Assembly: GCF_000317145.1 (NCBI RefSeq)
Contig: NC_019697.1
Span: forward strand, 2,886,385-2,950,384
Length of the DNA stretch: 64,000 bases
Source of the DNA: Chamaesiphon minutus PCC 6605
Lineage (GTDB): Bacteria; Cyanobacteriota; Cyanobacteriia; Cyanobacteriales; Chamaesiphonaceae
Direction of reading: 5' to 3'
Below are positions 1 through 64,000 of the stretch, one piece after another; position 1 is the first letter of the stretch, and every line of letters starts with the position of its first letter. The notes under the pieces were generated by a model. That model had not been told where the DNA came from and ran no database searches. It saw only the letters and a list, made by a program, of their open reading frames with translations. The position numbers were made by a program, and so were the translations under genes.

Positions 1-737
1 TTTCCGGTATCATCAGCGCGGGAATTATCCCTGCTGGCATCGAGATGATGGACAACTTCAGCATCAACGCCGTCGAAGATGTCGTCGCTACCAAATGTTA
101 CCCCCGCGATGCCGCCGCCATTCTGCTCGTCGAAATCGACGGCTCGGCAGTAGAAGTGGCTACAAATCAAGCCAGTATCGCCGCGATCTGCCGCGAGAAC
201 GGAGCCAGATCGATCGATATAGCCACCGAGCCAGAACAACGCTTGCGGCTGTGGAAAGGTCGTAAAGCCGCCTTTGCAGCGATGGGCAAAATCAGTCCCG
301 ATTATTACGTGCAAGATGGTGTCATTCCCCGCACGCAATTATCTTATGTGCTCCAAGAAATTGCCAGACTGGGCAAAAAGTATGGATATTATGTTGCCAA
401 TGTCTTCCATGCTGGCGATGGTAATTTACACCCCTTAATTTTGTATGATAATTCCAAAGCTGGTGCCTTAGAGCAGGTAGAAGCCTTGGGTGGCGAAATT
501 CTCAAGCTCTGCGTCAAAGTCGGCGGCAGTATTTCTGGAGAACACGGCATCGGTGCGGACAAACGCTGCTATATGTCGGAAATGTTCACCGAGACAGATT
601 TAGAAACAATGCAATGGGTACGCACGGTATTTAATCCCAAAGAATTAGCCAATCCAGGCAAAATTCTCCCCACTCCCCGCACTTGTGGCGAATCTGCAAA
701 TTCCGGCCATAAATTCCCCTCGATCGAGCAATATTAA
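1..737 (+). CDS. glcD: Glycolate oxidase subunit GlcD, C-terminal part
   Basis: This is the 3' part of an FAD-linked oxidase of the GlcD/D-lactate dehydrogenase family. It oxidises glycolate to glyoxylate in photorespiration. The frame is open from base 3, before any start codon, so the N-terminal FAD-binding (PCMH-type) domain lies outside the window. The visible part begins with SGIISAGIIPAGIEMMDN and contains the FAD-oxidase C-terminal signatures HAGDGNLHPL and SGEHGIGADKR. It ends at a TAA followed by short degenerate repeats. Family assignment is firm. The exact substrate (glycolate or D-lactate) cannot be told from this part. Confidence 0.9.
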   Translation, partial: SGIISAGIIPAGIEMMDNFSINAVEDVVATKCYPRDAAAILLVEIDGSAVEVATNQASIAAICRENGARSIDIATEPEQRLRLWKGRKAAFAAMGKISPDYYVQDGVIPRTQLSYVLQEIARLGKKYGYYVANVFHAGDGNLHPLILYDNSKAGALEQVEALGGEILKLCVKVGGSISGEHGIGADKRCYMSEMFTETDLETMQWVRTVFNPKELANPGKILPTPRTCGESANSGHKFPSIEQY

Positions 738-818
738 ATTAATTGAGAATTGAGAATTGAGAATTGGGTTAATAGAAACCCCATATCTGCATGATTATTT
801 ACCCTTTCTCCTTTACCC

Positions 819-845
819 GCCTAAAGCCTAAAGCCTAAAGCCTAA
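819..845. repeat. Short heptamer array (CCTAAAG)
   Basis: Three full CCTAAAG units plus a partial one. The bases at 842-844 are also the stop codon (TAG on the minus strand) of the neighbouring gene, so this array sits on a coding end. It is the same heptamer family, in opposite orientation, as the array at 29291. Confidence 0.8.
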
Positions 846-1135
846 TCCCCATCCCCTAAACTGCCCGACTCTAATTGCTCTAAATAAATAAACTCTGGAG
901 ATCGAACGCCTGCTTTCGCTCTAATTTTCACAAGCTGGGGCGATTCAAAAAAATGCCGAGCGTTCTCTAGCGACGTCCAAGACGAGAAATGTACTACCTT
1001 GTGGGGATTGTTAGCATATTTTAAGACTTGATAATCGCGTTCTCCAGCCTCCCGCCGTAGCTCGGCAGCATCATCGAAAATCTGCTTCCAGGCATCGTAA
1101 TCGGCAACTTCATGAATAATCAACACGTATGGCAT
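842..1135 (-). CDS. Small ABM-like (dimeric alpha/beta barrel) protein
   Basis: A 97-residue protein starting MPYVLIIHEV. Its pattern (beta strand, then W-x-x-x-F helix, a central VLKY/HFSSW strand, and a second helix with ARHFFES) resembles antibiotic-biosynthesis-monooxygenase-like ferredoxin folds. Such proteins are usually small dimers with oxygenase, heme-degrading or unknown roles. No substrate can be inferred. The stop codon is made from the adjacent CCTAAAG repeat. It lies alone between glcD and the ABC permease, on the opposite strand to both. The ABM family call is by pattern only. Confidence 0.7.
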   Translation of the reverse strand: MPYVLIIHEVADYDAWKQIFDDAAELRREAGERDYQVLKYANNPHKVVHFSSWTSLENARHFFESPQLVKIRAKAGVRSPEFIYLEQLESGSLGDGD

Positions 1136-1269
1136 AGTATGTTTAGGCTGGAGTATTGTTGAGAGACTAGCGATCGAGAGCGGTTAGAAGTATCATCAGC
1201 TACAACGATCGCGGCAATCTTTGGCCGATCGTATTCCTTCCCGATCGATAATTCATCATTTGGTGCCTG

Positions 1270-2343
1270 ATGGTCATTTATTTTGTCTTCTTGACGATTT
1301 CTGCTGCTACTTACGCGCTGTTTAGTTTGGGATTAAATCTCCAATGGGGTGTAACGGGGCTGATTAATTTCGGGCATGTCGCGTTTATGGCGATCGGTGC
1401 CTATTCTACCGTGTTGTTGTCCATGCAGGGCGTGCCGATCGCGATCGCGGTTTTGGTGGGTATTTGCCTATCCGCACTTCTCGGGCTACTCATCGGGATG
1501 TCCACCTTGCGGTTGCGAGAAGACTATCTAGGTATTGTCACCATCGGGGTATCCGAATTAGTCCGATTGGCGGCTAAAAATGAAGCTTGGCTGACCAAAG
1601 GTTCCTTCGGCGTGCAGGGCTATCCTGTCCCTTTTAATTTTCAGCCTGATTATCCCGTGAGGCTCGGTTTAATTATTTGGTTGACGGCCATTTGTGGCTT
1701 AGCATTATGGAAATTGTGGCTGTGGATGCGCGGTAAGACACCCCGCTATATCGGTGGCGCGATCGCCAGTGCCTTTGTACTGACTGTCTGCGTATGTGGT
1801 GCGTTATCCCTCTACACATACGATCCGCGCGCTGGATTGATGTTACTAACTTTAACGACACTGACGATCGTGTATATTGGCATGGAGAAGTTGGTAAATT
1901 CGCCTTGGGGACGGATCTTAAAAGCCATTCGCGAAGATGAAGAAGTCCCAAGAGCCTTGGGTAAAAATGTCTTCTGGTACAAACTTCAAGCCTTTATGTT
2001 AGGTGGTGCGATCGCTGGACTTTCGGGTGCATTTTATGCTTGGCAATTTACAGTTTTTCCCGATAATTTCGAGCCGTTAATTACCTTCAATGCGTGGATT
2101 ATTGTCATGCTCGGCGGTTCGGGAAATAATCTCGGCACGATTATTGGGGCGATTATTTTCTGGGGATATAATACAATCACTCGCGATGAGTTATTTAAGA
2201 TGTTTTTTAGAACTTTAGGTCTAGATGATACTCAGCAAGGCGCGTTTCGGGTGATGATTATCGGGTTAGTTTTGATGTTGATTATGGTGTTACGTCCGCA
2301 AGGTATTTTAGGGAAGAAGGAAGAGTTAACGTTGGGTCGATAG
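1270..2343 (+). CDS. livM: Branched-chain/neutral amino-acid ABC permease, LivM type
   Basis: A 357-residue multi-pass inner-membrane protein of the LivM/NatC permease family. It begins with hydrophobic segments and the family stretch LGLNLQWGVTGLINFGHVAF. The cytoplasmic coupling region ILKAIREDEEVPRALGKN, near residue 220, contacts the ATPase. It ends MVLRPQGILG, typical of LivM. The likely role is uptake or recapture of neutral or hydrophobic amino acids. The ATPase gene follows on the same strand 312 bp downstream, an unusually wide gap that holds a repeat. UrtC (urea) is a less likely alternative because the N-terminal motif fits LivM/NatC better. Confidence 0.85.
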   Translation: MVIYFVFLTISAATYALFSLGLNLQWGVTGLINFGHVAFMAIGAYSTVLLSMQGVPIAIAVLVGICLSALLGLLIGMSTLRLREDYLGIVTIGVSELVRLAAKNEAWLTKGSFGVQGYPVPFNFQPDYPVRLGLIIWLTAICGLALWKLWLWMRGKTPRYIGGAIASAFVLTVCVCGALSLYTYDPRAGLMLLTLTTLTIVYIGMEKLVNSPWGRILKAIREDEEVPRALGKNVFWYKLQAFMLGGAIAGLSGAFYAWQFTVFPDNFEPLITFNAWIIVMLGGSGNNLGTIIGAIIFWGYNTITRDELFKMFFRTLGLDDTQQGAFRVMIIGLVLMLIMVLRPQGILGKKEELTLGR

Positions 2344-2381
2344 TTAGATAGTTTGGGCGTTGGCAGTTGTCTATTATAGTT

Positions 2382-2482
2382 ACTGCGGAGATCTACCCAC
2401 CCCGCCCTACGGGCACCCCTGTCTTGTCTTGCTAAACCGTCGGGAAACCCGACGAGCGCAAGCCGCTCCGAGGAGGGGATTT
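2382..2482. repeat. GC-rich interspersed repeat between permease and ATPase
   Basis: The segment CTGCGGAGATCTACCCACCC, then GCCC..GGGCACCCCTGTCTTG and ending CTCCGAGGAGGGGAT, matches the repeat inside the alpha-mannosidase gene near 39205-39379. It also shares its GGGCACCCCTGTCTTG part with the hairpin at 29676-29726. It separates two genes that would normally form one operon. The rest of the 2344-2655 gap shows no gene. Confidence 0.75.
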
Positions 2483-2655
2483 GATTTTAATATCTCATTA
2501 ATAAGGGTTTAGAAGGGTGGATCGATCGCCTAAATATAAACATGTATTAGTTCACTTCAGTGAACTTTCGCCATTAGCCCCAAATTCATTTGAGGGCGGG
2601 TAAAGACTAAGTTCACTTTATCAATATCAAAAATCGCGAATATTATCTATTTCTC

Positions 2656-3444
2656 ATGAAAAACAATTACGTGCCGATGTCTACCCAACCATTACTTTCC
2701 GCCACCGGATTGTGCAAAACTTTTGGTGGCGTCAAAGCAGTTCAGCACGCCGGAATTGAAGTCGCAACAGGCAGTATCACTGGCTTAATCGGGCCGAATG
2801 GAGCCGGGAAGACGACTTTTTTCAATCTTTTATCTAATTTTATTCGACCAGATTCCGGTCGAATTCAATTAAATGGACGCGATATTCATACCATGCAACC
2901 TCACCAAATCGCTAGATTGGGAATGGTAAGGACATTTCAAGTAGCCAAGGCTCTATCGCGCATGTCGGTATTAGAAAATATGCTCTTAGGAGCCAAAAAT
3001 CCTGCGGGTGAGAAGATTTGGGAAGTATTACTGAAACCCAAACTAGTGCAATCGCAGCAGCGCGAATTAAAAGATAAAGCCATGTCGATTCTGACTTCTG
3101 TCGGATTGAGTGCCAAAGCAAACGACTACGCTGGCGGACTATCGGGGGGACAGCGAAAACTACTCGAAATCGGACGCGCATTGATGGCAGATCCGCAATT
3201 AATTTTATTAGACGAACCTGCTGCTGGTGTCAATCCGCGCTTGATTGAAGATATTTGCGGTCACATTCTCAATTGGCGCAAACATGGTCTAACGTTCCTA
3301 ATTATCGAACATAATATGGATGTGATTATGACTTTATGCGATCGAGTGTGGGTGTTAGCCGAAGGTACCAATCTCGTCGATGGTACGCCGAATACCGTCC
3401 AAAATGATTCGCGGGTAATTGAGGCTTATTTGGGGATAGATTGA
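2656..3444 (+). CDS. livG: Branched-chain/neutral amino-acid ABC ATPase, LivG type
   Basis: A 262-residue ABC ATPase. It has Walker A GPNGAGKTTF, Q-loop TFQVAKAL, signature LSGGQRKLLEIGRAL, Walker B LILLDEPAAGVNP and switch histidine IIEHNMD. The long insert after the Q-loop and the ending SRVIEAYLG are typical of LivG/NatA. It would power the permease encoded upstream. An in-frame ATG eight codons downstream (MSTQPLL) could be the true start. No binding protein or LivF/LivH partner is visible, so the rest of the transporter is elsewhere, as is common for cyanobacterial Nat systems. Confidence 0.88.
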   Translation: MKNNYVPMSTQPLLSATGLCKTFGGVKAVQHAGIEVATGSITGLIGPNGAGKTTFFNLLSNFIRPDSGRIQLNGRDIHTMQPHQIARLGMVRTFQVAKALSRMSVLENMLLGAKNPAGEKIWEVLLKPKLVQSQQRELKDKAMSILTSVGLSAKANDYAGGLSGGQRKLLEIGRALMADPQLILLDEPAAGVNPRLIEDICGHILNWRKHGLTFLIIEHNMDVIMTLCDRVWVLAEGTNLVDGTPNTVQNDSRVIEAYLGID

Positions 3445-3532
3445 GCTTAGTTGAGTTAATAGTAGATCCATCTGGGCATATTTAAATCAATGAGTTAAAT
3501 TCCATGCGAACAAAACAGGAGACTATTAGTAC

Positions 3533-4018
3533 ATGGCTGCACCCGATCTACTACGGATACCTTTAGATGAAGGACGGTTTGAAAATATTGGTCGTTTACC
3601 TAATGGGAACCAATTCATGGCGTATGTCACGGGTGCTATGCCAGATGGAATGAAGTATCCCATGAATGACGAACAAGCTCGGCTGAAGAGGTGGTTAGCT
3701 GTTGTTCATCAATTCGATGCTGATGGCAACCACCTAGTTAGTGAAGCTCGGCTCGGTGCGTTCGATATCGAAGGTCGAGATATTGCTGGACAAAAAGCTT
3801 GGGCACAATTGGAAGATATGTACGATCGCTTAACGATGGATGGCGAACCAGTGTTTTGCGATATCAATGTCAAGCTATTCTCGGTTGAGATCGATGATGT
3901 TCTCCATGGACTCTTTTACGAACAGGATGAAGAAGAGCCAGAGTCTGAGTGGGTGATGTTAGAACCGCGAGATATTATGTTTCATCCAGAGTGGGATAGT
4001 GGTGAGTACTCAACTTAG
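3533..4018 (+). CDS. Conserved hypothetical protein
   Basis: A 161-residue acidic, soluble protein (MAAPDLLRIPLDEGRFE) with no signal peptide or membrane segment. An AGGAGA ribosome-binding site lies upstream of the ATG. The sequence is rich in Asp/Glu, with an acidic patch EQDEEEPESE near the C-terminus. I do not recognise a family with confidence. It stands alone between the ABC ATPase and the recombinase-like gene. A real gene is supported by the binding site and normal codon use. Confidence 0.7.
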   Translation: MAAPDLLRIPLDEGRFENIGRLPNGNQFMAYVTGAMPDGMKYPMNDEQARLKRWLAVVHQFDADGNHLVSEARLGAFDIEGRDIAGQKAWAQLEDMYDRLTMDGEPVFCDINVKLFSVEIDDVLHGLFYEQDEEEPESEWVMLEPRDIMFHPEWDSGEYST

Positions 4019-4215
4019 AAATTTTGCTATAAATAATCGATCGAGTCAGATTATTAATTTAATTTAACAATTATCGCTCGCGATCGACCATAATTTAATT
4101 AAATAATCGATAGATTTGTGAAGCGATCGCGCTCGATAAAAATACTATGAATGATTGCTCTATTTATGGTCGATCTGTGGGCACTGCCCACCCTACGTTT
4201 TTACTGACTTTATAA

Positions 4216-5493
4216 ATGCGAATTGTTGCTTATACTTACACCGATCTATTAATTGAAGAGTCCCCAGGAATAGAGATTTGGGGATGGGAGATAGATCGAG
4301 TGTATCAGGATTTGGGACAACGGTACGAACTCGATCGATTGTTGCAGGATCTGCGCCTAGAACCGTGCGATTATTTATTAGTAAGGAGATTGGATGAGTT
4401 GGGTGAGTCGGTTCGCGATGTGCGGGAAGTGCTCTTAAAGTTGCAAGAGCTAAATGTTGAATTAGTTACCACCGAAACTGAGATTGCGCCGCAATTAAAT
4501 CTATTACAACTCATCGATAAAATTCAAACCGATCTCGTCAGTCGGCGGATGCGGCAAGGACACGCTCGCAATCGTTTACACTCTTTACCGCCGCCCGGAA
4601 AAGCTCCCTATGGTTATCGTCGGGGTAAGGATAAGTATACGATCGATAAGTCTGCCGCACCTGTAGTCAAAGATTTTTTCGATCGATTTACAATCTATGG
4701 TTCGTTGCGGGGGGCAGTGCGCTATTTAGAGAAAAAATATAATAAGAAAATTGCGGCTTCTACGGGGCTAAGATGGCTCACTAACCCCGTCTATCGGGGC
4801 GATATAGCGTATCTTAAGGGTGAGGTAATTTCGGACACGCACGCGGCGATTTTATCGCGGGATGAGGCGGCACAGATCGATCGATTATTGCGGCGCAATC
4901 GGCAAATGCCACCGCGCACGGCGAGCGCGCCCAGATCTTTGGCTGGTTTGGTTAATTGCCAGCAGTGCAGGCAAACAATGACCGTTACTAGCGTCTCGGC
5001 TCCGCGTCGGGTGGAGAAATATTTGTATCTACGTCCGACTGGTTGCACGCGTCAACCCCAGTGTAAATCGATTCGCTACGAGCGAGTTTTGAATGCGACT
5101 ATCGATCGCATTTGCACGGATTTACCGATTGCTGTCAATCAACTCGGGATGCCTAATACGGACGGATTTAAAGCCAAAATTTCTCAAGATATTATCGACA
5201 AGCAACAAACGATCGCTAACTTGCCAGAACTGATCGATTCGGGCATTCTCGATCGAGAAACTGTCGAGTTGCGTACCTACAAGCTCAAAACCGAAATCTC
5301 TCAATTGCAGAGTCGTTTAGCCGCCTTTCCGCCTGTAAATCTCCAATCTCTAGCTCAAGCTGTTTCGATTCCCCAATTTTGGCTGGATTTATCCGAATCC
5401 GAGCGTCGCTTTTATTTTCGAGAATTTATTAAATCGATCGACATCGACCCACAATCTTCTAATTTAGATTTACAATTACGGTTTATTTTTTAA
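4216..5493 (+). CDS. Serine-recombinase-like protein, probably catalytically impaired
   Basis: A 425-residue protein built like a large serine recombinase. An N-terminal resolvase-like domain (1-120) includes DYLLVRRLDELGESVRDV and TDLVSRRMRQG. A recombinase domain (PPPGKAPYGYRRGKD to about 220) follows, then a zinc-ribbon-like segment with CQQC and GCTRQPQC, and a coiled-coil tail. The N-terminus reads MRIVAYTYTD, whereas active enzymes usually have YxRVSxxxQ there. The nucleophilic serine position appears to be threonine. No flanking att sites or phage genes were seen. I recall similar proteins as conserved in cyanobacteria, which suggests a domesticated or non-excising role. Confidence 0.75.
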   Translation: MRIVAYTYTDLLIEESPGIEIWGWEIDRVYQDLGQRYELDRLLQDLRLEPCDYLLVRRLDELGESVRDVREVLLKLQELNVELVTTETEIAPQLNLLQLIDKIQTDLVSRRMRQGHARNRLHSLPPPGKAPYGYRRGKDKYTIDKSAAPVVKDFFDRFTIYGSLRGAVRYLEKKYNKKIAASTGLRWLTNPVYRGDIAYLKGEVISDTHAAILSRDEAAQIDRLLRRNRQMPPRTASAPRSLAGLVNCQQCRQTMTVTSVSAPRRVEKYLYLRPTGCTRQPQCKSIRYERVLNATIDRICTDLPIAVNQLGMPNTDGFKAKISQDIIDKQQTIANLPELIDSGILDRETVELRTYKLKTEISQLQSRLAAFPPVNLQSLAQAVSIPQFWLDLSESERRFYFREFIKSIDIDPQSSNLDLQLRFIF

Positions 5494-5510
5494 TCGATCG
5501 ACGCAATAAA

Positions 5511-5534
5511 CCCGACTTCTAGACAGAAGTCGGG
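5511..5534. terminator. Bidirectional hairpin terminator
   Basis: A perfect 10-bp stem, CCCGACTTCT/AGAAGTCGGG, with loop AGAC lies between the convergent recombinase-like gene and the aldolase gene. A/T-rich runs on each side suit termination in both directions. Confidence 0.8.
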
Positions 5535-5567
5535 CTTATGTTGCTAACCTAATTTAACTAATTAGAA

Positions 5568-6644
5568 TTAGACGCCAACCTTAACTTTAGGAGCTGGGTA
5601 AACACCTTTAGCATATTTAGCTGCAAACTCTTCGAGCGAAGCAGTTTTGATTTTGCTACCTTGTCCCGCACACCAGAAAGCGGTGTAACGCTCGGCACAT
5701 ACTTTTTGCATGTACTTGATCGATGGTTTCAGGAAGTGGCGAGGATCGAATTCTTCAGGCTTGCTGAAGAGAGCTTCGCGAACTGCTGCGGTGATTGCCA
5801 AACGGTTGTCGGTGTCGATGTTGACTTTACGAACGCCGCACTTGATGCCTTTTTGGATTTCTTCTAAAGGTACGCCGTAGGTTTCAGGAATCTTACCACC
5901 GTACTGGTTGATCAGTGCGAGTAAATCTTCGGGTACCGAAGAAGAACCGTGCATGACGAGGTGAGTGTTGGGGAGTTTGTTGTGGATTTCTTCAATCCGG
6001 CTGATAGCAAGGATTTCACCAGTGGGTTTGCGAGTGAATTTGTAAGCACCGTGGCTGGTACCGATCGCAACTGCGAGCGCATCTACGCCAGTAGCTTCCA
6101 CAAATTGTACTGCTTCATCAGGGTCGGTGAGGAGTTGGTCGTGAGACAAAGCACCTTCAAAACCGTGTCCGTCTTCAGCTTCGCCCATACCAGTTTCTAA
6201 AGAACCCAAACAACCGAGTTCGCCTTCTACGCTGACGCCGATCGCGTGAGCGACTTCGACGACTTTACGGGTAATATCAACGTTATATTCAAAACTTGCA
6301 GGAGTTTTGGCATCAGCTTCTAACGAGCCATCCATCATAACGCTAGTGAAGCCTTGCTTCATTGCTGAGTAGCAAGTTGCAGCACTGTTGCCATGATCTT
6401 GGTGCATGGCAATCGGAATATTGGGGTAGGTTTCCACTGCGGCTAAAACTAGGTGACGCAGGAATGCTTCACCAGCATAGCTTCTCGCACCGCGAGATGC
6501 TTGTAAGATCACAGGGCTATCAGTTTCGTTAGCAGCCTGCATGATTGCTTGGATCTGCTCCATGTTGTTAACGTTGTATGCTGGGATACCGTAGCCGTTT
6601 TCAGCAGCGTGATCCAGCATAAGCCGCATTGGGACGAGTGCCAT
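5568..6644 (-). CDS. fba: Fructose-bisphosphate aldolase, class II
   Basis: A 358-residue zinc-dependent aldolase that interconverts fructose-1,6-bisphosphate with GAP and DHAP. It probably also acts on sedoheptulose-1,7-bisphosphate in the Calvin cycle, in the cytosol. Diagnostic segments are [12 protein letters not shown] near the N-terminus, the zinc/active-site [30 protein letters not shown] and [11 protein letters not shown], and [12 protein letters not shown]. The start is secured by an AGGAGG ribosome-binding site just upstream of ATG. It is monocistronic, with a terminator at 5511. Confidence 0.96.
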
Positions 6645-6828
6645 TAGAAATTCCTCCTATAATTTAAATCTTTAAGATTAAATCGCTCGACGAGCGTTAA
6701 TTTAATGATTTTTTATTTTTAACTAAGGATACTTTACCAAAGATCTGTGAGTATCGATACTCCCTTGCCGATAAAATTAGTGGAAAATCGCATCATCGGT
6801 GTCTGGTTTTATGCGGTTTAGTGGCAAA

Positions 6829-6870
6829 AAAATCGGTCGAGTCAGATAAATTGCTGACTCGACCGATTTT
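6829..6870 (-). terminator. Rho-independent terminator after tRNA-Lys
   Basis: A 17-bp perfect stem with an 8-base loop lies just beyond the 3' end of the tRNA on the minus strand and is followed there by a run of seven T. It would end the tRNA transcript before the aldolase promoter region. Confidence 0.85.
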
Positions 6871-6883
6871 TATTGTTGTAATA

Positions 6884-6955
6884 TGGGACGCCCGAGGGTC
6901 GAACTCGGGGCCAGTCGGTTAAAAGCCGAATGCTCTACCACTGAGCTAGCGTCCC
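6884..6955 (-). tRNA. trnK: tRNA-Lys (anticodon UUU)
   Basis: A 72-nt cloverleaf on the minus strand. The acceptor stem is GGGACGC/GCGTCCC, the D-arm GCTC/GAGC, the anticodon loop CTTTTAA (anticodon TTT), and the T-arm CCGAG-TTCGACC-CTCGG. The CCA end is not encoded. A strong terminator follows at 6829. Confidence 0.95.
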
Positions 6956-7024
6956 GTTTGCGACTGAATTAATTCAGACCTTTACTAAGATAGCATGTAG
7001 ATCTGAATTTACGCAACTTTTATT

Positions 7025-7894
7025 TTAAGTAAAGTCGGCAGTAAAGGTAATATTGGTACTCATAGTCTCTCCTGGAGCTACATGCAGCAAATCTACTCCT
7101 GTATTTAAACTGTTGCGAGGGCCAGTCCAAGGTTCGAGACAGTAAAAGTCTTTACCCGCCACAGTCCAAAACACGATCGTCCGATACTGCTGGCTCGATG
7201 TCATCGTCAGCTTTAATTTTTGGCCAGCATCTGATGCCGTGGCGACATTACCTTTTACATTTGTAAATGCTGCATCGATCTCCGCTTGGCTAAAATCAAA
7301 CTTACCTGCAAAGGAATGAATTTCGCCTGTTTGCTTTTCCTGATAACTATCCGCTCCAATCTCAAATGTCAGATGTTCTTTGTTGGGAGCGGCAAAATAG
7401 GGGTGTAAGCCACTACTAAACGGCATCGGGGTTGCCGATTTATTGGTGTAAGTTTGGTCGATGACTAGCTCGTTGCCACGAATTCGATAGGTAAAGCTGA
7501 CGCTAAAGTCAAATGGATACACTTGGCGCGTAGCCTCATTGCTCTCTAACGTTATCGTCAGACTGGCATCGGTAGTACTAGATTGATGAGTGACTTGCCA
7601 AGGCAGATCGCGTGCGAAACCATGCTGCTTGAGCGAGTACTGCTTGCCGTCAATCGAATAGGCATTATCTGGCAAATTGCCACAAATCGGAAATAAAATC
7701 GGAAATCCACCCCGCACGCTCAGACTCGGATCGGTAAACCGATCGGCATCTAAGTACATTAACTCCCGATCGCCCACCCGCCAACTAGTTGCAATCCCCC
7801 CGCGATCGGGGAAAATAGTTAGAGAACTCTGACTTTCGGTATCATTTAAGACGTAGACAGGTTCGCTCTGAGACTGTTTAGTGACGGTAAACAT
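7025..7894 (-). CDS. Aldose 1-epimerase family protein
   Basis: A 289-residue soluble protein of the galactose-mutarotase-like superfamily. Recognisable parts are the SLSVRGGFPILFPICGNLPD segment, KQHGFARDLPW with the catalytic-type His, SSGLHPYFAAP and the late FYCLEPWTGPRNSLN with the Glu region. It probably interconverts anomers of a sugar or sugar phosphate. The start is placed at MFTVTKQ because related proteins begin this way. The open frame runs 16 codons further upstream (MPCLMSDLY), which looks non-coding. The preferred start has no clear ribosome-binding site. Confidence 0.82.
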   Translation of the reverse strand: MFTVTKQSQSEPVYVLNDTESQSSLTIFPDRGGIATSWRVGDRELMYLDADRFTDPSLSVRGGFPILFPICGNLPDNAYSIDGKQYSLKQHGFARDLPWQVTHQSSTTDASLTITLESNEATRQVYPFDFSVSFTYRIRGNELVIDQTYTNKSATPMPFSSGLHPYFAAPNKEHLTFEIGADSYQEKQTGEIHSFAGKFDFSQAEIDAAFTNVKGNVATASDAGQKLKLTMTSSQQYRTIVFWTVAGKDFYCLEPWTGPRNSLNTGVDLLHVAPGETMSTNITFTADFT

Positions 7895-7987
7895 ATTATT
7901 GCTTGTAAGTATATGGTATAAATCTGACATCAGGCAAGGCATCCAGACACTGTGACGCCAGATTTACAAATTCCCACCCACTAGCCG

Positions 7988-8206
7988 CTAAGTTTTAGGC
8001 AAAGAGACAAGCAAACGGGTATTATAGTTATATAGGCTACACGATCGGCGATCGATATTATCGATCGAGTCATCACAGTCTATGTAAGCAGGCGAACTAT
8101 CACCAGTAGTAATGGCAGATTCGACTTTTGTCTCAGGTTCATATCGACTCATCTCACCCAGAGCATCGACAAATTCAGTCCTCACATCTTGGTTAAATGC
8201 CCGCAT
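7988..8206 (-). CDS. Small hypothetical protein
   Basis: A 72-residue reading frame (MRAFNQDVRTEFVDAL) with a GAGG ribosome-binding motif six bases before the ATG. No family is recognised. It sits head to head with the DUF6679-like gene. It could be a genuine short gene or chance. The binding motif and absence of a competing frame are the only support. Confidence 0.4.
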   Translation of the reverse strand: MRAFNQDVRTEFVDALGEMSRYEPETKVESAITTGDSSPAYIDCDDSIDNIDRRSCSLYNYNTRLLVSLPKT

Positions 8207-8330
8207 GAAGTTCCTCAACTAAACCGATTGCTTCTAGTTAATTTTGGGAACGCTACTCTAGTCAAGCTCGCCAGTAATCTGACTAGATTCTCATTCCACT
8301 GCCAGATTTATTTGTTTAGGAGAGTAAGCC

Positions 8331-8633
8331 ATGTTACACCGCAAGATTTATCAAATGTGTGAAGATGGTCGGGAAGTGTGTATTTTCTTGCGAGATCAAC
8401 AACGGTGGATCGAACGTGCGCGCATTACCGATATCGAAGGCGATTTAGTTACGATCCGCTATGAGACTGATGAAGAAGATGAGGTCTCAGCGTGGGAAGA
8501 AATGGTGCGACTCGAAAGTATCGCTTCGATCAGTCAGAAATTAGCCTCTGTCTATCGCGGTAATACCGATCCGCTTGTCTCTGACGAATGTCATGAGTTA
8601 GAGCAAATTCGTCCGACCACTACCGAAGAATAA
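8331..8633 (+). CDS. DUF6679-like cyanobacterial protein
   Basis: A 100-residue soluble protein that starts MLHRKIYQMCEDGREVCIFL after an AGGAG site. From memory it matches a short, highly conserved cyanobacterial family (DUF6679) with the core RDQQRWIERARITDIEGDL and the acidic YETDEEDEVSAWEEMVRLE. Its function is unknown. The pattern suggests a small beta-barrel followed by a disordered tail. It is monocistronic; the downstream gap holds two palindromic repeats. Confidence 0.8.
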   Translation: MLHRKIYQMCEDGREVCIFLRDQQRWIERARITDIEGDLVTIRYETDEEDEVSAWEEMVRLESIASISQKLASVYRGNTDPLVSDECHELEQIRPTTTEE

Positions 8634-8720
8634 TCACCAGCATCATCCCCAGTTACGAGTCATTAGCCATTGAGTTAATGACTCGTAATTAGTATTTAGG
8701 CCAAGTTGCTACCTATCCCT

Positions 8721-8739
8721 CAGCGGTTAGAAACCGCTG
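8721..8739. repeat. Short palindrome
   Basis: CAGCGGTT-AGA-AACCGCTG, an 8-bp perfect hairpin immediately before the longer palindrome at 8747. It is of a type common in cyanobacterial intergenic DNA. Confidence 0.7.
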
Positions 8740-8746
8740 CTCATAG

Positions 8747-8800
8747 TGCAAAGTCCGCTTACGCGGACTAATAAGCTAGTCCGCGTAAGCGGACTTTGCA
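8747..8800. repeat. 24-bp perfect inverted repeat
   Basis: TGCAAAGTCCGCTTACGCGG(ACTA) and its exact complement are separated by the 6-base loop ATAAGC. Each arm also contains an internal small palindrome (GTCCGC..GCGGAC). It resembles REP-like/IS200-type hairpins. It has no T-tract and lies just upstream of the next gene, so a terminator role is uncertain. Confidence 0.85.
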
Positions 8801-8833
8801 ACACTAGCCACGATTTCAATCGTAGGCTGCTCT

Positions 8834-10234
8834 TTGGATGAATACGACCGCCAAGAGCGAGCCACACACCTGAATTTGTCCCCATTTGCTAATAAACACG
8901 ATATGTTCGATCCTTTGTTCGCTCGTGCTGGCTTGTTGTGGTCGGCAATTATCGATCTGATTCAAGCCACACCAGACATGGCTAGTAGCCTAGAGAGTTT
9001 TACCGCACAACAAATAGCTCGCCATCCCCAGCTAGATCCCGGTCAACGCAAACTGCTGATACATCGGTTTGCGATCGAGGGTGAGGTGGATGGCAAAACT
9101 CCACTAGACTTATTTTTAGCCAGCCGCTCGGATCTGAGCCGCGAAGATCGACAGCTCGTGAGTAGTTGGCGGCGGAGCTTTGTAGGTTTAGTCGCGATCG
9201 TCCAAATCTTTCCGAATGGCTTGGAAGTCATGAATTGGCTCACAGCTAGACATTATCGCATCCAATTTGCCGACGAAGCTGCCCAAGCTGCCATGAGTAG
9301 GCTTAAAGTTGGCGAGGTAATTATCGCTCAACTCAGTCCGATTGTCGATATCGATTGGGCGATCTTGACTCCTTGGGTTTCCTTGGGCAGATTGGGTCGG
9401 CCTAAATTAGCCGTAGCCATCGGGACTTTTCGCCAAAATTACCCGCATTATCTCTACTGCGACGCTCCTGAAGCCCTAGCCGCAGCCTGGGAATCAGTAG
9501 CAGTCTATCACGATCGCTTTGTCGAGTTTTTTGGCAGTGACGAAGTTACCTTAACCGGACATCAATTACAAAAGCGGATCGGCGAGTTTCAAACTTGGAT
9601 GATCCAAACACAATTAGCAGCAGCCGGACTCGATTCGTCCAAATCGCTCGCAGATCTTGCCAGCGATGCGGGTGTCAGCAACCAAGATTTGCAAGCTGTG
9701 ACCCAAACCCTCAGCGCGAATAATTCAGAGGCCGCCAAGGGGCAAAAAACCAGCTTAGAGAAGATGGTTTCACCAAAGGTCGAACTCCCCGCGCAGCTCA
9801 AATCGGCAGCCGCAGTTACCGCACTGAGCCATCCCTATTGGGGTCAGATGTTTTTAGCCGATTATCCCCAGCTTCAAACCTTGTTAACACCGATCGAGAC
9901 GCATTACAGCCTCAACGATCTCAACTTTATCCGTAAATGTCTGACCAACCCACAGATGAATGCCTTTGTCTGGCGACGATTGGCCGCTCGGTATCCGCAG
10001 CAGCTACAACAAGCAATCGCCCAAATGTTCGAACTGCCCAATTTTAATCTGAATACCGATCTCGACTCGATTTTGACTAAATTTAACAAATATTTAGAAC
10101 CAGATCTGCCAGATATCGCTAGCGTTCCCGTTCACTTACACGAATTGTTTCAATCGGCAGTGACAGAAGTGAGCAAAGATAAAGCCAGACCCAAGTCCCC
10201 ACCGAAAAAGACTGGCTTTGGAGCTAAAAATTAA
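8834..10234 (+). CDS. Conserved cyanobacterial hypothetical protein
   Basis: A 466-residue soluble, mostly helical protein (MDEYDRQERATHLNLSPFAN). There is no signal peptide or membrane helix. The middle (about 290-320) is low-complexity and Ser/Ala-rich, and the C-terminus is basic (KDKARPKSPPKKTGFGAKN). I cannot assign a domain. Start support is modest (ATG shortly after the palindromic repeat). It is transcribed alone. Confidence 0.7.
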   Translation: MDEYDRQERATHLNLSPFANKHDMFDPLFARAGLLWSAIIDLIQATPDMASSLESFTAQQIARHPQLDPGQRKLLIHRFAIEGEVDGKTPLDLFLASRSDLSREDRQLVSSWRRSFVGLVAIVQIFPNGLEVMNWLTARHYRIQFADEAAQAAMSRLKVGEVIIAQLSPIVDIDWAILTPWVSLGRLGRPKLAVAIGTFRQNYPHYLYCDAPEALAAAWESVAVYHDRFVEFFGSDEVTLTGHQLQKRIGEFQTWMIQTQLAAAGLDSSKSLADLASDAGVSNQDLQAVTQTLSANNSEAAKGQKTSLEKMVSPKVELPAQLKSAAAVTALSHPYWGQMFLADYPQLQTLLTPIETHYSLNDLNFIRKCLTNPQMNAFVWRRLAARYPQQLQQAIAQMFELPNFNLNTDLDSILTKFNKYLEPDLPDIASVPVHLHELFQSAVTEVSKDKARPKSPPKKTGFGAKN

Positions 10235-10384
10235 GAATTAATTAACCGCCCCAACCTCGACCGATGCGATCGGTTAAAATAAAGAAAACCGAGATTAAAA
10301 ATATATCTAATCCTCAATTTAAATCGGTTTAAATCGGTAAAGATCGAGCATCTATCTAAACTTTAAAGTAGGAGAATTAATGCT

Positions 10385-10657
10385 ATGTGGAATCTTATTG
10401 GTTGGGCCGTACTCGGCTTAGTGGCTGGCGCGATCGCTAAATTGATTTATCCTGGAACTCAGGGCGGCGGCATCATTGCGACCAGCGTGTTAGGAGTTGT
10501 TGGCGCGTTTGTCGGGGGCTTTTTGTATACATTTATAACGACAGGAAAGTTTGCTTTAGCCGCTGCTGGTGGCGGCTCGCTTTTTTCCTTTATTTGTGCC
10601 GTATTAGGTTCGATGGTTGTCATCTTCGTCTGGGGCTTAGTTACTCAAAATGCTTAG
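10385..10657 (+). CDS. GlsB/YeaQ/YmgE-type stress membrane protein
   Basis: A 90-residue, Gly/Ala-rich membrane protein of the transglycosylase-associated (YeaQ/YmgE) family. It has three hydrophobic segments, with MWNLIGWAVLGLVAGAIAKL at the N-terminus, then PGTQGGGIIATSVLGVVGAFVGGFL and a longer final helix. AGGAG precedes the ATG. Relatives are induced by general stress; the molecular function is not known. It is monocistronic, with a hairpin about 100 bp downstream. Confidence 0.88.
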   Translation: MWNLIGWAVLGLVAGAIAKLIYPGTQGGGIIATSVLGVVGAFVGGFLYTFITTGKFALAAAGGGSLFSFICAVLGSMVVIFVWGLVTQNA

Positions 10658-11060
10658 GTAAATAGCACCCAAAGTATAGATTGTTCAGAACAAAGATATC
10701 GCCATCGAACCTCAAATCGGCTGGGTGAAAGATAGTCAGCCGATAGCATCATTAAAATTGGCTCGATCGATAGATCGGGCCAATTTTCAACGAAAATGAC
10801 TTTCTGCAAAAATACTTTCTGCAAACAGAGCAGACGATCGAGATCCTCAGTCTAGCTATCGGCAGGTGTATAGTGCGGATTTCCTACTGTTGAAACCGAC
10901 CCTAACATAGCCGGAAATTCCTGATAAAATAGAGAGTGGAACAAGTTTCTCGACCCAGACGGATCGGCGATTCTCATTGGGAGAGGCTGCACCAACGATA
11001 CTCGACCCGCATGGAGATATTGAGAATGACTAGGCTTCCAGTTCTATGGAGCTACTTTGA
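10658..11060. other. Intergenic region with one hairpin
   Basis: A gene-free stretch of 403 bp. The only structure seen is the hairpin at 10754-10787. The last 100 bp probably carry the promoter of the GTG-started gene at 11061. Confidence 0.6.
10754..10787 (+). terminator. Hairpin terminator after YeaQ-type gene
   Basis: AAAATTGGC..GATC paired with GATC..GCCAATTTT forms a stem of about 15 bp with one weak pair and a TTTT end. It is placed about 100 bp after the stop of the stress-protein gene. Confidence 0.65.
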
Positions 11061-11429
11061 GTGAACAACAACAGCCCTAATCTATTTCAAGTCAATTTAC
11101 CTCGGTTTCAATCCTGGCTGACAATTGTGGCAATTTGTCTGTTATTGGGTAGCCTAGGATTAGGATGGGTCGTAAAATCGGCACTGATCGTGGTGGGCTT
11201 AATTATTATTACCCCCATGGTTGGATTTTTGGGATTCTTTTGGTGGTTGCGCCGCAGTATCGTCCAAGCTGAATGTCCGGTTTGCAGTTATCCGCTTCAA
11301 GGCATTAACGGCAGTGAAATTCAATGTACCAATTGCGGTGAGTTACTGAAAATCGATCGAGGTAAAATGTTGCGGGATACGCCGCCTGACACGATCGATG
11401 TGGTAGCAGTTGAAGTGATCTCAGAATGA
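11061..11429 (+). CDS. Membrane-anchored zinc-ribbon protein
   Basis: A 122-residue protein starting with GTG. Two adjacent transmembrane helices (about 19-58) are followed by a WWLRR border and a four-cysteine zinc ribbon, CPVC..CTNCG, at about 74-93. The zinc ribbon would face the cytoplasm. I know similar short proteins in cyanobacteria without a defined function. The start codon is not ATG, and no ATG occurs early in the frame. Confidence 0.7.
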   Translation: MNNNSPNLFQVNLPRFQSWLTIVAICLLLGSLGLGWVVKSALIVVGLIIITPMVGFLGFFWWLRRSIVQAECPVCSYPLQGINGSEIQCTNCGELLKIDRGKMLRDTPPDTIDVVAVEVISE

Positions 11430-11685
11430 GCTAATGGAGCGGCGTTGTAGCGGTTGAAGCGATCGCAGAACGATCTATTGGCACGGCGACGCTCTTGATT
11501 CGATCTTTCTTTAGGTCGATCGATTCTAAGATATCATCTCGGTCGAGAAATTATAGTTGCCCAATTTACAGAATCGATCGTTGCAGATGAGATAGAACTA
11601 TAAGACTAGACCCTCGTTGCTGCTAAAACGCCTACTCCGTAAGTATATCCTCCTCAATTTACCCCCTACCCTCTACCCTCTGGAC

Positions 11686-12042
11686 ATGACTTCCCCACAA
11701 CCTCAAGATTGGCAACGCCGGATTCGCGATTTGAAAATCGAGATCGACCGTGCTACATCCGGATCGGAATCTCTCAATCAAATCGATGTCGATGCTCCTA
11801 GCTTTGGACTCGATGCGCTCCAACGCAGCTATCAACAGTTTCTGGAGTGGTTTAATGGTATTCCAGCTAGTGGTAAGCTGTTGGCGATTGCTGGGGGCGG
11901 GTTGTTGAGTCTGACGCTGATTAAGACTGTCTTTCAACTGATAACTTCGCTGATCACCCTCTCGGTCTTTGGGGTGATTCTATATCTGGTGTATCGGTTT
12001 TGGATCTTACCAAAGAGTAACGATTCAAGAATCGATAATTGA
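11686..12042 (+). CDS. Hypothetical membrane protein
   Basis: A 118-residue protein (MTSPQPQDWQRRIRDLKIEID). A soluble helical N-terminus is followed by two hydrophobic segments around 65-105 (LLAIAGGGLLSLTLIKTVFQ, then LITLSVFGVILYLVYRF). The frame extends upstream to a TTG at 11617 through a CCCTACCCTCTACCC low-complexity stretch, which is unlikely to be coding, so the internal ATG is preferred. The family was not identified. Confidence 0.65.
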   Translation: MTSPQPQDWQRRIRDLKIEIDRATSGSESLNQIDVDAPSFGLDALQRSYQQFLEWFNGIPASGKLLAIAGGGLLSLTLIKTVFQLITSLITLSVFGVILYLVYRFWILPKSNDSRIDN

Positions 12043-12069
12043 TAATCGATCGTCGATCGGCTAATAGTT

Positions 12070-12099
12070 AAGGCGTTGCTGGAGATTCAGCAATGCCTT
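12070..12099. terminator. Hairpin downstream of hypothetical gene
   Basis: AAGGCGTTGCTG and CAGCAATGCCTT pair over 12 bp with one G-T wobble and a six-base loop. It is followed by TTTG. It is probably the plus-strand terminator, or a repeat used as one. Confidence 0.6.
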
Positions 12100-12115
12100 T
12101 GTCAATGTCGAGCAT

Positions 12116-12146
12116 AAAAAAAGCGAGGATTGCTCCTCACTTTTTT
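12116..12146. terminator. Bidirectional terminator between convergent genes
   Basis: A6-G-C-GAGGA, loop TTGC, TCCTC-A-C-T6: a stem with A and T runs on both sides and one mismatch. It serves the convergent hypothetical gene and sigF. Confidence 0.8.
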
Positions 12147-12196
12147 GTTAAGTTCCTCCGCAATGAGAATCGATCTGTCAGACTGACTTAAATTTA

Positions 12197-12976
12197 TTAG
12201 GTCATTACAGGCTCTTCGGGGTGTAAGAGGGTGGATAATTGCTTGACACCGCGTTGAAGGTGGCGGGTGACAGTCATGGGACTGACACCGATTCTTTTAG
12301 CAGCTTCCTTGCGGGGTAGTCCTTTGATATAAACGTATTCGATCGCTTGTTTGGTTTTGGATTCGAGTTCGGAAATCGCACCGCTGAGTTGTTGGCGTTC
12401 TTCTTCGAGATATTGACGTTGTTGTTCGCGGGTGTCTGGCAAACTATCGCCTAAAGTCACAGGGCAATCTAACATTTGACCGACTGTCGCATCCAAACTT
12501 AAAGCTTGACGGTTGTGTTCTGCGGCTTGAGTCTCACGCCACTCGCTGACAGAGACGTTCAGTACCGCCGCAATTTCTTCATCCCGAACTTTTCTACCTA
12601 ATTTAGCTGTCAATTGCTGACGAACCTTTTCACCCTCTTTCTGAAGTTCTTGCCAACGCCGAGGAATCTTCAACACACTGCTCTTGTCTCTAAGGAAGTG
12701 TAAGACTTCGCCTCTAATATAGGGAACTGCAAACGAGCTAAACGCACAACCTTGATGGGGATTAAAACGTTCGATCGCGCGAATCAAGCCTAAGTAACCA
12801 ATTTGTTCCAAATCTTGATATGGTTCTGCACATTGACGACCGATCCGGTGAGCGATCTGTCTGACGAGACCAGCATTTAACAAGACTAACTGATTGCGGA
12901 CTTTGATGCTGGGCTGTTGATAATAATTCATCAGTAAAGACATCGATTCGGAATGAGCAGAAGCCTGAGTAGCCAT
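12197..12976 (-). CDS. sigF: Group 3 sigma factor SigF
   Basis: A 259-residue RNA polymerase sigma factor of the SigB/F/G type. Region 2 contains EPYQDLEQIGYLGLIRAIER and the -10-binding FSSFAVPYIRGEV. Region 3 has KIPRRWQELQKE, and region 4 ends with KEAAKRIGVSPMTVTRHLQR as the helix-turn-helix. In cyanobacteria SigF controls type IV pili, motility and some stress genes. The start at MATQASAHS gives the usual family length. The frame is open 16 codons further upstream. No anti-sigma gene is adjacent. Confidence 0.9.
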   Translation of the reverse strand: MATQASAHSESMSLLMNYYQQPSIKVRNQLVLLNAGLVRQIAHRIGRQCAEPYQDLEQIGYLGLIRAIERFNPHQGCAFSSFAVPYIRGEVLHFLRDKSSVLKIPRRWQELQKEGEKVRQQLTAKLGRKVRDEEIAAVLNVSVSEWRETQAAEHNRQALSLDATVGQMLDCPVTLGDSLPDTREQQRQYLEEERQQLSGAISELESKTKQAIEYVYIKGLPRKEAAKRIGVSPMTVTRHLQRGVKQLSTLLHPEEPVMT

Positions 12977-13024
12977 TGTTTTGAGCAACCTTGTTTGAAG
13001 ATAGATGCTGGGTAAATGATGCAA

Positions 13025-13521
13025 TCGACCAATAAATGGGCATAATCACATCAGAGGGGTTCGGACAGTGGAAACTAAATGCGAGTCAGAGAAGGATTGG
13101 TTCGGTTTGGATTTGTTCCGAGTTGTTTTTTCTCCACTGCTACATTGTTCTCTACACAGCCCGATCGCTAACAGCGTCGATCTACGGAAATACGTTTAGG
13201 TGTCTTTTGGCTAAGTACGTAGATTTACGTACAGCCGAGAACTACGAGAGTTACGCTGCAACAAGCATCGATGATTTTGGTCACAACGTAAGTTAGGTAA
13301 TAGGGGTTAGAGGATTGGGAATACGAAAATGCCTTAGTGCAAGCTTGTAGTCCGCGACGGCAGACTTGATGACACTACAACAACTTCAAGTTGTTGTAGT
13401 GTCATCACTTAGAATTCAGTACCCTTCAGCCACTTAATAAACTGTCACTTGGCTCTGGAGTAACGCTAGCTATCCGTTCTAATATCGAATTCGATACCTA
13501 AGTGCCAAGCGGCTCGCCAAT
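13025..13521. other. Intergenic region upstream of sigF and lipase
   Basis: This divergent region holds the promoters of sigF and the lipase gene. A strong palindrome lies at 13368-13406. An 86-codon frame (13036-13296) has no recognisable content and is not called. Confidence 0.5.
13368..13406. repeat. 19-bp near-perfect palindrome
   Basis: GATGACACTACAACAACTT, one C, then the exact complement. It is preceded by GTAGTCCGCGACGGCAGACT, which resembles the arms of the 8747 repeat, so both may be members of one dispersed family. Confidence 0.8.
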
Positions 13522-14205
13522 ATGCCAGTACAGCCCTCAAATGTCAGTCAAATTGCGCCAACGAGCGACCGCAATCCAGTTTTTCTCGTCCATGGGTTGA
13601 TGGATACCAGCGTGAAGATGCGCAAAATTGCCAGCTATCTGCGCGGATTGGGCTGGGAAGTTTTCGATATTGATTTGCATACCAACGATGGATCGACGAG
13701 GCTCGAAATCCTCGCGCAACAGCTAGCAGATGAGATCGATCGCACTTTTGGCCCCGATCGACCGATCGATCTGTTAGGGTTTAGTATGGGCGGATTGGTA
13801 AGCCGTTACTATCTGCAACGGTTGGATGGGCTGCGGCGCGTGCAGAGATTTATCACGATTTCTAGTCCTCACAACGGGACAATTGCTGCCAATTTTTCGA
13901 GGCAATCGGGTTGTATGCAGATGCGTCCGAATAGTACTTTTATGCAAGATCTTAGTAGCGATGTCGATCGCTTAAAAGAATTGAATTTTACTTCATTATG
14001 GACGCCATTCGATTTAATTATCTTACCACCGAGTAGTTCGCAATTGGGTATCGGTACACAGCGATCGATTTCCGTACTCGCACATCCATTAATGGTATCC
14101 GATCGACGCGTGCTGCTGGCAATTTCGGAGGCATTATCTCAACCTGCCAAATCACCAATTCGATCGAATTCAGTTGCGCCAAAGATCGATTCGGAATGCG
14201 TATAA
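13522..14205 (+). CDS. Alpha/beta-hydrolase, triacylglycerol-lipase-like
   Basis: A 227-residue soluble hydrolase. The oxyanion segment VFLVHGLMDT lies near residue 19, the nucleophile elbow GFSMGG near 89, and the lipase motif ISSPHNGT near 113. An Asp lies in the TPFDLIILPP strand, and a candidate His in SVLAHPLMVSD. This is the arrangement of bacterial LipA/EstA-type lipases. It probably cleaves acyl esters, but the substrate is unknown. No signal peptide is seen. The last 67 bp overlap the 3' end of the convergent VOC gene, where the tail SQPAKSPIRSNSVAPK looks dispensable. Confidence 0.82.
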   Translation: MPVQPSNVSQIAPTSDRNPVFLVHGLMDTSVKMRKIASYLRGLGWEVFDIDLHTNDGSTRLEILAQQLADEIDRTFGPDRPIDLLGFSMGGLVSRYYLQRLDGLRRVQRFITISSPHNGTIAANFSRQSGCMQMRPNSTFMQDLSSDVDRLKELNFTSLWTPFDLIILPPSSSQLGIGTQRSISVLAHPLMVSDRRVLLAISEALSQPAKSPIRSNSVAPKIDSECV

Positions 14206-14576
14206 AACTTGAATTCTAAGAGATTGGCGAAAGGATCGACTAAAAAGAAGGTACGATGCTCGGTAATCTCACCTACAAATCGATGTTTTGCCGATTGATA
14301 AAATTTGAGTTGTCGAGAGTTAGCTCGATCGAGTAACGCTTGCCAATCAGCTAAAGTTGGAAACACAATTCCAAAATGACGGGGATAAATTCCGGATTGG
14401 ACTGGTACGGGTCGATCGGTCACATGAGCGACTAGTTGATGTCCGTACAGTTCTAGAATCATTGAGTTACGTGTTTCTCTGCCTAGTTTACAGCCTAAGC
14501 CATCGATATAAAATGTTTTAGCGTCTGGAATATTCTCGATCGGGAAAGCCAAATGAAATATAAATTCTGAATTCAT
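14139..14576 (-). CDS. VOC (glyoxalase/dioxygenase-fold) protein
   Basis: A 145-residue protein of the vicinal-oxygen-chelate superfamily, starting MNSEFIFHLAFPIENIPDAK. Metal-ligand candidates are the early FHLAFP His, HFGIVF near residue 79, and the Glu in FFLVDPFANLLEFKFY. Family members act on varied small molecules, so no substrate is inferred. The start is placed directly next to a TTTTGGA repeat array (14577-14601), because translating through that array would give low-complexity residues. No ribosome-binding site is seen. The 3' end overlaps the lipase gene antisense. Confidence 0.8.
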   Translation of the reverse strand: MNSEFIFHLAFPIENIPDAKTFYIDGLGCKLGRETRNSMILELYGHQLVAHVTDRPVPVQSGIYPRHFGIVFPTLADWQALLDRANSRQLKFYQSAKHRFVGEITEHRTFFLVDPFANLLEFKFYTHSESIFGATEFDRIGDLAG

Positions 14577-14601
14577 TTTGGATTTTGGATTTTGGATTTT
14601 G
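14577..14601. repeat. TTTTGGA heptamer array at a start codon
   Basis: Three to four TTTTGGA units begin at the base before the VOC start codon. The same heptamer occurs in degenerate form before the MoaD-like gene start (55511-55541). Confidence 0.75.
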
Positions 14602-14784
14602 ACTGCGATTGTTATCAATAACAATAGTAAATTTATTTAGCGACGTAGATGTAAAGTGGGCACTGCCCACCATTTAAGTCTCGTTATCATATCTTTAATA
14701 AATATTCACATCTACTCGATCGAGCAAAAAACAAGAAATTCTTGCTATACAAATCTCATTTTAGCAACCTTTGCAAGTAATGAT

Positions 14785-15465
14785 TTACTTGTAAATTTTT
14801 ACTTTCTTATTAGTTTCTTTTTGAAGTTGAGCGGCAATTTTAAACATCTCGATCCCATCATATAAATATCTCTCATCATAGTTCATGATGTAAAAATTCA
14901 ACTCTTTAATGCCGTCGGCTACTTGATTTATTGTATAATATAAGTTAGCGGCAATCTCAGCAACTAGCGACGGATTGGGCATCGAATGAAATGTTTTTTC
15001 AATCTTTTGAAGATGCTGCTGGCATTCAGTAACATATGCTTCAAAATTCGCCATTAATTCATCATCAAATGGATCGGCAGAAAGTTCTTGAATTTGGGTT
15101 TTCAGTGGTTTAATAATCCAATTGATCGTCCGATTTATCGGTTGATAAACCTGATTCAACCATAGGATTAATTCTTCATCTAACTCGCGTCCTACCGTGC
15201 GCGGACGGCGCGGTATGGGTGCCGTAGATTGTTGTTGGCGGGGTATGGGTTTAGTTGTCCCATACAGGTAATCGTATTCTCTGCGCTTGCGTTCGTCACC
15301 TAATACCTCATAAGCAGCATTGAGCTTGACAATGCGATCGGAATTTATTTGACCGCCATTCACATCGGGATGAAATTCTTTAGCCAATCGTCGATAAGAT
15401 TGTTTGATCTCATCAGCGGTAGCTTGTGGGGAGATTTGAAGGACTTGGTAGTGCGTTTCTGACAT
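14785..15465 (-). CDS. J-domain (DnaJ-like) protein
   Basis: A 226-residue protein with an N-terminal J domain. The stretch HYQVLQISPQATADEIKQSY is followed by HPD at residues 32-34 and AYEVLGDERKRREYDYLYG. The HPD triad stimulates DnaK ATPase. There is no Gly/Phe or zinc region, so it is a type III J protein that would direct Hsp70 to a specific client. The C-terminal half is helical and of unknown fold. Repeats of the TTTAGG type start right before its ATG. Confidence 0.85.
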   Translation of the reverse strand: MSETHYQVLQISPQATADEIKQSYRRLAKEFHPDVNGGQINSDRIVKLNAAYEVLGDERKRREYDYLYGTTKPIPRQQQSTAPIPRRPRTVGRELDEELILWLNQVYQPINRTINWIIKPLKTQIQELSADPFDDELMANFEAYVTECQQHLQKIEKTFHSMPNPSLVAEIAANLYYTINQVADGIKELNFYIMNYDERYLYDGIEMFKIAAQLQKETNKKVKIYK

Positions 15466-15470
15466 CAGCT

Positions 15471-15537
15471 AGGGATTAGGCTTTAGACTTTAGGTTTTAG
15501 GTTTTAGGCTTTGGATTTTAAAGATTAGGTTTTAGGC
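15471..15537. repeat. Degenerate TTTAGGC heptamer array
   Basis: About nine degenerate units (TAGGCTT, TAGACTT, TAGGTTT, TGGATTT). It begins within ten bases of the J-domain start codon. It is an STRR-type repeat. Confidence 0.75.
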
Positions 15538-15755
15538 AGAAGGCAGAGATTCGCGTAACTCCTTCTGGAGCAAGATGAGAAGCTGAATGGAGTGGCCATA
15601 CCAACGTCGGTCTCCCCAGCGGTTAACGAGCCATCTAGACAGAAGGCAAAAGAGTAAAGGGGAAAGGGTAAGAGGATAAGATGACGATCGTCTTTTGCCA
15701 ATCAACATGGCAGCGACGCTGTTGACTACCGATTACCGATTACCCATCTACTCAT

Positions 15756-16706
15756 CTACACCGGACTAGGTTCTAGATCTTGAAACAGGGGTGTACTTAG
15801 GTAGCGTTCGCCAAAACTCGGTTGAATCATGACAATTAGTTTACCTTTATTTTCGGGACGACGACCGACGGCGATCGCGGCGCAGAGGGCAGCCCCCGAC
15901 GAAATACCCGATAGTAGACCCTCTTCTCGTGCCAATCTCCGTCCGTAGTCGATCGATTGTTGGTCTGTAACGGTAATTACTTCATCGATGACCTCTATTT
16001 TTAAGACTTGGGGGACAAATCCCGCGCCAATGCCTTGAATTTTATGCGGCCCCGGTCGCCCGCCCGATAGTACGGGACTGTTGGTGGGTTCGACAGCAAT
16101 CACTTTAAATCCTGGCTTGCGAGGTTTGATGACGTCAGCGATACCCGTAATCGTGCCGCCAGTACCAACTCCTGACACCACTATATCTACTTGGCCGTCG
16201 GTATCGGCCCAAATTTCTTCAGCAGTTGTGGTGCGGTGAATTTGGGGATTAGCGGGATTGCGAAATTGTTGGAGCATGTATGCATGAGGCGTTTTATCGA
16301 CAATTTCTTGGGCGCGGCGGATGCAGCCACTCATGCCTTCAACCCCTGGTGTCAGTTCCAATTGGGCACCATAGGCTTTTAATAATGCCCGTCTTTCTAG
16401 ACTCATGGTTTCGGGCATGGCGATAATTAATTTATAGCCTTTGGCTGCGGCCACCATCGCTAGGGCAATTCCCGTATTACCAGAAGTCGGTTCGACTAAA
16501 ACTGTTTTATGTGGCGTAATCAAACCTTCCTTTTCGGCAGCTTCGATCATATTGACCCCAATGCGATCTTTAACTGAGGCTGCGGGATTCATGCCTTCTA
16601 ATTTGACGACAATATCTGCGACACAGCCTTCGGATTGGGGAATGCGATTGAGCCTGACTAAGGGGGTGCGACCGACTAGTTCTGTAATATCCTTAGCAAT
16701 CTTCAT
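15756..16706 (-). CDS. cysK: Cysteine synthase A (O-acetylserine sulfhydrylase)
   Basis: A 316-residue PLP enzyme that makes cysteine from O-acetylserine and sulfide. It has the PLP-lysine segment [11 protein letters not shown], the substrate loop [11 protein letters not shown], the phosphate-binding [10 protein letters not shown] and the late [11 protein letters not shown]. Length and motifs are typical. The N-terminus [19 protein letters not shown] is canonical. It is monocistronic. The enzyme would be cytosolic. Confidence 0.95.
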
Positions 16707-17265
16707 AGCGGGTATGGGGTAGAGGGTGGCAGGTAGGGATTGCAGAAATTTAGCTGCTGAATATCTAGTTTAATTTACTCCCGAGCTTCAAAGCGTAACT
16801 GTCTGTTCGAGCCGAAAGCTAGCTGGCTACGAGGTGCCCTCTGCAACAGCCCACTAATTCAAGCTTACCATCGTCCTGATGTAGGATCTAGGTTGAAGTT
16901 GTCACGATCCAAAACCCCCGCCGATCCCCTAATTGAATTATTAGCAATTAGCTACCATATTTTGATGATAAGGAATGAGAATATTTGGGCACAATAAGGA
17001 TCGAGACAGGTAACTAGATCGATCGGCTATAATTTAGCGATCGACTTTAGTAGTATTGCCGCGATGCTCTCGGAAAAAGGTCGTGCTAACCTTCGCAAGA
17101 CTTCAATTTTAGATCCAAGCTACAATCACTACTAATCACATAAACTTTACAATGCTTCTAAAATCATTATCTTCCCAAGCAGTAAAACTCGGTAGCTCGA
17201 ATAGTTAAATGAATAGCGGTGTAAGCCGTTTGGTAAGGTAAGGAAGTCTTAATCGGGAGTAGGGG
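16707..17265. other. Divergent intergenic region
   Basis: A 559-bp stretch between cysK and the CHAT-WD40 gene. I see no gene, RNA or strong hairpin. It must contain the promoters of both flanking genes. Confidence 0.5.
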
Positions 17266-19734
17266 ATGCTGGATGCGATCGTACACAATCTAGAACAAAG
17301 CAATCATATTGCCAGAATCAAAAAGCTGGTATTTTGTGCATGTACAAACAATTGGAGTAATGAAGCTCAACAACTGAGTACGGTCAAGTTCAAAAGCTGC
17401 ATTCAACAGTTGCGAGATCGCCATGCTTCAATTGTCGAACTCAAGTATTTGCTATATCGGATTGTGATTAGACTCAATCACAGTACGAATTACTATACTG
17501 TTGCCAATTTGCTCTGTCAGGAGATGGAGCCGCTGTATGTCGATTCTGCCGAGGGAGTTGGTGCTGAAGATCGTGCCAACTCGACACTGACAGGTCGCTC
17601 ACCGACAGCAGTCTGGGCCAAGGAAGTCATCTTTACGGTCGAAGAGATTCAATCGGGAGCCGTGTTGCAAGTCGAGATGGTCGTCTTGGCAGCCAATCGT
17701 CAGCTACTGAACCAAACGGTCGTAACTTTACCCGATTTGGTGCAAATGCACGAGCGATACCAAGAATGGCAGTCTCGATATCGGCGACTCGACCCGCAAA
17801 ATCATCGCTTACTGAGTAATAAGGCCGTTAGTTTGGTACCAGAGCGGATTAATGACTGTCTGGATGCAGGAGCAATGTTGCAAGCCAATCTACATCAGTG
17901 GTATGGTTCGCCGGGATTTCAAACCATCCGCGAGCGGCTGGCAACCACGGTCGATCCTGAGTTAGAAATCGAGACGATCGTGCGCAGCCGTTCTAAAGCA
18001 TTGCTAAAATTACCGTGGAACTCGATCTGGCAGCCATTACTCGATCGATATCCGCTCTCTGAAGTCAATATTTCCCTAATTCCGACCATCTCTGAGAGTT
18101 CGACAATCGACGAGCAATTGAAAGTATCGGTACTTTCGGTGCTAACTAGCGCGCAGGGGATCAAAATCGATCGCAGTAAGGAATATTTAGATGCCTTACC
18201 CTACACCAAGTCAGAATTTGTCGTCGCGCCCAGCCATCAAGATTTTGTAAATCTAGTCACGCAAAAATCTTGGAGCGTGCTGTTCTTTAGCAGTTATATT
18301 TCTGGCTACTTACCCAACAATCGCATCTATATCAACCATCACGATACGATTAGCATTGCCGAATTTAAATATCGAATCCGGATTGCCGTCCAACGGGGGT
18401 TAAAATTATTAATCCTCAATTGTGGTGAAGGTTTAGAACTGGCAGGCGAGCTAGTCGATCTCCAAATTCCCAATCTCGTCGTCTTGCGCGAAGCCGTCCA
18501 AGATCAGGTCGCCCAAGAATTTGTCAAACTCTTCCTCAAAGCTTTTTCGAGCGGTAAATCGCTCCAATTAGCAGTCCGAGATGCCCGCGAACGACTGCAA
18601 GCGATCGAAAAAGTAGTGCCATCGGCTAGCTGTCTGCCGATCGTTTGTCAACAGATTGCCACGCCAGCATCGAGCTGGAATCGACTCGCCCAAATTACAC
18701 TCGACAAACCCCTCGAACTACTCGGACTCTCCCAAAATTGGACTGAAGCAGAAGCCACTGGGATGATGGGACAAGCAGATCTAGAGATGGTAATGTTGGA
18801 ACCGAGTGTCGATCGGCAAATTGCATACGATCGCCTCGAACTCATCCATCAACTCTCTGGCTACTATAGTGAGGTATATAGCCTCGCCTTCAGTAACGAT
18901 GGTCAGTGGTTGGTCAGCGGACATGGGGATATCACTCATGTCGATGATGCCATCAAGGTCTGGCGGCTATTGGATGGTAAATTGATTCATAATTTACTCG
19001 GCCACAGTCATTGGGTTTACGGTCTGTGTCTGAGTGCCGATAACGAAACTATTATCAGCGGTAGCTTAGATGGAACGGTACAGTGGTGGCAACTGACCAC
19101 TGGGGTCAAATTACCACAACTGCTCGACCATAAATCTGCCGTCAATGCCATCTCGCTGGCGAGTGACGGGCAACGACTAGTCACAGGCGGCAATGATGCC
19201 GCGATCAAAATCTGGCAGCCCCAAAACGGTCTGCTGATCCATCAATGTCAAGGTCATCTCCAAAATGTAGCTTGCTTGGCAACTCACTCAGCGGCACAAC
19301 TAATTGCCAGTGGTAGCAGCGACTATACGGTGAGACTGTGGCATCTGCAAGAAGGCAGATTGCTCAAAACTATTTTGGGACATAGCGGACGCATTAGTGG
19401 TGTTGCTATTACGCCCGACGGGAAAAAGGTCGTCAGTGCCAGTCACGATTGCACGATTAAAATTTGGGAAGTTGCGACGGGAAATTTAATTAATAGCTTA
19501 ACTGGACATTCCAAACCGATCGGCTGTGTGGCCATCTCTCCTGACGGACAGACAATTGTCAGCGGCGGTGACGATCGCACTGTTAATATCTGGAATCTCA
19601 GCGATGGTAAGCTCTTACATACACTCCCCGATCGCGAGCGACCAATTTTATCTGTCGCCATTAGTGCCGATAACTGCACGATCGCCACTGGTAGTTACGG
19701 TGAAATTCAAGTCTGGCGCGTTCCTGCTACTTAG
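17266..19734 (+). CDS. CHAT-like / WD40 seven-blade propeller protein
   Basis: An 822-residue cytosolic protein. The N-terminus (1-85) is a small helical domain like those on cyanobacterial effector-associated proteins. A middle region (about 95-500) resembles a CHAT caspase-like domain, with FFSSYISGY, LKLLILNCGEGLELAGELVDL and VVLREAVQDQVAQEFVKLFL. Seven WD repeats follow (about 530-822), each ending in a W-containing strand such as IKVWRL or VQWWQL. Usual CHAT proteins have a GH at the first site and NSCDG at the second; here these read SSY and NCGEG, so proteolysis is doubtful. It may act as a scaffold or sensor. A vWA gene is convergent downstream. Confidence 0.78.
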   Translation: MLDAIVHNLEQSNHIARIKKLVFCACTNNWSNEAQQLSTVKFKSCIQQLRDRHASIVELKYLLYRIVIRLNHSTNYYTVANLLCQEMEPLYVDSAEGVGAEDRANSTLTGRSPTAVWAKEVIFTVEEIQSGAVLQVEMVVLAANRQLLNQTVVTLPDLVQMHERYQEWQSRYRRLDPQNHRLLSNKAVSLVPERINDCLDAGAMLQANLHQWYGSPGFQTIRERLATTVDPELEIETIVRSRSKALLKLPWNSIWQPLLDRYPLSEVNISLIPTISESSTIDEQLKVSVLSVLTSAQGIKIDRSKEYLDALPYTKSEFVVAPSHQDFVNLVTQKSWSVLFFSSYISGYLPNNRIYINHHDTISIAEFKYRIRIAVQRGLKLLILNCGEGLELAGELVDLQIPNLVVLREAVQDQVAQEFVKLFLKAFSSGKSLQLAVRDARERLQAIEKVVPSASCLPIVCQQIATPASSWNRLAQITLDKPLELLGLSQNWTEAEATGMMGQADLEMVMLEPSVDRQIAYDRLELIHQLSGYYSEVYSLAFSNDGQWLVSGHGDITHVDDAIKVWRLLDGKLIHNLLGHSHWVYGLCLSADNETIISGSLDGTVQWWQLTTGVKLPQLLDHKSAVNAISLASDGQRLVTGGNDAAIKIWQPQNGLLIHQCQGHLQNVACLATHSAAQLIASGSSDYTVRLWHLQEGRLLKTILGHSGRISGVAITPDGKKVVSASHDCTIKIWEVATGNLINSLTGHSKPIGCVAISPDGQTIVSGGDDRTVNIWNLSDGKLLHTLPDRERPILSVAISADNCTIATGSYGEIQVWRVPAT

Positions 19735-19793
19735 TTCGATTGGCAGGAATGGGTGGATGGAAGACGGGGAGACGGGGAGACACTGAGATTAAC

Positions 19794-19846
19794 TATTCCC
19801 TATTCCCTATTCCCTATCCCCTATCCCCTATCCCCTATTCCCTAAT
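19794..19846. repeat. CCCTATT/CCCCTAT heptamer array
   Basis: About seven CCCTATT or CCCCTAT units lie between two convergent genes. The array ends three bases before the stop codon of the vWA gene. It is a second heptamer class, also seen at 33585-33612 and 33727-33745. Confidence 0.8.
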
Positions 19847-19848
19847 TC

Positions 19849-20454
19849 TCAATCATTAATTGCGCTGAGTAACACTTCCTTAAGCGTGAGATCCTCCATC
19901 TCATTCATCGTAATTGTATCGACGATATCAAACTTAGCTCCAGCACGACCGAGATCGTCATCGAGGATTTTTAAAAACTTAGTAGCAGCCTCATCCATCC
20001 CCACTTGAATGAACGAAATCGCCAGTTCCTCATCTCGATCGAGTTTCTGAGTTGCATCGAGAATTACGTGCATTACCGCCTTGCGATCGTCTGGTTCGCC
20101 ATCAGTGACAACTAGAATTAACTCGCCATTAGCAGGGACTTGTCCGGCTGCTTTGCGCTGAAAATAATTATTAAACGCATCAGTTAATACCGCTGCTAAG
20201 TCTGTTCTCCCCGAAGGATCGTTTTCCTGAAAAATGGTGCTAACTTGAGCAGAAGTGACATTATTATAACGCTTGAATTTACCAGAAAAAAGATAAACTG
20301 TAATGCCATCTGGATCTAATTCTTCACATTTATTTGCTAATGCTAATGCCGATTCTTGCATGATTTGCCAGCGACTCGCACCACCAGGTTTGTCTTTGGT
20401 TGACATGCTGCCGCTCTTGTCAATAATTAGAGTATAGTCGCGGTTGTCTAACAT
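19849..20454 (-). CDS. vWA-domain protein, TerY-like
   Basis: A 201-residue single von Willebrand A domain. The metal site (MIDAS) is LIIDKSGSMS at residues 9-18, with the conserved T in DPSGRTDLAAVL and D in LVVTDGEPDD. There is no signal peptide. Short cytoplasmic vWA proteins such as TerY act as metal-dependent adaptors, often next to PP2C phosphatases and kinases. Here those partners are at 29918 and 53157 rather than adjacent. The partner is not known. Confidence 0.85.
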   Translation of the reverse strand: MLDNRDYTLIIDKSGSMSTKDKPGGASRWQIMQESALALANKCEELDPDGITVYLFSGKFKRYNNVTSAQVSTIFQENDPSGRTDLAAVLTDAFNNYFQRKAAGQVPANGELILVVTDGEPDDRKAVMHVILDATQKLDRDEELAISFIQVGMDEAATKFLKILDDDLGRAGAKFDIVDTITMNEMEDLTLKEVLLSAIND

Positions 20455-20624
20455 AAAAAAATTCTCACTACGATAACTTTCTTAGCTTACCCTCAGCCCG
20501 CTACTATCTACCTCCGTAGCATACTTAGATATCGTTGTCTTCAAACATACAAACTGCCACTGAGTCAAACGAGATCTGCGAGTGATTCGGCTATGATAAG
20601 AGATAGATCGCTATCCACTAAAGT

Positions 20625-22157
20625 ATGCGTTTCCCACGTTCCTGGTCGATCGCCATCGGCGCAATTTCGATCGCAGTGCTCGCCCTGTGGCTGATTAACT
20701 CACTATATACTCTCTACACTCAAGTGAGTTGGACGACGCCGTGGTTGGCGACGCCACTACTGATCGGGATTTTAATCCTCATCGCGATCGCGATCGTGAC
20801 TATAATTTACTACTTTGGCAAATTCCAAGGCTGGTGGGGAAAATCGACAACCAAACCCCAGCAATTACCGACAGTTCCCGTCGAAAAAACCGCCGCTGCT
20901 ACCGCCAATCTTCAAGCGATCGATCGTCAACTCCAGCAAATCCAAGATGAAGTCACCCGTCAAGCTTTGATCGCCAAGTCGCGAGAAATCGCCGAAAACT
21001 TGGCACGGGGACAAATCCGCGTCGTCGTATTTGGCACGGGTTCGGCAGGCAAAACTTCGTTAATTAACGCCATTATCGGGCGGATTGTCGGCAAAGTCGG
21101 AGCCGCGATGGGGACGACAACTAGAGGCGAGACTTATACTCTAGAGTTAAAAGGTTTAGATCGCCAGATTTTACTTACAGATACGCCTGGGATTTTGGAA
21201 GCTGGCATCGAAGGTACTCACCGCGAAGCCATCGCAAGAGAACTAGCCACATCTGCCGATCTGTTATTATTTGTGGTCGATAATGACTTGCGATCGTCAG
21301 AATATATTCCCTTAATGGGACTGGCAGAAATCGGCAAACGATCGCTGCTAATTTTTAACAAAACCGATCTTTATCCACCAGTCGATCGCGACAAGATCGT
21401 CGATCGACTCCAAAGCCGCGTCCAGAATGCGATCGCCCCTGAAGATGTCATCGCGATCGCCGCTAACCCCCAGCCAGTGCGACTGGAATCGGGCGAAATG
21501 TTTACCCCCGACCCCGATATTTTCCCCCTGATTCGCCGCCTAGCAGCCGTCCTCAGAGCTGAAGGCGAAGATTTGGTCGCCGACAACATTTTGCTGCAAT
21601 CCCAGCGGCTAGGAGCCGAAGCACGGGAGCTAATCGACGCTCAACGTCGCCGTCAAGCCGAGCAAATCGTGAATCGCTATCAATGGATCGGTGCGGGTGT
21701 CGTCACCGTCACCCCCTTACCCGTCATCGATTTTCTCGCCACTGCTGCAATTAATACGCAGATGATTATCGAGATCGGCAAGATTTACGGCTGCGATCTC
21801 AACAAAGATGCGGCGCAAGAATTGGCACTTTCCTTGGGCAAAACGCTGACTAGCTTAGGTATCGTCAAAGGTGCGATTCAAGTGCTCTCGACAGCTCTGA
21901 CGGTGAATGTGACTACCTACGCACTGGGTAAAGGGATTCAGGGCATTACCGCCGCATATCTGACGCGGATTGCCGGACGCAGTTTTATCGAATATTTCCG
22001 TCAGGATCGATCGTGGGGCGATGGCGGGATGGCTGAAGCCGTCCAAAAACAATTTCAATTAGAGCGTAAAGATGAATTTCTCAAAGCTTTTATCGATCGA
22101 GCGATCGCGTCCGGTACGGTAAAATTCAATGAGACGATCGGGCATTTTAAGGAGTAA
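20625..22157 (+). CDS. Membrane-anchored Era-like GTPase with DUF697
   Basis: A 510-residue protein. Two N-terminal transmembrane helices (about 8-28 and 42-64) come first. An Era/TrmE-like G domain follows, with G1 GTGSAGKTS near residue 137, G3 DTPG and G4 NKTD. The C-terminal YcjF/DUF697 region has hydrophobic stretches (GAGVVTVTPLPVIDF) and YGCDL. The frame starts MRFPRSW without a strong ribosome-binding site. Such proteins are widespread in cyanobacteria. The role is probably membrane- or envelope-related stress, but this is not established. Confidence 0.85.
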   Translation: MRFPRSWSIAIGAISIAVLALWLINSLYTLYTQVSWTTPWLATPLLIGILILIAIAIVTIIYYFGKFQGWWGKSTTKPQQLPTVPVEKTAAATANLQAIDRQLQQIQDEVTRQALIAKSREIAENLARGQIRVVVFGTGSAGKTSLINAIIGRIVGKVGAAMGTTTRGETYTLELKGLDRQILLTDTPGILEAGIEGTHREAIARELATSADLLLFVVDNDLRSSEYIPLMGLAEIGKRSLLIFNKTDLYPPVDRDKIVDRLQSRVQNAIAPEDVIAIAANPQPVRLESGEMFTPDPDIFPLIRRLAAVLRAEGEDLVADNILLQSQRLGAEARELIDAQRRRQAEQIVNRYQWIGAGVVTVTPLPVIDFLATAAINTQMIIEIGKIYGCDLNKDAAQELALSLGKTLTSLGIVKGAIQVLSTALTVNVTTYALGKGIQGITAAYLTRIAGRSFIEYFRQDRSWGDGGMAEAVQKQFQLERKDEFLKAFIDRAIASGTVKFNETIGHFKE

Positions 22158-22217
22158 AGACGAAATATTATCTACCAATGAGCTAATTGAATTGAATGAA
22201 TTTGGCAGAATTAATCT

Positions 22218-22578
22218 TCAACATTCGATCTGAACGATCGTTAAGGGTCGTTTCTTGTTCGCAGGTATGGCGGTTATTAAGTCCGATTGATGATAATGAC
22301 ATTTAACTTTGTCAGGCGATAGCAACTCTGATGCTAGGTATTTTTCCTCCTCAGCAATTTGTTTGAGATGGGGTTCATCTCGATCGAGCATGATTAATAT
22401 ATTTAGCTCTTTAATAATATAGTCACTATAAGTTGTAATTAAGACTTTGATACCCAGATTGACAACCCGTGCTAATAATCGAGCAATCCGACGTTGATTT
22501 TCGGGATGCAGATTTAACTCTGGTTCGTCAATTTTTACGTCTATTTTTAGTCGATCGAAGGCTGTCTAGCCGCGTACC
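22218..22578 (-). pseudogene. Remnant of an AAA/OLD-like ATPase
   Basis: The minus strand can be read for about 120 codons without a start. It gives FDRLKIDVKIDEPELNLHPE, NQRRIARLLARVVNLGIKVL, then ITTYSDYIIKEL, and ends with TGA. EPELNLHP is the Walker B/D-loop of AAA ATPases of the OLD/recF-like type, and ITTYSDY follows as the switch region. A TAA lies in frame just upstream, and no Walker A is seen in the 390 bp before it. It is therefore the C-terminal remnant of a decayed gene. Confidence 0.65.
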
Positions 22579-22970
22579 TTATAAATTATGATTTTCGCAT
22601 GTTGGCGGTGAATTTTGAGCGATTGCTGTCGCAGACGGCAAGCCGTTCGCGGGGTAGAAAATGGCGATCGCTAGTAAACTGGCGGTAGCGATCGCGCCAC
22701 TGAGTACGCTCGGTAGTTCGATCGATTAATTCGATCGATTGCTGCCAGCGAAGATTGGGACTGATTTCTGGTTACAATTTTGGTCAGAACAAAAACCCGA
22801 CTGCTGAGAGGAGAAATCGGGATCGTAGAGTGGAGCCTACTGTAATTGGTTGACTCTACTCCATTTTCCTGCTTTATCTCGATCGCTTTCGCCTTTAATG
22901 GCTAAAGTGGAGCAGAAGCGGGGGATGTAGCAACGCAAAAACCACCGCAGCCAAATAGCAAGATTAAATA
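22579..22970. other. Intergenic region between ATPase remnant and GNAT gene
   Basis: About 390 bp. No gene found. It may contain further decayed sequence of the ATPase and the promoter for the GNAT gene. Confidence 0.4.
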
Positions 22971-23570
22971 ATGCTAGAACAAACTATTTCACTAGATTTC
23001 ACGATCGAGACAGTTAGATGTCGATTGCGCCGTTCTGTAATGGAGGATTTGCCCGCGATCTTTGAAGCTACAACTTCACCGAGATTTCATGCTGGCATGG
23101 ATTCTGAAGCACCCCTACGGATTGAAGATCTGTACGAGCCATTGCAAGAGAATTTGCTAGCTTGGCAAGAGGGTAAACTCTATAGTTTTACGATCGCCGA
23201 TCGCGATTCAGATAATCTATTAGGACGGATTGGTATCAATCGAAACAAACGGGAAGGAATTTGGAATCTGGGCTTTTGGATGCATCCCGCTTATCAAGGA
23301 AAAGGTTATATGACTGAATCGGTAATTGCGATAATATCATTTGGCTTCGATCGATTAGATGCCGTTCAAGTTGAAGCAAGTTATGCACTCTGGAATAAAA
23401 GTAGCAAGCGGGTGTTAGAAAAGGCTGGAATGAGATTTGTCGGCTATATTCCTCACGCATTCCGCAAAAGAGGCAGGTGGGTAGAAGCAAATAAAATGCG
23501 AATTACCAAGCAAGAGTGGATCGTTCTCGATCGAAGATCGGATCTTATAGCAGTTGAGATCGATCCCTGA
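22971..23570 (+). CDS. GNAT acetyltransferase, RimJ/RimL-like
   Basis: A 199-residue GNAT protein. It has the RCRLRRSVMEDLPAIFEA opening typical of RimJ/L, a central LGRIGINRNKREGIWNLGFW strand, the acetyl-CoA pyrophosphate loop HPAYQGKGYMTES and the late NKSSKRVLEKAGMRFVG. It transfers acetyl from acetyl-CoA to an amine, possibly a protein N-terminus. The substrate is not known. Confidence 0.88.
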   Translation: MLEQTISLDFTIETVRCRLRRSVMEDLPAIFEATTSPRFHAGMDSEAPLRIEDLYEPLQENLLAWQEGKLYSFTIADRDSDNLLGRIGINRNKREGIWNLGFWMHPAYQGKGYMTESVIAIISFGFDRLDAVQVEASYALWNKSSKRVLEKAGMRFVGYIPHAFRKRGRWVEANKMRITKQEWIVLDRRSDLIAVEIDP

Positions 23571-23778
23571 CTTTAGTTGATTCTCCTCCCATTTCTCGGC
23601 TGATAATTACGAGCGATCGAGTCTGACATTGCGGAATCTCTCGATCGAGGCGTGTCGCTTCCCATCATTATTGCAAATCCGATCTAATCTCCAGAAAAGG
23701 TAAGCTCGATCGCACATTTAATATAATAGATCTGTCCGAAATGGCATAACCTTAAAGCTGTAAATATTTAGCTAATAA

Positions 23779-23826
23779 AAATAGTAGAAGATTACCATTC
23801 AGGAAGTCAGTAATCTTCTACTATTT
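23779..23826. terminator. Strong hairpin terminator
   Basis: A 17-bp perfect stem (AAATAGTAGAAGATTAC and its complement) with a 14-base loop. It lies 17 bp after the stop of the GTPase gene on the minus strand and ends the whole signalling operon. Confidence 0.8.
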
Positions 23827-23842
23827 GTGAGATTGAATTTAT

Positions 23843-24400
23843 TTAGTTACCGACCGTAGCCGCAGCCGCCATGGTTTGCATATAATGCTCTACTAATGAA
23901 ATCAGTGCGATCGCGACCGATTCGCCATCGACTGCATTTACTAGTACGATCGGCGGTTGTTGGGTAATATCTTGGTAACCCAATGCTAGGGCAATATCTT
24001 CACTACTCCACGCCCCTTCACAATCGCTATGGGTGATGCCGATAATCATCGGGATCTGCGCCCGCCGATTCATAAAATTCATAATTCGCCGTGCGTGATG
24101 AAACTCACTCGGTCGGTGAGCGGCAATCAATAACACATAAGCATGAGCGCGCTCGATCAAAATCTCCCACATAAAGTCAAACCGAGTCTGACCGGGAGTC
24201 CCATAAATATGTAATGCCATCTCTTCGCCAAATTGAAGAGTTCCAAAATCCATGGCAACGGTGGTATTTTGTTTGAGAGCGGCCACTTCATCAGTAGCGC
24301 GTCTGTCGGTATCCACAACTTCAATCTCACTCACAGACCGAATAAAGGTGGTTTTACCCGCCCCTACTGTACCTGTGACAACTAGATTCATAATTTCCAT
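23843..24400 (-). CDS. Ras-like small GTPase (MglA/CvnD-type)
   Basis: A 185-residue small G protein. P-loop GTVGAGKTT is at residues 10-18, a switch-I region has TDRRATDEVAALK, G3 is GTPGQTRF (the usual DxxG aspartate is replaced by G-T-P-G with a Q), and G4 is THSD. In bacteria these GTPases pair with roadblock/LC7 proteins. It lies 7 bp after the PATAN gene and belongs to one operon with the roadblock protein at 25630. Its likely role is a nucleotide-dependent switch in polarity, motility or signalling. Confidence 0.88.
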   Translation of the reverse strand: MEIMNLVVTGTVGAGKTTFIRSVSEIEVVDTDRRATDEVAALKQNTTVAMDFGTLQFGEEMALHIYGTPGQTRFDFMWEILIERAHAYVLLIAAHRPSEFHHARRIMNFMNRRAQIPMIIGITHSDCEGAWSSEDIALALGYQDITQQPPIVLVNAVDGESVAIALISLVEHYMQTMAAAATVGN

Positions 24401-24407
24401 GATTTGT

Positions 24408-25268
24408 CTAACCCTTTTTCTTCAGAAAGCCCATTAAATTACTTAGAAACGAAGTCGAGACAGGAACGGTAGCATTCCCACCGCCCACGCAGACTGGGGT
24501 TAGAGCTTCCATTTCTTGGCGATCGGGTTGAATTGGCTCTGCGGAGACTTCTTGTACCAACCCGATCGAACTTAGGCGAAAGCCGATCTGTTGGACTGTA
24601 GCGATCTCTAATCCTACTTTTTTAGCAATTTTGGAAATTGCCAACTCGCCTAAACATAAGTTCCAGACTCTAAATTCCTGGCTATCGAGCCGCAAGCCAT
24701 TTGGTTCGGAGAATAGTCGTTGCAGTGCGGATTCTGGGTCGGGTAATTTGGCACTTAAGCCGCTCCAGTCCTTTAACATTCTCATGGCTAGCAACGCGAC
24801 TTCTTTGGCATCCAAACTCAATCCAGTCATCTGAACATAATTTAGAGGTGCATGAGGATCGAATTTAAACCGTCCATGATGGATTTCAAATAACTTGCAG
24901 GTAGTAGCAATGACTTGCGAGTTAAATGCCAATGTCAACTGCTCGGTATTTATCAAACTTGTAGATTTGAGATAAGTACCTAAGGGCTGACGGAGTAAGT
25001 GTGACTGAGCTTCTAATTGAGCAGTTTTTTCTGGTGTCAGCCACCGTCGTTGCTCCATCATTTTGAGCAACCCAAGATGTTCGGCTCCAGTACTGTTGGC
25101 AACAGACATAATTCGCCCGCCCTGAAATGAGATGTAATAAGTATCGCTGTGCGATCGAATCGCTCCACGCTCTGGTTCGATCGAGAGTAAGCCCGATTTA
25201 TTACCCTCTTGCACGAAATGGAAGATTTCGGCTAATGAATATTCTGATAAATAGCCAGCTAGGGACAT
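24408..25268 (-). CDS. PATAN/DUF4388 domain protein, copy A
   Basis: A 286-residue cytosolic protein. The N-terminal PATAN (DUF4388) domain starts MSLAGYLSEYSLAEIFHFVQ, with SGLLSIEPE and YYISFQGGRI. A helical middle includes LGLLKMMEQRRWLT. A winged-helix-like C-terminus (about 205-250) has LGELAISKIAKKVGLEIATV. PATAN domains in cyanobacterial response regulators regulate phototaxis and type IV pili by contacting PilB. It ends LSNLMGFLKKKG, shared with copy B. It lies in the same transcription unit as the GTPase. Confidence 0.87.
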   Translation of the reverse strand: MSLAGYLSEYSLAEIFHFVQEGNKSGLLSIEPERGAIRSHSDTYYISFQGGRIMSVANSTGAEHLGLLKMMEQRRWLTPEKTAQLEAQSHLLRQPLGTYLKSTSLINTEQLTLAFNSQVIATTCKLFEIHHGRFKFDPHAPLNYVQMTGLSLDAKEVALLAMRMLKDWSGLSAKLPDPESALQRLFSEPNGLRLDSQEFRVWNLCLGELAISKIAKKVGLEIATVQQIGFRLSSIGLVQEVSAEPIQPDRQEMEALTPVCVGGGNATVPVSTSFLSNLMGFLKKKG

Positions 25269-25629
25269 TTATATCTCCAACATAATAAATAAGAATCGGC
25301 AAAGATCTATTTTAAAAAAACAGAGTACTACCAATTAAAGTATACCCAGTAATATTACACTATGTATCAAATATGTAAAGTTAAGTTAATTGAAATTTGG
25401 GCGATCGTCGCAGTATTAAACTGCGACTAATTTACGATCGAAAAGCTCAGTACTTTCACTTACTTAAATAAGTTGTTTACTCAAGAACGGTTGCTGCTAG
25501 TTGCTGTGGAGACGATCGCCCGATCGCGCCTCCAAAAAATGCAGGAGATCTGCAAATGGCAGGAGACTTAGCAACTAACATGGCAACTCAAATCGATTTG
25601 TTATGATGTCGCGATCGATGTAGCGATAA
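25269..25629. other. Gap inside the signalling operon
   Basis: A 361-bp space between the roadblock gene and PATAN copy A. A loose inverted pair (TAGTTGCT..AGCAACTA) around 25495-25580 encloses a GGAG/CTCC pairing. It could be a processing or attenuation site, or hold a secondary promoter. No gene was seen. Confidence 0.4.
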
Positions 25630-25995
25630 CTAGTTCAGTGCAGCTTTAATTTCGGTAACTGCACGTTTGATATCTAGCATCAAAAGTCCTTGCTTAGCAG
25701 ACTGATTTGCCAAGACTAAGAAGACAGCATCTTCACCGCAGCCGATGAGAATACCATAACCATCAGCACCTTCAACCATGATTTTTTCGACGCTACCACG
25801 GGATAATTCTTTACCGATTCGTTCGCCGAGCGAGAGCATTGCCGCAGACATTGCCGAAGTACGTTCTTCGTCCATTGCGCTAGGTAGGCTAGATGCTAGC
25901 GGTAAGCCATCGTGGGATACTAAGGCTGCACCTTGAACATCCGCAGTACCCGAAACAAAATTCTGTAAAATTCCACCGATTTTACTTGCGCCCAT
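25630..25995 (-). CDS. Roadblock/LC7 domain protein
   Basis: A 121-residue protein starting MGASKIGGILQNFVSG. It has the roadblock core VQGAALVSHDGLPLASSLP, EKIMVEGADGYGILIGCGED and AVFLVLANQSAKQGLL. MglB-type roadblock proteins activate small GTPases as dimers. AGAGG lies just before the ATG, which decides the start. The open frame reaches 32 codons further upstream. It sits in the same block as the GTPase gene, so it is the likely regulator of that GTPase. Confidence 0.9.
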   Translation of the reverse strand: MGASKIGGILQNFVSGTADVQGAALVSHDGLPLASSLPSAMDEERTSAMSAAMLSLGERIGKELSRGSVEKIMVEGADGYGILIGCGEDAVFLVLANQSAKQGLLMLDIKRAVTEIKAALN

Positions 25996-26053
25996 AATAT
26001 CCTCTAAGTAATTAATGTAGTTAGGTTGATAATTTAATACCGATCGAGATTGA

Positions 26054-26527
26054 CTAGAGAGACGTGAATTCAAACACGTCGTAAGTACCACCGCGCAAGA
26101 CAGATTCGGTATGAATCCCGCGTAATTTCCGGCCAGTGATTTCGCTTAATGCACCCCAAACAGCACCCATAGTGAAAGTACATTTACGATTGGAACCTTG
26201 AGGTTCGCCCGCAGAGCAGACAGTTTCCGAGCAATAAACTTTAATAAGATCGCCTTCTTCGACGATTTTATTAACAGCAGTTAGGTGGGTACCATTAGCA
26301 CCAATTGCTTCATCTAACTTGGCGGCGATCGTCGCTAAATCTTGGGTAGCACCGGACAAACCCAACTCTTTAGCTAATTTTTTACCGCGTTCGCGTCCAG
26401 CAGCAATTAAGGCGATCGCAGTTGCTTTTTCGCCTAGAGCTTCTTCCATGCCAGTGATAACCGCTTTGAAACAAACAATGCTACTGAATTGACCTAAAGT
26501 TGGACGAGTGGTAAGTGTGTCTGACAT
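26054..26527 (-). CDS. Small Cys-containing sensor-like protein, copy A (V4R-like)
   Basis: A 157-residue soluble protein, beginning MSDTLTTRPTLGQFSSIVCF. Three parts stand out: FKAVITGMEEALGEKATAIAL, then VYCSETVCSAGEPQGSNRKC with several cysteines, and GRKLRGIHTESVLRGGTYDVF. From memory the family is often annotated hydrocarbon-binding/V4R-like, but I am not sure. It precedes the roadblock gene and has a paralogue at 27900. It may bind a ligand and signal through the GTPase module. Confidence 0.7.
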   Translation of the reverse strand: MSDTLTTRPTLGQFSSIVCFKAVITGMEEALGEKATAIALIAAGRERGKKLAKELGLSGATQDLATIAAKLDEAIGANGTHLTAVNKIVEEGDLIKVYCSETVCSAGEPQGSNRKCTFTMGAVWGALSEITGRKLRGIHTESVLRGGTYDVFEFTSL

Positions 26528-26889
26528 ATTAAATAAATCTGTTTGAGATGATAGATAATGGATCGACTTTGCTAAATCCGAACAACTAAATTTACCGGAT
26601 GATAACCAGTTAGCATAAAAATATTAGGTTGTTTCAAACTAGCTTCAACCTCAGTATTCCCGCAAAAAAACCATTTCTAACACCAATCTGTAAGTTTTAT
26701 AGCCGATCGCGATCGAAGATAGATGTCTACGAACGAAATCGGCTATAAAATTTATTTATTTACTTGTCATTTTCAACTGACAAAAAAGACCCTAACTAAC
26801 GTCAGTTCGGGACCGGAAAAGGAGAAGGTGCTAAGCTAAAAGGTATTACTATCGGATCGTCGTTCGATCGGGATAAATTAAACGATCGA
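26528..26889. other. Gap between the two signalling blocks
   Basis: A 362-bp space. It probably contains the promoter of the copy A block and the end of the copy B block. A small TTGTCA/TGACAA hairpin is at 26764-26783. No gene seen. Confidence 0.4.
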
Positions 26890-27771
26890 TTACTCCTTTT
26901 TCTTCAGAAAACCCATCAGTTTACTCAAAAATGAAGCAGATACGGGTGTAGTTGCTAGCCGATCGTCAACGGGATCGGACGGCGATGGATCGCCGCCAGC
27001 TAACTCGTTCGTGTAGGGTCGGCTGTGCCGAATCTCGGGTGGCGAAACTTCTTGTAATAACCCGATCGCACACAGCCGGAAACTAATCTGTCTGACTCGA
27101 TCGATTTCTAACCCCAATCGTTGGGCGATCTGCGCGATCGAGATCTCACCTACCGCCAATTGCCAAACTTTGGACTCTTGACTATCGAGTCGTAGATCTG
27201 TCGGTGTTTCGCAGACTCGGTGGAGTGCAGATTCGGGGGCGGGTAATTTGGCTGTTAAATCATTCCAATCCCGAAGCATTCTCAGTCCCCGCAAGCAGAC
27301 ATCCTGTGCTGTCAGACTAATTCCAGTCATTTCAGTATAGATGAGCGGTGCGAGAGGATCGAAGTTAAACTGTCCGTAGTGAGTTTCCCCAAACAGTTTG
27401 CAGATCCTAGCAACTACTTGTGAGTCAAACAGCAATCGCAATTGTTCGGCATCGAGTACGTTACAAGATTTGAGATAGGTACCTAATGGTTGTCCGAGTT
27501 TATGGGCATTAATTGATAATCCAGTAAGTTGCTCCGAGGTAAGCCAGCGTCGTTGCTCCATCATCTTGAGCAAGCCGAGATCCTGCAATCCGTGCCCATT
27601 GCTGACAGACACGATCCGTCCGGTTTGAAATGAAATGTAGTAAGAATTGTCTAGCGATCGACTCAAGCACCGATCTGATTCGATCGATAACAATCCCGTT
27701 TTGCTACCTTCGCGGACGAAATTAAAAATCTCAGGCAAAGAATACTCTGATAAATAACCAGTCAGGGACAT
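26890..27771 (-). CDS. PATAN/DUF4388 domain protein, copy B
   Basis: A 293-residue paralogue of the protein at 24408. It shares MSLTGYLSEYSLPEIFNFVR, YYISFQTGRIVSVSN, LGLLKMMEQRRWLTSEQ, a LGLEIDRVRQISFRL helix-turn-helix-like segment and the tail SFLSKLMGFLKKK. The linker near 255-280 is longer and Asp/Pro-rich (GGDPSPSDPVDD). No second GTPase or roadblock gene accompanies it. It lies 129 bp after the second sensor-like gene. Confidence 0.87.
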   Translation of the reverse strand: MSLTGYLSEYSLPEIFNFVREGSKTGLLSIESDRCLSRSLDNSYYISFQTGRIVSVSNGHGLQDLGLLKMMEQRRWLTSEQLTGLSINAHKLGQPLGTYLKSCNVLDAEQLRLLFDSQVVARICKLFGETHYGQFNFDPLAPLIYTEMTGISLTAQDVCLRGLRMLRDWNDLTAKLPAPESALHRVCETPTDLRLDSQESKVWQLAVGEISIAQIAQRLGLEIDRVRQISFRLCAIGLLQEVSPPEIRHSRPYTNELAGGDPSPSDPVDDRLATTPVSASFLSKLMGFLKKKE

Positions 27772-27899
27772 TTAGATATCTCCAAATTTAGCCGCTCGAA
27801 CGATCCGATCCAGTTGACAAGGGCAATTGCAGCTAGAAACTTTCAGCAGAGCGTCCTTTCAACATAGAGCCACAGCCAGATATATGGGTGCGATCTCGA

Positions 27900-28376
27900 T
27901 TACTCAAAAGTGGTGAATTCAAACACATCATGAGTGCCACCACGCAAGATGGATTCGGTATGAATGCCGCGTAACTTTTTACCTGTAATTTCACTCAAGG
28001 CACCCCAAATAGCACCCATGGTAAAAGTACATTTGCGATCGGAACCTTGCGGTTCGTTAGCAGTACAGACGGTTTCCGAGCAATATACCCGCACGACATC
28101 ACCTACTTGGACGATTTTATCGACAGCAGTTAAACGCGTACCCTCACTACCAACTGCCCGATTTAACAGCTCGGCAATAGTACTAAAATCTGCACTAGAG
28201 TTGGATAAGCCCAGGGATTGAACTAAGTTTTTGCCCCGCGTGCGCCCAGCCGCAATCAACGAGATCGCTGTTGCTTTCTCGCCAAGAGCTTCTTCCATGC
28301 CAGTAATTACTGATTTGAAGCAAACAATACTGATAAATTCCCCTAATTGGGGACGGCTGGAGATTGGAGTTGACAT
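27900..28376 (-). CDS. Small Cys-containing sensor-like protein, copy B (V4R-like)
   Basis: A 158-residue paralogue of the protein at 26054, with the same FKSVITGMEEALGEKATAISL, YCSETVCTANEPQGSDRKC and GKKLRGIHTESILRGGTHDV segments. All cysteines in this region are kept, pointing to a structural or ligand role. Together with copy B of PATAN it forms a two-gene unit upstream of the four-gene unit. Confidence 0.7.
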   Translation of the reverse strand: MSTPISSRPQLGEFISIVCFKSVITGMEEALGEKATAISLIAAGRTRGKNLVQSLGLSNSSADFSTIAELLNRAVGSEGTRLTAVDKIVQVGDVVRVYCSETVCTANEPQGSDRKCTFTMGAIWGALSEITGKKLRGIHTESILRGGTHDVFEFTTFE

Positions 28377-28669
28377 TTTAATAAATTGGTTGGGATTGTC
28401 GATATAAATGCAAAACTACTCAATCTCACACCAGAGATCTGTCCTGAACTCGCCCATGGGGCGGCTAACAATCGGTAGTATTCTAGATAGGCTCTAATTT
28501 AGTATGCCCATCAGCCGACAGTTTGCTAACAGCAATCCCTAAATTAGTTCTGTTTGGACGCGGCTTCGCTGCTATAGATCTCCTGCCAAGATTGCGATCG
28601 AATTGACATCTCCTAATCTCGAATCCTCAGTTATTATAGAATTGTAAAGTTTTATCCCTTCAGGTATAA

Positions 28670-29293
28670 ATGGAATTCCTATCATTAGAGACAATCCAAG
28701 CACTGGCAAGTCAATACGGATATCTCGCTGTCTTCGTAGGCATTCTGTTAGAAAATTTGGGGATTCCGTTACCTGGTGAAACCATCACGATCGTGGGTGG
28801 TTTTTTGGCTGGGAGTGGCGAACTAAATTATTGGATCGTCCTTGCATGTGCGGCGATGGGAGCTTTCTTGGGCGGTATCTGCGGTTACTTCATCGGTAAA
28901 TCTGGTGGTTGGAAACTAATCGTTGCGATCGCGAAAGTGTTCCGCGTTCAAGAGATTCAGCTAGAAGAGATGAAGACCAAATTTAGTGACAATGCTGTTA
29001 AAGCCGTCTTCTTCGGGCGATTTATTGCCATTTTGCGGATTTTTTCGAGTCCGATGGCAGGTGTAGTCGAGATGCCTTTAGGTAGATTTATGGCTGTGAA
29101 CTTAGCTGGTGCTGTGACTTGGGCGAGTGTGATGACAACGCTAGCCTTTGTTGTCGGTAAAGTAGTCTCGCTCGAACAGTTGCTAGAGTGGGTGAGTAAA
29201 TTCGCCATCTTAGCTCTATTAATCGCGATCGGGTTTATTACTATCCCCCTCTGGCTGGAATCTCGGAGTATTAAATCGGGGGAAGGGAAGTAG
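28670..29293 (+). CDS. DedA family membrane protein
   Basis: A 207-residue inner-membrane protein of the DedA/SNARE-associated family. It has the YLAVFVGILLENLGIPLPGE motif near the N-terminus and VFFGRFIAILRIFSSPMAG, with conserved G-R-F-I and charged residues in the second half. Some relatives act as undecaprenyl-phosphate or phospholipid flippases. Its stop codon TAG (29291-29293) is the first three bases of the heptamer array that follows. Confidence 0.9.
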   Translation: MEFLSLETIQALASQYGYLAVFVGILLENLGIPLPGETITIVGGFLAGSGELNYWIVLACAAMGAFLGGICGYFIGKSGGWKLIVAIAKVFRVQEIQLEEMKTKFSDNAVKAVFFGRFIAILRIFSSPMAGVVEMPLGRFMAVNLAGAVTWASVMTTLAFVVGKVVSLEQLLEWVSKFAILALLIAIGFITIPLWLESRSIKSGEGK

Positions 29294-29458
29294 GCTTTAG
29301 GCTTTAGGCTTTAGGCTTTAGGCTTTAGGCTTTAGGCTTTAGGCTTTAGGCTTTAGGCTTTAGGCTTTAGGCTTTAGGCTTTAGGCTTTAGGCTTTAGGC
29401 TTTAGGCTTTAGGCTTTAGGCTTTAGGCTTTAGGCTTTAGGTTTTAGGTTTTAGGCTT
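29291..29458. repeat. 24-unit TAGGCTT heptamer array
   Basis: Exactly 168 bp = 24 units of TAGGCTT, with two TAGGTTT variants near the right end. It begins on the stop codon of the DedA gene. It is an STRR-type cyanobacterial tandem repeat. A further short stretch of the same repeat continues at 29831-29844, beyond the inverted element. Confidence 0.95.
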
Positions 29459-29829
29459 GCTCACATCTTGCACCAGTTTAAATATACTAGTATTAAGCAG
29501 CGAAAATGAGGGTACCGTTTCTTTCTCCCAGTCTCCGAGTCTCCCGAAATAGTAACCTTATTTACGCTGTAGACTACTAGTGCTTAGTACAGATAGTCGG
29601 GTACCCACAAGCGACGCAGCTCCCTTCGGGAAGGCTCCGCCAACGAACGGGAGGTTCCCTCCCGTTTGTGTGCGTCAAGACAGGGGCACCCCTACGCAAT
29701 TAATCTGTAGGGGTGCCCCTGTCTTGTCGTTTTTTTATTCGGGGGGAACCCCCGAATAAAAACGCCGCTTGTGGGTACCCTGGGTCTATACTAAGCACTA
29801 GTCTTTTCGTATTGGTGCAAGATGTGAGC
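29459..29829. mobile_element. Nested inverted-repeat element next to the heptamer array
   Basis: Outer ends GCTCACATCTTGCACCA (29459-29475) and its exact complement (29813-29829) form 17-bp inverted repeats. Inside, 29576-29613 and 29766-29802 form imperfect inverted repeats of about 37 bp starting ACTAGTGCTTAGTA. The centre holds two perfect hairpins: 29676-29695 with 29707-29726 (20 bp), and 29732-29745 with 29749-29762 (14 bp). It lies between two parts of the TAGGCTT array. There is no coding capacity. This is the shape of a MITE-like non-autonomous element. No target duplication was established. Confidence 0.7.
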
Positions 29830-29917
29830 TTTAGGCTTTAGGCTGGCTTCCAGTTACCCAGTCACCCAGTCCTCCAGTCTCCTGTAAAATTGATGTGAAG
29901 CTCGCGACTGAATAGCT

Positions 29918-30883
29918 ATGAACTGTCATCAATGTGGGGGCACGATCGCGTTAACGGATCGTTTTTGTGAAGAATGCGGGGCAAGTCTGACGACGAACCC
30001 CAGTCTCCAGTCGAGCGACAATGGTTGTCAGAAATGCGGTGCGCCACCAAGCAAAATCGATAACGACAGATATTGCATAGAATGTGGATTTCGTCAAGTG
30101 GCAATCTCGAACGATCGCATCGAACTCGATTTCGCTGCTAATTTTGCAGGAGCTAGCGATCGCGGACGCAGACACCATCAAAATGAAGATGCGATCGCCC
30201 TCAAAATTCTCGATCCCGACACATATATTTTTGTCCTCTGTGACGGCGTATCTAGTTCTCAACATCCCGAACTCGCCTCTAGAGCTGCTGTAACTGCCTG
30301 TATTGAAGCAATCGCAATCGCCCTCAATGGCGATCGCGCACAGCCAGATAACGCGATCGAAATTGGCGTCCAAGCAGCACTTCAAGCTGTTTCCAAAATC
30401 CCGATCGATCCTTCATCATCGATCGATCCCTCCTCAACGACGATCGTTACCGCGATCGTCCGCGATAATATTGCCACAATTGGCTGGTTGGGTGACAGTC
30501 GCGCCTATTGGCTCGTGCCCGAAAAATCGCTCCAGCTCACGCAAGATGACTCCTGGATGCGCGATGCGATCGAGTCGGGTATGTATACCGCCGCCGAAGC
30601 CGAAGCATCTCCCTACGCCCACGCGATCGTCCGCTGGCTGGGTGCAGATACCGCTGACGATGGGGTGCCCAATCTCACGACTTTCGCTATCCCTAGCAAT
30701 GGTTATCTGCTCCTGTGTACCGATGGCTTGTGGAATTATGCGCCAGATCCCGCCTACCTTTACCATACGCTCGCGCAATCGCCAGCACCCGATCCGCTCT
30801 CGATCGTCCGTCATCTCGTCAGCTATGCCAATCAACAAGGCGGTCAGGATAATATTACCGTCGGTATTCTGGCGATCGAGTAA
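29918..30883 (+). CDS. PP2C-type protein phosphatase with zinc ribbons
   Basis: A 321-residue protein. Two N-terminal zinc ribbons (CHQCG..FCEECG at 3-20 and CQKCG..YCIECG at 37-57) precede a PP2C domain. This has RGRRHHQNEDAI, LCDGVSSSQHPE, WLGDSRAYW, LCTDGLWNYA and QGGQDNITVGIL, which carry the metal-binding aspartates. It removes phosphate from Ser/Thr. The zinc-ribbon pattern is shared with the FHA protein at 35176 and the kinase at 53157, hinting at a common signalling set. It is monocistronic. Confidence 0.9.
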   Translation: MNCHQCGGTIALTDRFCEECGASLTTNPSLQSSDNGCQKCGAPPSKIDNDRYCIECGFRQVAISNDRIELDFAANFAGASDRGRRHHQNEDAIALKILDPDTYIFVLCDGVSSSQHPELASRAAVTACIEAIAIALNGDRAQPDNAIEIGVQAALQAVSKIPIDPSSSIDPSSTTIVTAIVRDNIATIGWLGDSRAYWLVPEKSLQLTQDDSWMRDAIESGMYTAAEAEASPYAHAIVRWLGADTADDGVPNLTTFAIPSNGYLLLCTDGLWNYAPDPAYLYHTLAQSPAPDPLSIVRHLVSYANQQGGQDNITVGILAIE

Positions 30884-30984
30884 CTATTTTCGGATTTTGA
30901 CGTTGCTCGGTTGAGGGAAGATCTCCTGTTTCTGCAATATATTAATCTCCACTATCCACTATCCACTATCCACTATCCCCTAAT

Positions 30985-32169
30985 TCACCGATCGACCGAA
31001 CCCATAATAATATCGATACTCCCCAGAATCACCACGATATCGGCGACTTTGACCCCTTTGAGTAAATAGGGCAGAATTGAGAGATTATTAAAATCGGCAG
31101 AGCGGATTTTCCACCGCCAGGGGAAGGTATTGTCGTCGCCGATGATAAATATCCCCAACTCGCCTTTACCACTCTCCACGCGCACGTAACGTTCGCCTGA
31201 AGGGATTTTGAAGGTGGGGGCAATCTTCTTGCTAATGTACTGGTAATCCATCCCGTCCCACTCGGATTTTGGCCCTGCGGCGAGACGTTTGGCTTCGAGA
31301 TCTTCGTAAGCACCGCCAGGGATGCGATCGATCGCTTGCAGGAGAATCTTCACCGATTCTCGCATTTCGCGAATTCGCACGAAATAACGTGCCAGACAAT
31401 CGCCCGCCGTCTCTGATTGAATATCCCAATCTAACTCATCGTATCGCTCGTAGTTATCGACTTTGCGTAAATCCCACTTGACGCCAGAAGCGCGTAACAT
31501 CGGCCCCGATAAGCCCCAATTAATCGCCATCTCGCGACTAATCGTCCCCACCCCTTCCACGCGACGGCGAAAGATCGGATTGTCAGTAATTAAGCGTTCG
31601 TACTCATCAACTTTGGGCGCGAAATAATTGCAGAAATCCGCACATTTAGCCAGCCAGCCGTGGGGTAAATCTACCGCTACCCCACCCACGCGGAAGTAGT
31701 TATTATTTACCATCCGATAGCCCGTCGCGGCTTCCCACAGATCGTAAATCATCTCCCGTTCGCGGAAAATATAGAACAAGGGCGTCCCCGCACCGACATC
31801 TAACATAAATGGCCCCAACCACAACAAATGGTTGGCAATCCGGTTGAGTTCGAGCATTATCATCCGAATATAACTAGCCCGTTTCGGTACCGAGATATTT
31901 GCTAACTTCTCCACCGCATTGACAGTCACGGCTTCATTAAACATTCCAGCGGCATAGTCCCAACGACTGACGTAGGGGACGTACATCAGAGTGGTGCGAT
32001 TTTCGGCAATCTTTTCCATTCCTCGATGTAGATAACCGATAACGGGTTCGCAATCGACGACATCTTCGCCATCTAATGTCACGATAATCCGAAAACAACC
32101 GTGCATGGAGGGGTGATGCGGCCCCATATTAAGTACCATCGGCTCTGTCTTGGTTTCGAGCTGTGCCAT
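30985..32169 (-). CDS. ndhH: NAD(P)H-quinone oxidoreductase subunit H
   Basis: A 394-residue 49-kDa-type subunit of the NDH-1 complex on the thylakoid membrane (cyclic electron flow, respiration, CO2 uptake). It has [12 protein letters not shown] near the N-terminus, [16 protein letters not shown] and [16 protein letters not shown], and ends [13 protein letters not shown]. Length and motifs match the family. AGGAG precedes the ATG (on the minus strand). It stands alone here. Confidence 0.97.
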
Positions 32170-32415
32170 AGCTGCTATCTCCTAAAATCGCGATCTTCAT
32201 TCTGTATATCGCGATCGTGCCAACCCCGTCTTGTACGTTCGTCCGATTTTTTGGATATTCTGCGATGCTAAGATCGTAAGTAATCGATCGTAGTTAAATG
32301 CAAGTTACCGATGGGTGGGTAATGGCCACTAATTTTTTTGCTAATTACAATCACACCAAAATGATGTCATTTTGGAGCGATAAAAATTATGAGTCGCGCT
32401 TGATGCTCATCGCTT
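32170..32415. other. Spacer between ndhH and AraC gene
   Basis: About 250 bp carrying the ndhH ribosome-binding site and promoter region. There is no gene. Confidence 0.5.
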
Positions 32416-33372
32416 TTAAAAAGCTTGTCTGACAAATGCTTTTGGCGTAATGCCTTCCAACCGTTTGAAATGCCGATGAAAATGACTTTGGTCTGTAAAT
32501 CCGATCGTTTTAGCCACTTGTGCGATGCTCGATCCACCTTGGCGTAACAATTTTTTCCCGCGATCGATCCGACATCTCAAAATATACTGATGGGGCGAAA
32601 ATCCGGTGGATTGTTTGAACAGTTGCGAAAAATAGTGCGGACTCAATTGGACGATTTGCGCCAGTTCGTGTAGGCTCAGATCGCGATCGAGATAGGTATC
32701 GATATAGTCTACAATTTGTTCGAGTTGAGTTGGAGCCAAGCCACTATGATAAGTAGGCAGTGCATATTTTTGGACGGAATAATGCTGTAACAGGTGCATC
32801 ATCAGCGCGTCGAGCATCGATTCGGCATAAAGCCGACTCAGACTACCGGGATGTTCGAGCGCGTGTTTGAGCGATATTCCAATTCGATCGATCGTGGGAT
32901 CTGTAGTCGCAAAGTGGGGAATCAATTCCAATCGATCGCGCTCTAGAGTTAGATTGAGCGTATCACGTATGACTTTCGGTTCCAAGCCGACGACAATGGC
33001 ACCGCCACCCCGATTCCACTCGGCATAATGCCAAGTATCGGCAGGAACGATGACTGCATCGCCGCGCCTGACTACTTCGCGTCGCAATTTACCATCGATC
33101 CAGCGTTCGGCTGTAACTGGAGCTGGTAAATCGATAAAAATACCCAAACCATGCTGTTTGGCTAAAATATTTGGTGTCGCGCCTGGTGGAAAATAGTCAT
33201 AGGCAACGAGCAACCCGTCTAGTTGTGCAGAAATGCTACTCAGTAATGGAGGTCGGTCGAAAATTTGCTGGTATCCAGCTTCACCAGCTACCGTAAAGTC
33301 TACAATTGTCGATTCTCGATCGGACATACACTTGAGTTTGGCGTAAGATCGTCGATGAAAGCTATCGCTCAA
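32416..33372 (-). CDS. AraC family transcriptional regulator
   Basis: A 318-residue regulator. An N-terminal cupin-like effector region contains VIVPADTWHYAEWNRGGG. A C-terminal AraC DNA-binding domain (about 215-315) has LSLHELAQIVQLSPHYFSQL, QSTGFSPHQYILRCRIDR and VAKTIGFTDQSHFHRHFKR. The effector is unknown. An internal start at MSDRES (codon 16) is also possible. No adjacent target operon is obvious. Confidence 0.88.
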   Translation of the reverse strand: MSDSFHRRSYAKLKCMSDRESTIVDFTVAGEAGYQQIFDRPPLLSSISAQLDGLLVAYDYFPPGATPNILAKQHGLGIFIDLPAPVTAERWIDGKLRREVVRRGDAVIVPADTWHYAEWNRGGGAIVVGLEPKVIRDTLNLTLERDRLELIPHFATTDPTIDRIGISLKHALEHPGSLSRLYAESMLDALMMHLLQHYSVQKYALPTYHSGLAPTQLEQIVDYIDTYLDRDLSLHELAQIVQLSPHYFSQLFKQSTGFSPHQYILRCRIDRGKKLLRQGGSSIAQVAKTIGFTDQSHFHRHFKRLEGITPKAFVRQAF

Positions 33373-33474
33373 TTAAATTCTAATCTACACACCGCTCCGG
33401 TCTGAGCTAATGGTCGAAATCTTTTCCTCGATCGCGAAACTTTCGCATAATTAGTCAGTTCTAGTCCCAATTAT

Positions 33475-33581
33475 GTATCAGGATTTTCAGGATTAGCTTA
33501 TCGGTATTAACCTTTGTCTGTATCAGGATTTGAGGATTTACTGGATTTTCCGGATTAGCTTATCGGTGCTAACCTATGTCT
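33475..33581. repeat. Two-copy GTATCAGGATTT repeat
   Basis: Copy 1 33475-33519 and copy 2 33520-33581 share GTATCAGGATTT at one end and GGATTAGCTTATCGGT, TAACC, TGTCT at the other. Copy 2 contains an internal expansion. They are adjacent direct repeats. Confidence 0.75.
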
Positions 33582-33616
33582 TCTATTTCCTATCCCCTAT
33601 CCCCTATCCCCTTTCT

Positions 33617-33725
33617 CCTAAAGCCTAAAACCTAAAACCTAAAGCCTAAAACCTAAAGCCTAAAACCTAAAGCCTAAAGCCTAAAGCCTAAAGCCTAAAA
33701 CCTAAAACCTAAAGCCTAAAACCTA
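33617..33725. repeat. CCTAAAG/CCTAAAA heptamer array
   Basis: About 15 units of CCTAAAG or CCTAAAA end just upstream of the vWA start codon. It is the reverse complement of the TTTAGGC family at 29291. Confidence 0.9.
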
Positions 33726-33746
33726 TCCCCTACCCCCTATCCCCTA

Positions 33747-35018
33747 ATGTTCACCGCAGAAGTCTTCCAAAATCCTTACTTGCCGCAAGGTGCCACACAA
33801 GTAAACGCGATCGTGACAATCGCGACTAGTAGCAATGATGATGCTACCGTCGCCGCACCGAGTAATAGCCAACGCTTATTTGGGATTATTTGCGATACAT
33901 CTGGATCGATGGGTGGAGCTAAGATGATTGCAGCTAAAGATGCGATCGTCAAAATTATCAATCTTCTCCCTACAGATGCGGCATTTTTTGTCGTCACCGG
34001 ATCTAGTCGATCGAAATTACTAGTACCGCTCGTCAACGCCGTCCCTGAAAATAAACTCCGCGCCGTCGCGCAGGTAAAAGAAATTGCTGCTGGCGGCGGG
34101 ACATTGATGTCTACTTGGTTGCATACAGCTTTGGGTGAATTCAATAAAATGCCCCAAGCAATTTGCCAAGCTTTATTACTTACCGACGGACAAAACGATC
34201 CTAATGACGAGCAAGATTTAGTGCGAGTTTTGGACGCATCTGAAGGTAAATTTCAGTGCGACTGTCGCGGCGTCGGAACGGATTGGCGCGTCGCTGAATT
34301 ACAGAAAATTGCCACCAGACTGTTAGGTACGACAGATATTATCTCATCACCAGAGCGCATTGCCGATGATTTCCAAGCAATTCTGACTAAAGCGATGGGT
34401 AAAACCGTCAGCGATGTCAGTCTAAGGTTGTGGACGCCGATGGGTGCAAAGGTGTTATTTTGCAAGCAAGTCAGTCCCGAAATCGTCGATGTCACCAGTC
34501 GCGCCAAAGTCGTCAGCGAACGAATTGTCGAATACCCGACGGGTGCGTGGGGAAGTAATGAATCGCGCGATTACCATTTCTGCATCCAAATTAACGCGGG
34601 GAATGTCGGCGACGAAATGTTGGCGGGTAGAGCGAGTCTGATAACCCAAACCAACGGCGTCGAAACCAAAATTACCGAAGCCAAAATCCTCGCCACCTGG
34701 ACCGAAGATGAAGCCAAAACCGCTAAAATCGATCGCCGCGTTGCTCACTATACCGGACAAGCCGAACTCGCGCAATCGATCCAAGAAGGCTTAGAAGCCA
34801 GAGCGCAAGGTAATATCGAAATAGCGACAGTCAAGCTCGGCAAAGCCGTCAAACTCGCCTACGATTCTGGCAACGAAGCCACCGCCAAACTCCTCCGCTC
34901 TGTCGTCGATGTCGAAGACGCCGCAGCAGGTACCGTCCGCATCAAGCGCACCGTCGCCAAAGAAGACGAAATGATGCTCGAAACTCGATCGACCAAAACG
35001 GCTAGAATTCAGAAGTAG
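33747..35018 (+). CDS. vWA-domain protein
   Basis: A 423-residue protein. A vWA domain starts at the strand RLFGIICDTSGSMGG (MIDAS D-x-S-x-S, about residues 44-58), with a T in AAGGGTLMSTW and D in LLTDGQNDPND. An all-beta region follows (LRLWTPMGAKVLF). The tail is helical (YTGQAELAQSIQEG, TVKLGKAVKLAYD). There is no signal peptide or membrane helix. It precedes the FHA protein on the same strand by about 160 bp. Such vWA proteins are common partners of kinases and PP2C phosphatases. Its partner is not established. Confidence 0.85.
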   Translation: MFTAEVFQNPYLPQGATQVNAIVTIATSSNDDATVAAPSNSQRLFGIICDTSGSMGGAKMIAAKDAIVKIINLLPTDAAFFVVTGSSRSKLLVPLVNAVPENKLRAVAQVKEIAAGGGTLMSTWLHTALGEFNKMPQAICQALLLTDGQNDPNDEQDLVRVLDASEGKFQCDCRGVGTDWRVAELQKIATRLLGTTDIISSPERIADDFQAILTKAMGKTVSDVSLRLWTPMGAKVLFCKQVSPEIVDVTSRAKVVSERIVEYPTGAWGSNESRDYHFCIQINAGNVGDEMLAGRASLITQTNGVETKITEAKILATWTEDEAKTAKIDRRVAHYTGQAELAQSIQEGLEARAQGNIEIATVKLGKAVKLAYDSGNEATAKLLRSVVDVEDAAAGTVRIKRTVAKEDEMMLETRSTKTARIQK

Positions 35019-35050
35019 GTATTAGGCTTTAGGCTTTGGGCTTTAGGTTT
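35016..35050. repeat. TAGGCTT-like array on a stop codon
   Basis: TAGGTAT, TAGGCTT, TAGGCTT, TGGGCTT, TAGGTTT: five degenerate units. The first TAG is the stop codon of the vWA gene. This is the same relation as at the DedA gene. Confidence 0.8.
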
Positions 35051-35133
35051 AAATACTGCATCGATTGAGTTCTCTTAACGCCATTTAAAGGCTCATGAGT
35101 GAAGTATCACCTTTGGCAACACGATCTCCACTT

Positions 35134-35173
35134 CCTAACACCTAATATCTAACACCTAAAGCCTAAAGCCTAA
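35134..35173. repeat. CCTAACA/CCTAAAG array before FHA gene
   Basis: Degenerate CCTAACA, CCTAATA and CCTAAAG units ending two bases before the FHA start codon. It leaves no room for a standard ribosome-binding site. Confidence 0.75.
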
Positions 35174-35175
35174 CC

Positions 35176-35910
35176 ATGTACACTTGTCCCAAAGGCCATA
35201 ATTCAACGGAATCAGATTTTTGTTCTGAATGTGGGGCAAAAATTACTGGAATGGGGATTGCCGAAGTCGTCTCAAATCCCACCCACAAAACCGCCGCAAC
35301 TATTAACCAATCGGTAGCCGTCCAGTCTTGCCCCGAATGTAGTACTCCGCATGAGGTAGATAGCGGTAACTTTTGTGAGATTTGTGGTTTTAACTTCTTG
35401 ACTGGTGCCAAGGGTGGCGATCCTTTATCTATTTTTCCACCGCCGATTCGATCGGGAATTAATACTACAGCTACCGCACCGACACAGCCACCCCATCCAT
35501 CCGCTCAGGTCACAAATCCCGCCCCTAACGCAGTCAGTCAATGGCAGGTGATTATCTCGATCGATCCCAGTTTAGCGACCCCTGACAGCCCACCAGCCCC
35601 CGCACAGGAACCGATCGTCATTGAGTTAACCCAGCCTACCAATCTCATCGGCAGGACTAGCATCGCGCGGGCGATTCATCCTGAAATTCCCCTAGATTTG
35701 GATGATGCCGTTTCTTCTCGCCATGCGATTCTTACCCTCCATCCCGATGGCACCCTCATACTTAGGGACATCGGTTCGTCAAATGGGACGCTGGTAAATG
35801 GCAAAGAAATTGCCGTGATGGCAGATATTTCGATCGCGTCTGGCGATGAAATTACGCTCGGACATTGGACGAGAATTAAGCTCATAAATCTAAATTCGGG
35901 ACGCTCGTAG
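35176..35910 (+). CDS. FHA-domain protein with two zinc ribbons
   Basis: A 244-residue protein. Two N-terminal zinc ribbons (CPKGH..FCSECG and CPECS..FCEICG, about residues 4-75) and a Pro/Thr-rich linker (about 90-150) precede a C-terminal FHA domain. This has LIGRTSIARAIHPEIPL, SSRHAIL and DIGSSNGTLVNG, the phosphothreonine-binding residues. It would recognise Ser/Thr-phosphorylated partners. A heptamer repeat abuts its ATG. It likely works with the vWA gene upstream and kinases elsewhere. Confidence 0.88.
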   Translation: MYTCPKGHNSTESDFCSECGAKITGMGIAEVVSNPTHKTAATINQSVAVQSCPECSTPHEVDSGNFCEICGFNFLTGAKGGDPLSIFPPPIRSGINTTATAPTQPPHPSAQVTNPAPNAVSQWQVIISIDPSLATPDSPPAPAQEPIVIELTQPTNLIGRTSIARAIHPEIPLDLDDAVSSRHAILTLHPDGTLILRDIGSSNGTLVNGKEIAVMADISIASGDEITLGHWTRIKLINLNSGRS

Positions 35911-36018
35911 ATCGATCGACAAATCTATTTTGCAGTAATCGATCGATACAATCTACTGTCATGTTATCGATCGAATTGGGTAGGATAAATACAGCACGTA
36001 ATTAGAGGTAAAAAATCT

Positions 36019-36318
36019 ATGAATCCCATTCTCAGACAAGGCGATGTCCTCATTATTCCGAGCGACACATCTGCCACAGGTACCAAGCTTCCGCACCTGA
36101 CTTTAGCTGAAGGTGAAGTTACCGGACACCGCCACCGAATTAGCAATGGTGAAGCCGAATTATTCGAGCGTGATGGCGTATTATATCTCAAAGTTTTATC
36201 CCCAACTGCCGTTCTCACCCACGAGGAACATGCAGAGGTAACTATCCCCCAAGGCGATTGGGAAATCCGCATCCAACGCGAATACTCGCCCGAAGGTTGG
36301 CGATATGTAGCGGATTGA
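36019..36318 (+). CDS. Conserved small beta-rich protein
   Basis: A 99-residue protein, MNPILRQGDVLIIPSD. Conserved-looking cores are LPHLTLAEGEVTGHRHRI and EVTIPQGDWEIRIQREYSPE. I recall it as conserved in cyanobacteria next to DUF6745-type proteins, and a small gene of that kind follows here. No function known. Confidence 0.7.
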   Translation: MNPILRQGDVLIIPSDTSATGTKLPHLTLAEGEVTGHRHRISNGEAELFERDGVLYLKVLSPTAVLTHEEHAEVTIPQGDWEIRIQREYSPEGWRYVAD

Positions 36319-36371
36319 AAATTATTTGCAAGGGGCATCGATCGATACCCTTCACTTGAATTTGGACTAAG

Positions 36372-36692
36372 TTGAGTGAATGGAATCCTAAGTGGTTATT
36401 GGATGAAGAAAATGCTGCGATTAGACAGAGATTAATTGCTCAAATAGGGTACGAGAAAACTTGTGAGGTATTATATGCGATTACTCTCGATATTTGGAGA
36501 GAATATACCTTGCTCAAAATCAATATTCTAGAATTATTAGAGCGAGAGCCGATGATTTTACTCAAGATGACTTGTCCATCGACTGGGCATATTCATATTC
36601 TGCGCGTTCCACTAGAGATGACGAGTGCAGAGGAGGCGATTACTTGGGTAAATCATGGCATTGCTCCCGACAAGTTTGCAGTCCAAACTTAA
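36372..36692 (+). CDS. Short DUF6745-like C-terminal fragment or standalone gene
   Basis: A 106-residue frame starting TTG. From memory it resembles the C-terminal end of DUF6745 proteins: IGYEKTCEVLYAITLDIWRE, then LLKMTCPSTGHIHILRVPLE and EEAITWVNHGI. The usual proteins are much longer, so this may be a truncated copy. The TTG start is 53 bp after the previous gene. Whether it is expressed is unclear. Confidence 0.55.
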   Translation: MSEWNPKWLLDEENAAIRQRLIAQIGYEKTCEVLYAITLDIWREYTLLKINILELLEREPMILLKMTCPSTGHIHILRVPLEMTSAEEAITWVNHGIAPDKFAVQT

Positions 36693-36694
36693 AA

Positions 36695-39600
36695 TTAAGT
36701 CGAAACCCCAAAACTCTTAATTTGCCAAGGTTTGACGAGCGTATCCACAGGATCTAAAAGTCGTTCTTCGAGGATATTTATGGCTCGATCGATCCCTAAA
36801 TCCAGCTCGCCGCTTAACTCAATTTCCCCCTCAACTCCATGACATTCATAACACCGCAGTACCCACGATCGATCTAGAGCTTCTGAAGGTTTGAAAGCCA
36901 TTAAAACTAGATTCTCTGCATGTAAATCTAGAAAACTATGATTAGTTCTTAACGATCTCCCCGTACCCTCGTCTCCCACTCTCCCCCTCTCCCCCTCTCC
37001 CTCTACTCGCACTACCTGCAACGGAGAATTCAACTCCAACCCCTTTCGCACCGTCTGAGCCGCTTGCCAGGTGCCACTATGAGGATAAATTGCATAGGTA
37101 AATTCATGGTAACCTCGATCGGCGATCGGATCTGGCCATTTGCTACTGCGGAGTAAAGTTAGTCGTACATAATCCGTTCCCGCATCGAAGCCATATTTAC
37201 TATCGTTTAAAATACTCACCCCATATTCGCCACTATTATCGGTGAGATCTACCCAGCGGTGCATGGGTAATTCCCATTTAGCCTTTTCGGCGGCGGTTTC
37301 GGGTGTGGTAGTGCGATCGATCGCGCCACAGGCAGTTTCGGCGGTAGATCGATCGGCGGTAAGATTGAGGGGGAAGTTGGCTTTAATTAAGACATGTTCG
37401 GCTTGCCAATCGACGCTGGTTTTAATGCGGACGATCGGGCTATGGGCGTCTAAGATATAATCTTGCGTAAATTCACATCCCGCTAATTCCCTCACGACTC
37501 GCACGCTTTGGCGGATTTCGCCTGCTTCGATCCACTCGATCGATTTTAACTGGCTGGGTGGCAATTGTTTTTCGGCATATTTAGGGTCGATATTCCAGGC
37601 ATCCCAGTATTGTCCCTCATCTTGGAAGGCTTCGAGATGATTGGCACCTATTGAGGTAAGAACTTCCCGTTGGTTAATTTCATCCCAGATACTAGCAATA
37701 TCTCCAGTATGAAAGTCGATTTCTACTTTTACGAATCGGTTTTTAAAAATAAAATCGCCAGAACCCAATATTTTCAGATCTTTCCATCGCGGCTTGGGAT
37801 CGACGATCGGGTCCATACCCATCATAAAGTAAGGTACAAGCCAGAATAGCTCACAACCAACGCTGGGTAAATCTGCTAAGAATAATATTTTCCCCGTTGA
37901 TGATTGTGTTTGTCTAGAGCAAACTACTTCTAATGCGCGTCCAGCAGCATCATATACCCGCCACCACTCAAGACCCCATTCTGTCGGCGGTAAAGATAAA
38001 CTAACTACTTCGGTACGTTGCCAATTGAGAGCATTAAAAATCACGATCGGAATTGCGCCCTCTATTGGCGGCGTCGGGAGGCTAATTCGATCGCAAATTT
38101 CACCCAAAGCATTGCTAATTATCTGCGTCATCGCGCGTTCAACATCTGCCCAGCCTTCATTTGCCGTTATATATACGGGTTCGATCGCAGTGCCAGGGAT
38201 GATATCGTGAAATTGATTGAATAATGTCTGCTTCCAGGCTGTCTCGATTTGCAATTTGAGATCTGCGGGATAATCCTGGTGACTGACGATACAGGCGATC
38301 GAAGACCAGAGTTCGGCTTGATATAATAAATCCTCAGAGAGCCGATTCGATCGCTTTTGATCGGCGTGGGTGGTAAAACAACCGCGATGGAATTCTAAAT
38401 AAAGTTCGTCCCGCCACACTGGTAAAAGTTGACTGTCGGCTCTACTTGCCAACTTATCCAGATATTTAATCGCCGTCGTAAATTCCAGATCGGGAAATAC
38501 ATCCGACTGCGACCATCGATCGGCTAATTCCAACATATCACGAGTCGGCCCGCCGCCATGATCGCCGATGCCAAATAAATACAGCGACTCATTTATGCCC
38601 GTATCTGTTTGCCACTTGCAGGCATAATCGATCATCTTCAACGGATCGATGCCCTCACCAATTGCCGATGACATCAAACTCATTACCCGACTCCCATCTG
38701 GAGCTTCCCACCAAAATAATTGATGGGGAAATTGTGTCGTATCGTTCCACAAGAATTTCTGCGTCACGAAGTAATCGATACCGCCTTGCTGGAGTAACTG
38801 CGGTAATTGCCAGCAAAAGCCAAATGTATCTGGGAGCCATGCGACTTGAGTATGCGCGCCAAATCTCGATCGGTTGTATGCTTGTCCGTAAATAATCTGC
38901 CGTGCGATCGATTCTCCCGAAATTACGTTGAGATCTGGTTCGATCCACATTCCCCCGACGATTTCCCACTTACCCGCCCGCACCTGCTGACAAATCCCAG
39001 CAAATATCTCTGGTTGGTGAATTTCCATCCACTCATACAGCGCAGGAGTAGAATGACAAAAAGTCAAATCGGGAAATAATTGCTGTAAACTCAGACTCGA
39101 TCGAAACGTCCGCTCCGCCGCTTCCCAAGTCTCCGCCACCTCCCACAACCACGCCATATCCAAATGAGCATGTCCCAACAATTGAATAGTGTGCAAAATC
39201 CCCTCCGAGGAGCGATGCATCGACAGGGAGGGAACCTCCCGGTTGTGTGCGTCAAGACAGGGGTGCCCATCGGGCGGGGTGGGTAGATCTTCACCGCAGC
39301 CCAAGATCCCAGCAGACATCCCCTCCTCGGAGGGGTGCCCATCGGGCGGGGTGGGCAGATCTCCACCGCAGCCCAAAATCGCCTTAATTTGTTGTTTGAG
39401 CTGTAGAATATGTTCGATAAACCGACGACTATCGACCTTGAGTAAATCGTAATCGATCCGATCTATAATTCCCGCCACTTCCCCCAACTGAGCCGGATCG
39501 AAGCTCGCCACCTGCTTTACCATCACCGCCAACTCATCCGCCAACCAACCCGGTTCGGGATTTGTCGGCTCTACCGATTCAAAAATTAACCGCGAACGCA

Positions 39601-40048
39601 TCAAAGCACCAATATCGTGCCCCGGACTAATTAATCTTAATCGCACGTCTACAGCCGTTCCAGGCACCACAGCAGACATCAGCAATACACGCGGACTATG
39701 GTCGAATAAATCCCCCTCCTGCACCAATTCCCCATCGACAAATACCTGCGCCAACTCCGCCCACCAAGTAAAAGCCAGCCGACAAGATAGACTAGTAACA
39801 GGATAACCATAGAGATCGATCGGCATTACCACCTGTTGCGCCAACCAGATCTCCCGTCGCCCCCGTTCCCAAGCAATCTGTCCCTTCGGATTTAAGTTTG
39901 CCAGCTCCCAAGCATTCGGATCTGCATCTACAGAGCCAGCTCCCAGAAACATTTTCCAGCCAGTCATAAGATCCTGCTGACTGAGATTCCGCAGTCGCTC
40001 GACCAGGATCGCGATTGAAGATACAAAACTTTGCTCGGAATCATTCAT
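36695..40048 (-). CDS. GH38 alpha-mannosidase with in-frame repeat insertion
   Basis: A 1117-residue cytosolic GH38 glycosidase. After an N-terminal domain, the catalytic domain starts LLGHAHLDMAWLW (zinc ligands, about residue 290), followed by GGMWIEPDLNV, the nucleophile AWLPDTFGF, and GIGDHGGGPTRDM. The C-terminal beta domains run to the end. It removes alpha-linked mannose. Residues about 223-287 are encoded by a repeat element and contain two copies of ILGCG-x-DLPTPPDGHP, 24 residues apart. This part sits just before the first zinc ligand. Without it the length would be about 1050, usual for this family. Confidence 0.92.
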   Translation of the reverse strand: MNDSEQSFVSSIAILVERLRNLSQQDLMTGWKMFLGAGSVDADPNAWELANLNPKGQIAWERGRREIWLAQQVVMPIDLYGYPVTSLSCRLAFTWWAELAQVFVDGELVQEGDLFDHSPRVLLMSAVVPGTAVDVRLRLISPGHDIGALMRSRLIFESVEPTNPEPGWLADELAVMVKQVASFDPAQLGEVAGIIDRIDYDLLKVDSRRFIEHILQLKQQIKAILGCGGDLPTPPDGHPSEEGMSAGILGCGEDLPTPPDGHPCLDAHNREVPSLSMHRSSEGILHTIQLLGHAHLDMAWLWEVAETWEAAERTFRSSLSLQQLFPDLTFCHSTPALYEWMEIHQPEIFAGICQQVRAGKWEIVGGMWIEPDLNVISGESIARQIIYGQAYNRSRFGAHTQVAWLPDTFGFCWQLPQLLQQGGIDYFVTQKFLWNDTTQFPHQLFWWEAPDGSRVMSLMSSAIGEGIDPLKMIDYACKWQTDTGINESLYLFGIGDHGGGPTRDMLELADRWSQSDVFPDLEFTTAIKYLDKLASRADSQLLPVWRDELYLEFHRGCFTTHADQKRSNRLSEDLLYQAELWSSIACIVSHQDYPADLKLQIETAWKQTLFNQFHDIIPGTAIEPVYITANEGWADVERAMTQIISNALGEICDRISLPTPPIEGAIPIVIFNALNWQRTEVVSLSLPPTEWGLEWWRVYDAAGRALEVVCSRQTQSSTGKILFLADLPSVGCELFWLVPYFMMGMDPIVDPKPRWKDLKILGSGDFIFKNRFVKVEIDFHTGDIASIWDEINQREVLTSIGANHLEAFQDEGQYWDAWNIDPKYAEKQLPPSQLKSIEWIEAGEIRQSVRVVRELAGCEFTQDYILDAHSPIVRIKTSVDWQAEHVLIKANFPLNLTADRSTAETACGAIDRTTTPETAAEKAKWELPMHRWVDLTDNSGEYGVSILNDSKYGFDAGTDYVRLTLLRSSKWPDPIADRGYHEFTYAIYPHSGTWQAAQTVRKGLELNSPLQVVRVEGEGERGRVGDEGTGRSLRTNHSFLDLHAENLVLMAFKPSEALDRSWVLRCYECHGVEGEIELSGELDLGIDRAINILEERLLDPVDTLVKPWQIKSFGVST
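39190..39379. repeat. Repeat element translated within the mannosidase
   Basis: Two direct copies (39260-39306 and 39332-39378) are 72 bp apart. They share GGGGTGCCCATCGGGCGGGG, TGGG and AGATCT..CACCGCAGCCCAA. A CTCCGAGGAG/CTCCTCGGAG palindrome flanks them. The element matches the intergenic repeat at 2382-2482. Here it stays in frame on the minus strand and adds about 65 residues to the enzyme. Confidence 0.88.
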
Positions 40049-40268
40049 AGTTTCGCTAAAATCTTAGATATTTAAAAAAGTAACTCAACATCGAGCTAAG
40101 TTTTGAGACCCACCTTCACAATTTAAGTATTAATTCAGATCTCGACCCGTACATACCAGCCAAGTCTCGACCGTCTCAAAACTTACTTCTGGATATTAAA
40201 AACAACCTACTATTCACTATCCACCATCCACTATTCACTTTCCACTATCCACTTGCCATTAAACCCCC

Positions 40269-41711
40269 ATGTCTGGAACTTACCAAAGCCGAGTCTTCAC
40301 CTTTATCAGCAAGCGCACCGATCGATTGAAAGACACCTGCGTTCAAGGTTTGCGACATCTTAAGGTAGCGGTAGTTTGGACTGGTCAAATTTTACTCTAT
40401 CCGCTCCAGCTCTTGGCACAGAAACTAGAGAACTTGCAACCCCGACTTGCGCCACCACCCCCACAAAAATCGCTACCACAGCCAGCTTCCGATATTAACA
40501 TCGAACAGGCTCTTGAATCGATCGTCGAAGCTGGATATCCAATTGAGATTGCCGATAGTGCTGAATTGATAGTGGATGATTGGTCGGTTATCGATGAAAA
40601 TATCTGGAATAATGGCGGCGAACTTATCGCTAATCAAAGTCAAGAAGCTACCTATAATTTCCACACATCTAGCCAAGTTCGCTCGCACAAACCAATTATT
40701 CGCGGACTCAGTTCGTTATTAACCGATCGCCAATTAGTCTTAGTAACAGCCGAAAACGAACTATTAGATCTACTGACAGTTTCCCAACAACAAGAAATTC
40801 GGCGACGGATTGGACTAGATATTGCAATTGCTTGGCATCAATGGCGCGCGAGTAAAATAGCAACCGATCGGGCTGCACCCGAATTTTCAACCGATCGACA
40901 ACAAGTATTACTCGACGAAACTACCGATCGATGGCTGGAGATCGAACGCGAACACTTAACAAATCCAACTTTATTTTTGAATAGTGAAATAGATCCGATC
41001 GAGCCAGCATTACCATCGACAACTTTGCGCGATCGCTTGCAAAATTGGTGGCAAAATGCTACTAAAGATCGAGCTGAATCTCAACCTGTTGCCCCAAAAG
41101 CTCAGCTCGAACTACCATCGTCTAACTATCCATTTACACCCCGATCGCCACGACTGAATAGATTCGTAGATCTGCCCCAACTGCCACCGATTGTCGAATC
41201 ACAACCTACCCCAAACCAAGCTCGTCCGGTTCTAGATACCCTTGCCAAACTCCAACCAAATTGGCTCAAAAGCTGGTTTAGTTACTATCAAGATTATCTA
41301 TATATCCCATCGAAGCAAGATAGCTATATAGTCCATCAACCAGCAGAATTTAAGCTAATTCCGATCGAGCCAGAACCCCAAAAGATCGAGTACACAGAAA
41401 TTATCAAAAGACAGAACTCCAGCCTCAATAAACGAGGCTCTGAGAATAAGCAAGCTGCTGGCAAAATCTCTAAACAAATCGATTTAGAATCAGAAGTTAG
41501 TCAGGATTGGGCTGGAGGTAAAATATCCAAACAAGTAAACTTAGATCCAGAATATTTCCCAGATTGGATCGAAGCAGATTCCGAACTAATCGGGTATAGT
41601 AGATCGCCATTAGCGAGATTCTTAGCATGGCTCGATCGGATCGTTCTAGCGATCGAAAACTGGCTGATAAAAATGTGGGAGATGATTACTAATAATCCCG
41701 CTCGTAATTAA
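40269..41711 (+). CDS. Conserved cyanobacterial hypothetical protein
   Basis: A 480-residue soluble protein starting MSGTYQSRVFTFISKRTDRL. A helical N-terminus is followed by a Pro-rich stretch (APPPPQKSLPQP). Helical, Gln-rich sections include LLTVSQQQEIRRRIGLD and IAIAWHQWRASK, with a low-complexity middle and a hydrophobic C-terminal helix, DRIVLAIENWLIKMWEMI, which may be peripheral at a membrane. There is no recognised domain. Upstream sequence carries CCACTAT repeats. Confidence 0.7.
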   Translation: MSGTYQSRVFTFISKRTDRLKDTCVQGLRHLKVAVVWTGQILLYPLQLLAQKLENLQPRLAPPPPQKSLPQPASDINIEQALESIVEAGYPIEIADSAELIVDDWSVIDENIWNNGGELIANQSQEATYNFHTSSQVRSHKPIIRGLSSLLTDRQLVLVTAENELLDLLTVSQQQEIRRRIGLDIAIAWHQWRASKIATDRAAPEFSTDRQQVLLDETTDRWLEIEREHLTNPTLFLNSEIDPIEPALPSTTLRDRLQNWWQNATKDRAESQPVAPKAQLELPSSNYPFTPRSPRLNRFVDLPQLPPIVESQPTPNQARPVLDTLAKLQPNWLKSWFSYYQDYLYIPSKQDSYIVHQPAEFKLIPIEPEPQKIEYTEIIKRQNSSLNKRGSENKQAAGKISKQIDLESEVSQDWAGGKISKQVNLDPEYFPDWIEADSELIGYSRSPLARFLAWLDRIVLAIENWLIKMWEMITNNPARN

Positions 41712-41733
41712 TTAATAACCGATCGCTATTTTT

Positions 41734-42090
41734 TTAAGATAGGCGATAGAGATCGGAGATGAATTGATATAATACTTTTTGAGCATTCGTCGATCGAATC
41801 GAGTTTGTAGCTGGATGAAATAACTCCGAAATCAGCGGTAAAACTTCGGTATCTAAAGCCTCACGAAATATCTCCGTCGGTAAAATGAGTTGCGCCGCAT
41901 CGCGCAAATCGTGGAGGAATTCTAATTTAAAACTTTCAGGCGTGGATTTGGCGATAGCTAGCGGTTTCACCCAACACCTAGATGAGACACTAATAATATC
42001 TATAACTTCAGCAAATAGATGTAAATTCTCTCTGTCTATGCAAACAATTCGATCGGTTTTAAATTCGACTGGTGAAGGTTTATCGGTCAT
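41734..42090 (-). CDS. Conserved hypothetical protein
   Basis: A 118-residue soluble, mostly helical protein, MTDKPSPVEFKTDRIVCIDR. The tail RSTNAQKVLYQFISDLYRLS is notable. No family was assigned. It is convergent with the 480-residue protein, which ends 22 bp away. Confidence 0.65.
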   Translation of the reverse strand: MTDKPSPVEFKTDRIVCIDRENLHLFAEVIDIISVSSRCWVKPLAIAKSTPESFKLEFLHDLRDAAQLILPTEIFREALDTEVLPLISELFHPATNSIRSTNAQKVLYQFISDLYRLS

Positions 42091-42500
42091 TCTATATTTT
42101 ACTAGAGCTATCGTTCGATCGAGGATACTGGAAATTAATCTATAACTATTTTAACTCCTACTGTCGATCGATAAATAACGCTATACCCCAGAAATCGCCA
42201 CTACTAGCAGATTAATAATAAATAAATGCAAGAATATAAGCCTATTATCGATCGCTATTACGATCGACATATTTACGATATCCATTGCGATCGCAATCTG
42301 AATTTTTATAAGACATTGGAGTACGAACTATCGGTTACTACTGTAACGCAATCAGAGATAAACAGTTGGGGCAGAAAGAAATTAAACAGGAGCTAGAACA
42401 GATTAAGACCAGTCATCGATCTCTAGCCCTGGGCCTCGATCGGTGGCTAAAGATCGTAGCAAAAGCATGTCAAATGAAAAACTTTAACCCATTCTAATTT
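42091..42500. other. Intergenic region with possible small broken ORF
   Basis: About 410 bp. A 56-codon frame starts at 42226 (MQEYKPIIDRYYDRHIYDIH) and meets a stop. A second frame continues as NAIRDKQLGQKEIKQEL to a TAA at 42495-42497. The two overlapping frames suggest a frameshifted small gene, but no family is recognised, so it is not called as a gene. Confidence 0.35.
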
Positions 42501-43115
42501 CTAATGAGTATCCAACCAATCAACTAAATCTCCAAACTGAGCAAAATCTAATAATGCATCACCTAATTCCTCCAATTGAGCCAAAGATAGAGCCTTAACC
42601 TTCAATTCAACTTCCGCTGGCACATTACCCACCCGTCGATTTAATAGTCTCAGGATTAATGATTGTCCTTCATCCTGACGACCTTTGACCTCACCCCGCT
42701 CCTCGGCGGCTTGAAGTTTCTCTAAAAATAATGGCGATAACTGCATCATCAACTCTTCCTCCTCTGGCTCCTGAGTCTCTCTAGCTTCCAGTATAACTCG
42801 TAAATTTCCCAACCAAGATAGGGTTTTGGCTTCACGAATCAGATCGGCATGTAGATCGAACAATTTTCCCATGCAAGCGCGAATCTGAAAAATTGTCGGT
42901 GGATTCCGAAATGGTTCGAGGACAAAATCAGTTTGGGCGATTTGACCTAATAGACCTAATTCGGGAATCGATCGAGTTGAATCGTTGGATTGAAAATAGA
43001 TATCGACTTCTCTGACTTCAGAACTAATTTTAAAAGAGGTTTGAACTTGCCCAAACGGTGATAATAATGACTCCAAAAAGCCTTTTGCAAATTCATCATG
43101 AGGAAATCGAGTCAT
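42501..43115 (-). CDS. Rpn/DUF4351-type nuclease-like protein, shortened
   Basis: A 204-residue protein of the cyanobacterial DUF4351/Rpn family. The N-terminal PD-(D/E)XK-type part starts MTRFPHDEFAKGFLESLLSP, with VREVDIYF. The DUF4351 tail is SLILRLLNRRVGNVPAEVEL to FGDLVDWLDTH. Family members I remember are about 280-300 residues. Here the middle jumps directly from LIREAKTLSWLGN to LRVILEARETQEPEEEE, consistent with an internal in-frame deletion. Relatives are linked to recombination or transposons. Confidence 0.75.
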   Translation of the reverse strand: MTRFPHDEFAKGFLESLLSPFGQVQTSFKISSEVREVDIYFQSNDSTRSIPELGLLGQIAQTDFVLEPFRNPPTIFQIRACMGKLFDLHADLIREAKTLSWLGNLRVILEARETQEPEEEELMMQLSPLFLEKLQAAEERGEVKGRQDEGQSLILRLLNRRVGNVPAEVELKVKALSLAQLEELGDALLDFAQFGDLVDWLDTH

Positions 43116-43196
43116 CAGATTGGTTCGTGTTTTTACCCATAATCATTTTAACTTTCACTGCTTAAAAACTATCGATCCGATCGGATCGATAATATC

Positions 43197-45767
43197 TTAC
43201 AAACGCGGATCGATCGGTTCGCTTTCTAAGGCTAATACACCAAATACACATTCATGTACTTGACGTAACGGCAACTTCGCCACAAACCGCTCTAACGCCT
43301 CCACACCCAAAGCAAATTCCCGCACTGCCAGATTGCGCTTGGCACCCAAACCCCGCTGGCGCAGCCGCTCTAGATGTTCGGGTAGATCGTATTCAGGGCC
43401 ATAAATAATCCGTAGATATTCAGAACCTCGGACTTTAACTGCGGGTTGAATTAGACCTTTACTGCCAGAATTGATAAACTGCAGCGGTTTGACGACCATG
43501 CCTTCGCCACCAGCTTGGGTTAACTCTTCCCACCATTGGGTTGCGGCTGTGACTGCGGCTTCGTCTTGAAGATTGACGGTGCGATGGGTGGTGGCGAGGA
43601 GGATCGGATCTGATTGGCAGATTTGGGCGATTTGGTTCATGTGCCACAGATGGTCTTTGTCTACATGTACTGCGCCATCGGTGGCCATAATATGGAAGGG
43701 TGCGAGCTTAAAGTCCTCGATCGAGTCTACGTTCCAACAGTAGCGACGGTAAGCCTCTACGTATTTTTGTGCCATGCTCGATCGAGTCTGCAATTTTTCG
43801 AGTTGGGGTGCGACGGCGATCCCGCGATCGAATGCTTGTTGAAATAGTTGCGTCGCATAATCTAAACTATGATTTGCCGCCGCACCTACGGGGGCGTATT
43901 GGGCGCGGAGCAAGCCTTGCGCCTTGGCAGACCAGGGCATCAATTCGCAATCTAAGCACACCCAGTCTGTCTCTAGGCGTTGCCAGAAGTCGCTGGCAGT
44001 TAATGCGGCTCGAACGCGCTCTAATACTGGGGTTTCGAGTGTCGAGTTGTCGAAAAATCTGCGTCCCGTGCGGGTATAACAGATACCGATGCCTTCGCCT
44101 GTAATTCCAAATCGTTTCTCGACTGCGGCTTCATCGCGACAGACAATGACTACCGCTCGCGAACCCATGTGTTTTTCTTCGCAGACGACTTCGTTAATGC
44201 CGAGCGATCGATAATAGTCGAAGGCTTCGGTAGGATATTCGAGATATCCTGGCAGTTTGGAAGTCGCGACGGGAGACATGGTCGGTGGTAGATATATCAA
44301 CCATTTGGGATTGGCGGCAAATCGACTCATCACTTCTAGAGCAGCAATCGATCGATCTGCTTGAATGGCAATATTAGCTTGGAGGCGAGTATTAATAAAC
44401 CGTTTGCCCAAGACATCGGCGATGTCTAAGATATCGTCATCTTCTTGTTGCACGCTGCGAATGCTAGTTTCCGCATCCAGGGGTCTGAGCGGTTCATAAT
44501 ATACCTGCGCCGCCGGGACTTGAACGATTTCGCGTTCGGGATATTTCAACGCCGTTAATTTACCGCCAAACACGCAACCAGTATCGATATCGATCGTATT
44601 ATTCAGCCATTCCGCTTCTAATACGGGCACATGTCCGTAAACTACCGTCGCCGCACCGCGATACTCCCGTGCCCAATTCGCGCGGACGGGTAAGCCATAT
44701 TCGTCGATCTCACCCGTGGTTTCGCCATACATGGCAAAAGAGCGGACGTGACCGGATGTGCGGCCTTGTAGCTCCTCCTTGAGGCCAGCATGAGCGATGA
44801 CGAGCTTACCATCGTCGAAGATATAGTGACTAATCAGCGAGTCGATAAATTTCGCTAATTCGGCACGAAATTCGGTTTGGAGCGGTTCGGGTAAGGCTTC
44901 AATTTCAGCGACGGTTAGCTCTAAACCGTGATTGAGTTTGACATTTTTGCCGCGTAAATAGCGCAGCAGTTTAAATTCATGATTGCCGCAGACGCATAAG
45001 GCACTTCCCGCCGCCACCATATTCCGAGCGAGTTTAATCGAATCGAGATTGCGGATGCCTCGATCGACCAAATCGCCGACAAACATCACTTGTCGTCCGC
45101 TAGGATGTTTGTAAGTGGGAAACTCCCAGCAAGGTTGTTGCGGTTCGGCATGAGCTTCGTAACCCAACTGCTGGAGCAAGATTTCTAATTCGTCACAGCA
45201 ACCATGAATATCCCCGATGATATCAAATGGCCCTGCTTCGGTTTTACGATTATTCCACAGTGGTTGACGCTGGATTTCGACGCTATTAATTTGCTCGACG
45301 TTGGAGAGAATATGCACATACCGAAATTCTCTGTCCAGATGCCGCAAAGAGCGTTTCAGGTTCTCCGTATGCCGCTTGACGACATGAATGCCAAAGTCAC
45401 GATTCTCGCGCTGTTGATTGCGATCGTGACACAATTCGGCTGGTATATTAAAGACGATCGCGACAGCAAAACAATGATAATCTTTGGCTAATTGCAATAA
45501 CGGCTTGCGATCTTCGGGCTTGACATTCGTCGCATCAACAACCGTCAATCTCCCAGCCTTGAGCCGCTTGGCAACGATATAATGCAGCAATTCAAAGGCA
45601 TCGGTAGTTGCTGCTTGATTGGTTTCATCATCACAAACGATCGATCGACAATAATCGGATGAGATAATCTCCGTACCCAAGAAATGCTTGCGCGCAAAGG
45701 AAGATTTCCCCGAACCGGATGCACCGATGAGGACGACTAGGGAAAGTTCGGGGATGTTTAATTTCAT
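43197..45767 (-). CDS. pnkp: RNA-repair polynucleotide kinase-phosphatase-ligase (Pnkp)
   Basis: An 856-residue three-domain protein. The N-terminal 5'-kinase has P-loop GASGSGKSS (residues 15-23). The central metallophosphatase has GDIHGC, GDLVDRG, CGNHE and AHAGLK. The C-terminal adenylyltransferase (ligase) domain has EEKHMGSRAVV as the nucleotidyl-transfer lysine motif and WVCLDCELMPW. This matches bacterial Pnkp, which repairs cleaved tRNAs together with the methyltransferase Hen1. No hen1-like gene is adjacent. The length is typical. Confidence 0.92.
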   Translation of the reverse strand: MKLNIPELSLVVLIGASGSGKSSFARKHFLGTEIISSDYCRSIVCDDETNQAATTDAFELLHYIVAKRLKAGRLTVVDATNVKPEDRKPLLQLAKDYHCFAVAIVFNIPAELCHDRNQQRENRDFGIHVVKRHTENLKRSLRHLDREFRYVHILSNVEQINSVEIQRQPLWNNRKTEAGPFDIIGDIHGCCDELEILLQQLGYEAHAEPQQPCWEFPTYKHPSGRQVMFVGDLVDRGIRNLDSIKLARNMVAAGSALCVCGNHEFKLLRYLRGKNVKLNHGLELTVAEIEALPEPLQTEFRAELAKFIDSLISHYIFDDGKLVIAHAGLKEELQGRTSGHVRSFAMYGETTGEIDEYGLPVRANWAREYRGAATVVYGHVPVLEAEWLNNTIDIDTGCVFGGKLTALKYPEREIVQVPAAQVYYEPLRPLDAETSIRSVQQEDDDILDIADVLGKRFINTRLQANIAIQADRSIAALEVMSRFAANPKWLIYLPPTMSPVATSKLPGYLEYPTEAFDYYRSLGINEVVCEEKHMGSRAVVIVCRDEAAVEKRFGITGEGIGICYTRTGRRFFDNSTLETPVLERVRAALTASDFWQRLETDWVCLDCELMPWSAKAQGLLRAQYAPVGAAANHSLDYATQLFQQAFDRGIAVAPQLEKLQTRSSMAQKYVEAYRRYCWNVDSIEDFKLAPFHIMATDGAVHVDKDHLWHMNQIAQICQSDPILLATTHRTVNLQDEAAVTAATQWWEELTQAGGEGMVVKPLQFINSGSKGLIQPAVKVRGSEYLRIIYGPEYDLPEHLERLRQRGLGAKRNLAVREFALGVEALERFVAKLPLRQVHECVFGVLALESEPIDPRL

Positions 45768-46593
45768 ACCTGTGACGATCGTGACGATCGGGAAAATCGT
45801 TCCTGTTAATTGTTGTGGTCGCGAGCATGATGACTGTAAACTGATTTTAGCTTAAGGAGACAGCAGATAGCGAACGGATATATTTAATGTTTACCCAATA
45901 ACAAGTTCATCTAGCAGATTATTTCAAGCAGCTATAAATCTCACCAATTATTTAGGACTACTATCTAACGCGATCTCGATGGAGGAAAGTATTCAGAATA
46001 AAGGCTCAGCCATAAAATATTGTTTTAAATTAGATCCGATCGTTAACGAACGGCGGCAAATCTGATCCTTTGCTTCGACTCTAGATAATGTAGACATTTT
46101 TAAGTAATAAGATTTTCCATGAATATATAGCAATCAAGGTGATAAATTATCTGCACCTCACTAATTAATGAATAGCTATACTAAAGAGCAGATTGAAAGT
46201 ATTGTTTTGCAAATGAAAATCATTAAAAGACCGCGTTATTGCTGACCAATTTAAAAACAATGTATCAGTTTTTCATTGCAAAAGTTACATACAGCTTTCA
46301 TGAGTGATTGTCAATAGTCCTCTTGATAGATGTCAGAGACTTGTAATGATTTTAAGATATTAAAATGTCGGTACAACTTAATGCAACTCATAGAAAGGAT
46401 CGAACTCATTTTGCAGATACTTTGTGTCGCAACCCAACAGGCTGAATTTATGACAGTTAAGCAAATTATCTGCACGAGCAACTCCGGACACAAACAAAAA
46501 CCTGTGGGTATTTTTGGGCTGTAATGTTGCTAATTATCAGGTGATGTATCTTAAGTATAGATAATTGACAATTATAAATAATTGAGGAATTCT
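45768..46593. other. Long A/T-rich intergenic region before the MAA operon
   Basis: About 825 bp. No gene supported; two short frames (46311-46493, 46330-46524) have no recognisable content. The region must contain the promoter for the HAD-like gene and perhaps the mys operon. Confidence 0.5.
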
Positions 46594-47286
46594 ATGTCAG
46601 CTATTCTCTTTGGCTCTATTAGTACGATTGCCGACACCTCCGAACTACAAAGACAGGCTTTCAATCAAGCTTTTCAGGCTCATGGACTCGACTGGAATTG
46701 GAGTCGAGCAGAATATCTGAAAATGCTAGAAAAAAGTGGCGGTCAAAATAGAATTGCCGATTATGCAGATTCGATCGGACAGACAGTCGATATCAAGGCA
46801 ATTCATCGATCGAAGTCCGAATTTTTTCAAAATAGCTTAACCAACTCTCAGGTCAAACCTCGTTTCGGCGTAGTCGAAACAATCCAGGGTGCAAAAAATA
46901 AAGGTTTGAAGATTGCTTTTGTCACAACAACTTCTCAGGAAAATATTTCGATGCTGATGGCGGCATTGCAGCCAAGTATCCAGGTTACTGATTTCGATCT
47001 TATTTTAAATGACTCTAGTGTAGCTCGCCCCAAGCCAGATAAAGCTGCCTACACTTTCGCTCTAGAAAAGCTAGGAGAAAGCTCGGCTGATTGCATTGCA
47101 ATTGAAGATAATTTAGGCGGAGTAGAAGCAGCGATCTCAGCAGGTATATATTGCGTTGCCTTCCCTAATATAAATACCGCTCATCATGACTTTAAAAGAG
47201 CAGATCGTGTGGTCGATCGATTGAATTTTGAAGAGTTAGAAAATTTCTTGCCTATAATTAAACAGAGAGAACATAGAGTCATATAG
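46594..47286 (+). CDS. HAD-like (CbbY type) protein without catalytic aspartates
   Basis: A 230-residue HAD-fold protein. Its nucleophile loop reads SAILFGSISTIADT, where active enzymes have hhhhDxDGT. Both aspartates are missing. The later loops remain: FVTTTSQ (motif II), RPKPDKAAYTFAL (motif III lysine) and AIEDNLGGVEAAI (motif IV). Similar GSIST proteins are remembered from cyanobacteria. GAGG lies a few bases before the ATG, which decides the start. The TauD gene follows 7 bp downstream, so it is probably in the MAA operon. Phosphatase activity is unlikely. Confidence 0.8.
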   Translation: MSAILFGSISTIADTSELQRQAFNQAFQAHGLDWNWSRAEYLKMLEKSGGQNRIADYADSIGQTVDIKAIHRSKSEFFQNSLTNSQVKPRFGVVETIQGAKNKGLKIAFVTTTSQENISMLMAALQPSIQVTDFDLILNDSSVARPKPDKAAYTFALEKLGESSADCIAIEDNLGGVEAAISAGIYCVAFPNINTAHHDFKRADRVVDRLNFEELENFLPIIKQREHRVI

Positions 47287-47292
47287 TCAAGA

Positions 47293-48087
47293 ATGATGAG
47301 TAGAGAAACCATTAATTTTCGTCCACTATCACCATTTGGAATTGAAGTAAGTGAGATTAGTATCAATGATATAAATCGTAAATCTCTAGTTTCTTTAAAA
47401 CATGTCATTGCCAATAATGGCTTAGTCATTTTTAGAAAGCAAGCAGTCAGTGATGCAGACTTTGTAGCTTTCCTGAGTCGATTGGGGCCGATGACTTTTA
47501 CAGTGGGAGAGATACCAGTCTCACATCGACCCGAGCTGAATGTGGTTAGCAATATCGGACGAGAGCGGCCACCTAGGAGCGTTTTTCATACAGATACTAG
47601 CTATATTGCCAGACCGCCAGCCTTCACGGCATTGCGCGCTCTAACTATCCCTGTATCGGGTGGAGGTACACTATTTTCGGATCAGTACCGTGCCTATGAG
47701 ACATTGCCCACAACAGTCAAAGAGCAGCTTGCCGATGCGCGGGTGCTCCATGTCATGTCTGGACTATCCCTAGATGAGCACCAAGAAAACCAAAGTTGGC
47801 ATCCCTTATTTCTGCGGCATCCTCTTTCCGGTCGATTGGCCTTATTTTTATCGACACCAGAACGTTGTCAGGCCATCTCTGGCATGACGATCGATCGAGC
47901 GCAACGGATCGTGCGGTTGCTTTATCAGCACTCTATTCGCCACTACAGACTTTACCGTCACAGATGGCAACCAGGCGATATCGCGCTCTGGGATAACCGT
48001 TGCACGATGCATCGTGCCGACCACTCACAGGTTATTGGAGATCGATTATTGCATCGGGGACTGGTGTTGGACGAACCAATTGTTTAG
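47293..48087 (+). CDS. TauD/TfdA-type 2-oxoglutarate dioxygenase
   Basis: A 264-residue non-heme iron enzyme. The iron triad is FHTDTSY (H-x-D) near residue 99 and a distal His in CTMHRADHSQV. The 2-oxoglutarate Arg is likely in RLLHRGLVLDEP. It is of the TauD family and differs from the PhyH-type MysH used in palythine formation. Position directly before mysA suggests a tailoring step on a mycosporine, such as hydroxylation or demethylation. Spacing to mysA is 131 bp. Confidence 0.85.
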   Translation: MMSRETINFRPLSPFGIEVSEISINDINRKSLVSLKHVIANNGLVIFRKQAVSDADFVAFLSRLGPMTFTVGEIPVSHRPELNVVSNIGRERPPRSVFHTDTSYIARPPAFTALRALTIPVSGGGTLFSDQYRAYETLPTTVKEQLADARVLHVMSGLSLDEHQENQSWHPLFLRHPLSGRLALFLSTPERCQAISGMTIDRAQRIVRLLYQHSIRHYRLYRHRWQPGDIALWDNRCTMHRADHSQVIGDRLLHRGLVLDEPIV

Positions 48088-48218
48088 ACGCGCATATCCT
48101 GGCTAGCGTGAATTCAGCGAGAACATCCGCTCGTTCGACTTGATAATTATTAGAAAGATTGTTAAGTTTTACAAAGAGCTATATAAGTGGCACCTATCAG
48201 CAACATTAGGAAAATATA

Positions 48219-49460
48219 ATGACTAACGTTCAGGCAACTTTCAAGGCTACAGAAACAGCTTTTCATGTTGAGGGATACGAAAAAATTGATTTCAGTTTGC
48301 TTTATGTCGATGGCGCATTTGCAGTTGAGAACGCAGAGATTGCCGAGAGCTACCGTCAATTCGGTCGCTGTCTGATGGTCGTAGATGAAGCAGTGTATGG
48401 TTTGTATGCCGAGCAGATCCAAGCTTATTTCCAGCATTATCAAATCGACCTGACGGTCTTTCCCGTTGCAATTAAGGAGACAGATAAAACGTTACAATCT
48501 GTCGAGAAAATTGTCGATGCATTTGCAGATTTTGGATTGGTGAGAAAAGAACCCGTTTTAGTTGTTGGTGGTGGCTTAACCACAGATGTAGCGGGCTTTG
48601 CTTGTGCGACTTATCGCCGTCGCACCAACTATATCCGAGTGCCGACAACGCTGATTGGTCTGATCGATGCCAGCGTGGCAATCAAAGTAGCCGTCAACCA
48701 CGGTAAGTTAAAGAACCGACTGGGTGCTTATCATGCGTCGCAGAAGGTGATTCTAGACTTCTCATTTCTCAAGACGTTACCTGTAGATCAGGTGCGTAAC
48801 GGCATGGCAGAGCTGATTAAAATCGCCGTGGTCGCGAACAACGGCATCTTTGAGATGCTAGAAAAATACGGTGAAGACCTGTTGCATACCCATTTCGGCT
48901 ACTTGAATGGCACGCCTGAGTTACGCGAGGTCGCGCACAAGGTGACATATGATGCCATTAATACCATGCTCGGTCTAGAAGTACCCAACTTACACGAACT
49001 AGATCTCGATCGAGTGATTGCTTACGGTCATACTTGGAGTCCAACCTTGGAGCTAACGCCAGCAATTCCAATGTTCCACGGTCATGGCGTAAATATCGAT
49101 ATGGCATTCTCGGCGACTATTGCCCAGGAGCGGGGTTATATTTCGGTCGGCGAGCGCAATCGGATTTTAGGATTGATGAGCCGGATTGGTTTGGCGATCG
49201 ATAGCTCTTATCTGACGCCCGAATTGTTGTGGAAAGCCACAGAATCGATCGGCAGGACGCGGGATGGCTTGCTACGTGCAGCCGTTCCTCACCCGATCGG
49301 AAGCTGTTCTTTCCTCAACGATCTGACCAGGGCTGAGTTAGACGAGCACCTAGCGATTCACAAAGAGATCTGTCGTGAATATCCTCGCGGTGGCGATGGC
49401 GAAGATATGTTTATGTCATTAGCATCGGTTGCACCTGCTTCAGTAGGGGTAGAAGCATGA
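48219..49460 (+). CDS. mysA: Desmethyl-4-deoxygadusol synthase
   Basis: A 413-residue sugar phosphate cyclase of the dehydroquinate-synthase superfamily. It converts sedoheptulose-7-phosphate to desmethyl-4-deoxygadusol, the first step of MAA biosynthesis. It has [20 protein letters not shown] (NAD loop), [28 protein letters not shown] with Glu/Lys ligands, [12 protein letters not shown] and the His-rich [15 protein letters not shown]. This closely follows the DDGS of Anabaena variabilis as I remember it. The next gene overlaps by 4 bp (ATGA). Confidence 0.95.
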
Positions 49461-50281
49461 CAATCTCTGCGGTAAAATCGCCCCGACCCGTGACGCCGCT
49501 GGGCATTCTGGCGACCAAGCTAGAGTCTCTCAGTCAGCAGCTAGCAGCTCTAGATATTGATGCCAAATTGAAGTTGGAATTGCAGCAAGCTTGTGAGTTA
49601 GCAAGTGGGTTAGATCCATATATCAGCCACTGCACGACCCCTGAGTCTCCAGCACTAGCAGCATTGGTACGTCGTACCCAATCAGAAGACTGGAGCCAGC
49701 GGTTTGCCGAGCGACAAACCGGGCATCAGCTAGAGCAGGAAATGCTCTCAGGGCATGTCGAAGGTCAATTTCTCAAATTCTTGGTGTATGTTACCCAAGC
49801 GCGGCGAGTCTTAGAAATCGGTATGTTTACAGGCTACTCTGCCCTAGCGATGGCAGAAGCTCTGCCCGATGATGGCGAAGTGGTTGCCTGTGAGGTCGAT
49901 GCTTATGTAGCGAAGTTTGCTCAGGACTGCTTTGACGAGTCTCCCAGTGGGCAGAAGATCTCGATCGAAGTGGCACCAGCAATGGTGACGCTTCAGCAGT
50001 TAGCCACTGCAAATGAGAAGTTCGATCTGGTCTTTATCGATGCCGATAAGGCGGGCTATGTAAACTATGTGAATTTCTTGCTAGACAATAACTTGCTGAC
50101 ACCGCATGGTTTTATCTGTGTTGATAATACGCTGATGCAGGGGCAACCCTACTTAGTCGGTGAGTCTACAGCCAACGGGGTGGCGATCGCCACGTTTAAC
50201 CAGACAATCGCGGACGATCCGAGGATCGATCGGGTGTTGTTGCCGCTACGAGATGGTCTGACGTTGATTCGTCGAGTCTAA
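49457..50281 (+). CDS. mysB: 4-Deoxygadusol O-methyltransferase
   Basis: A 274-residue SAM-dependent catechol-type methyltransferase. The SAM-binding loop is [20 protein letters not shown], with [28 protein letters not shown] and [13 protein letters not shown]. It methylates desmethyl-4-deoxygadusol to 4-deoxygadusol. The ATGA overlap with mysA indicates translational coupling. A G-rich hairpin lies in the 183-bp gap before mysC. Confidence 0.94.
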
Positions 50282-50300
50282 AACCCATTTGAGATCTGCT

Positions 50301-50352
50301 AGTGGGGAGGGTGGTCATTAAGCTTGTCGAAGTGACGACCACTCTCCCCCAC
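50301..50352 (+). promoter_or_regulatory. Hairpin between mysB and mysC
   Basis: GTGGGGAGGGTGGTC and GACCACTCTCCCCCAC pair, with one bulge and one wobble, around a loop of about 20 bases. It is followed by AAATAT, not a long T run. It may reduce readthrough or stabilise the upstream message. Confidence 0.55.
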
Positions 50353-50464
50353 AAATATCTGTCCATGCACTGCTACCGCGATCGACAGATCGCAGTAGCG
50401 GTCTGACCGGGCTAAAATTTGCCTTGAGATAGTCCGGATTATTTTCCCAAATTAAGATGCCACC

Positions 50465-51811
50465 ATGGGTTCAGAACAGGTAGATCGCAGACAGCTACAG
50501 ACGGTCATAATAACGAGCGTCAAAACAGTGGCAACTCTGATGCTGCTGCTGTTGGTGTTACCTTTAAACCTGACTTTAACCGCGATCGCATTACTCAGAT
50601 CGGCCATAATTAAACCGCCCAGAACGATCGCCGCAGACCCAAAAACGATCCTGATTAGTGGCGGCAAAATGACCAAAGCATTGCAGCTAGCTCGATCGTT
50701 CGATCGAGCGGGTCATCGAGTCATCCTGATCGAATCGCATAAATACTGGCTGACGGGGCATCGATTCTCTTGGGCAGTCGATCGCTTTTATACAGTACCC
50801 AAGCCTCAAGCCAAGGACTATCTCGATGCACTGCTAGAGATCGTCGAAAAGGAAGGCGTAGATGTCTACATCCCCGTCTGTAGTCCAGTTGCCAGTTATT
50901 ACGATGCGCTAGCCAAACAGGTACTCTCCAAGCATTGCGAAGTGATGCATTTCGAGCCAGACATGGTGCAAAAACTGGATGATAAATCTGAATTTTCGGC
51001 GATCGCCACATCGCTAGGTCTAGCCGTACCCGATTCCTATTGCATCACCGACCCCCAACAGATCCTAGACTTCGATTTTGCTAAACAAGCAAACAAATAC
51101 ATTGTCAAAAGCATTCCCTACGACTCGGTGCGGCGGTTGAATCTAACACAATTGCCCTGCGAAACACCGCTAGCAACAGCAGCATTTGTGGCAGAATTGC
51201 CGATTTCCGAGCATAACCCGTGGATTATGCAAGCATTTATAACTGGTCAAGAATATTGCACCCACAGCACCGTGCGGAATGGGGAGTTGCAACTACATTG
51301 TTGCTGCGAGTCATCAGCCTTCCAGATCAATTATGAAATGGTGGATAAGCCAGAGATCGAAGCATGGGTGAGAAAGTTTGTTAAAGGTCTAAATCTTACA
51401 GGGCAAGTTTCCTTTGATTTCATTCAGACACAGAACGGGAATGTGTATGCGATCGAGTGCAACCCGCGCACTCATTCAGCGATTACGATGTTTTACAACC
51501 ATCCCGATGTCGCTAAGGCTTATCTAGAAAGCGATTTTCCCCTCATTCAACCTCTCGAATCCAGTCGTCCGACTTACTGGATTTACCATGAAATTTGGCG
51601 ATTGGTGACGCAACCGATGCAGATCGGGCAGCGGTTGAAAACTATTGCGAGCGGTAAAGATGCCATTTTTGATTGGGCAGATCCACTGCCATTTTTGATG
51701 GTGCATCACGCCCAGATTCCTTCGCTGTTGCTCGAAAATTTGCAGCAGCTTAAGGGCTGGATGCGGATTGATTTTAATATTGGTAAACTCGTCGAGCCAT
51801 CAGGAGATTAA
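50465..51811 (+). CDS. mysC: ATP-grasp ligase, mycosporine-glycine forming
   Basis: A 448-residue ATP-grasp enzyme joining glycine to 4-deoxygadusol to give mycosporine-glycine. After a hydrophobic N-terminal segment (about 15-45), the sequence KTILISGGKMTKALQLARSF and ILIESHKYWLTGHRFSWAVD follows. The ATP-grasp core has KQANKYIVKSIPYDS, QAFITGQEYCTH and YAIECNPRTHSAITMF with the metal-binding Glu/Asn. An ATG at 50465 opens the frame. The next gene begins 8 bp after the stop. Confidence 0.94.
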   Translation: MGSEQVDRRQLQTVIITSVKTVATLMLLLLVLPLNLTLTAIALLRSAIIKPPRTIAADPKTILISGGKMTKALQLARSFDRAGHRVILIESHKYWLTGHRFSWAVDRFYTVPKPQAKDYLDALLEIVEKEGVDVYIPVCSPVASYYDALAKQVLSKHCEVMHFEPDMVQKLDDKSEFSAIATSLGLAVPDSYCITDPQQILDFDFAKQANKYIVKSIPYDSVRRLNLTQLPCETPLATAAFVAELPISEHNPWIMQAFITGQEYCTHSTVRNGELQLHCCCESSAFQINYEMVDKPEIEAWVRKFVKGLNLTGQVSFDFIQTQNGNVYAIECNPRTHSAITMFYNHPDVAKAYLESDFPLIQPLESSRPTYWIYHEIWRLVTQPMQIGQRLKTIASGKDAIFDWADPLPFLMVHHAQIPSLLLENLQQLKGWMRIDFNIGKLVEPSGD

Positions 51812-51818
51812 TTTATTT

Positions 51819-52877
51819 ATGGGACTGCGCGTTTTACACTTGGTCGGGTCTGCGGTTAGTGAGTTTTACGGCGATTTATCCCGCTTGTATGCTCAAGATT
51901 GTCTGGAGTCTACCGCAAATGTCCAGCTTTATGAATTCCACATTGCTTATATTACGCCCGATCGTCAATGGCGGTTCCCAGCCGATCTAAGTCGTGAAGC
52001 GATCGCATTAGCCAGCCCCATGTCTGTTGCCGAAGCAGTTCGAGTTTTAACCACACTCCAAATTGATGTAATGGTGCCCCAGATGTTCTGCATCCCTGGC
52101 ATGACCTACTACCGCGCTCTATTCGATCTGCTCGATATTCCCTACCTGGGCAATACTCCTGATTTGATGGCACTAACTGCTAATAAAGCCAAAGCTAGAT
52201 CGATCGTCGCCGCAGCAGGTGTTAGTGTGCCGCCAGGGGAACTACTTCGCATCGGAAATCGGGCCGAGCCTGTCAGAATCAAAATCGACCCGCCAGCCGC
52301 GATCAAACCTGTGGATGCAGACAATTCTCTAGGGGTAACTTTGGTCAGAAATCGCGCTGAATACGATTCTGCTCTCAAGACAGCTTTTAACTATGCCGAT
52401 GAAGTGCTAGTCGAGACATTTATCGAACTGGGTCGAGAAGTTCGTTGTGGTATCATCGATCGAGATGGGGAGCTTGTCTGTTTGCCTTTAGAAGAGTACG
52501 GGATGGACAAAGAGCATCAGCCCATTCGCCGCTACGAAGATAAGCTCGGTCAAAACAAAAATGGTGACTTATATATGGTTGCTAAGGATATCACTAGATC
52601 GTGGATCGTCGATCCTGACGACCCGATTACAGCCAGGGTTTGGGATGCTGCTAAAAAATGCCATATCGCTCTGGGTTGCCGCCATTACAGTCTGTTTGAT
52701 TTCCGCATCGATCCCAGCGGGCAACCTTGGTTTTTAGAAGCAGGACTGTACTGCTCTTTTGCCAGCAAAAGTGTAATTTCGATGATGGCAACAGCAGCGG
52801 ATATTTCTCTAGAAAAGCTGTTCCAAATCTCTGTTAATAAGGCGTTGCTCGATTGTCATTCTGACAGGCTCCGCTAA
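51819..52877 (+). CDS. mysD: D-Ala-D-Ala ligase-like MAA enzyme
   Basis: A 352-residue ATP-grasp ligase (MGLRVLHLVGSAVSEFYGDL) that adds a second amino acid to mycosporine-glycine to make an imino-MAA such as shinorine. It has the D-Ala-D-Ala-ligase hallmarks PYLGNTPDLMALTANKAKAR, AIKPVDADNSLGVTLV, VLVETFIELGREVRCGII and WFLEAGLYCS. The start is chosen after the mysC stop. The open frame reaches further upstream, but that would overlap mysC. It acts in place of the NRPS MysE found in Anabaena. Confidence 0.93.
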   Translation: MGLRVLHLVGSAVSEFYGDLSRLYAQDCLESTANVQLYEFHIAYITPDRQWRFPADLSREAIALASPMSVAEAVRVLTTLQIDVMVPQMFCIPGMTYYRALFDLLDIPYLGNTPDLMALTANKAKARSIVAAAGVSVPPGELLRIGNRAEPVRIKIDPPAAIKPVDADNSLGVTLVRNRAEYDSALKTAFNYADEVLVETFIELGREVRCGIIDRDGELVCLPLEEYGMDKEHQPIRRYEDKLGQNKNGDLYMVAKDITRSWIVDPDDPITARVWDAAKKCHIALGCRHYSLFDFRIDPSGQPWFLEAGLYCSFASKSVISMMATAADISLEKLFQISVNKALLDCHSDRLR

Positions 52878-53156
52878 TGAGGATCGATCGCTTTCGATCG
52901 ATCCCCATAACAACCAATTAATGGCGTTGCTGAATATGGGTATGAAATGCCCTAGATTTCGGGGTTTGCCTCTAAATAAATCATCCAATTCAGCACCATC
53001 CAATTACTTTAGAATCGAGAGCGATGACTATTGTTAAATAGTCTGACCAGAGATCTCAATCTCAAGACAGACAGTATATTGAAGCTCACTGGGCATAATA
53101 ACTTAAGTACCAAACAAATATGCCCTCTCTACATTCCCGCACTGGTTTCGCCACCC

Positions 53157-54980
53157 ATGAGCTACTGCATCAATCTTGCCTGTCCCGCGCCAGCGAATAA
53201 TAGCCCTGACACCAACTTTTGCATGTCTTGTGGTTCCCAATTATTCCTCAAGGATCGCTATCGCGCTTATCACCTCATCGGACAAGGCGGATTTGGCAAA
53301 ACTTTTAAAGCAGTAGATGAATATCAGTCGAATAAACCCGCGTGCGTTATCAAACAGTTTGCTTTTAGTAACAATAATCCGAAGATCCGGCAAACGGCTC
53401 TCAATCTGTTTTATGAAGAGGCAAAACATCTAGAAAAATTGGGAAAACACAGTCAAATCCCCGAACTATTTGCCTATTTTGATATCGAAGGTCAACCCTA
53501 TCTCGTTCAGCAGTTTATCGATGGGCAAGATTTAGAAAAAGAACTAGCTACCGAAGGTAAATTTAACCAGCAGCAAATTCGGAAATTACTAGCATCATTA
53601 CTGCCAGTTTTAGACTTCCTCCACCACCAGTCGCCGCCAATTATTCATCGCGATATCAAGCCTGCTAATATCATTCGGCGGCGCAGCGATCGCGAGTTAG
53701 TATTAGTCGATTTTGGGGCTGCTAAACAGGCGACTCAAACGATGCTAGCCAAAACTGGTACGACAATCGGTAGTCCCGAATATGTAGCCCCAGAGCAAGC
53801 TAGAGGTAAGCCTGCATTTGCCAGCGATATTTATAGTCTAGGCGTGACTTGTATCTTTCTACTCACTCAAGTTTCACCCTTTGACTTATTTGATGTCAGT
53901 GAAGATGCGTGGGTATGGCGGGATTATTTAGTCAATAATTCTGTCGATGAATCGTTAGGTAAAGTGTTAGATAAAATGATTGCCAATGCTCTATCGCAAC
54001 GATATCAATCGGCCACTGAGGTAATCGCCGCACTCGCAGATAATCGACACTCGATCGATCCTCCACCGCAGAAGCTACGCCAACAAGTTAAAGAAGATTT
54101 AGCGATAAAAGTCAATAATCGATCGGTAATTTCTTCAGGATCGATCGCCCGACAGTTGCCCAAACAGCTTCAGCCCAATAACCAGCCATCACTGCAACCG
54201 TTTGGCTTCGAGACAGCTAAATTAGTCAATAGCAAAACTCTTTGGGGCACCCCTAAATTGACAGTCAAAAAGTCTCAGGGACTAGCCAATCGCTTCTTTC
54301 AAGATTTAGGTGGTGGTGTCAAACTTCAAATGGTGAGTATTCCAGCGGGTACATATTTGATGGGTGCGCCTGGACTGGAAGAAGGGAGTAGCGATTATCA
54401 GCGACCCCAACATCGAGTCAATGTGCCATCATTCTATATGGGCAAGTGTCCAGTCACCCAAGCTCAGTATGAAGCAATTATGGGCGATCGACCATCATAT
54501 TTTCAAGGCGGCGATCGACCTGTCGAGACCGTTTCCTGGAACGATGCAGTAGAATTCTGCCAGAAATTATCCCAACTCACTCGCCAACTCTACCGACTGC
54601 CTTCCGAAGCGGAATGGGAATATGCCGCTCGTGCGGGAACGACGACAGCATTTTGCTTTGGCGAAACCCTCAGCCCCGATGTCGCGAACTATCTTCAGCA
54701 AGAAACGACAGTTGTCGGAGTTTTTCCTGCTAACAACTATGGGTTGTATGACATGCACGGAAATATTTCGGAATGGTGCGCGGATAAATATCACAGCAAC
54801 TACACGGGTGCCCCAATCGATGGCAGTGCCTGGAGTAACGATGCTAACTCAGCATATGTGCTGCGCGGCGGCTCTTGGTGTAGTAAGATGCGTTATTGTC
54901 GCAGTGCCGCTCGGATCTATTACACTCCCGATTATCGCTGTGCTTACTTTGGCTTTCGGGTAGTTTGCGAATCTAATTGA
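53157..54980 (+). CDS. Ser/Thr kinase fused to FGE/SUMF1 domain
   Basis: A 607-residue protein. A short zinc ribbon (CINLACPAP..FCMSCG) starts it. A kinase domain (about 30-310) has GQGGFGKTF, ACVIKQF (ATP lysine), IIHRDIKPANII, LVDFGAAKQ and SPEYVAPEQA. The C-terminal FGE-sulfatase-like domain has VSIPAGTYLMGAPG, MGKCPVTQAQYEAIMG, RLPSEAEWEYAARAG, YDMHGNISEWCAD and VLRGGSWCS. Such fusions are common in cyanobacteria and are probably non-enzymatic at the FGE end. The ATG at 53157 is preferred over the upstream TTG frame. Confidence 0.9.
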   Translation: MSYCINLACPAPANNSPDTNFCMSCGSQLFLKDRYRAYHLIGQGGFGKTFKAVDEYQSNKPACVIKQFAFSNNNPKIRQTALNLFYEEAKHLEKLGKHSQIPELFAYFDIEGQPYLVQQFIDGQDLEKELATEGKFNQQQIRKLLASLLPVLDFLHHQSPPIIHRDIKPANIIRRRSDRELVLVDFGAAKQATQTMLAKTGTTIGSPEYVAPEQARGKPAFASDIYSLGVTCIFLLTQVSPFDLFDVSEDAWVWRDYLVNNSVDESLGKVLDKMIANALSQRYQSATEVIAALADNRHSIDPPPQKLRQQVKEDLAIKVNNRSVISSGSIARQLPKQLQPNNQPSLQPFGFETAKLVNSKTLWGTPKLTVKKSQGLANRFFQDLGGGVKLQMVSIPAGTYLMGAPGLEEGSSDYQRPQHRVNVPSFYMGKCPVTQAQYEAIMGDRPSYFQGGDRPVETVSWNDAVEFCQKLSQLTRQLYRLPSEAEWEYAARAGTTTAFCFGETLSPDVANYLQQETTVVGVFPANNYGLYDMHGNISEWCADKYHSNYTGAPIDGSAWSNDANSAYVLRGGSWCSKMRYCRSAARIYYTPDYRCAYFGFRVVCESN

Positions 54981-55073
54981 TAATTGATAACTGATAACTG
55001 GGATAACGATCGATATTTTTGGGTACAAATCCAAATTTTTAACCCTCACCAGTTGTCGCTCGGATTGAGTTTG

Positions 55074-55109
55074 AAAAGGGCGATCGAATGTATATTCGAT
55101 CGCCCTTTT
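55074..55109. terminator. Bidirectional terminator
   Basis: AAAAGGGCGATCGAAT, loop GTAT, ATTCGATCGCCCTTTT: a perfect 16-bp stem with A and T runs. It contains a HIP1 word. It ends the kinase gene transcript and can also serve the minus strand. Confidence 0.85.
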
Positions 55110-55233
55110 CAGCAATATATTTAAACGATTTAATAATTAACATAGAGTAAGTTGGACTGTTTTTAGGGTGGGTTCCGATCTGTGGAATGCACCCTAAAAA
55201 CCCAGTCATCAACTATCAATTATCAACTAATCA

Positions 55234-55509
55234 TTAGCCGCCAGCAACAGCCGGAACGATACTTACTTGGTCGCCATCTTTGAGCTGCGTGTTAGTACCA
55301 TCGAGGAAGCGAATATCTTCATCGTTGACATAGAAGTTCAGAAACCGTCGCAATTGACCGCTTTCATCGCATAATCTCGCTTTGACGCCGGGACAGGTTG
55401 CTTCTAAGGCATCTAGTAATTCCGCAATACTATTGCCATCGCATTCGATGGTAGCTCGATCGCTAGTGAATTTTTGCAATGCGGTGGGGACTAAAACTTT
55501 GACAGTCAT
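55234..55509 (-). CDS. MoaD/ThiS-family ubiquitin-like sulfur carrier
   Basis: A 91-residue protein beginning [20 protein letters not shown] and ending [10 protein letters not shown]. The C-terminal Gly-Gly is the site that would be adenylated and thiocarboxylated. It is of the MoaD/CysO type. It lies in the same direction as thrC, about 120 bp downstream of it, which hints at a sulfur-related partnership, but nothing proves it. TTTTGGA-type repeats sit at its start codon. Confidence 0.88.
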
Positions 55510-55632
55510 TCGATTTTGGATTTTGGATTTCGGATTTTAGATTGACCTATTTACGGTTGGCAGGATGTTCCAACAACTGGTAATTAGGCTCAAAAGGTTA
55601 TGGAAATACCCCACAACCTTTAAGTAATTGCT

Positions 55633-56931
55633 CTAAACTAGGACTTGTTGCCAGTCGAGACGATCGAGTGTTTGAGAGCGTTCGAGGGCGCGCTCGAAGC
55701 TGTCTAATTTGGCTTCGATGGTGAAAGGCTCGCCGACGTAGCCTTGGACGGATTCTTGGGTCTTGAGGCCGTTACCAGTGATGTAAACTACGGTAGTTTC
55801 ATCGGGGTTAATTTTACCTGCTTCGACGAGTTTTTTGAGGACGGCGATGGTGGTACCGCCAGCAGTTTCGGTGAAGATGCCTTCAGTTTCAGCGAGGAGT
55901 TTCATGCCTTCGATGATTTCTTCGTCGGTAACTGATTCGATATTACCGTTAGTTTTGCGAGCGAGTTCGAGTGCGTAGATGCCGTCTGCGGGATTACCAA
56001 TGGCGATCGATTTGGCGATCGTGTTGGGCTTAACTGGAGTGACAAAATCGCGACCTTCGGCGTATGCTTGAGCGATCGGCGAACAACCTTCAGCTTGCGC
56101 GCCGCTGAAGCGAACTGGTTTATCTTCGACCAATCCGACTTTGACAAATTCTTGGAAACCTTTGTGAATCTTGGTAAATAGGGAACCAGAAGCCAATGGA
56201 GCGACGATGTGATCTGGTAATTGCCAACCTAATTGTTCGGCTACTTCGTAACCGAGAGTTTTGGAACCTTCGGAGTAGTAAGGACGCAGATTGATGTTGA
56301 CAAATCCCCAGCCGTAAGTATTGGCGACTTCACAACACAGGCGATTGACTTGATCGTAGTTGCCTTGAACGGCCATTACAGTGGGGCCATAAATTACCGT
56401 ACCCAGGACTTTACCTGCTTCTAGGTCAGCGGGGATGAATACGCAACAGTCTAAGCCAGCATGTGCGGCGATCGCGGCGGTGGAGTTGGCTAAGTTACCA
56501 GTACTAGCGCAAGAAATAGTCGAGAAGCCGAATTCTTTAGCTTTAGAAAGTGCGACAGATACCACCCGATCCTTGAAGCTCAAGGTAGGCATGTTCACGG
56601 CGTCATTTTTGATGTAGAGATTTTTGAGGCCGAGGCGACGCGCCAACCGATTGGCTTTGAGTAAAGGAGTCATTCCGGTACCGACATCGACAATATGCTC
56701 GTCGGGTACGGGAAGCAAATCTTTGTATCTCCAAATGGAGTGAGGGCCAGCTTTAATGCTTTCGCGAGTAACTTTGGTGCGGAGGTAATCGTAATCGTAT
56801 TGAACTTCCAATGGCCCAAAGCAAAGTTCGCAAATGTGGGTAGCTTTGAGTTCGTACTCAGCACCGCACTCTTTGCAGGCTAGTCCTTTGGCGGCAGTCG
56901 TTCTAGTGCTGTTTAAGGTTGCTTGGGTCAT
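55633..56931 (-). CDS. thrC: Threonine synthase
   Basis: A 432-residue PLP enzyme converting O-phosphohomoserine to threonine. An N-terminal zinc-ribbon (CKECG..CELC) is followed by the PLP-lysine motif NMPTLSFKDRVV, then SCASTGNLANS, FVNINLRPYYSEGS and the loop ITGNGLKTQESV. The start MTQATLNS fits cyanobacterial homologues. The longer open frame would add an Arg-rich extension. The upstream hydrolase lies on the same strand. Confidence 0.93.
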   Translation of the reverse strand: MTQATLNSTRTTAAKGLACKECGAEYELKATHICELCFGPLEVQYDYDYLRTKVTRESIKAGPHSIWRYKDLLPVPDEHIVDVGTGMTPLLKANRLARRLGLKNLYIKNDAVNMPTLSFKDRVVSVALSKAKEFGFSTISCASTGNLANSTAAIAAHAGLDCCVFIPADLEAGKVLGTVIYGPTVMAVQGNYDQVNRLCCEVANTYGWGFVNINLRPYYSEGSKTLGYEVAEQLGWQLPDHIVAPLASGSLFTKIHKGFQEFVKVGLVEDKPVRFSGAQAEGCSPIAQAYAEGRDFVTPVKPNTIAKSIAIGNPADGIYALELARKTNGNIESVTDEEIIEGMKLLAETEGIFTETAGGTTIAVLKKLVEAGKINPDETTVVYITGNGLKTQESVQGYVGEPFTIEAKLDSFERALERSQTLDRLDWQQVLV

Positions 56932-57008
56932 AGTGGGAGGTCGCGGCGATCGCCGATTCATCAACTTGTTGAAATCAACGATACCACGCCTCGATCGAGG
57001 CGTCAAAC

Positions 57009-57033
57009 ATACCCGACTAAAATAGTCGGGTAT
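57009..57033 (-). terminator. Hairpin after PAF-AH-like gene
   Basis: ATACCCGACTA-AAA-TAGTCGGGTAT, an 11-bp perfect stem followed on the minus strand by TGTTTG. It lies between the hydrolase gene and thrC. A terminator role is plausible without a long T run. Confidence 0.55.
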
Positions 57034-57069
57034 CTGAGCCAAATATCCCAATCTACCCCAGACAATAGG

Positions 57070-58473
57070 CTAGTTTGAGAAATGATTTTCAAAAATTGCT
57101 TCGGGAAAAGGACTGCCTGACTGTCGCTGCTGGGACTGTGTGGCTACGCCTACGAGTAATGGTGAATCTTTACCCTTTAATTGGCGATCGAAAAAGGCCA
57201 CAGTATACGCATTAATTATCTTCATCGCTCGCTCTGGTGAGATTTTGCCACCGCCATTATCGATGTGCGATTTGAGTGGCGTATCTGAGAAATTGAAGTG
57301 AGCCGCATTTAATAAAGTCAGATTGTAACCACCATGCTGTTGAAACCATCGCTCTCGCTGCTCAAACCCCCACTCATCCGTAAGCTGAGATCGGCGTTTG
57401 CTGCCATCTGGAGATCTCAGCTCTGCGGCTGTCGGGCGCGGATAATCGGAATTCATAAACAAGAATGGTTGTGTGGCACCCTGTTTTGCTGCCGAGCCAA
57501 ATAACAAGCCATCCATATTTATTCCAGCTTTGAGTCGCGAATCGACAGCGCAAGATTGAGCGGCAACTGCACCGCCAAAAGAATGTCCGAAGATGCCGAT
57601 TTTAGCCAGATCCAGAGTGCGGCGAGGGGGGGTATCGCTCGCACCCCACTGTTGCAAACGAGCGTCAATCTGTGACACTCGATCGATTACAAAGCTCACA
57701 TCTCTGGTTCTCAGCGCGATTTGCTCCTCAGCCACGCGCAGAAACTTCGCCATTGCCACATCTGAAGAGGTATAGTCGGCAGCAGGTAAGGTACTGTAAA
57801 TGACTCTGCCATTAGGATAAATCGCCATCGGTACGGCGCAGGGATGTTCTAGCCCGATAACTACAAATCCATGACTGGCTAACTCTTGAGTCTGAAAGGT
57901 ATTGTCCGTCTTATATCCACTCCAAGAGGGGCTATAAATCGCCACTGGATAAGGGGCATCCGCAGTCGCTAGCGGCGCATCGACAATGGCAGCGGTTTTA
58001 ATCAGATTTAAATGACTGAACCTACCAGATGAGAATAACCGGGGATCTTGGAGATATGGTGCTTTAGTACCAGTCTTTTTACTGGCTGGATACCAGACAC
58101 GCACGAATAATTCGCGATGAGAACGGGAAGTAGGATCGCATAGTTCCCTTCGGGAGGAATCGACAAGATCGATCGAAGTCGTACCGACAGGGTATTTCCC
58201 AGTAGGAACGGGTAAGGCAAACAGGGGATATAAATAAGTAAATCCAGCCGAAGCGATTACGCCCAGCACGCCCAATCCAGCGACAGTCGGAAACACTAGG
58301 TTCGATCGAATTTTTAGCTGCATTAGCAGCAAAGATGATATTAATACGACGAGACTAGAAATTAGTGCTGGTGAAAGTTGCCAGCGATAATTTCCGCCGA
58401 TCGCATCTATCCCCAGCGAGACAAGTACTGCTATACAGAAGATAATTAAAACCCAATATTTAATTCTATTCAT
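57070..58473 (-). CDS. PAF-acetylhydrolase-like alpha/beta-hydrolase, membrane-anchored
   Basis: A 467-residue protein. Three N-terminal transmembrane segments (about 8-28, 32-52, 58-82) precede a catalytic domain with ELFVRVWYPA, PYPVAIYSPSWSGYKTDN, nucleophile GIFGHSFGGAVAA and GINMDGLLFG. The late LLNAAHFNFSDTPL supplies the His. This layout fits platelet-activating-factor acetylhydrolase-like enzymes. It cleaves acyl esters; the natural substrate is unknown. Confidence 0.85.
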   Translation of the reverse strand: MNRIKYWVLIIFCIAVLVSLGIDAIGGNYRWQLSPALISSLVVLISSLLLMQLKIRSNLVFPTVAGLGVLGVIASAGFTYLYPLFALPVPTGKYPVGTTSIDLVDSSRRELCDPTSRSHRELFVRVWYPASKKTGTKAPYLQDPRLFSSGRFSHLNLIKTAAIVDAPLATADAPYPVAIYSPSWSGYKTDNTFQTQELASHGFVVIGLEHPCAVPMAIYPNGRVIYSTLPAADYTSSDVAMAKFLRVAEEQIALRTRDVSFVIDRVSQIDARLQQWGASDTPPRRTLDLAKIGIFGHSFGGAVAAQSCAVDSRLKAGINMDGLLFGSAAKQGATQPFLFMNSDYPRPTAAELRSPDGSKRRSQLTDEWGFEQRERWFQQHGGYNLTLLNAAHFNFSDTPLKSHIDNGGGKISPERAMKIINAYTVAFFDRQLKGKDSPLLVGVATQSQQRQSGSPFPEAIFENHFSN

Positions 58474-58665
58474 CTACCAAAAATTATCAAGATTTCTCGA
58501 TCGCGACTGTTGCTACAACTATCCTAAGTTACAAGCTCAATCGACAGAGATCGATCGGTCACCAAAAATTTTAGCAAAATGAGATCGAACGTTTGAATTT
58601 ATATATACAATTAATGCGATCGAGCTAGCTCGATCGCCTATCAACTATCAACTATCAACTATTAA

Positions 58666-60123
58666 CTAATAAGATCCCTTCTTTAATAAAACCACATTAA
58701 TGGTTTGTAGTAATATTTTTAAGTCTAGAGCCAAAGACCATTGCAGAATATAAACCATATCCCAATAAAAAATCTCATCAGAATCGCTGCTACTACGGCC
58801 TTTAACTTGCCACAAGCCAGTGATTCCAGGTAAGACTTCGTAACGCAGAAAACGGTTGCGAGAAAAATCTTGGATATCTTCTAGAGATCGCTCGTAGTCG
58901 CGGATTGGCAGGGGTCGGGGGCCGACTAAACTCATCTGACCTTGCAAAACGTTAATCAATTGCGGTAGCTCATCGAGGCTGTATTTACGCAGGAATTTAC
59001 CAATTTTGGTGATCCGAGGATCTTCTTTAATTTTAAATAGCACGCCACCTTTGACTTCATTTTGAGCTTCTAGCTCCTTTTGCAGTTCGCTGGCATTTTC
59101 AACCATCGTCCGAAATTTCCATACCTTAAAGCGATTGCCTTTTAGGCCAACTCGATACTGACGATAAAAAATTGGCCCTGGGGAAGTTTTCACGATCGCG
59201 ATCGCGATTGCCAACAATATTGGTGAAATGACGATCGAAATTACAGTCGAAGCAACCATGTCGAAGATTCGCTTCATCCAAAAATTAATGCCAAAAATCG
59301 GTAAAGATTTAAAGCGACTAGTTGGAATTTCTTCGATCATTTTAGTTTCAGCCGCTCGCTGTGGCAACTGAACTTCACTCGGAACCATTCGTAGATGAAT
59401 TCCCGCAGATTTTAAACTCCAAAATAAAATAATTTGATTGTCGATCGAATCTGGGGTGCAAATAAAGACTTCACTAATTTGGCGCGAGCAAATATGATGA
59501 ATGATTCGATCTAATTGAGTCTGCGTATCCCAGACAGCTAAGTCAATGACGCTATCGATTCTAAATTGTTGAGAGCGCTCGAGCAACTTGCGGACATTAT
59601 CGATATCCTGTCGATCGCCAATTAAGACAACTGGATGCTGAAAAATTGGATTGCGCTTGCGAATCTGGAGGATAGTTAGGTCGAGTAAAAATCTGGCTGC
59701 ACCAATAAACAGAAAATTGAGCAGCCATGCAATTAAAAAGACCGAGCGGGATACCCACAAACCTGGCTGATAGAAAAAAGCCGCAATTAAGACAATCAGT
59801 TGCGCTAGTGTGAGCGACTTGAGTAATTTTGCAAATCGATGCAGTTTGTCATCAGTACCATAAAATCCAGAAGCTGCTAACGTGCCGATGCTAATTGCCA
59901 AAATTGGAATCATCGAATCAGCAATATGTATCCCCACCACTGGGGTGCCAATCCGATCGGAAATCGTCCACGAGGCAAACAGCATTATCGTATCCAAACC
60001 GATTAAGACGACCGATTGCAGTACGATCGATAAATTTTGCCACCGAACGGCTAGGTTTGTCGCTCTAATATCTTCTGCTTGCAACGGATTTCCGATGATG
60101 CCAGATTTTTTGAGATCGGTCAT
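58666..60123 (-). CDS. Polyprenyl glycosylphosphotransferase for exopolysaccharide
   Basis: A 485-residue WbaP-type sugar transferase. Several N-terminal transmembrane helices and a soluble DUF-like region precede a C-terminal catalytic domain. This has KRIFDMVASTVISIVISPIL, GPIFYRQYRVGLKGNRFKVW, KFRTMVENA, LRKYSLDELPQLINVLQGQM and SLVGPRPLPIRDYE. It transfers the first sugar-1-phosphate to undecaprenyl phosphate for capsule or EPS synthesis. It is divergent from the megasynthase gene. Confidence 0.92.
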   Translation of the reverse strand: MTDLKKSGIIGNPLQAEDIRATNLAVRWQNLSIVLQSVVLIGLDTIMLFASWTISDRIGTPVVGIHIADSMIPILAISIGTLAASGFYGTDDKLHRFAKLLKSLTLAQLIVLIAAFFYQPGLWVSRSVFLIAWLLNFLFIGAARFLLDLTILQIRKRNPIFQHPVVLIGDRQDIDNVRKLLERSQQFRIDSVIDLAVWDTQTQLDRIIHHICSRQISEVFICTPDSIDNQIILFWSLKSAGIHLRMVPSEVQLPQRAAETKMIEEIPTSRFKSLPIFGINFWMKRIFDMVASTVISIVISPILLAIAIAIVKTSPGPIFYRQYRVGLKGNRFKVWKFRTMVENASELQKELEAQNEVKGGVLFKIKEDPRITKIGKFLRKYSLDELPQLINVLQGQMSLVGPRPLPIRDYERSLEDIQDFSRNRFLRYEVLPGITGLWQVKGRSSSDSDEIFYWDMVYILQWSLALDLKILLQTINVVLLKKGSY

Positions 60124-61055
60124 ACGATCGCTCCGAAAATTTAGGTTATGTAAGTTTAAATAAAAGTATCAGTGATCTAGATCACATTTTACAAGTGATA
60201 TTTAGTTTGTGTTTTCTGTTTGCGAGTATTTCTATACATCACCTTGACAAATCAGGGGGTGATATCACTATTCGTTCAACTTTAATGTAGCTACAATATC
60301 TCAAAAAGTATATTACCTCTTTTCATTTGATGCAAGGATCTGGATTTACTTTAGAGCCGTCCTCCTCTAGGAAATTCAGTCATCTGGCTGTTGAAAATTA
60401 CTCAATACTGAAGAAAAATTAGATACATACATTAGATTATAAGCGTATTATTAGCTATAAAATTAACTATCAATCTAGACAATCACATTTACTCGCAATC
60501 GCTCTATTTTTTAGAAATTAGAAGTTTTCGTGCTGTATAGTGAGATCTAAATTTAGGTTATATTTGAATAGGGAAAATGACTGCTTGTAAATATTGACAC
60601 AACTTACATTCGGATGTATATCGCCATTATTACTAAAATAAATATCGCGATCGAGTATCAAATGTAGCCCGATACTTTACAGGTATTACCAGCTTGCCGA
60701 AGCTATTTTTTCGAGATTGGCAATCTTTTGAGTGTAGATCGGCTCTTGGCGCGATCGAGACCGAGCGAGCGGCTCTGACGAGCCAGCTCGAGGGCGCAAC
60801 GGTCGAAGTTACGCTCAATTGCTGTTTTTAGGCGATCGACAAGCAAGAGCGCGAAGCAGTCGATCGGGAGATTGTAAAATGCCAAATTACGCTTAATTGC
60901 TGTTTTCGCTCGATGAACGGCAAACACAGAGGCTATAGTTGATGAACCATCATTGTCGCTCGGCGACAGAGGATAAGCTCGCAATCTCGATCGAGATCGA
61001 AGTTCTAACTTAACCAACCAAAATTGACAAATCATGACACGGATATCGGCAAGTT
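60124..61055. other. Long divergent intergenic region
   Basis: About 930 bp. No gene supported. Near 60807-60920 a motif with TTACGCTYAATTGCTGTTTT is repeated in two copies about 85 bp apart. The region must contain the promoters of the sugar transferase and of the megasynthase. Confidence 0.55.
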
Positions 61056-64000
61056 ATGAATCAGCCTTTAGTTAACGCCAGTAGCGTCTCGATCGTTATT
61101 CCCGCCTACAATAGCAGCGCATTTCTGACTGCGGCAATCGAAAGTGTCTTGGCGCAAACCTATCGGGACGGCGAGATCGAGATTGTGGTCGTCGATGATG
61201 GTTCGACTGACGATACCAAAGCAGTGTGCGATCGCTATCCCACTGTCAAATATATTTACCAACGCAACCAAGGTTATCTGGTGGCACGGAATCAGGGGAT
61301 CGATATCTCCACGGGTAGATATCTGATCTTTCTCGATAGCGATGACTACATCTTCCCTGACGCGATCGAAATTGGCATCAAGCAGTTGCAAGAGCGGCCT
61401 GAAGCTGGCTTTGTGTTTGGTAGGTATATATTTAAGGCAATTAATCCCGATGGCACCTATAGTACTCAAAAACTCTTTGCGGAGCCGCCGCCAACAGCTA
61501 GCTATGCCACTATTTTATCGGCCCAGCACAATATCCAATGTGCCACAGTCATCTTTCGGCGTGAGGCGGTTGAATCGGTGGGCGGGTTTGCACCAGGGCT
61601 TGAGGATCTGAATTTATGGCTGGGAATCGCCCGGACATGGCCGATTTACTTCCACGATCGAGCAGTCTCAGAATATCGATATCACGGTGACAATTTTTCC
61701 AGTAAGTCTGCCAAAATGCTGACTTCCACGTTGCAGACACTGGAGTTGGAATGGGACTACCTTCGACAAACTGGCGATCTAGAACTGACTGCTGCTTATC
61801 AGCAGGGACGAGCGGCTTGGATTAAATTTTATGGCGATCGATTGCTGTATGATGCGATTAGATCCGCACAGGCCAGCGACTCGATCTCGGCACGCGAAAA
61901 TCTTCAGCTAGTCTTAACTTACGACCCACAGATCCAATGGGTCGATCGCGAAACTTATGATGTGGCGATCGATTTGCTGCCAATGCCACAACAACAGCAA
62001 CTCATTGCCCACAGACAGCCGCAGCCCCAAAGCTATCCCCAAACTCAATGTTTGCATCAGTTATTTGAAGCACAAGTCGAACGCACACCTGACGCCATCG
62101 CTGTAGTTTGTGAAGATTCTCGTTCCGAGAGGCTTTGCCAACGGCACCTCACCTATCGGGAGTTGAACGATCGTGCTAATCAATTAGCAAGTCACCTCCA
62201 AACCCTAAATGTCCAGCCAGAAGTACTCGTGGGCATTAGTGTCGAGCGGTCTTTAGAGATGGCGATCGGGATCTTGGGGATTCTCAAAGCTGGCGGTGCC
62301 TATGTGCCACTCGATCCAGCCTATCCGCCAGAGCGGCTGGCTTACATGGTTGCCGACTCAGATATCTCCGTGCTAGTCGTAAGTAAAGATTTAGGGGCCG
62401 TATTTGCTGAATATGCTGGAACGCTAGTGTACTTGGATGCTATGGCACAGACGCAATTCGATCGAACTAACCCGACTAGTGCTGTTACGCCAGACAACCT
62501 CATCTACACAATTTACACATCGGGTTCGACCGGACAACCCAAAGGTGTGCCGATCTCTCATGCTAATGTCGGACGGCTATTTGCAGCCTCGCAGCATTGG
62601 TATGATTTTGACGAGCGAGATGTCTGGGTAATGTTTCATTCTTATGCTTTCGACGTTTCTGTATGGGAATTTTGGGGCGCATTAATTCATGGGGGACGAT
62701 TAGTAATTGTGCCCTTTGGCGTGAGTCGATCGCCCCAAGAATTTTACGAGCTATTACATAAAGAGCGAGTGACGGTGTTATGCCAGACACCATCTGCCTT
62801 TCGACAGTTACAGCGGGTAGCGACTGGAGATGCAGCCACACTCAAACTCAGCTTACGGGCAGTGATTTTTGCTGGGGAGGCTCTAGATGTCCAGAGTTTG
62901 AAACCTTGGTTTGAACGCTATGGAGATCGAGTACCCCAGCTCGTGAATATGTATGGCCCCACCGAAACCACCGTTTATGCTACCTATCATCCCATTAGCC
63001 GTGCGGATCTCGATCTGCAAGAGTGTCGAGGTAGTGTCATTGGTCGTCCGATTCCCGATTTAAGATTACATATTCTCGATCGAGATCTCCAACCCGTACC
63101 GAGCGGGGTAGCTGGAGAGCTATACATCGGTGGTGCGGGAGTTGCCCGCGACGGTTATTTGCGTCGCCCAGAACTCAACGCCCAGAGGTTTATTCCCAAT
63201 CCCTTTGACGAACCAAGCGCGCCAGTTTTATATAAAACTGGCGACTTAGCTAGTTATTTACCAAATGGAGATATTGAGTATCTAGGGCGAATGGATCGTC
63301 AAGTTAAACTCCGGGGGTTTCGGATCGAGTTGGGCGAAATTGAAGCAACAATCGCCAAGAATTTGGCCGTACAAGAAGCGGTCGTTATTATCAGAGAAGA
63401 TGAACCAGGAGATCCACGGCTGGTGGCTTATCTGATTCTGACCACTCCTGCATCGATAACAATTAGCGAATTACGAGACTCTCTCAGGCAGCAATTACCC
63501 AATTATATGGTGCCCTCAGCTTTTGTGTGCTTAGAGGCAATGCCCTTGACTCCCAATGGCAAGTTAGATCGTGAGGCTCTACCAGCAGCAGATCGGACTA
63601 GTTTTGGCTTGGCAGACAGCTTTGTCGCTGCGGGGACATCGACAGAGGCAATATTGACCGGAATTTGGCAAGAAATTCTCAGACTCGAACATGTAGGCAT
63701 TGAGGATAATTTTTTCGATATCGGTGGAAATTCCCTGTTGGGAGTAAAGGCGATCGAGCAGATTCAAGAGCGATTCCAGGTTAAAGTTCCGGTAGTGAGG
63801 CTGTATCAGTATTTCAATATTCGGTTGATGGCTGAATATCTGGCCACCATAGTCGATCGACAGCCGCCAGCAGCAGTTACGGCAAACATTTCCACTACAG
63901 TAAGTCAGCCACAACGGCAGGTGAAGACTACTGATGTGGCGGTAATTGGGATGGTGGGCAGATTTCCAGGTGCCAATAGCATCGAGGAATTGTGGGCGAA
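61056..64000 (+). CDS. GT2-NRPS-PKS megasynthase, 5' part
   Basis: The frame is open from ATG 61056 to the window end, at least 981 codons. A GT2 domain comes first (1-290): SIVIPAYNSSAFLTAAIESV, VVVDDGSTDDT, RYLIFLDSDDY (metal-binding DxD) and VGGFAPGLEDLNLW. Then an NRPS adenylation domain (about 320-840) has the A3 motif YTIYTSGSTGQPKG, NMYGPTETTVYAT, YKTGDLASYLPNGDI and TPNGKLDREALP. A PCP with DNFFDIGGNSLLG follows, and a ketosynthase begins DVAVIGMVGRFPGANSIEEL. A hand-read specificity code starts D-V-W-C-I-A but cannot be assigned. It likely makes a glycosylated lipopeptide or polyketide. Confidence 0.92.
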   Translation, partial: MNQPLVNASSVSIVIPAYNSSAFLTAAIESVLAQTYRDGEIEIVVVDDGSTDDTKAVCDRYPTVKYIYQRNQGYLVARNQGIDISTGRYLIFLDSDDYIFPDAIEIGIKQLQERPEAGFVFGRYIFKAINPDGTYSTQKLFAEPPPTASYATILSAQHNIQCATVIFRREAVESVGGFAPGLEDLNLWLGIARTWPIYFHDRAVSEYRYHGDNFSSKSAKMLTSTLQTLELEWDYLRQTGDLELTAAYQQGRAAWIKFYGDRLLYDAIRSAQASDSISARENLQLVLTYDPQIQWVDRETYDVAIDLLPMPQQQQLIAHRQPQPQSYPQTQCLHQLFEAQVERTPDAIAVVCEDSRSERLCQRHLTYRELNDRANQLASHLQTLNVQPEVLVGISVERSLEMAIGILGILKAGGAYVPLDPAYPPERLAYMVADSDISVLVVSKDLGAVFAEYAGTLVYLDAMAQTQFDRTNPTSAVTPDNLIYTIYTSGSTGQPKGVPISHANVGRLFAASQHWYDFDERDVWVMFHSYAFDVSVWEFWGALIHGGRLVIVPFGVSRSPQEFYELLHKERVTVLCQTPSAFRQLQRVATGDAATLKLSLRAVIFAGEALDVQSLKPWFERYGDRVPQLVNMYGPTETTVYATYHPISRADLDLQECRGSVIGRPIPDLRLHILDRDLQPVPSGVAGELYIGGAGVARDGYLRRPELNAQRFIPNPFDEPSAPVLYKTGDLASYLPNGDIEYLGRMDRQVKLRGFRIELGEIEATIAKNLAVQEAVVIIREDEPGDPRLVAYLILTTPASITISELRDSLRQQLPNYMVPSAFVCLEAMPLTPNGKLDREALPAADRTSFGLADSFVAAGTSTEAILTGIWQEILRLEHVGIEDNFFDIGGNSLLGVKAIEQIQERFQVKVPVVRLYQYFNIRLMAEYLATIVDRQPPAAVTANISTTVSQPQRQVKTTDVAVIGMVGRFPGANSIEELWA

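Follow-up and report, generated by a model that had tools for sequence, protein, structure and literature searches.

A TauD-type dioxygenase and a nucleophile-less HAD protein accompany the MAA genes of Chamaesiphon minutus and other cyanobacteria

In the 64,000-nucleotide stretch of DNA from the stream cyanobacterium Chamaesiphon minutus PCC 6605 analysed here (the window), the genes mysA to mysD are preceded on the same strand by genes for a HAD protein and a TauD-type dioxygenase, and these two genes track MAA genes and one another across two phyla. On balance, we lean towards the view that they constitute a two-gene MAA-tailoring module, in which TauD strips glycine to leave a palythine-type product and the HAD, a dead CbbY-like protein, may serve as its partner. 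Actinobacterial MAA clusters with HAD and TauD/TfdA genes are already known, having been reported in 2025 in the GATOR-GC study (PMC11888242), which cites unpublished palythine production, limits this kind of cluster to Actinomycetota, Pseudomonadata and Bacillota, and states that it is absent from Cyanobacteriota. New are the branch in cyanobacteria, the HAD's dead motif I, the co-occurrence of HAD and TauD, and their unlinked copies. A cluster type published as absent from cyanobacteria is hereby extended to 12 cyanobacterial genomes. The locus comprises the following features:

46354-46593, + strand: conserved leader upstream of HAD-TauD, a probable promoter region from comparison with C. 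polymorphus
46594-47286, + strand: HAD gene (230 aa); ATG start, GAGGA ribosome site; HAD_2 3e-22 (Pfam)
47293-48087, + strand: TauD gene (264 aa), starting 6 bp past the HAD stop; TauD 6e-48 (Pfam)
48142-48170, + strand: conserved element upstream of mysA (GATAATTATTAGAAAGATTGTTAAGTTTT), common to Drouetiella and PMM_0036; putative promoter
48219-49460, + strand: mysA (DHQS-like), after a 131-bp gap; DHQ_synthase (Pfam), also placed by tree
49457-50281, + strand: mysB, O-methyltransferase, overlapping mysA by 4 bp; Methyltransf_3 (Pfam)
50304-50349, + strand: inverted repeat in the mysB-mysC gap, 13-nt arms and 20-nt spacer, a stable hairpin
50465-51811, + strand: mysC, ATP-grasp ligase adding glycine, after a 183-bp gap; ATP-grasp (Pfam)
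51819-52877, + strand: mysD, D-Ala-D-Ala-ligase-like, adding the second amino acid; ATG start, 7-bp gap after mysC

All six open reading frames lie on the + strand where the initial annotation had placed them. With mysABCD in order, the locus is an MAA biosynthetic cluster, and its four mys genes match those of other genomes at 51-96% identity. The description of these genes as joined by overlaps or short gaps holds for their order, the 4-bp overlap and the 7-bp gap, but not for mysB and mysC, which are separated by 183 bp containing the hairpin.

The proposed tie of HAD and TauD to the MAA pathway is borne out elsewhere, as orthologues of both lie at mys clusters in other cyanobacteria and in Mycobacteriales. 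Gathered by similarity to the window query, the cyanobacterial TauD set spans 12 genomes. All 12 carry mys genes; the search for TauD homologues at mysA that had been suggested at the outset found mys genes adjacent in only five. The gene mysC was found in 10, and the other two have mysA beside TauD on broken contigs. A nucleophile-less HAD is present in 12 of 12, and class I or II HADs are absent from all 41 TauD-negative, mysC-positive cyanobacteria, including G010, a member of the same family as the window genome with a full mysABCD set. Among Mycobacteriales, the HAD and the TauD are found in the identical 11 of 150 genomes, always at a mys cluster (Fisher 7e-17); genomes of one clade are not independent of each other. 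The window proteins are 45-52% (TauD) and 49-59% (HAD) identical to the Mycobacteriales proteins encoded within or beside mys operons, and the trees agree.

The arrangement of these genes varies considerably. The order HAD-TauD-mysABCD is seen in the window and in C. polymorphus and Alkalinema, whose contigs end inside the cluster; Drouetiella and PMM_0036 have a divergent HAD-TauD pair beside mys genes, and in G008 the HAD follows mysABCD, at the end of a contig. The order in M. yunnanensis and one further genome is HAD-mysABCD-TauD, and in most Mycobacteriales it is HAD-mysA-mysB-TauD-mysC-mysD, which places TauD inside the mys operon. Given several gene orders in cyanobacteria and 11 of 11 HAD-positive Mycobacteriales, the linkage of HAD-TauD to mys genes is not due to chance.

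Homologues next to unrelated genes had been named beforehand as evidence against an MAA role. Such cases literally exist, in Calothrix, RM2_1_1, G006 and G009, but they do not refute it, as cyanobacteria with an unlinked pair carry mysABC(D) elsewhere in the genome. These contexts, and the fact that TauD homologues are common as catabolic enzymes, would also fit a neighbouring unit for sulfonate or carboxylate catabolism with no MAA role. We consider this highly improbable, since no genome carrying a TauD of this clade lacks mys genes, most actinobacteria have TauD within the mys operon itself, and the clade stands well apart from other TauDs in the tree. An ordinary taurine/sulfonate TauD was likewise rejected: 20 weaker cyanobacterial TauD regions (E < 1e-30) are located elsewhere and have other surroundings, with mys genes in none. 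Plasmid searches returned TauDs that are distant, plus a Nostoc plasmid that carries mysABC together with a ligase gene and on which neither the HAD nor this TauD is annotated.

The window TauD has the H99-x-D101...H240 iron triad and R251 for 2-oxoglutarate of the TauD/TfdA enzymes, roles that we assign by analogy with E. coli TauD. All four residues are invariant in the 23 TauD sequences compared, each of which has an intact active site. Its AlphaFold model (pLDDT 91.8) finds its best PDB matches in RdpA, AAD-1, PlaO1 and TauD; among solved structures, those of aryloxyalkanoate and PlaO1-type oxygenases come nearest, with about 25-29% identity. In comparison with C. polymorphus, both genes are under purifying selection (dN 0.072 and dS 0.305 for TauD, 0.126 and 0.539 for HAD).

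Like the window TauD, MysH of Nostoc linckia NIES-25 is an Fe(II)/2-oxoglutarate oxygenase at mys clusters; it makes palythines, according to PMC10510106 and to PMC11378024, which cites a 2021 study. MysH, however, is of the PhyH type (PF05721), whereas the window protein matches Pfam TauD and not PhyH, in agreement with its initial assignment. MysH occurs in 4 of 386 Cyanobacteriota, none of them with this TauD, which itself occurs in 1 of 386; both are too rare for an exclusion test. No MysH orthologue was found in the TauD-positive genomes, and we dismissed MysH as doing the job there, the best PhyH matches being below 31% identity and unlinked. MysI, a TauD/TfdA dioxygenase of the mysFIE cluster in Nostoc sp. 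UHCC 0926, was proposed in 2023 for the palythine-forming reaction, the loss of glycine (PMC10510106), and resembles the window TauD in its Pfam family and its location in an MAA cluster. Yet MysI has 387 aa and lies beside mysF and the NRPS gene mysE, whereas the window TauD has 264 aa and neither neighbour. Comparison with locus L326, a mysF-mysI-mysE cluster with a truncated mysC upstream that matches the published description (PMC10510106), rules out that the two are the same: BLASTP gave no significant similarity between its MysI and the window TauD (E 0.05, 17 residues). Since it is an orthologue of neither MysH nor MysI, the window TauD appears to represent a third lineage of MAA dioxygenases. 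It would be the third such lineage independently recruited to MAA synthesis and could be useful for making palythines.

Glycine removal as by MysH, through an independently recruited enzyme, is the simplest and most likely reading of TauD. MysA-MysD would produce porphyra-334, and TauD, with Fe(II), O2 and 2-oxoglutarate, would hydroxylate the alpha-carbon of the glycine attached by MysC; the resulting carbinolamine would break down to glyoxylate and a palythine-type product, presumably palythine-threonine, or palythine-serine if MysD took serine. If so, the same step is carried out in another cyanobacterial group by an unrelated enzyme, MysH. When characterised in yeast, MysD from C. minutus PCC 6605 and MysD from the likewise TauD-carrying C. 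polymorphus gave mainly porphyra-334 (PMC11983340), making the missing tailoring step directly testable. PMC11888242 further cites an unpublished experiment in which the HAD+TauD MAA operon of Rhodococcus fascians yielded shinorine, palythine and palythine-serine in Streptomyces; this is a second-hand result for the whole operon. Counting against a palythine product, alpine Chamaesiphon morphospecies contained only porphyra-334 (PMC5928177), although this is softened by the species being others and by the use of a porphyra-334 standard.

Alternatively, TauD could oxidise the MAA core or side chain otherwise, through hydroxylation, O-demethylation or dehydrogenation to an usujirene/palythene-type compound, giving a new MAA instead of palythine. 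Its lack of orthology to MysH and MysI would allow for this, as would its distant solved relatives, which leave the substrate unfixed. We regard it as unlikely, because the actinobacterial operon is said to give palythines and because MysC, the glycine installer, also occurs with TauD in genomes in which their genes are not linked. The earlier expectation of a different tailoring chemistry finds no support, given the proposed role of the TauD-type MysI (PMC10510106) and the palythines attributed to the HAD+TauD operon in PMC11888242.

As for the HAD, its initial labelling as a pseudoenzyme proved apt. Its motif I reads FGSIST, as opposed to FDVDGT in active CbbY and in this genome's own housekeeping CbbY, so that the nucleophile and acid/base aspartates are replaced by G7 and I9. 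In 21 of 21 orthologues, motif I is GSI[S/G], both catalytic aspartates are gone and the DxD signature is absent. By contrast, motifs II-IV and the C1 cap are kept: T111, T113, K147 and E171 are invariant, D172 is found in 20 of 21, and the cap residues GG..R and H/K are retained. The best PDB match of its AlphaFold model (pLDDT 91) is apo-CbbY 4uar (TM 0.83). CbbY of Rhodobacter sphaeroides (4uar/4uat), a xylulose-1,5-bisphosphate phosphatase, shares the fold, the cap and motifs II-IV at 37-38% identity, but keeps both aspartates. The HAD is a conserved pseudoenzyme of the CbbY lineage, predicted not to hydrolyse phosphate; the excerpts of the GATOR-GC study treat it as an enzyme, whereas no class I member examined here retains motif I.

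Its tight co-inheritance poses the question of why an iron oxygenase would need a pseudophosphatase. Keeping fold and pocket but forming no aspartyl-phosphate, the HAD may, we propose with less confidence than for TauD, work with TauD in a binding or regulatory role and not as a phosphatase. That it is an obligate partner, acting as scaffold, gate or allosteric subunit in a two-component, third independent palythine route common to cyanobacteria and actinobacteria, is a tentative and rather doubtful extension. The HAD could instead act at the front of the pathway, on sedoheptulose-7-phosphate supply or MysA. Its descent from a sugar-bisphosphate phosphatase lineage, the retained cap residues and its position directly before mysA in actinobacteria are consistent with this, as is the mysC-positive genome G023, which lacks this TauD and has a 31%-identical HAD, also without Asp, among unrelated genes. 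G023 shows that nucleophile-less HADs also exist outside the module, and it weakens a strict rule that they occur only with TauD. Still, a role at the pathway front has little likelihood in our view, given the 41 mysC-positive genomes without class I or II HADs, G010 among them, and the unlinked genomes, where the HAD mostly adjoins TauD and not mysA.

The GATOR-GC clusters combine the same two Pfam families with the same pathway as the window, and at the mys clusters of Mycobacteriales loci L257-L266 and of M. yunnanensis, the HAD and TauD of the window both have orthologues. The window contains such a cluster, and the taxonomic limit given in that study does not hold for the 12 cyanobacterial genomes, which also bring new gene orders and, in some, copies unlinked to mys genes.

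Whether one transcript spans all six genes had rightly been left open. In Drouetiella and PMM_0036, HAD-TauD are divergent and unable to read into mysA, but the element at 48142-48170 is still present; because it is kept there, the 131-bp gap probably holds a separate promoter for mysA. The element has no sigma-70 consensus match on the + strand. Promoter and terminator scans (17 vs 12.8 and 7 vs 6.1) are both at chance level, and this cross-genome conservation is the sole informative sequence evidence on the one-operon question. Further upstream, the 240-bp leader before the HAD is 90.4% identical to C. polymorphus, a higher value than the 71% of the preceding 250 bp or the 82.5% of the HAD coding region. 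An upstream regulatory RNA was considered and dropped, as the leader has no Rfam match and folding is not unusual, with z 0.0 ahead of the HAD and z -1.3 between TauD and mysA. The mysB-mysC gap folds with an MFE of -31.6 kcal/mol over 99 nt (z -2.1).

The six ORFs proposed in the initial annotation of this MAA (UV-sunscreen) cluster are borne out by their coordinates and by unambiguous family assignments:

46594-47286, + strand: HAD, CbbY-lineage putative pseudophosphatase
47293-48087, + strand: TauD, Fe(II)/2OG oxygenase, 6 bp after HAD
from 48219, + strand: mysA
+ strand: mysB, overlapping mysA by 4 bp
+ strand: mysC, 183 bp after mysB, with a hairpin in between
+ strand: mysD, 7 bp after mysC

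They lie on the 6.28-Mb contig of a 6.76-Mb genome in three contigs. The closest named relative, Chamaesiphon polymorphus CCALA 037, shares 87% identity in TauD, 80% in HAD and 96% in mysA. The mysB-mysC hairpin (50304-50349) is strong, with 13-nt arms, and may represent an attenuator or a small mobile repeat; the searched pattern occurs once in the window.

Judging from its motifs, HAD is a conserved pseudoenzyme, as had been claimed. In all 21 class I HADs (orthologues of the window gene, from two phyla), motif I reads [F/L]GSI[S/G] instead of FDVDG, with Gly at the nucleophile and Ile at the acid/base Asp; motif II (T-T/G-T), the motif III Lys, the motif IV acidic pair and the cap residues GG..R and K74 are retained. 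The predicted structure (pLDDT 91) matches CbbY with a TM score of 0.83. With a dN/dS of about 0.23 relative to C. polymorphus, on a par with the 0.24 of TauD, HAD is under selection and not decaying.

A single scan covering about 85,000 genomes and family relatives yields a tight TauD clade with identities of at least 52%, followed by a fall to 38%; actinobacterial members stand at 45-52%. Its cyanobacterial members come from 12 genomes (Chamaesiphon and relatives, Drouetiella, Oscillatoriales RM2_1_1, PMM_0036, two Calothrix, Alkalinema), all with mys genes: mysC was found in 10, and mysA lies beside TauD on broken contigs in two. HAD-TauD adjoins the mys cluster in five, in line and upstream in the window, C. 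polymorphus and Alkalinema (the latter two contigs end inside the cluster) and divergently in Drouetiella and PMM_0036. A related MAG, G008, has the order mysABCD-HAD at a contig end. In most other cyanobacterial TauD genomes the pair is surrounded by unrelated genes; mysC is nevertheless present elsewhere in those genomes. In Mycobacteriales, the HAD and TauD profiles match the same 11 of 150 genomes (Fisher 7e-17, a descriptive value, like all our Fisher values, that ignores shared ancestry), and in all 11 both genes belong to the mys locus, where the usual order is HAD-mysA-mysB-TauD-mysC-mysD. The linkage of HAD-TauD to mys genes is thus real.

The two genes also track each other. All 12 TauD-positive cyanobacteria, gathered by similarity, encode a nucleophile-less HAD: a class I orthologue in nine, and in G005, G006 and G007 a member of the sister class II (motif FGAIGTIAETS), which adjoins TauD in G006. 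Neither class occurs in 41 mysC-positive cyanobacteria lacking the clade TauD (40 from a 386-genome sample, plus G010 from the window's family). This co-occurrence suggests that HAD may be a partner of TauD. CbbY-level matches read FDVDGT or FDMDGT, with the sole exception of genome G023, whose HAD (31% identical) also lacks the Asp and lies away from its mys genes; nucleophile-less CbbY relatives therefore exist outside the HAD-TauD module. This third, distant HAD (LVGSIGTFVETSELQRE; L351:8352-9053) has a glgC-like gene as its neighbour; G023 carries mys genes but no clade TauD. Class II (FGAIGTIAETSDLQRQAFN) recurs in Chamaesiphon genomes (loci L190:6475-7227, L191, L192, L193 and L114:8613-9380). 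In the window's own genome (L190, C1:2532474-2533226), an insertion disrupts motif I of this paralogue, which would fit redundancy.

In the TauD tree, a cyanobacterial clade (97/98) stands beside an actinobacterial one, and genome G009 groups with the window (100/99). In the mysA tree, by contrast, G009 falls in a group (100/100) that also holds G010, G008 and further cyanobacteria and excludes the pair formed by the window and C. polymorphus. The histories of core and tailoring genes thus differ in part, although the genes are found together. A 2025 report (PMC11888242) describes this kind of cluster for Actinomycetota, Pseudomonadata and Bacillota, and states Cyanobacteriota to be without it. 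Within the literature searched, of partial coverage, the cyanobacterial HAD-TauD branch, including its gene orders and the copies not linked to mys, the motif I loss across the HAD family, the HAD-TauD co-occurrence independent of mysABC and the separation of TauD from MysH and MysI are new.

All 23 TauD sequences share H99, D101, H240 and R251, and the spacing to R251 and R255 corresponds to that of the arginines with which E. coli TauD binds 2OG and the substrate anion. The predicted structure (pLDDT 91.8) is nearest to RdpA, AAD-1, PlaO1 and TauD, at 25-29% identity. Family assignment upholds the earlier view that the enzyme is TauD-type and not MysH: the MysH-type gene beside mys (loci L284 and L286, Nostocaceae-like genomes) is PhyH; only 4 of 386 Cyanobacteriota have it, and every TauD genome lacks it. 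MysI is likewise ruled out, as the MysI-type protein of genome G193 has no significant similarity to the window TauD. The G193 mysF-mysI-mysE cluster (L326:2165-9157, C7), on a 1.04-Mb contig, matches the plasmid cluster published for Nostoc sp. UHCC 0926, including the truncated mysC upstream. Another locus, L323:2785-13497 (genome G323), holds contiguous mysABC, an EamA-like transporter, a MysI-type TauD and an NRPS, followed by a gene for a methyltransferase. The layout published for Brasilonema, with a dioxygenase named mysH, may be of this type and its gene a MysI.

MysD of both C. minutus PCC 6605 and C. polymorphus gives porphyra-334 as its main product (PMC11983340), which is present in field Chamaesiphon (PMC5928177). 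According to unpublished work cited in PMC11888242, shinorine, palythine and palythine-serine are made from a Rhodococcus operon with HAD and TauD. These data lead us to predict that TauD would take off the MysC-added glycine, giving palythine-threonine; the absence of palythine from the field Chamaesiphon data (PMC5928177) speaks mildly against this.

The 131-bp TauD-mysA gap contains, from 48142, GATAATTATTAGAAAGATTGTTAAGTT, shared with a few changes by Drouetiella and PMM_0036. As their divergent HAD-TauD cannot read into mysA, this conservation indicates that mysA probably has its own promoter, alongside which read-through from HAD-TauD is possible. The 240 bp upstream of HAD (46354-46593) have no Rfam match and are 90% identical to C. 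polymorphus, compared with 82.5% for the HAD coding sequence, which suggests a separate regulated start.
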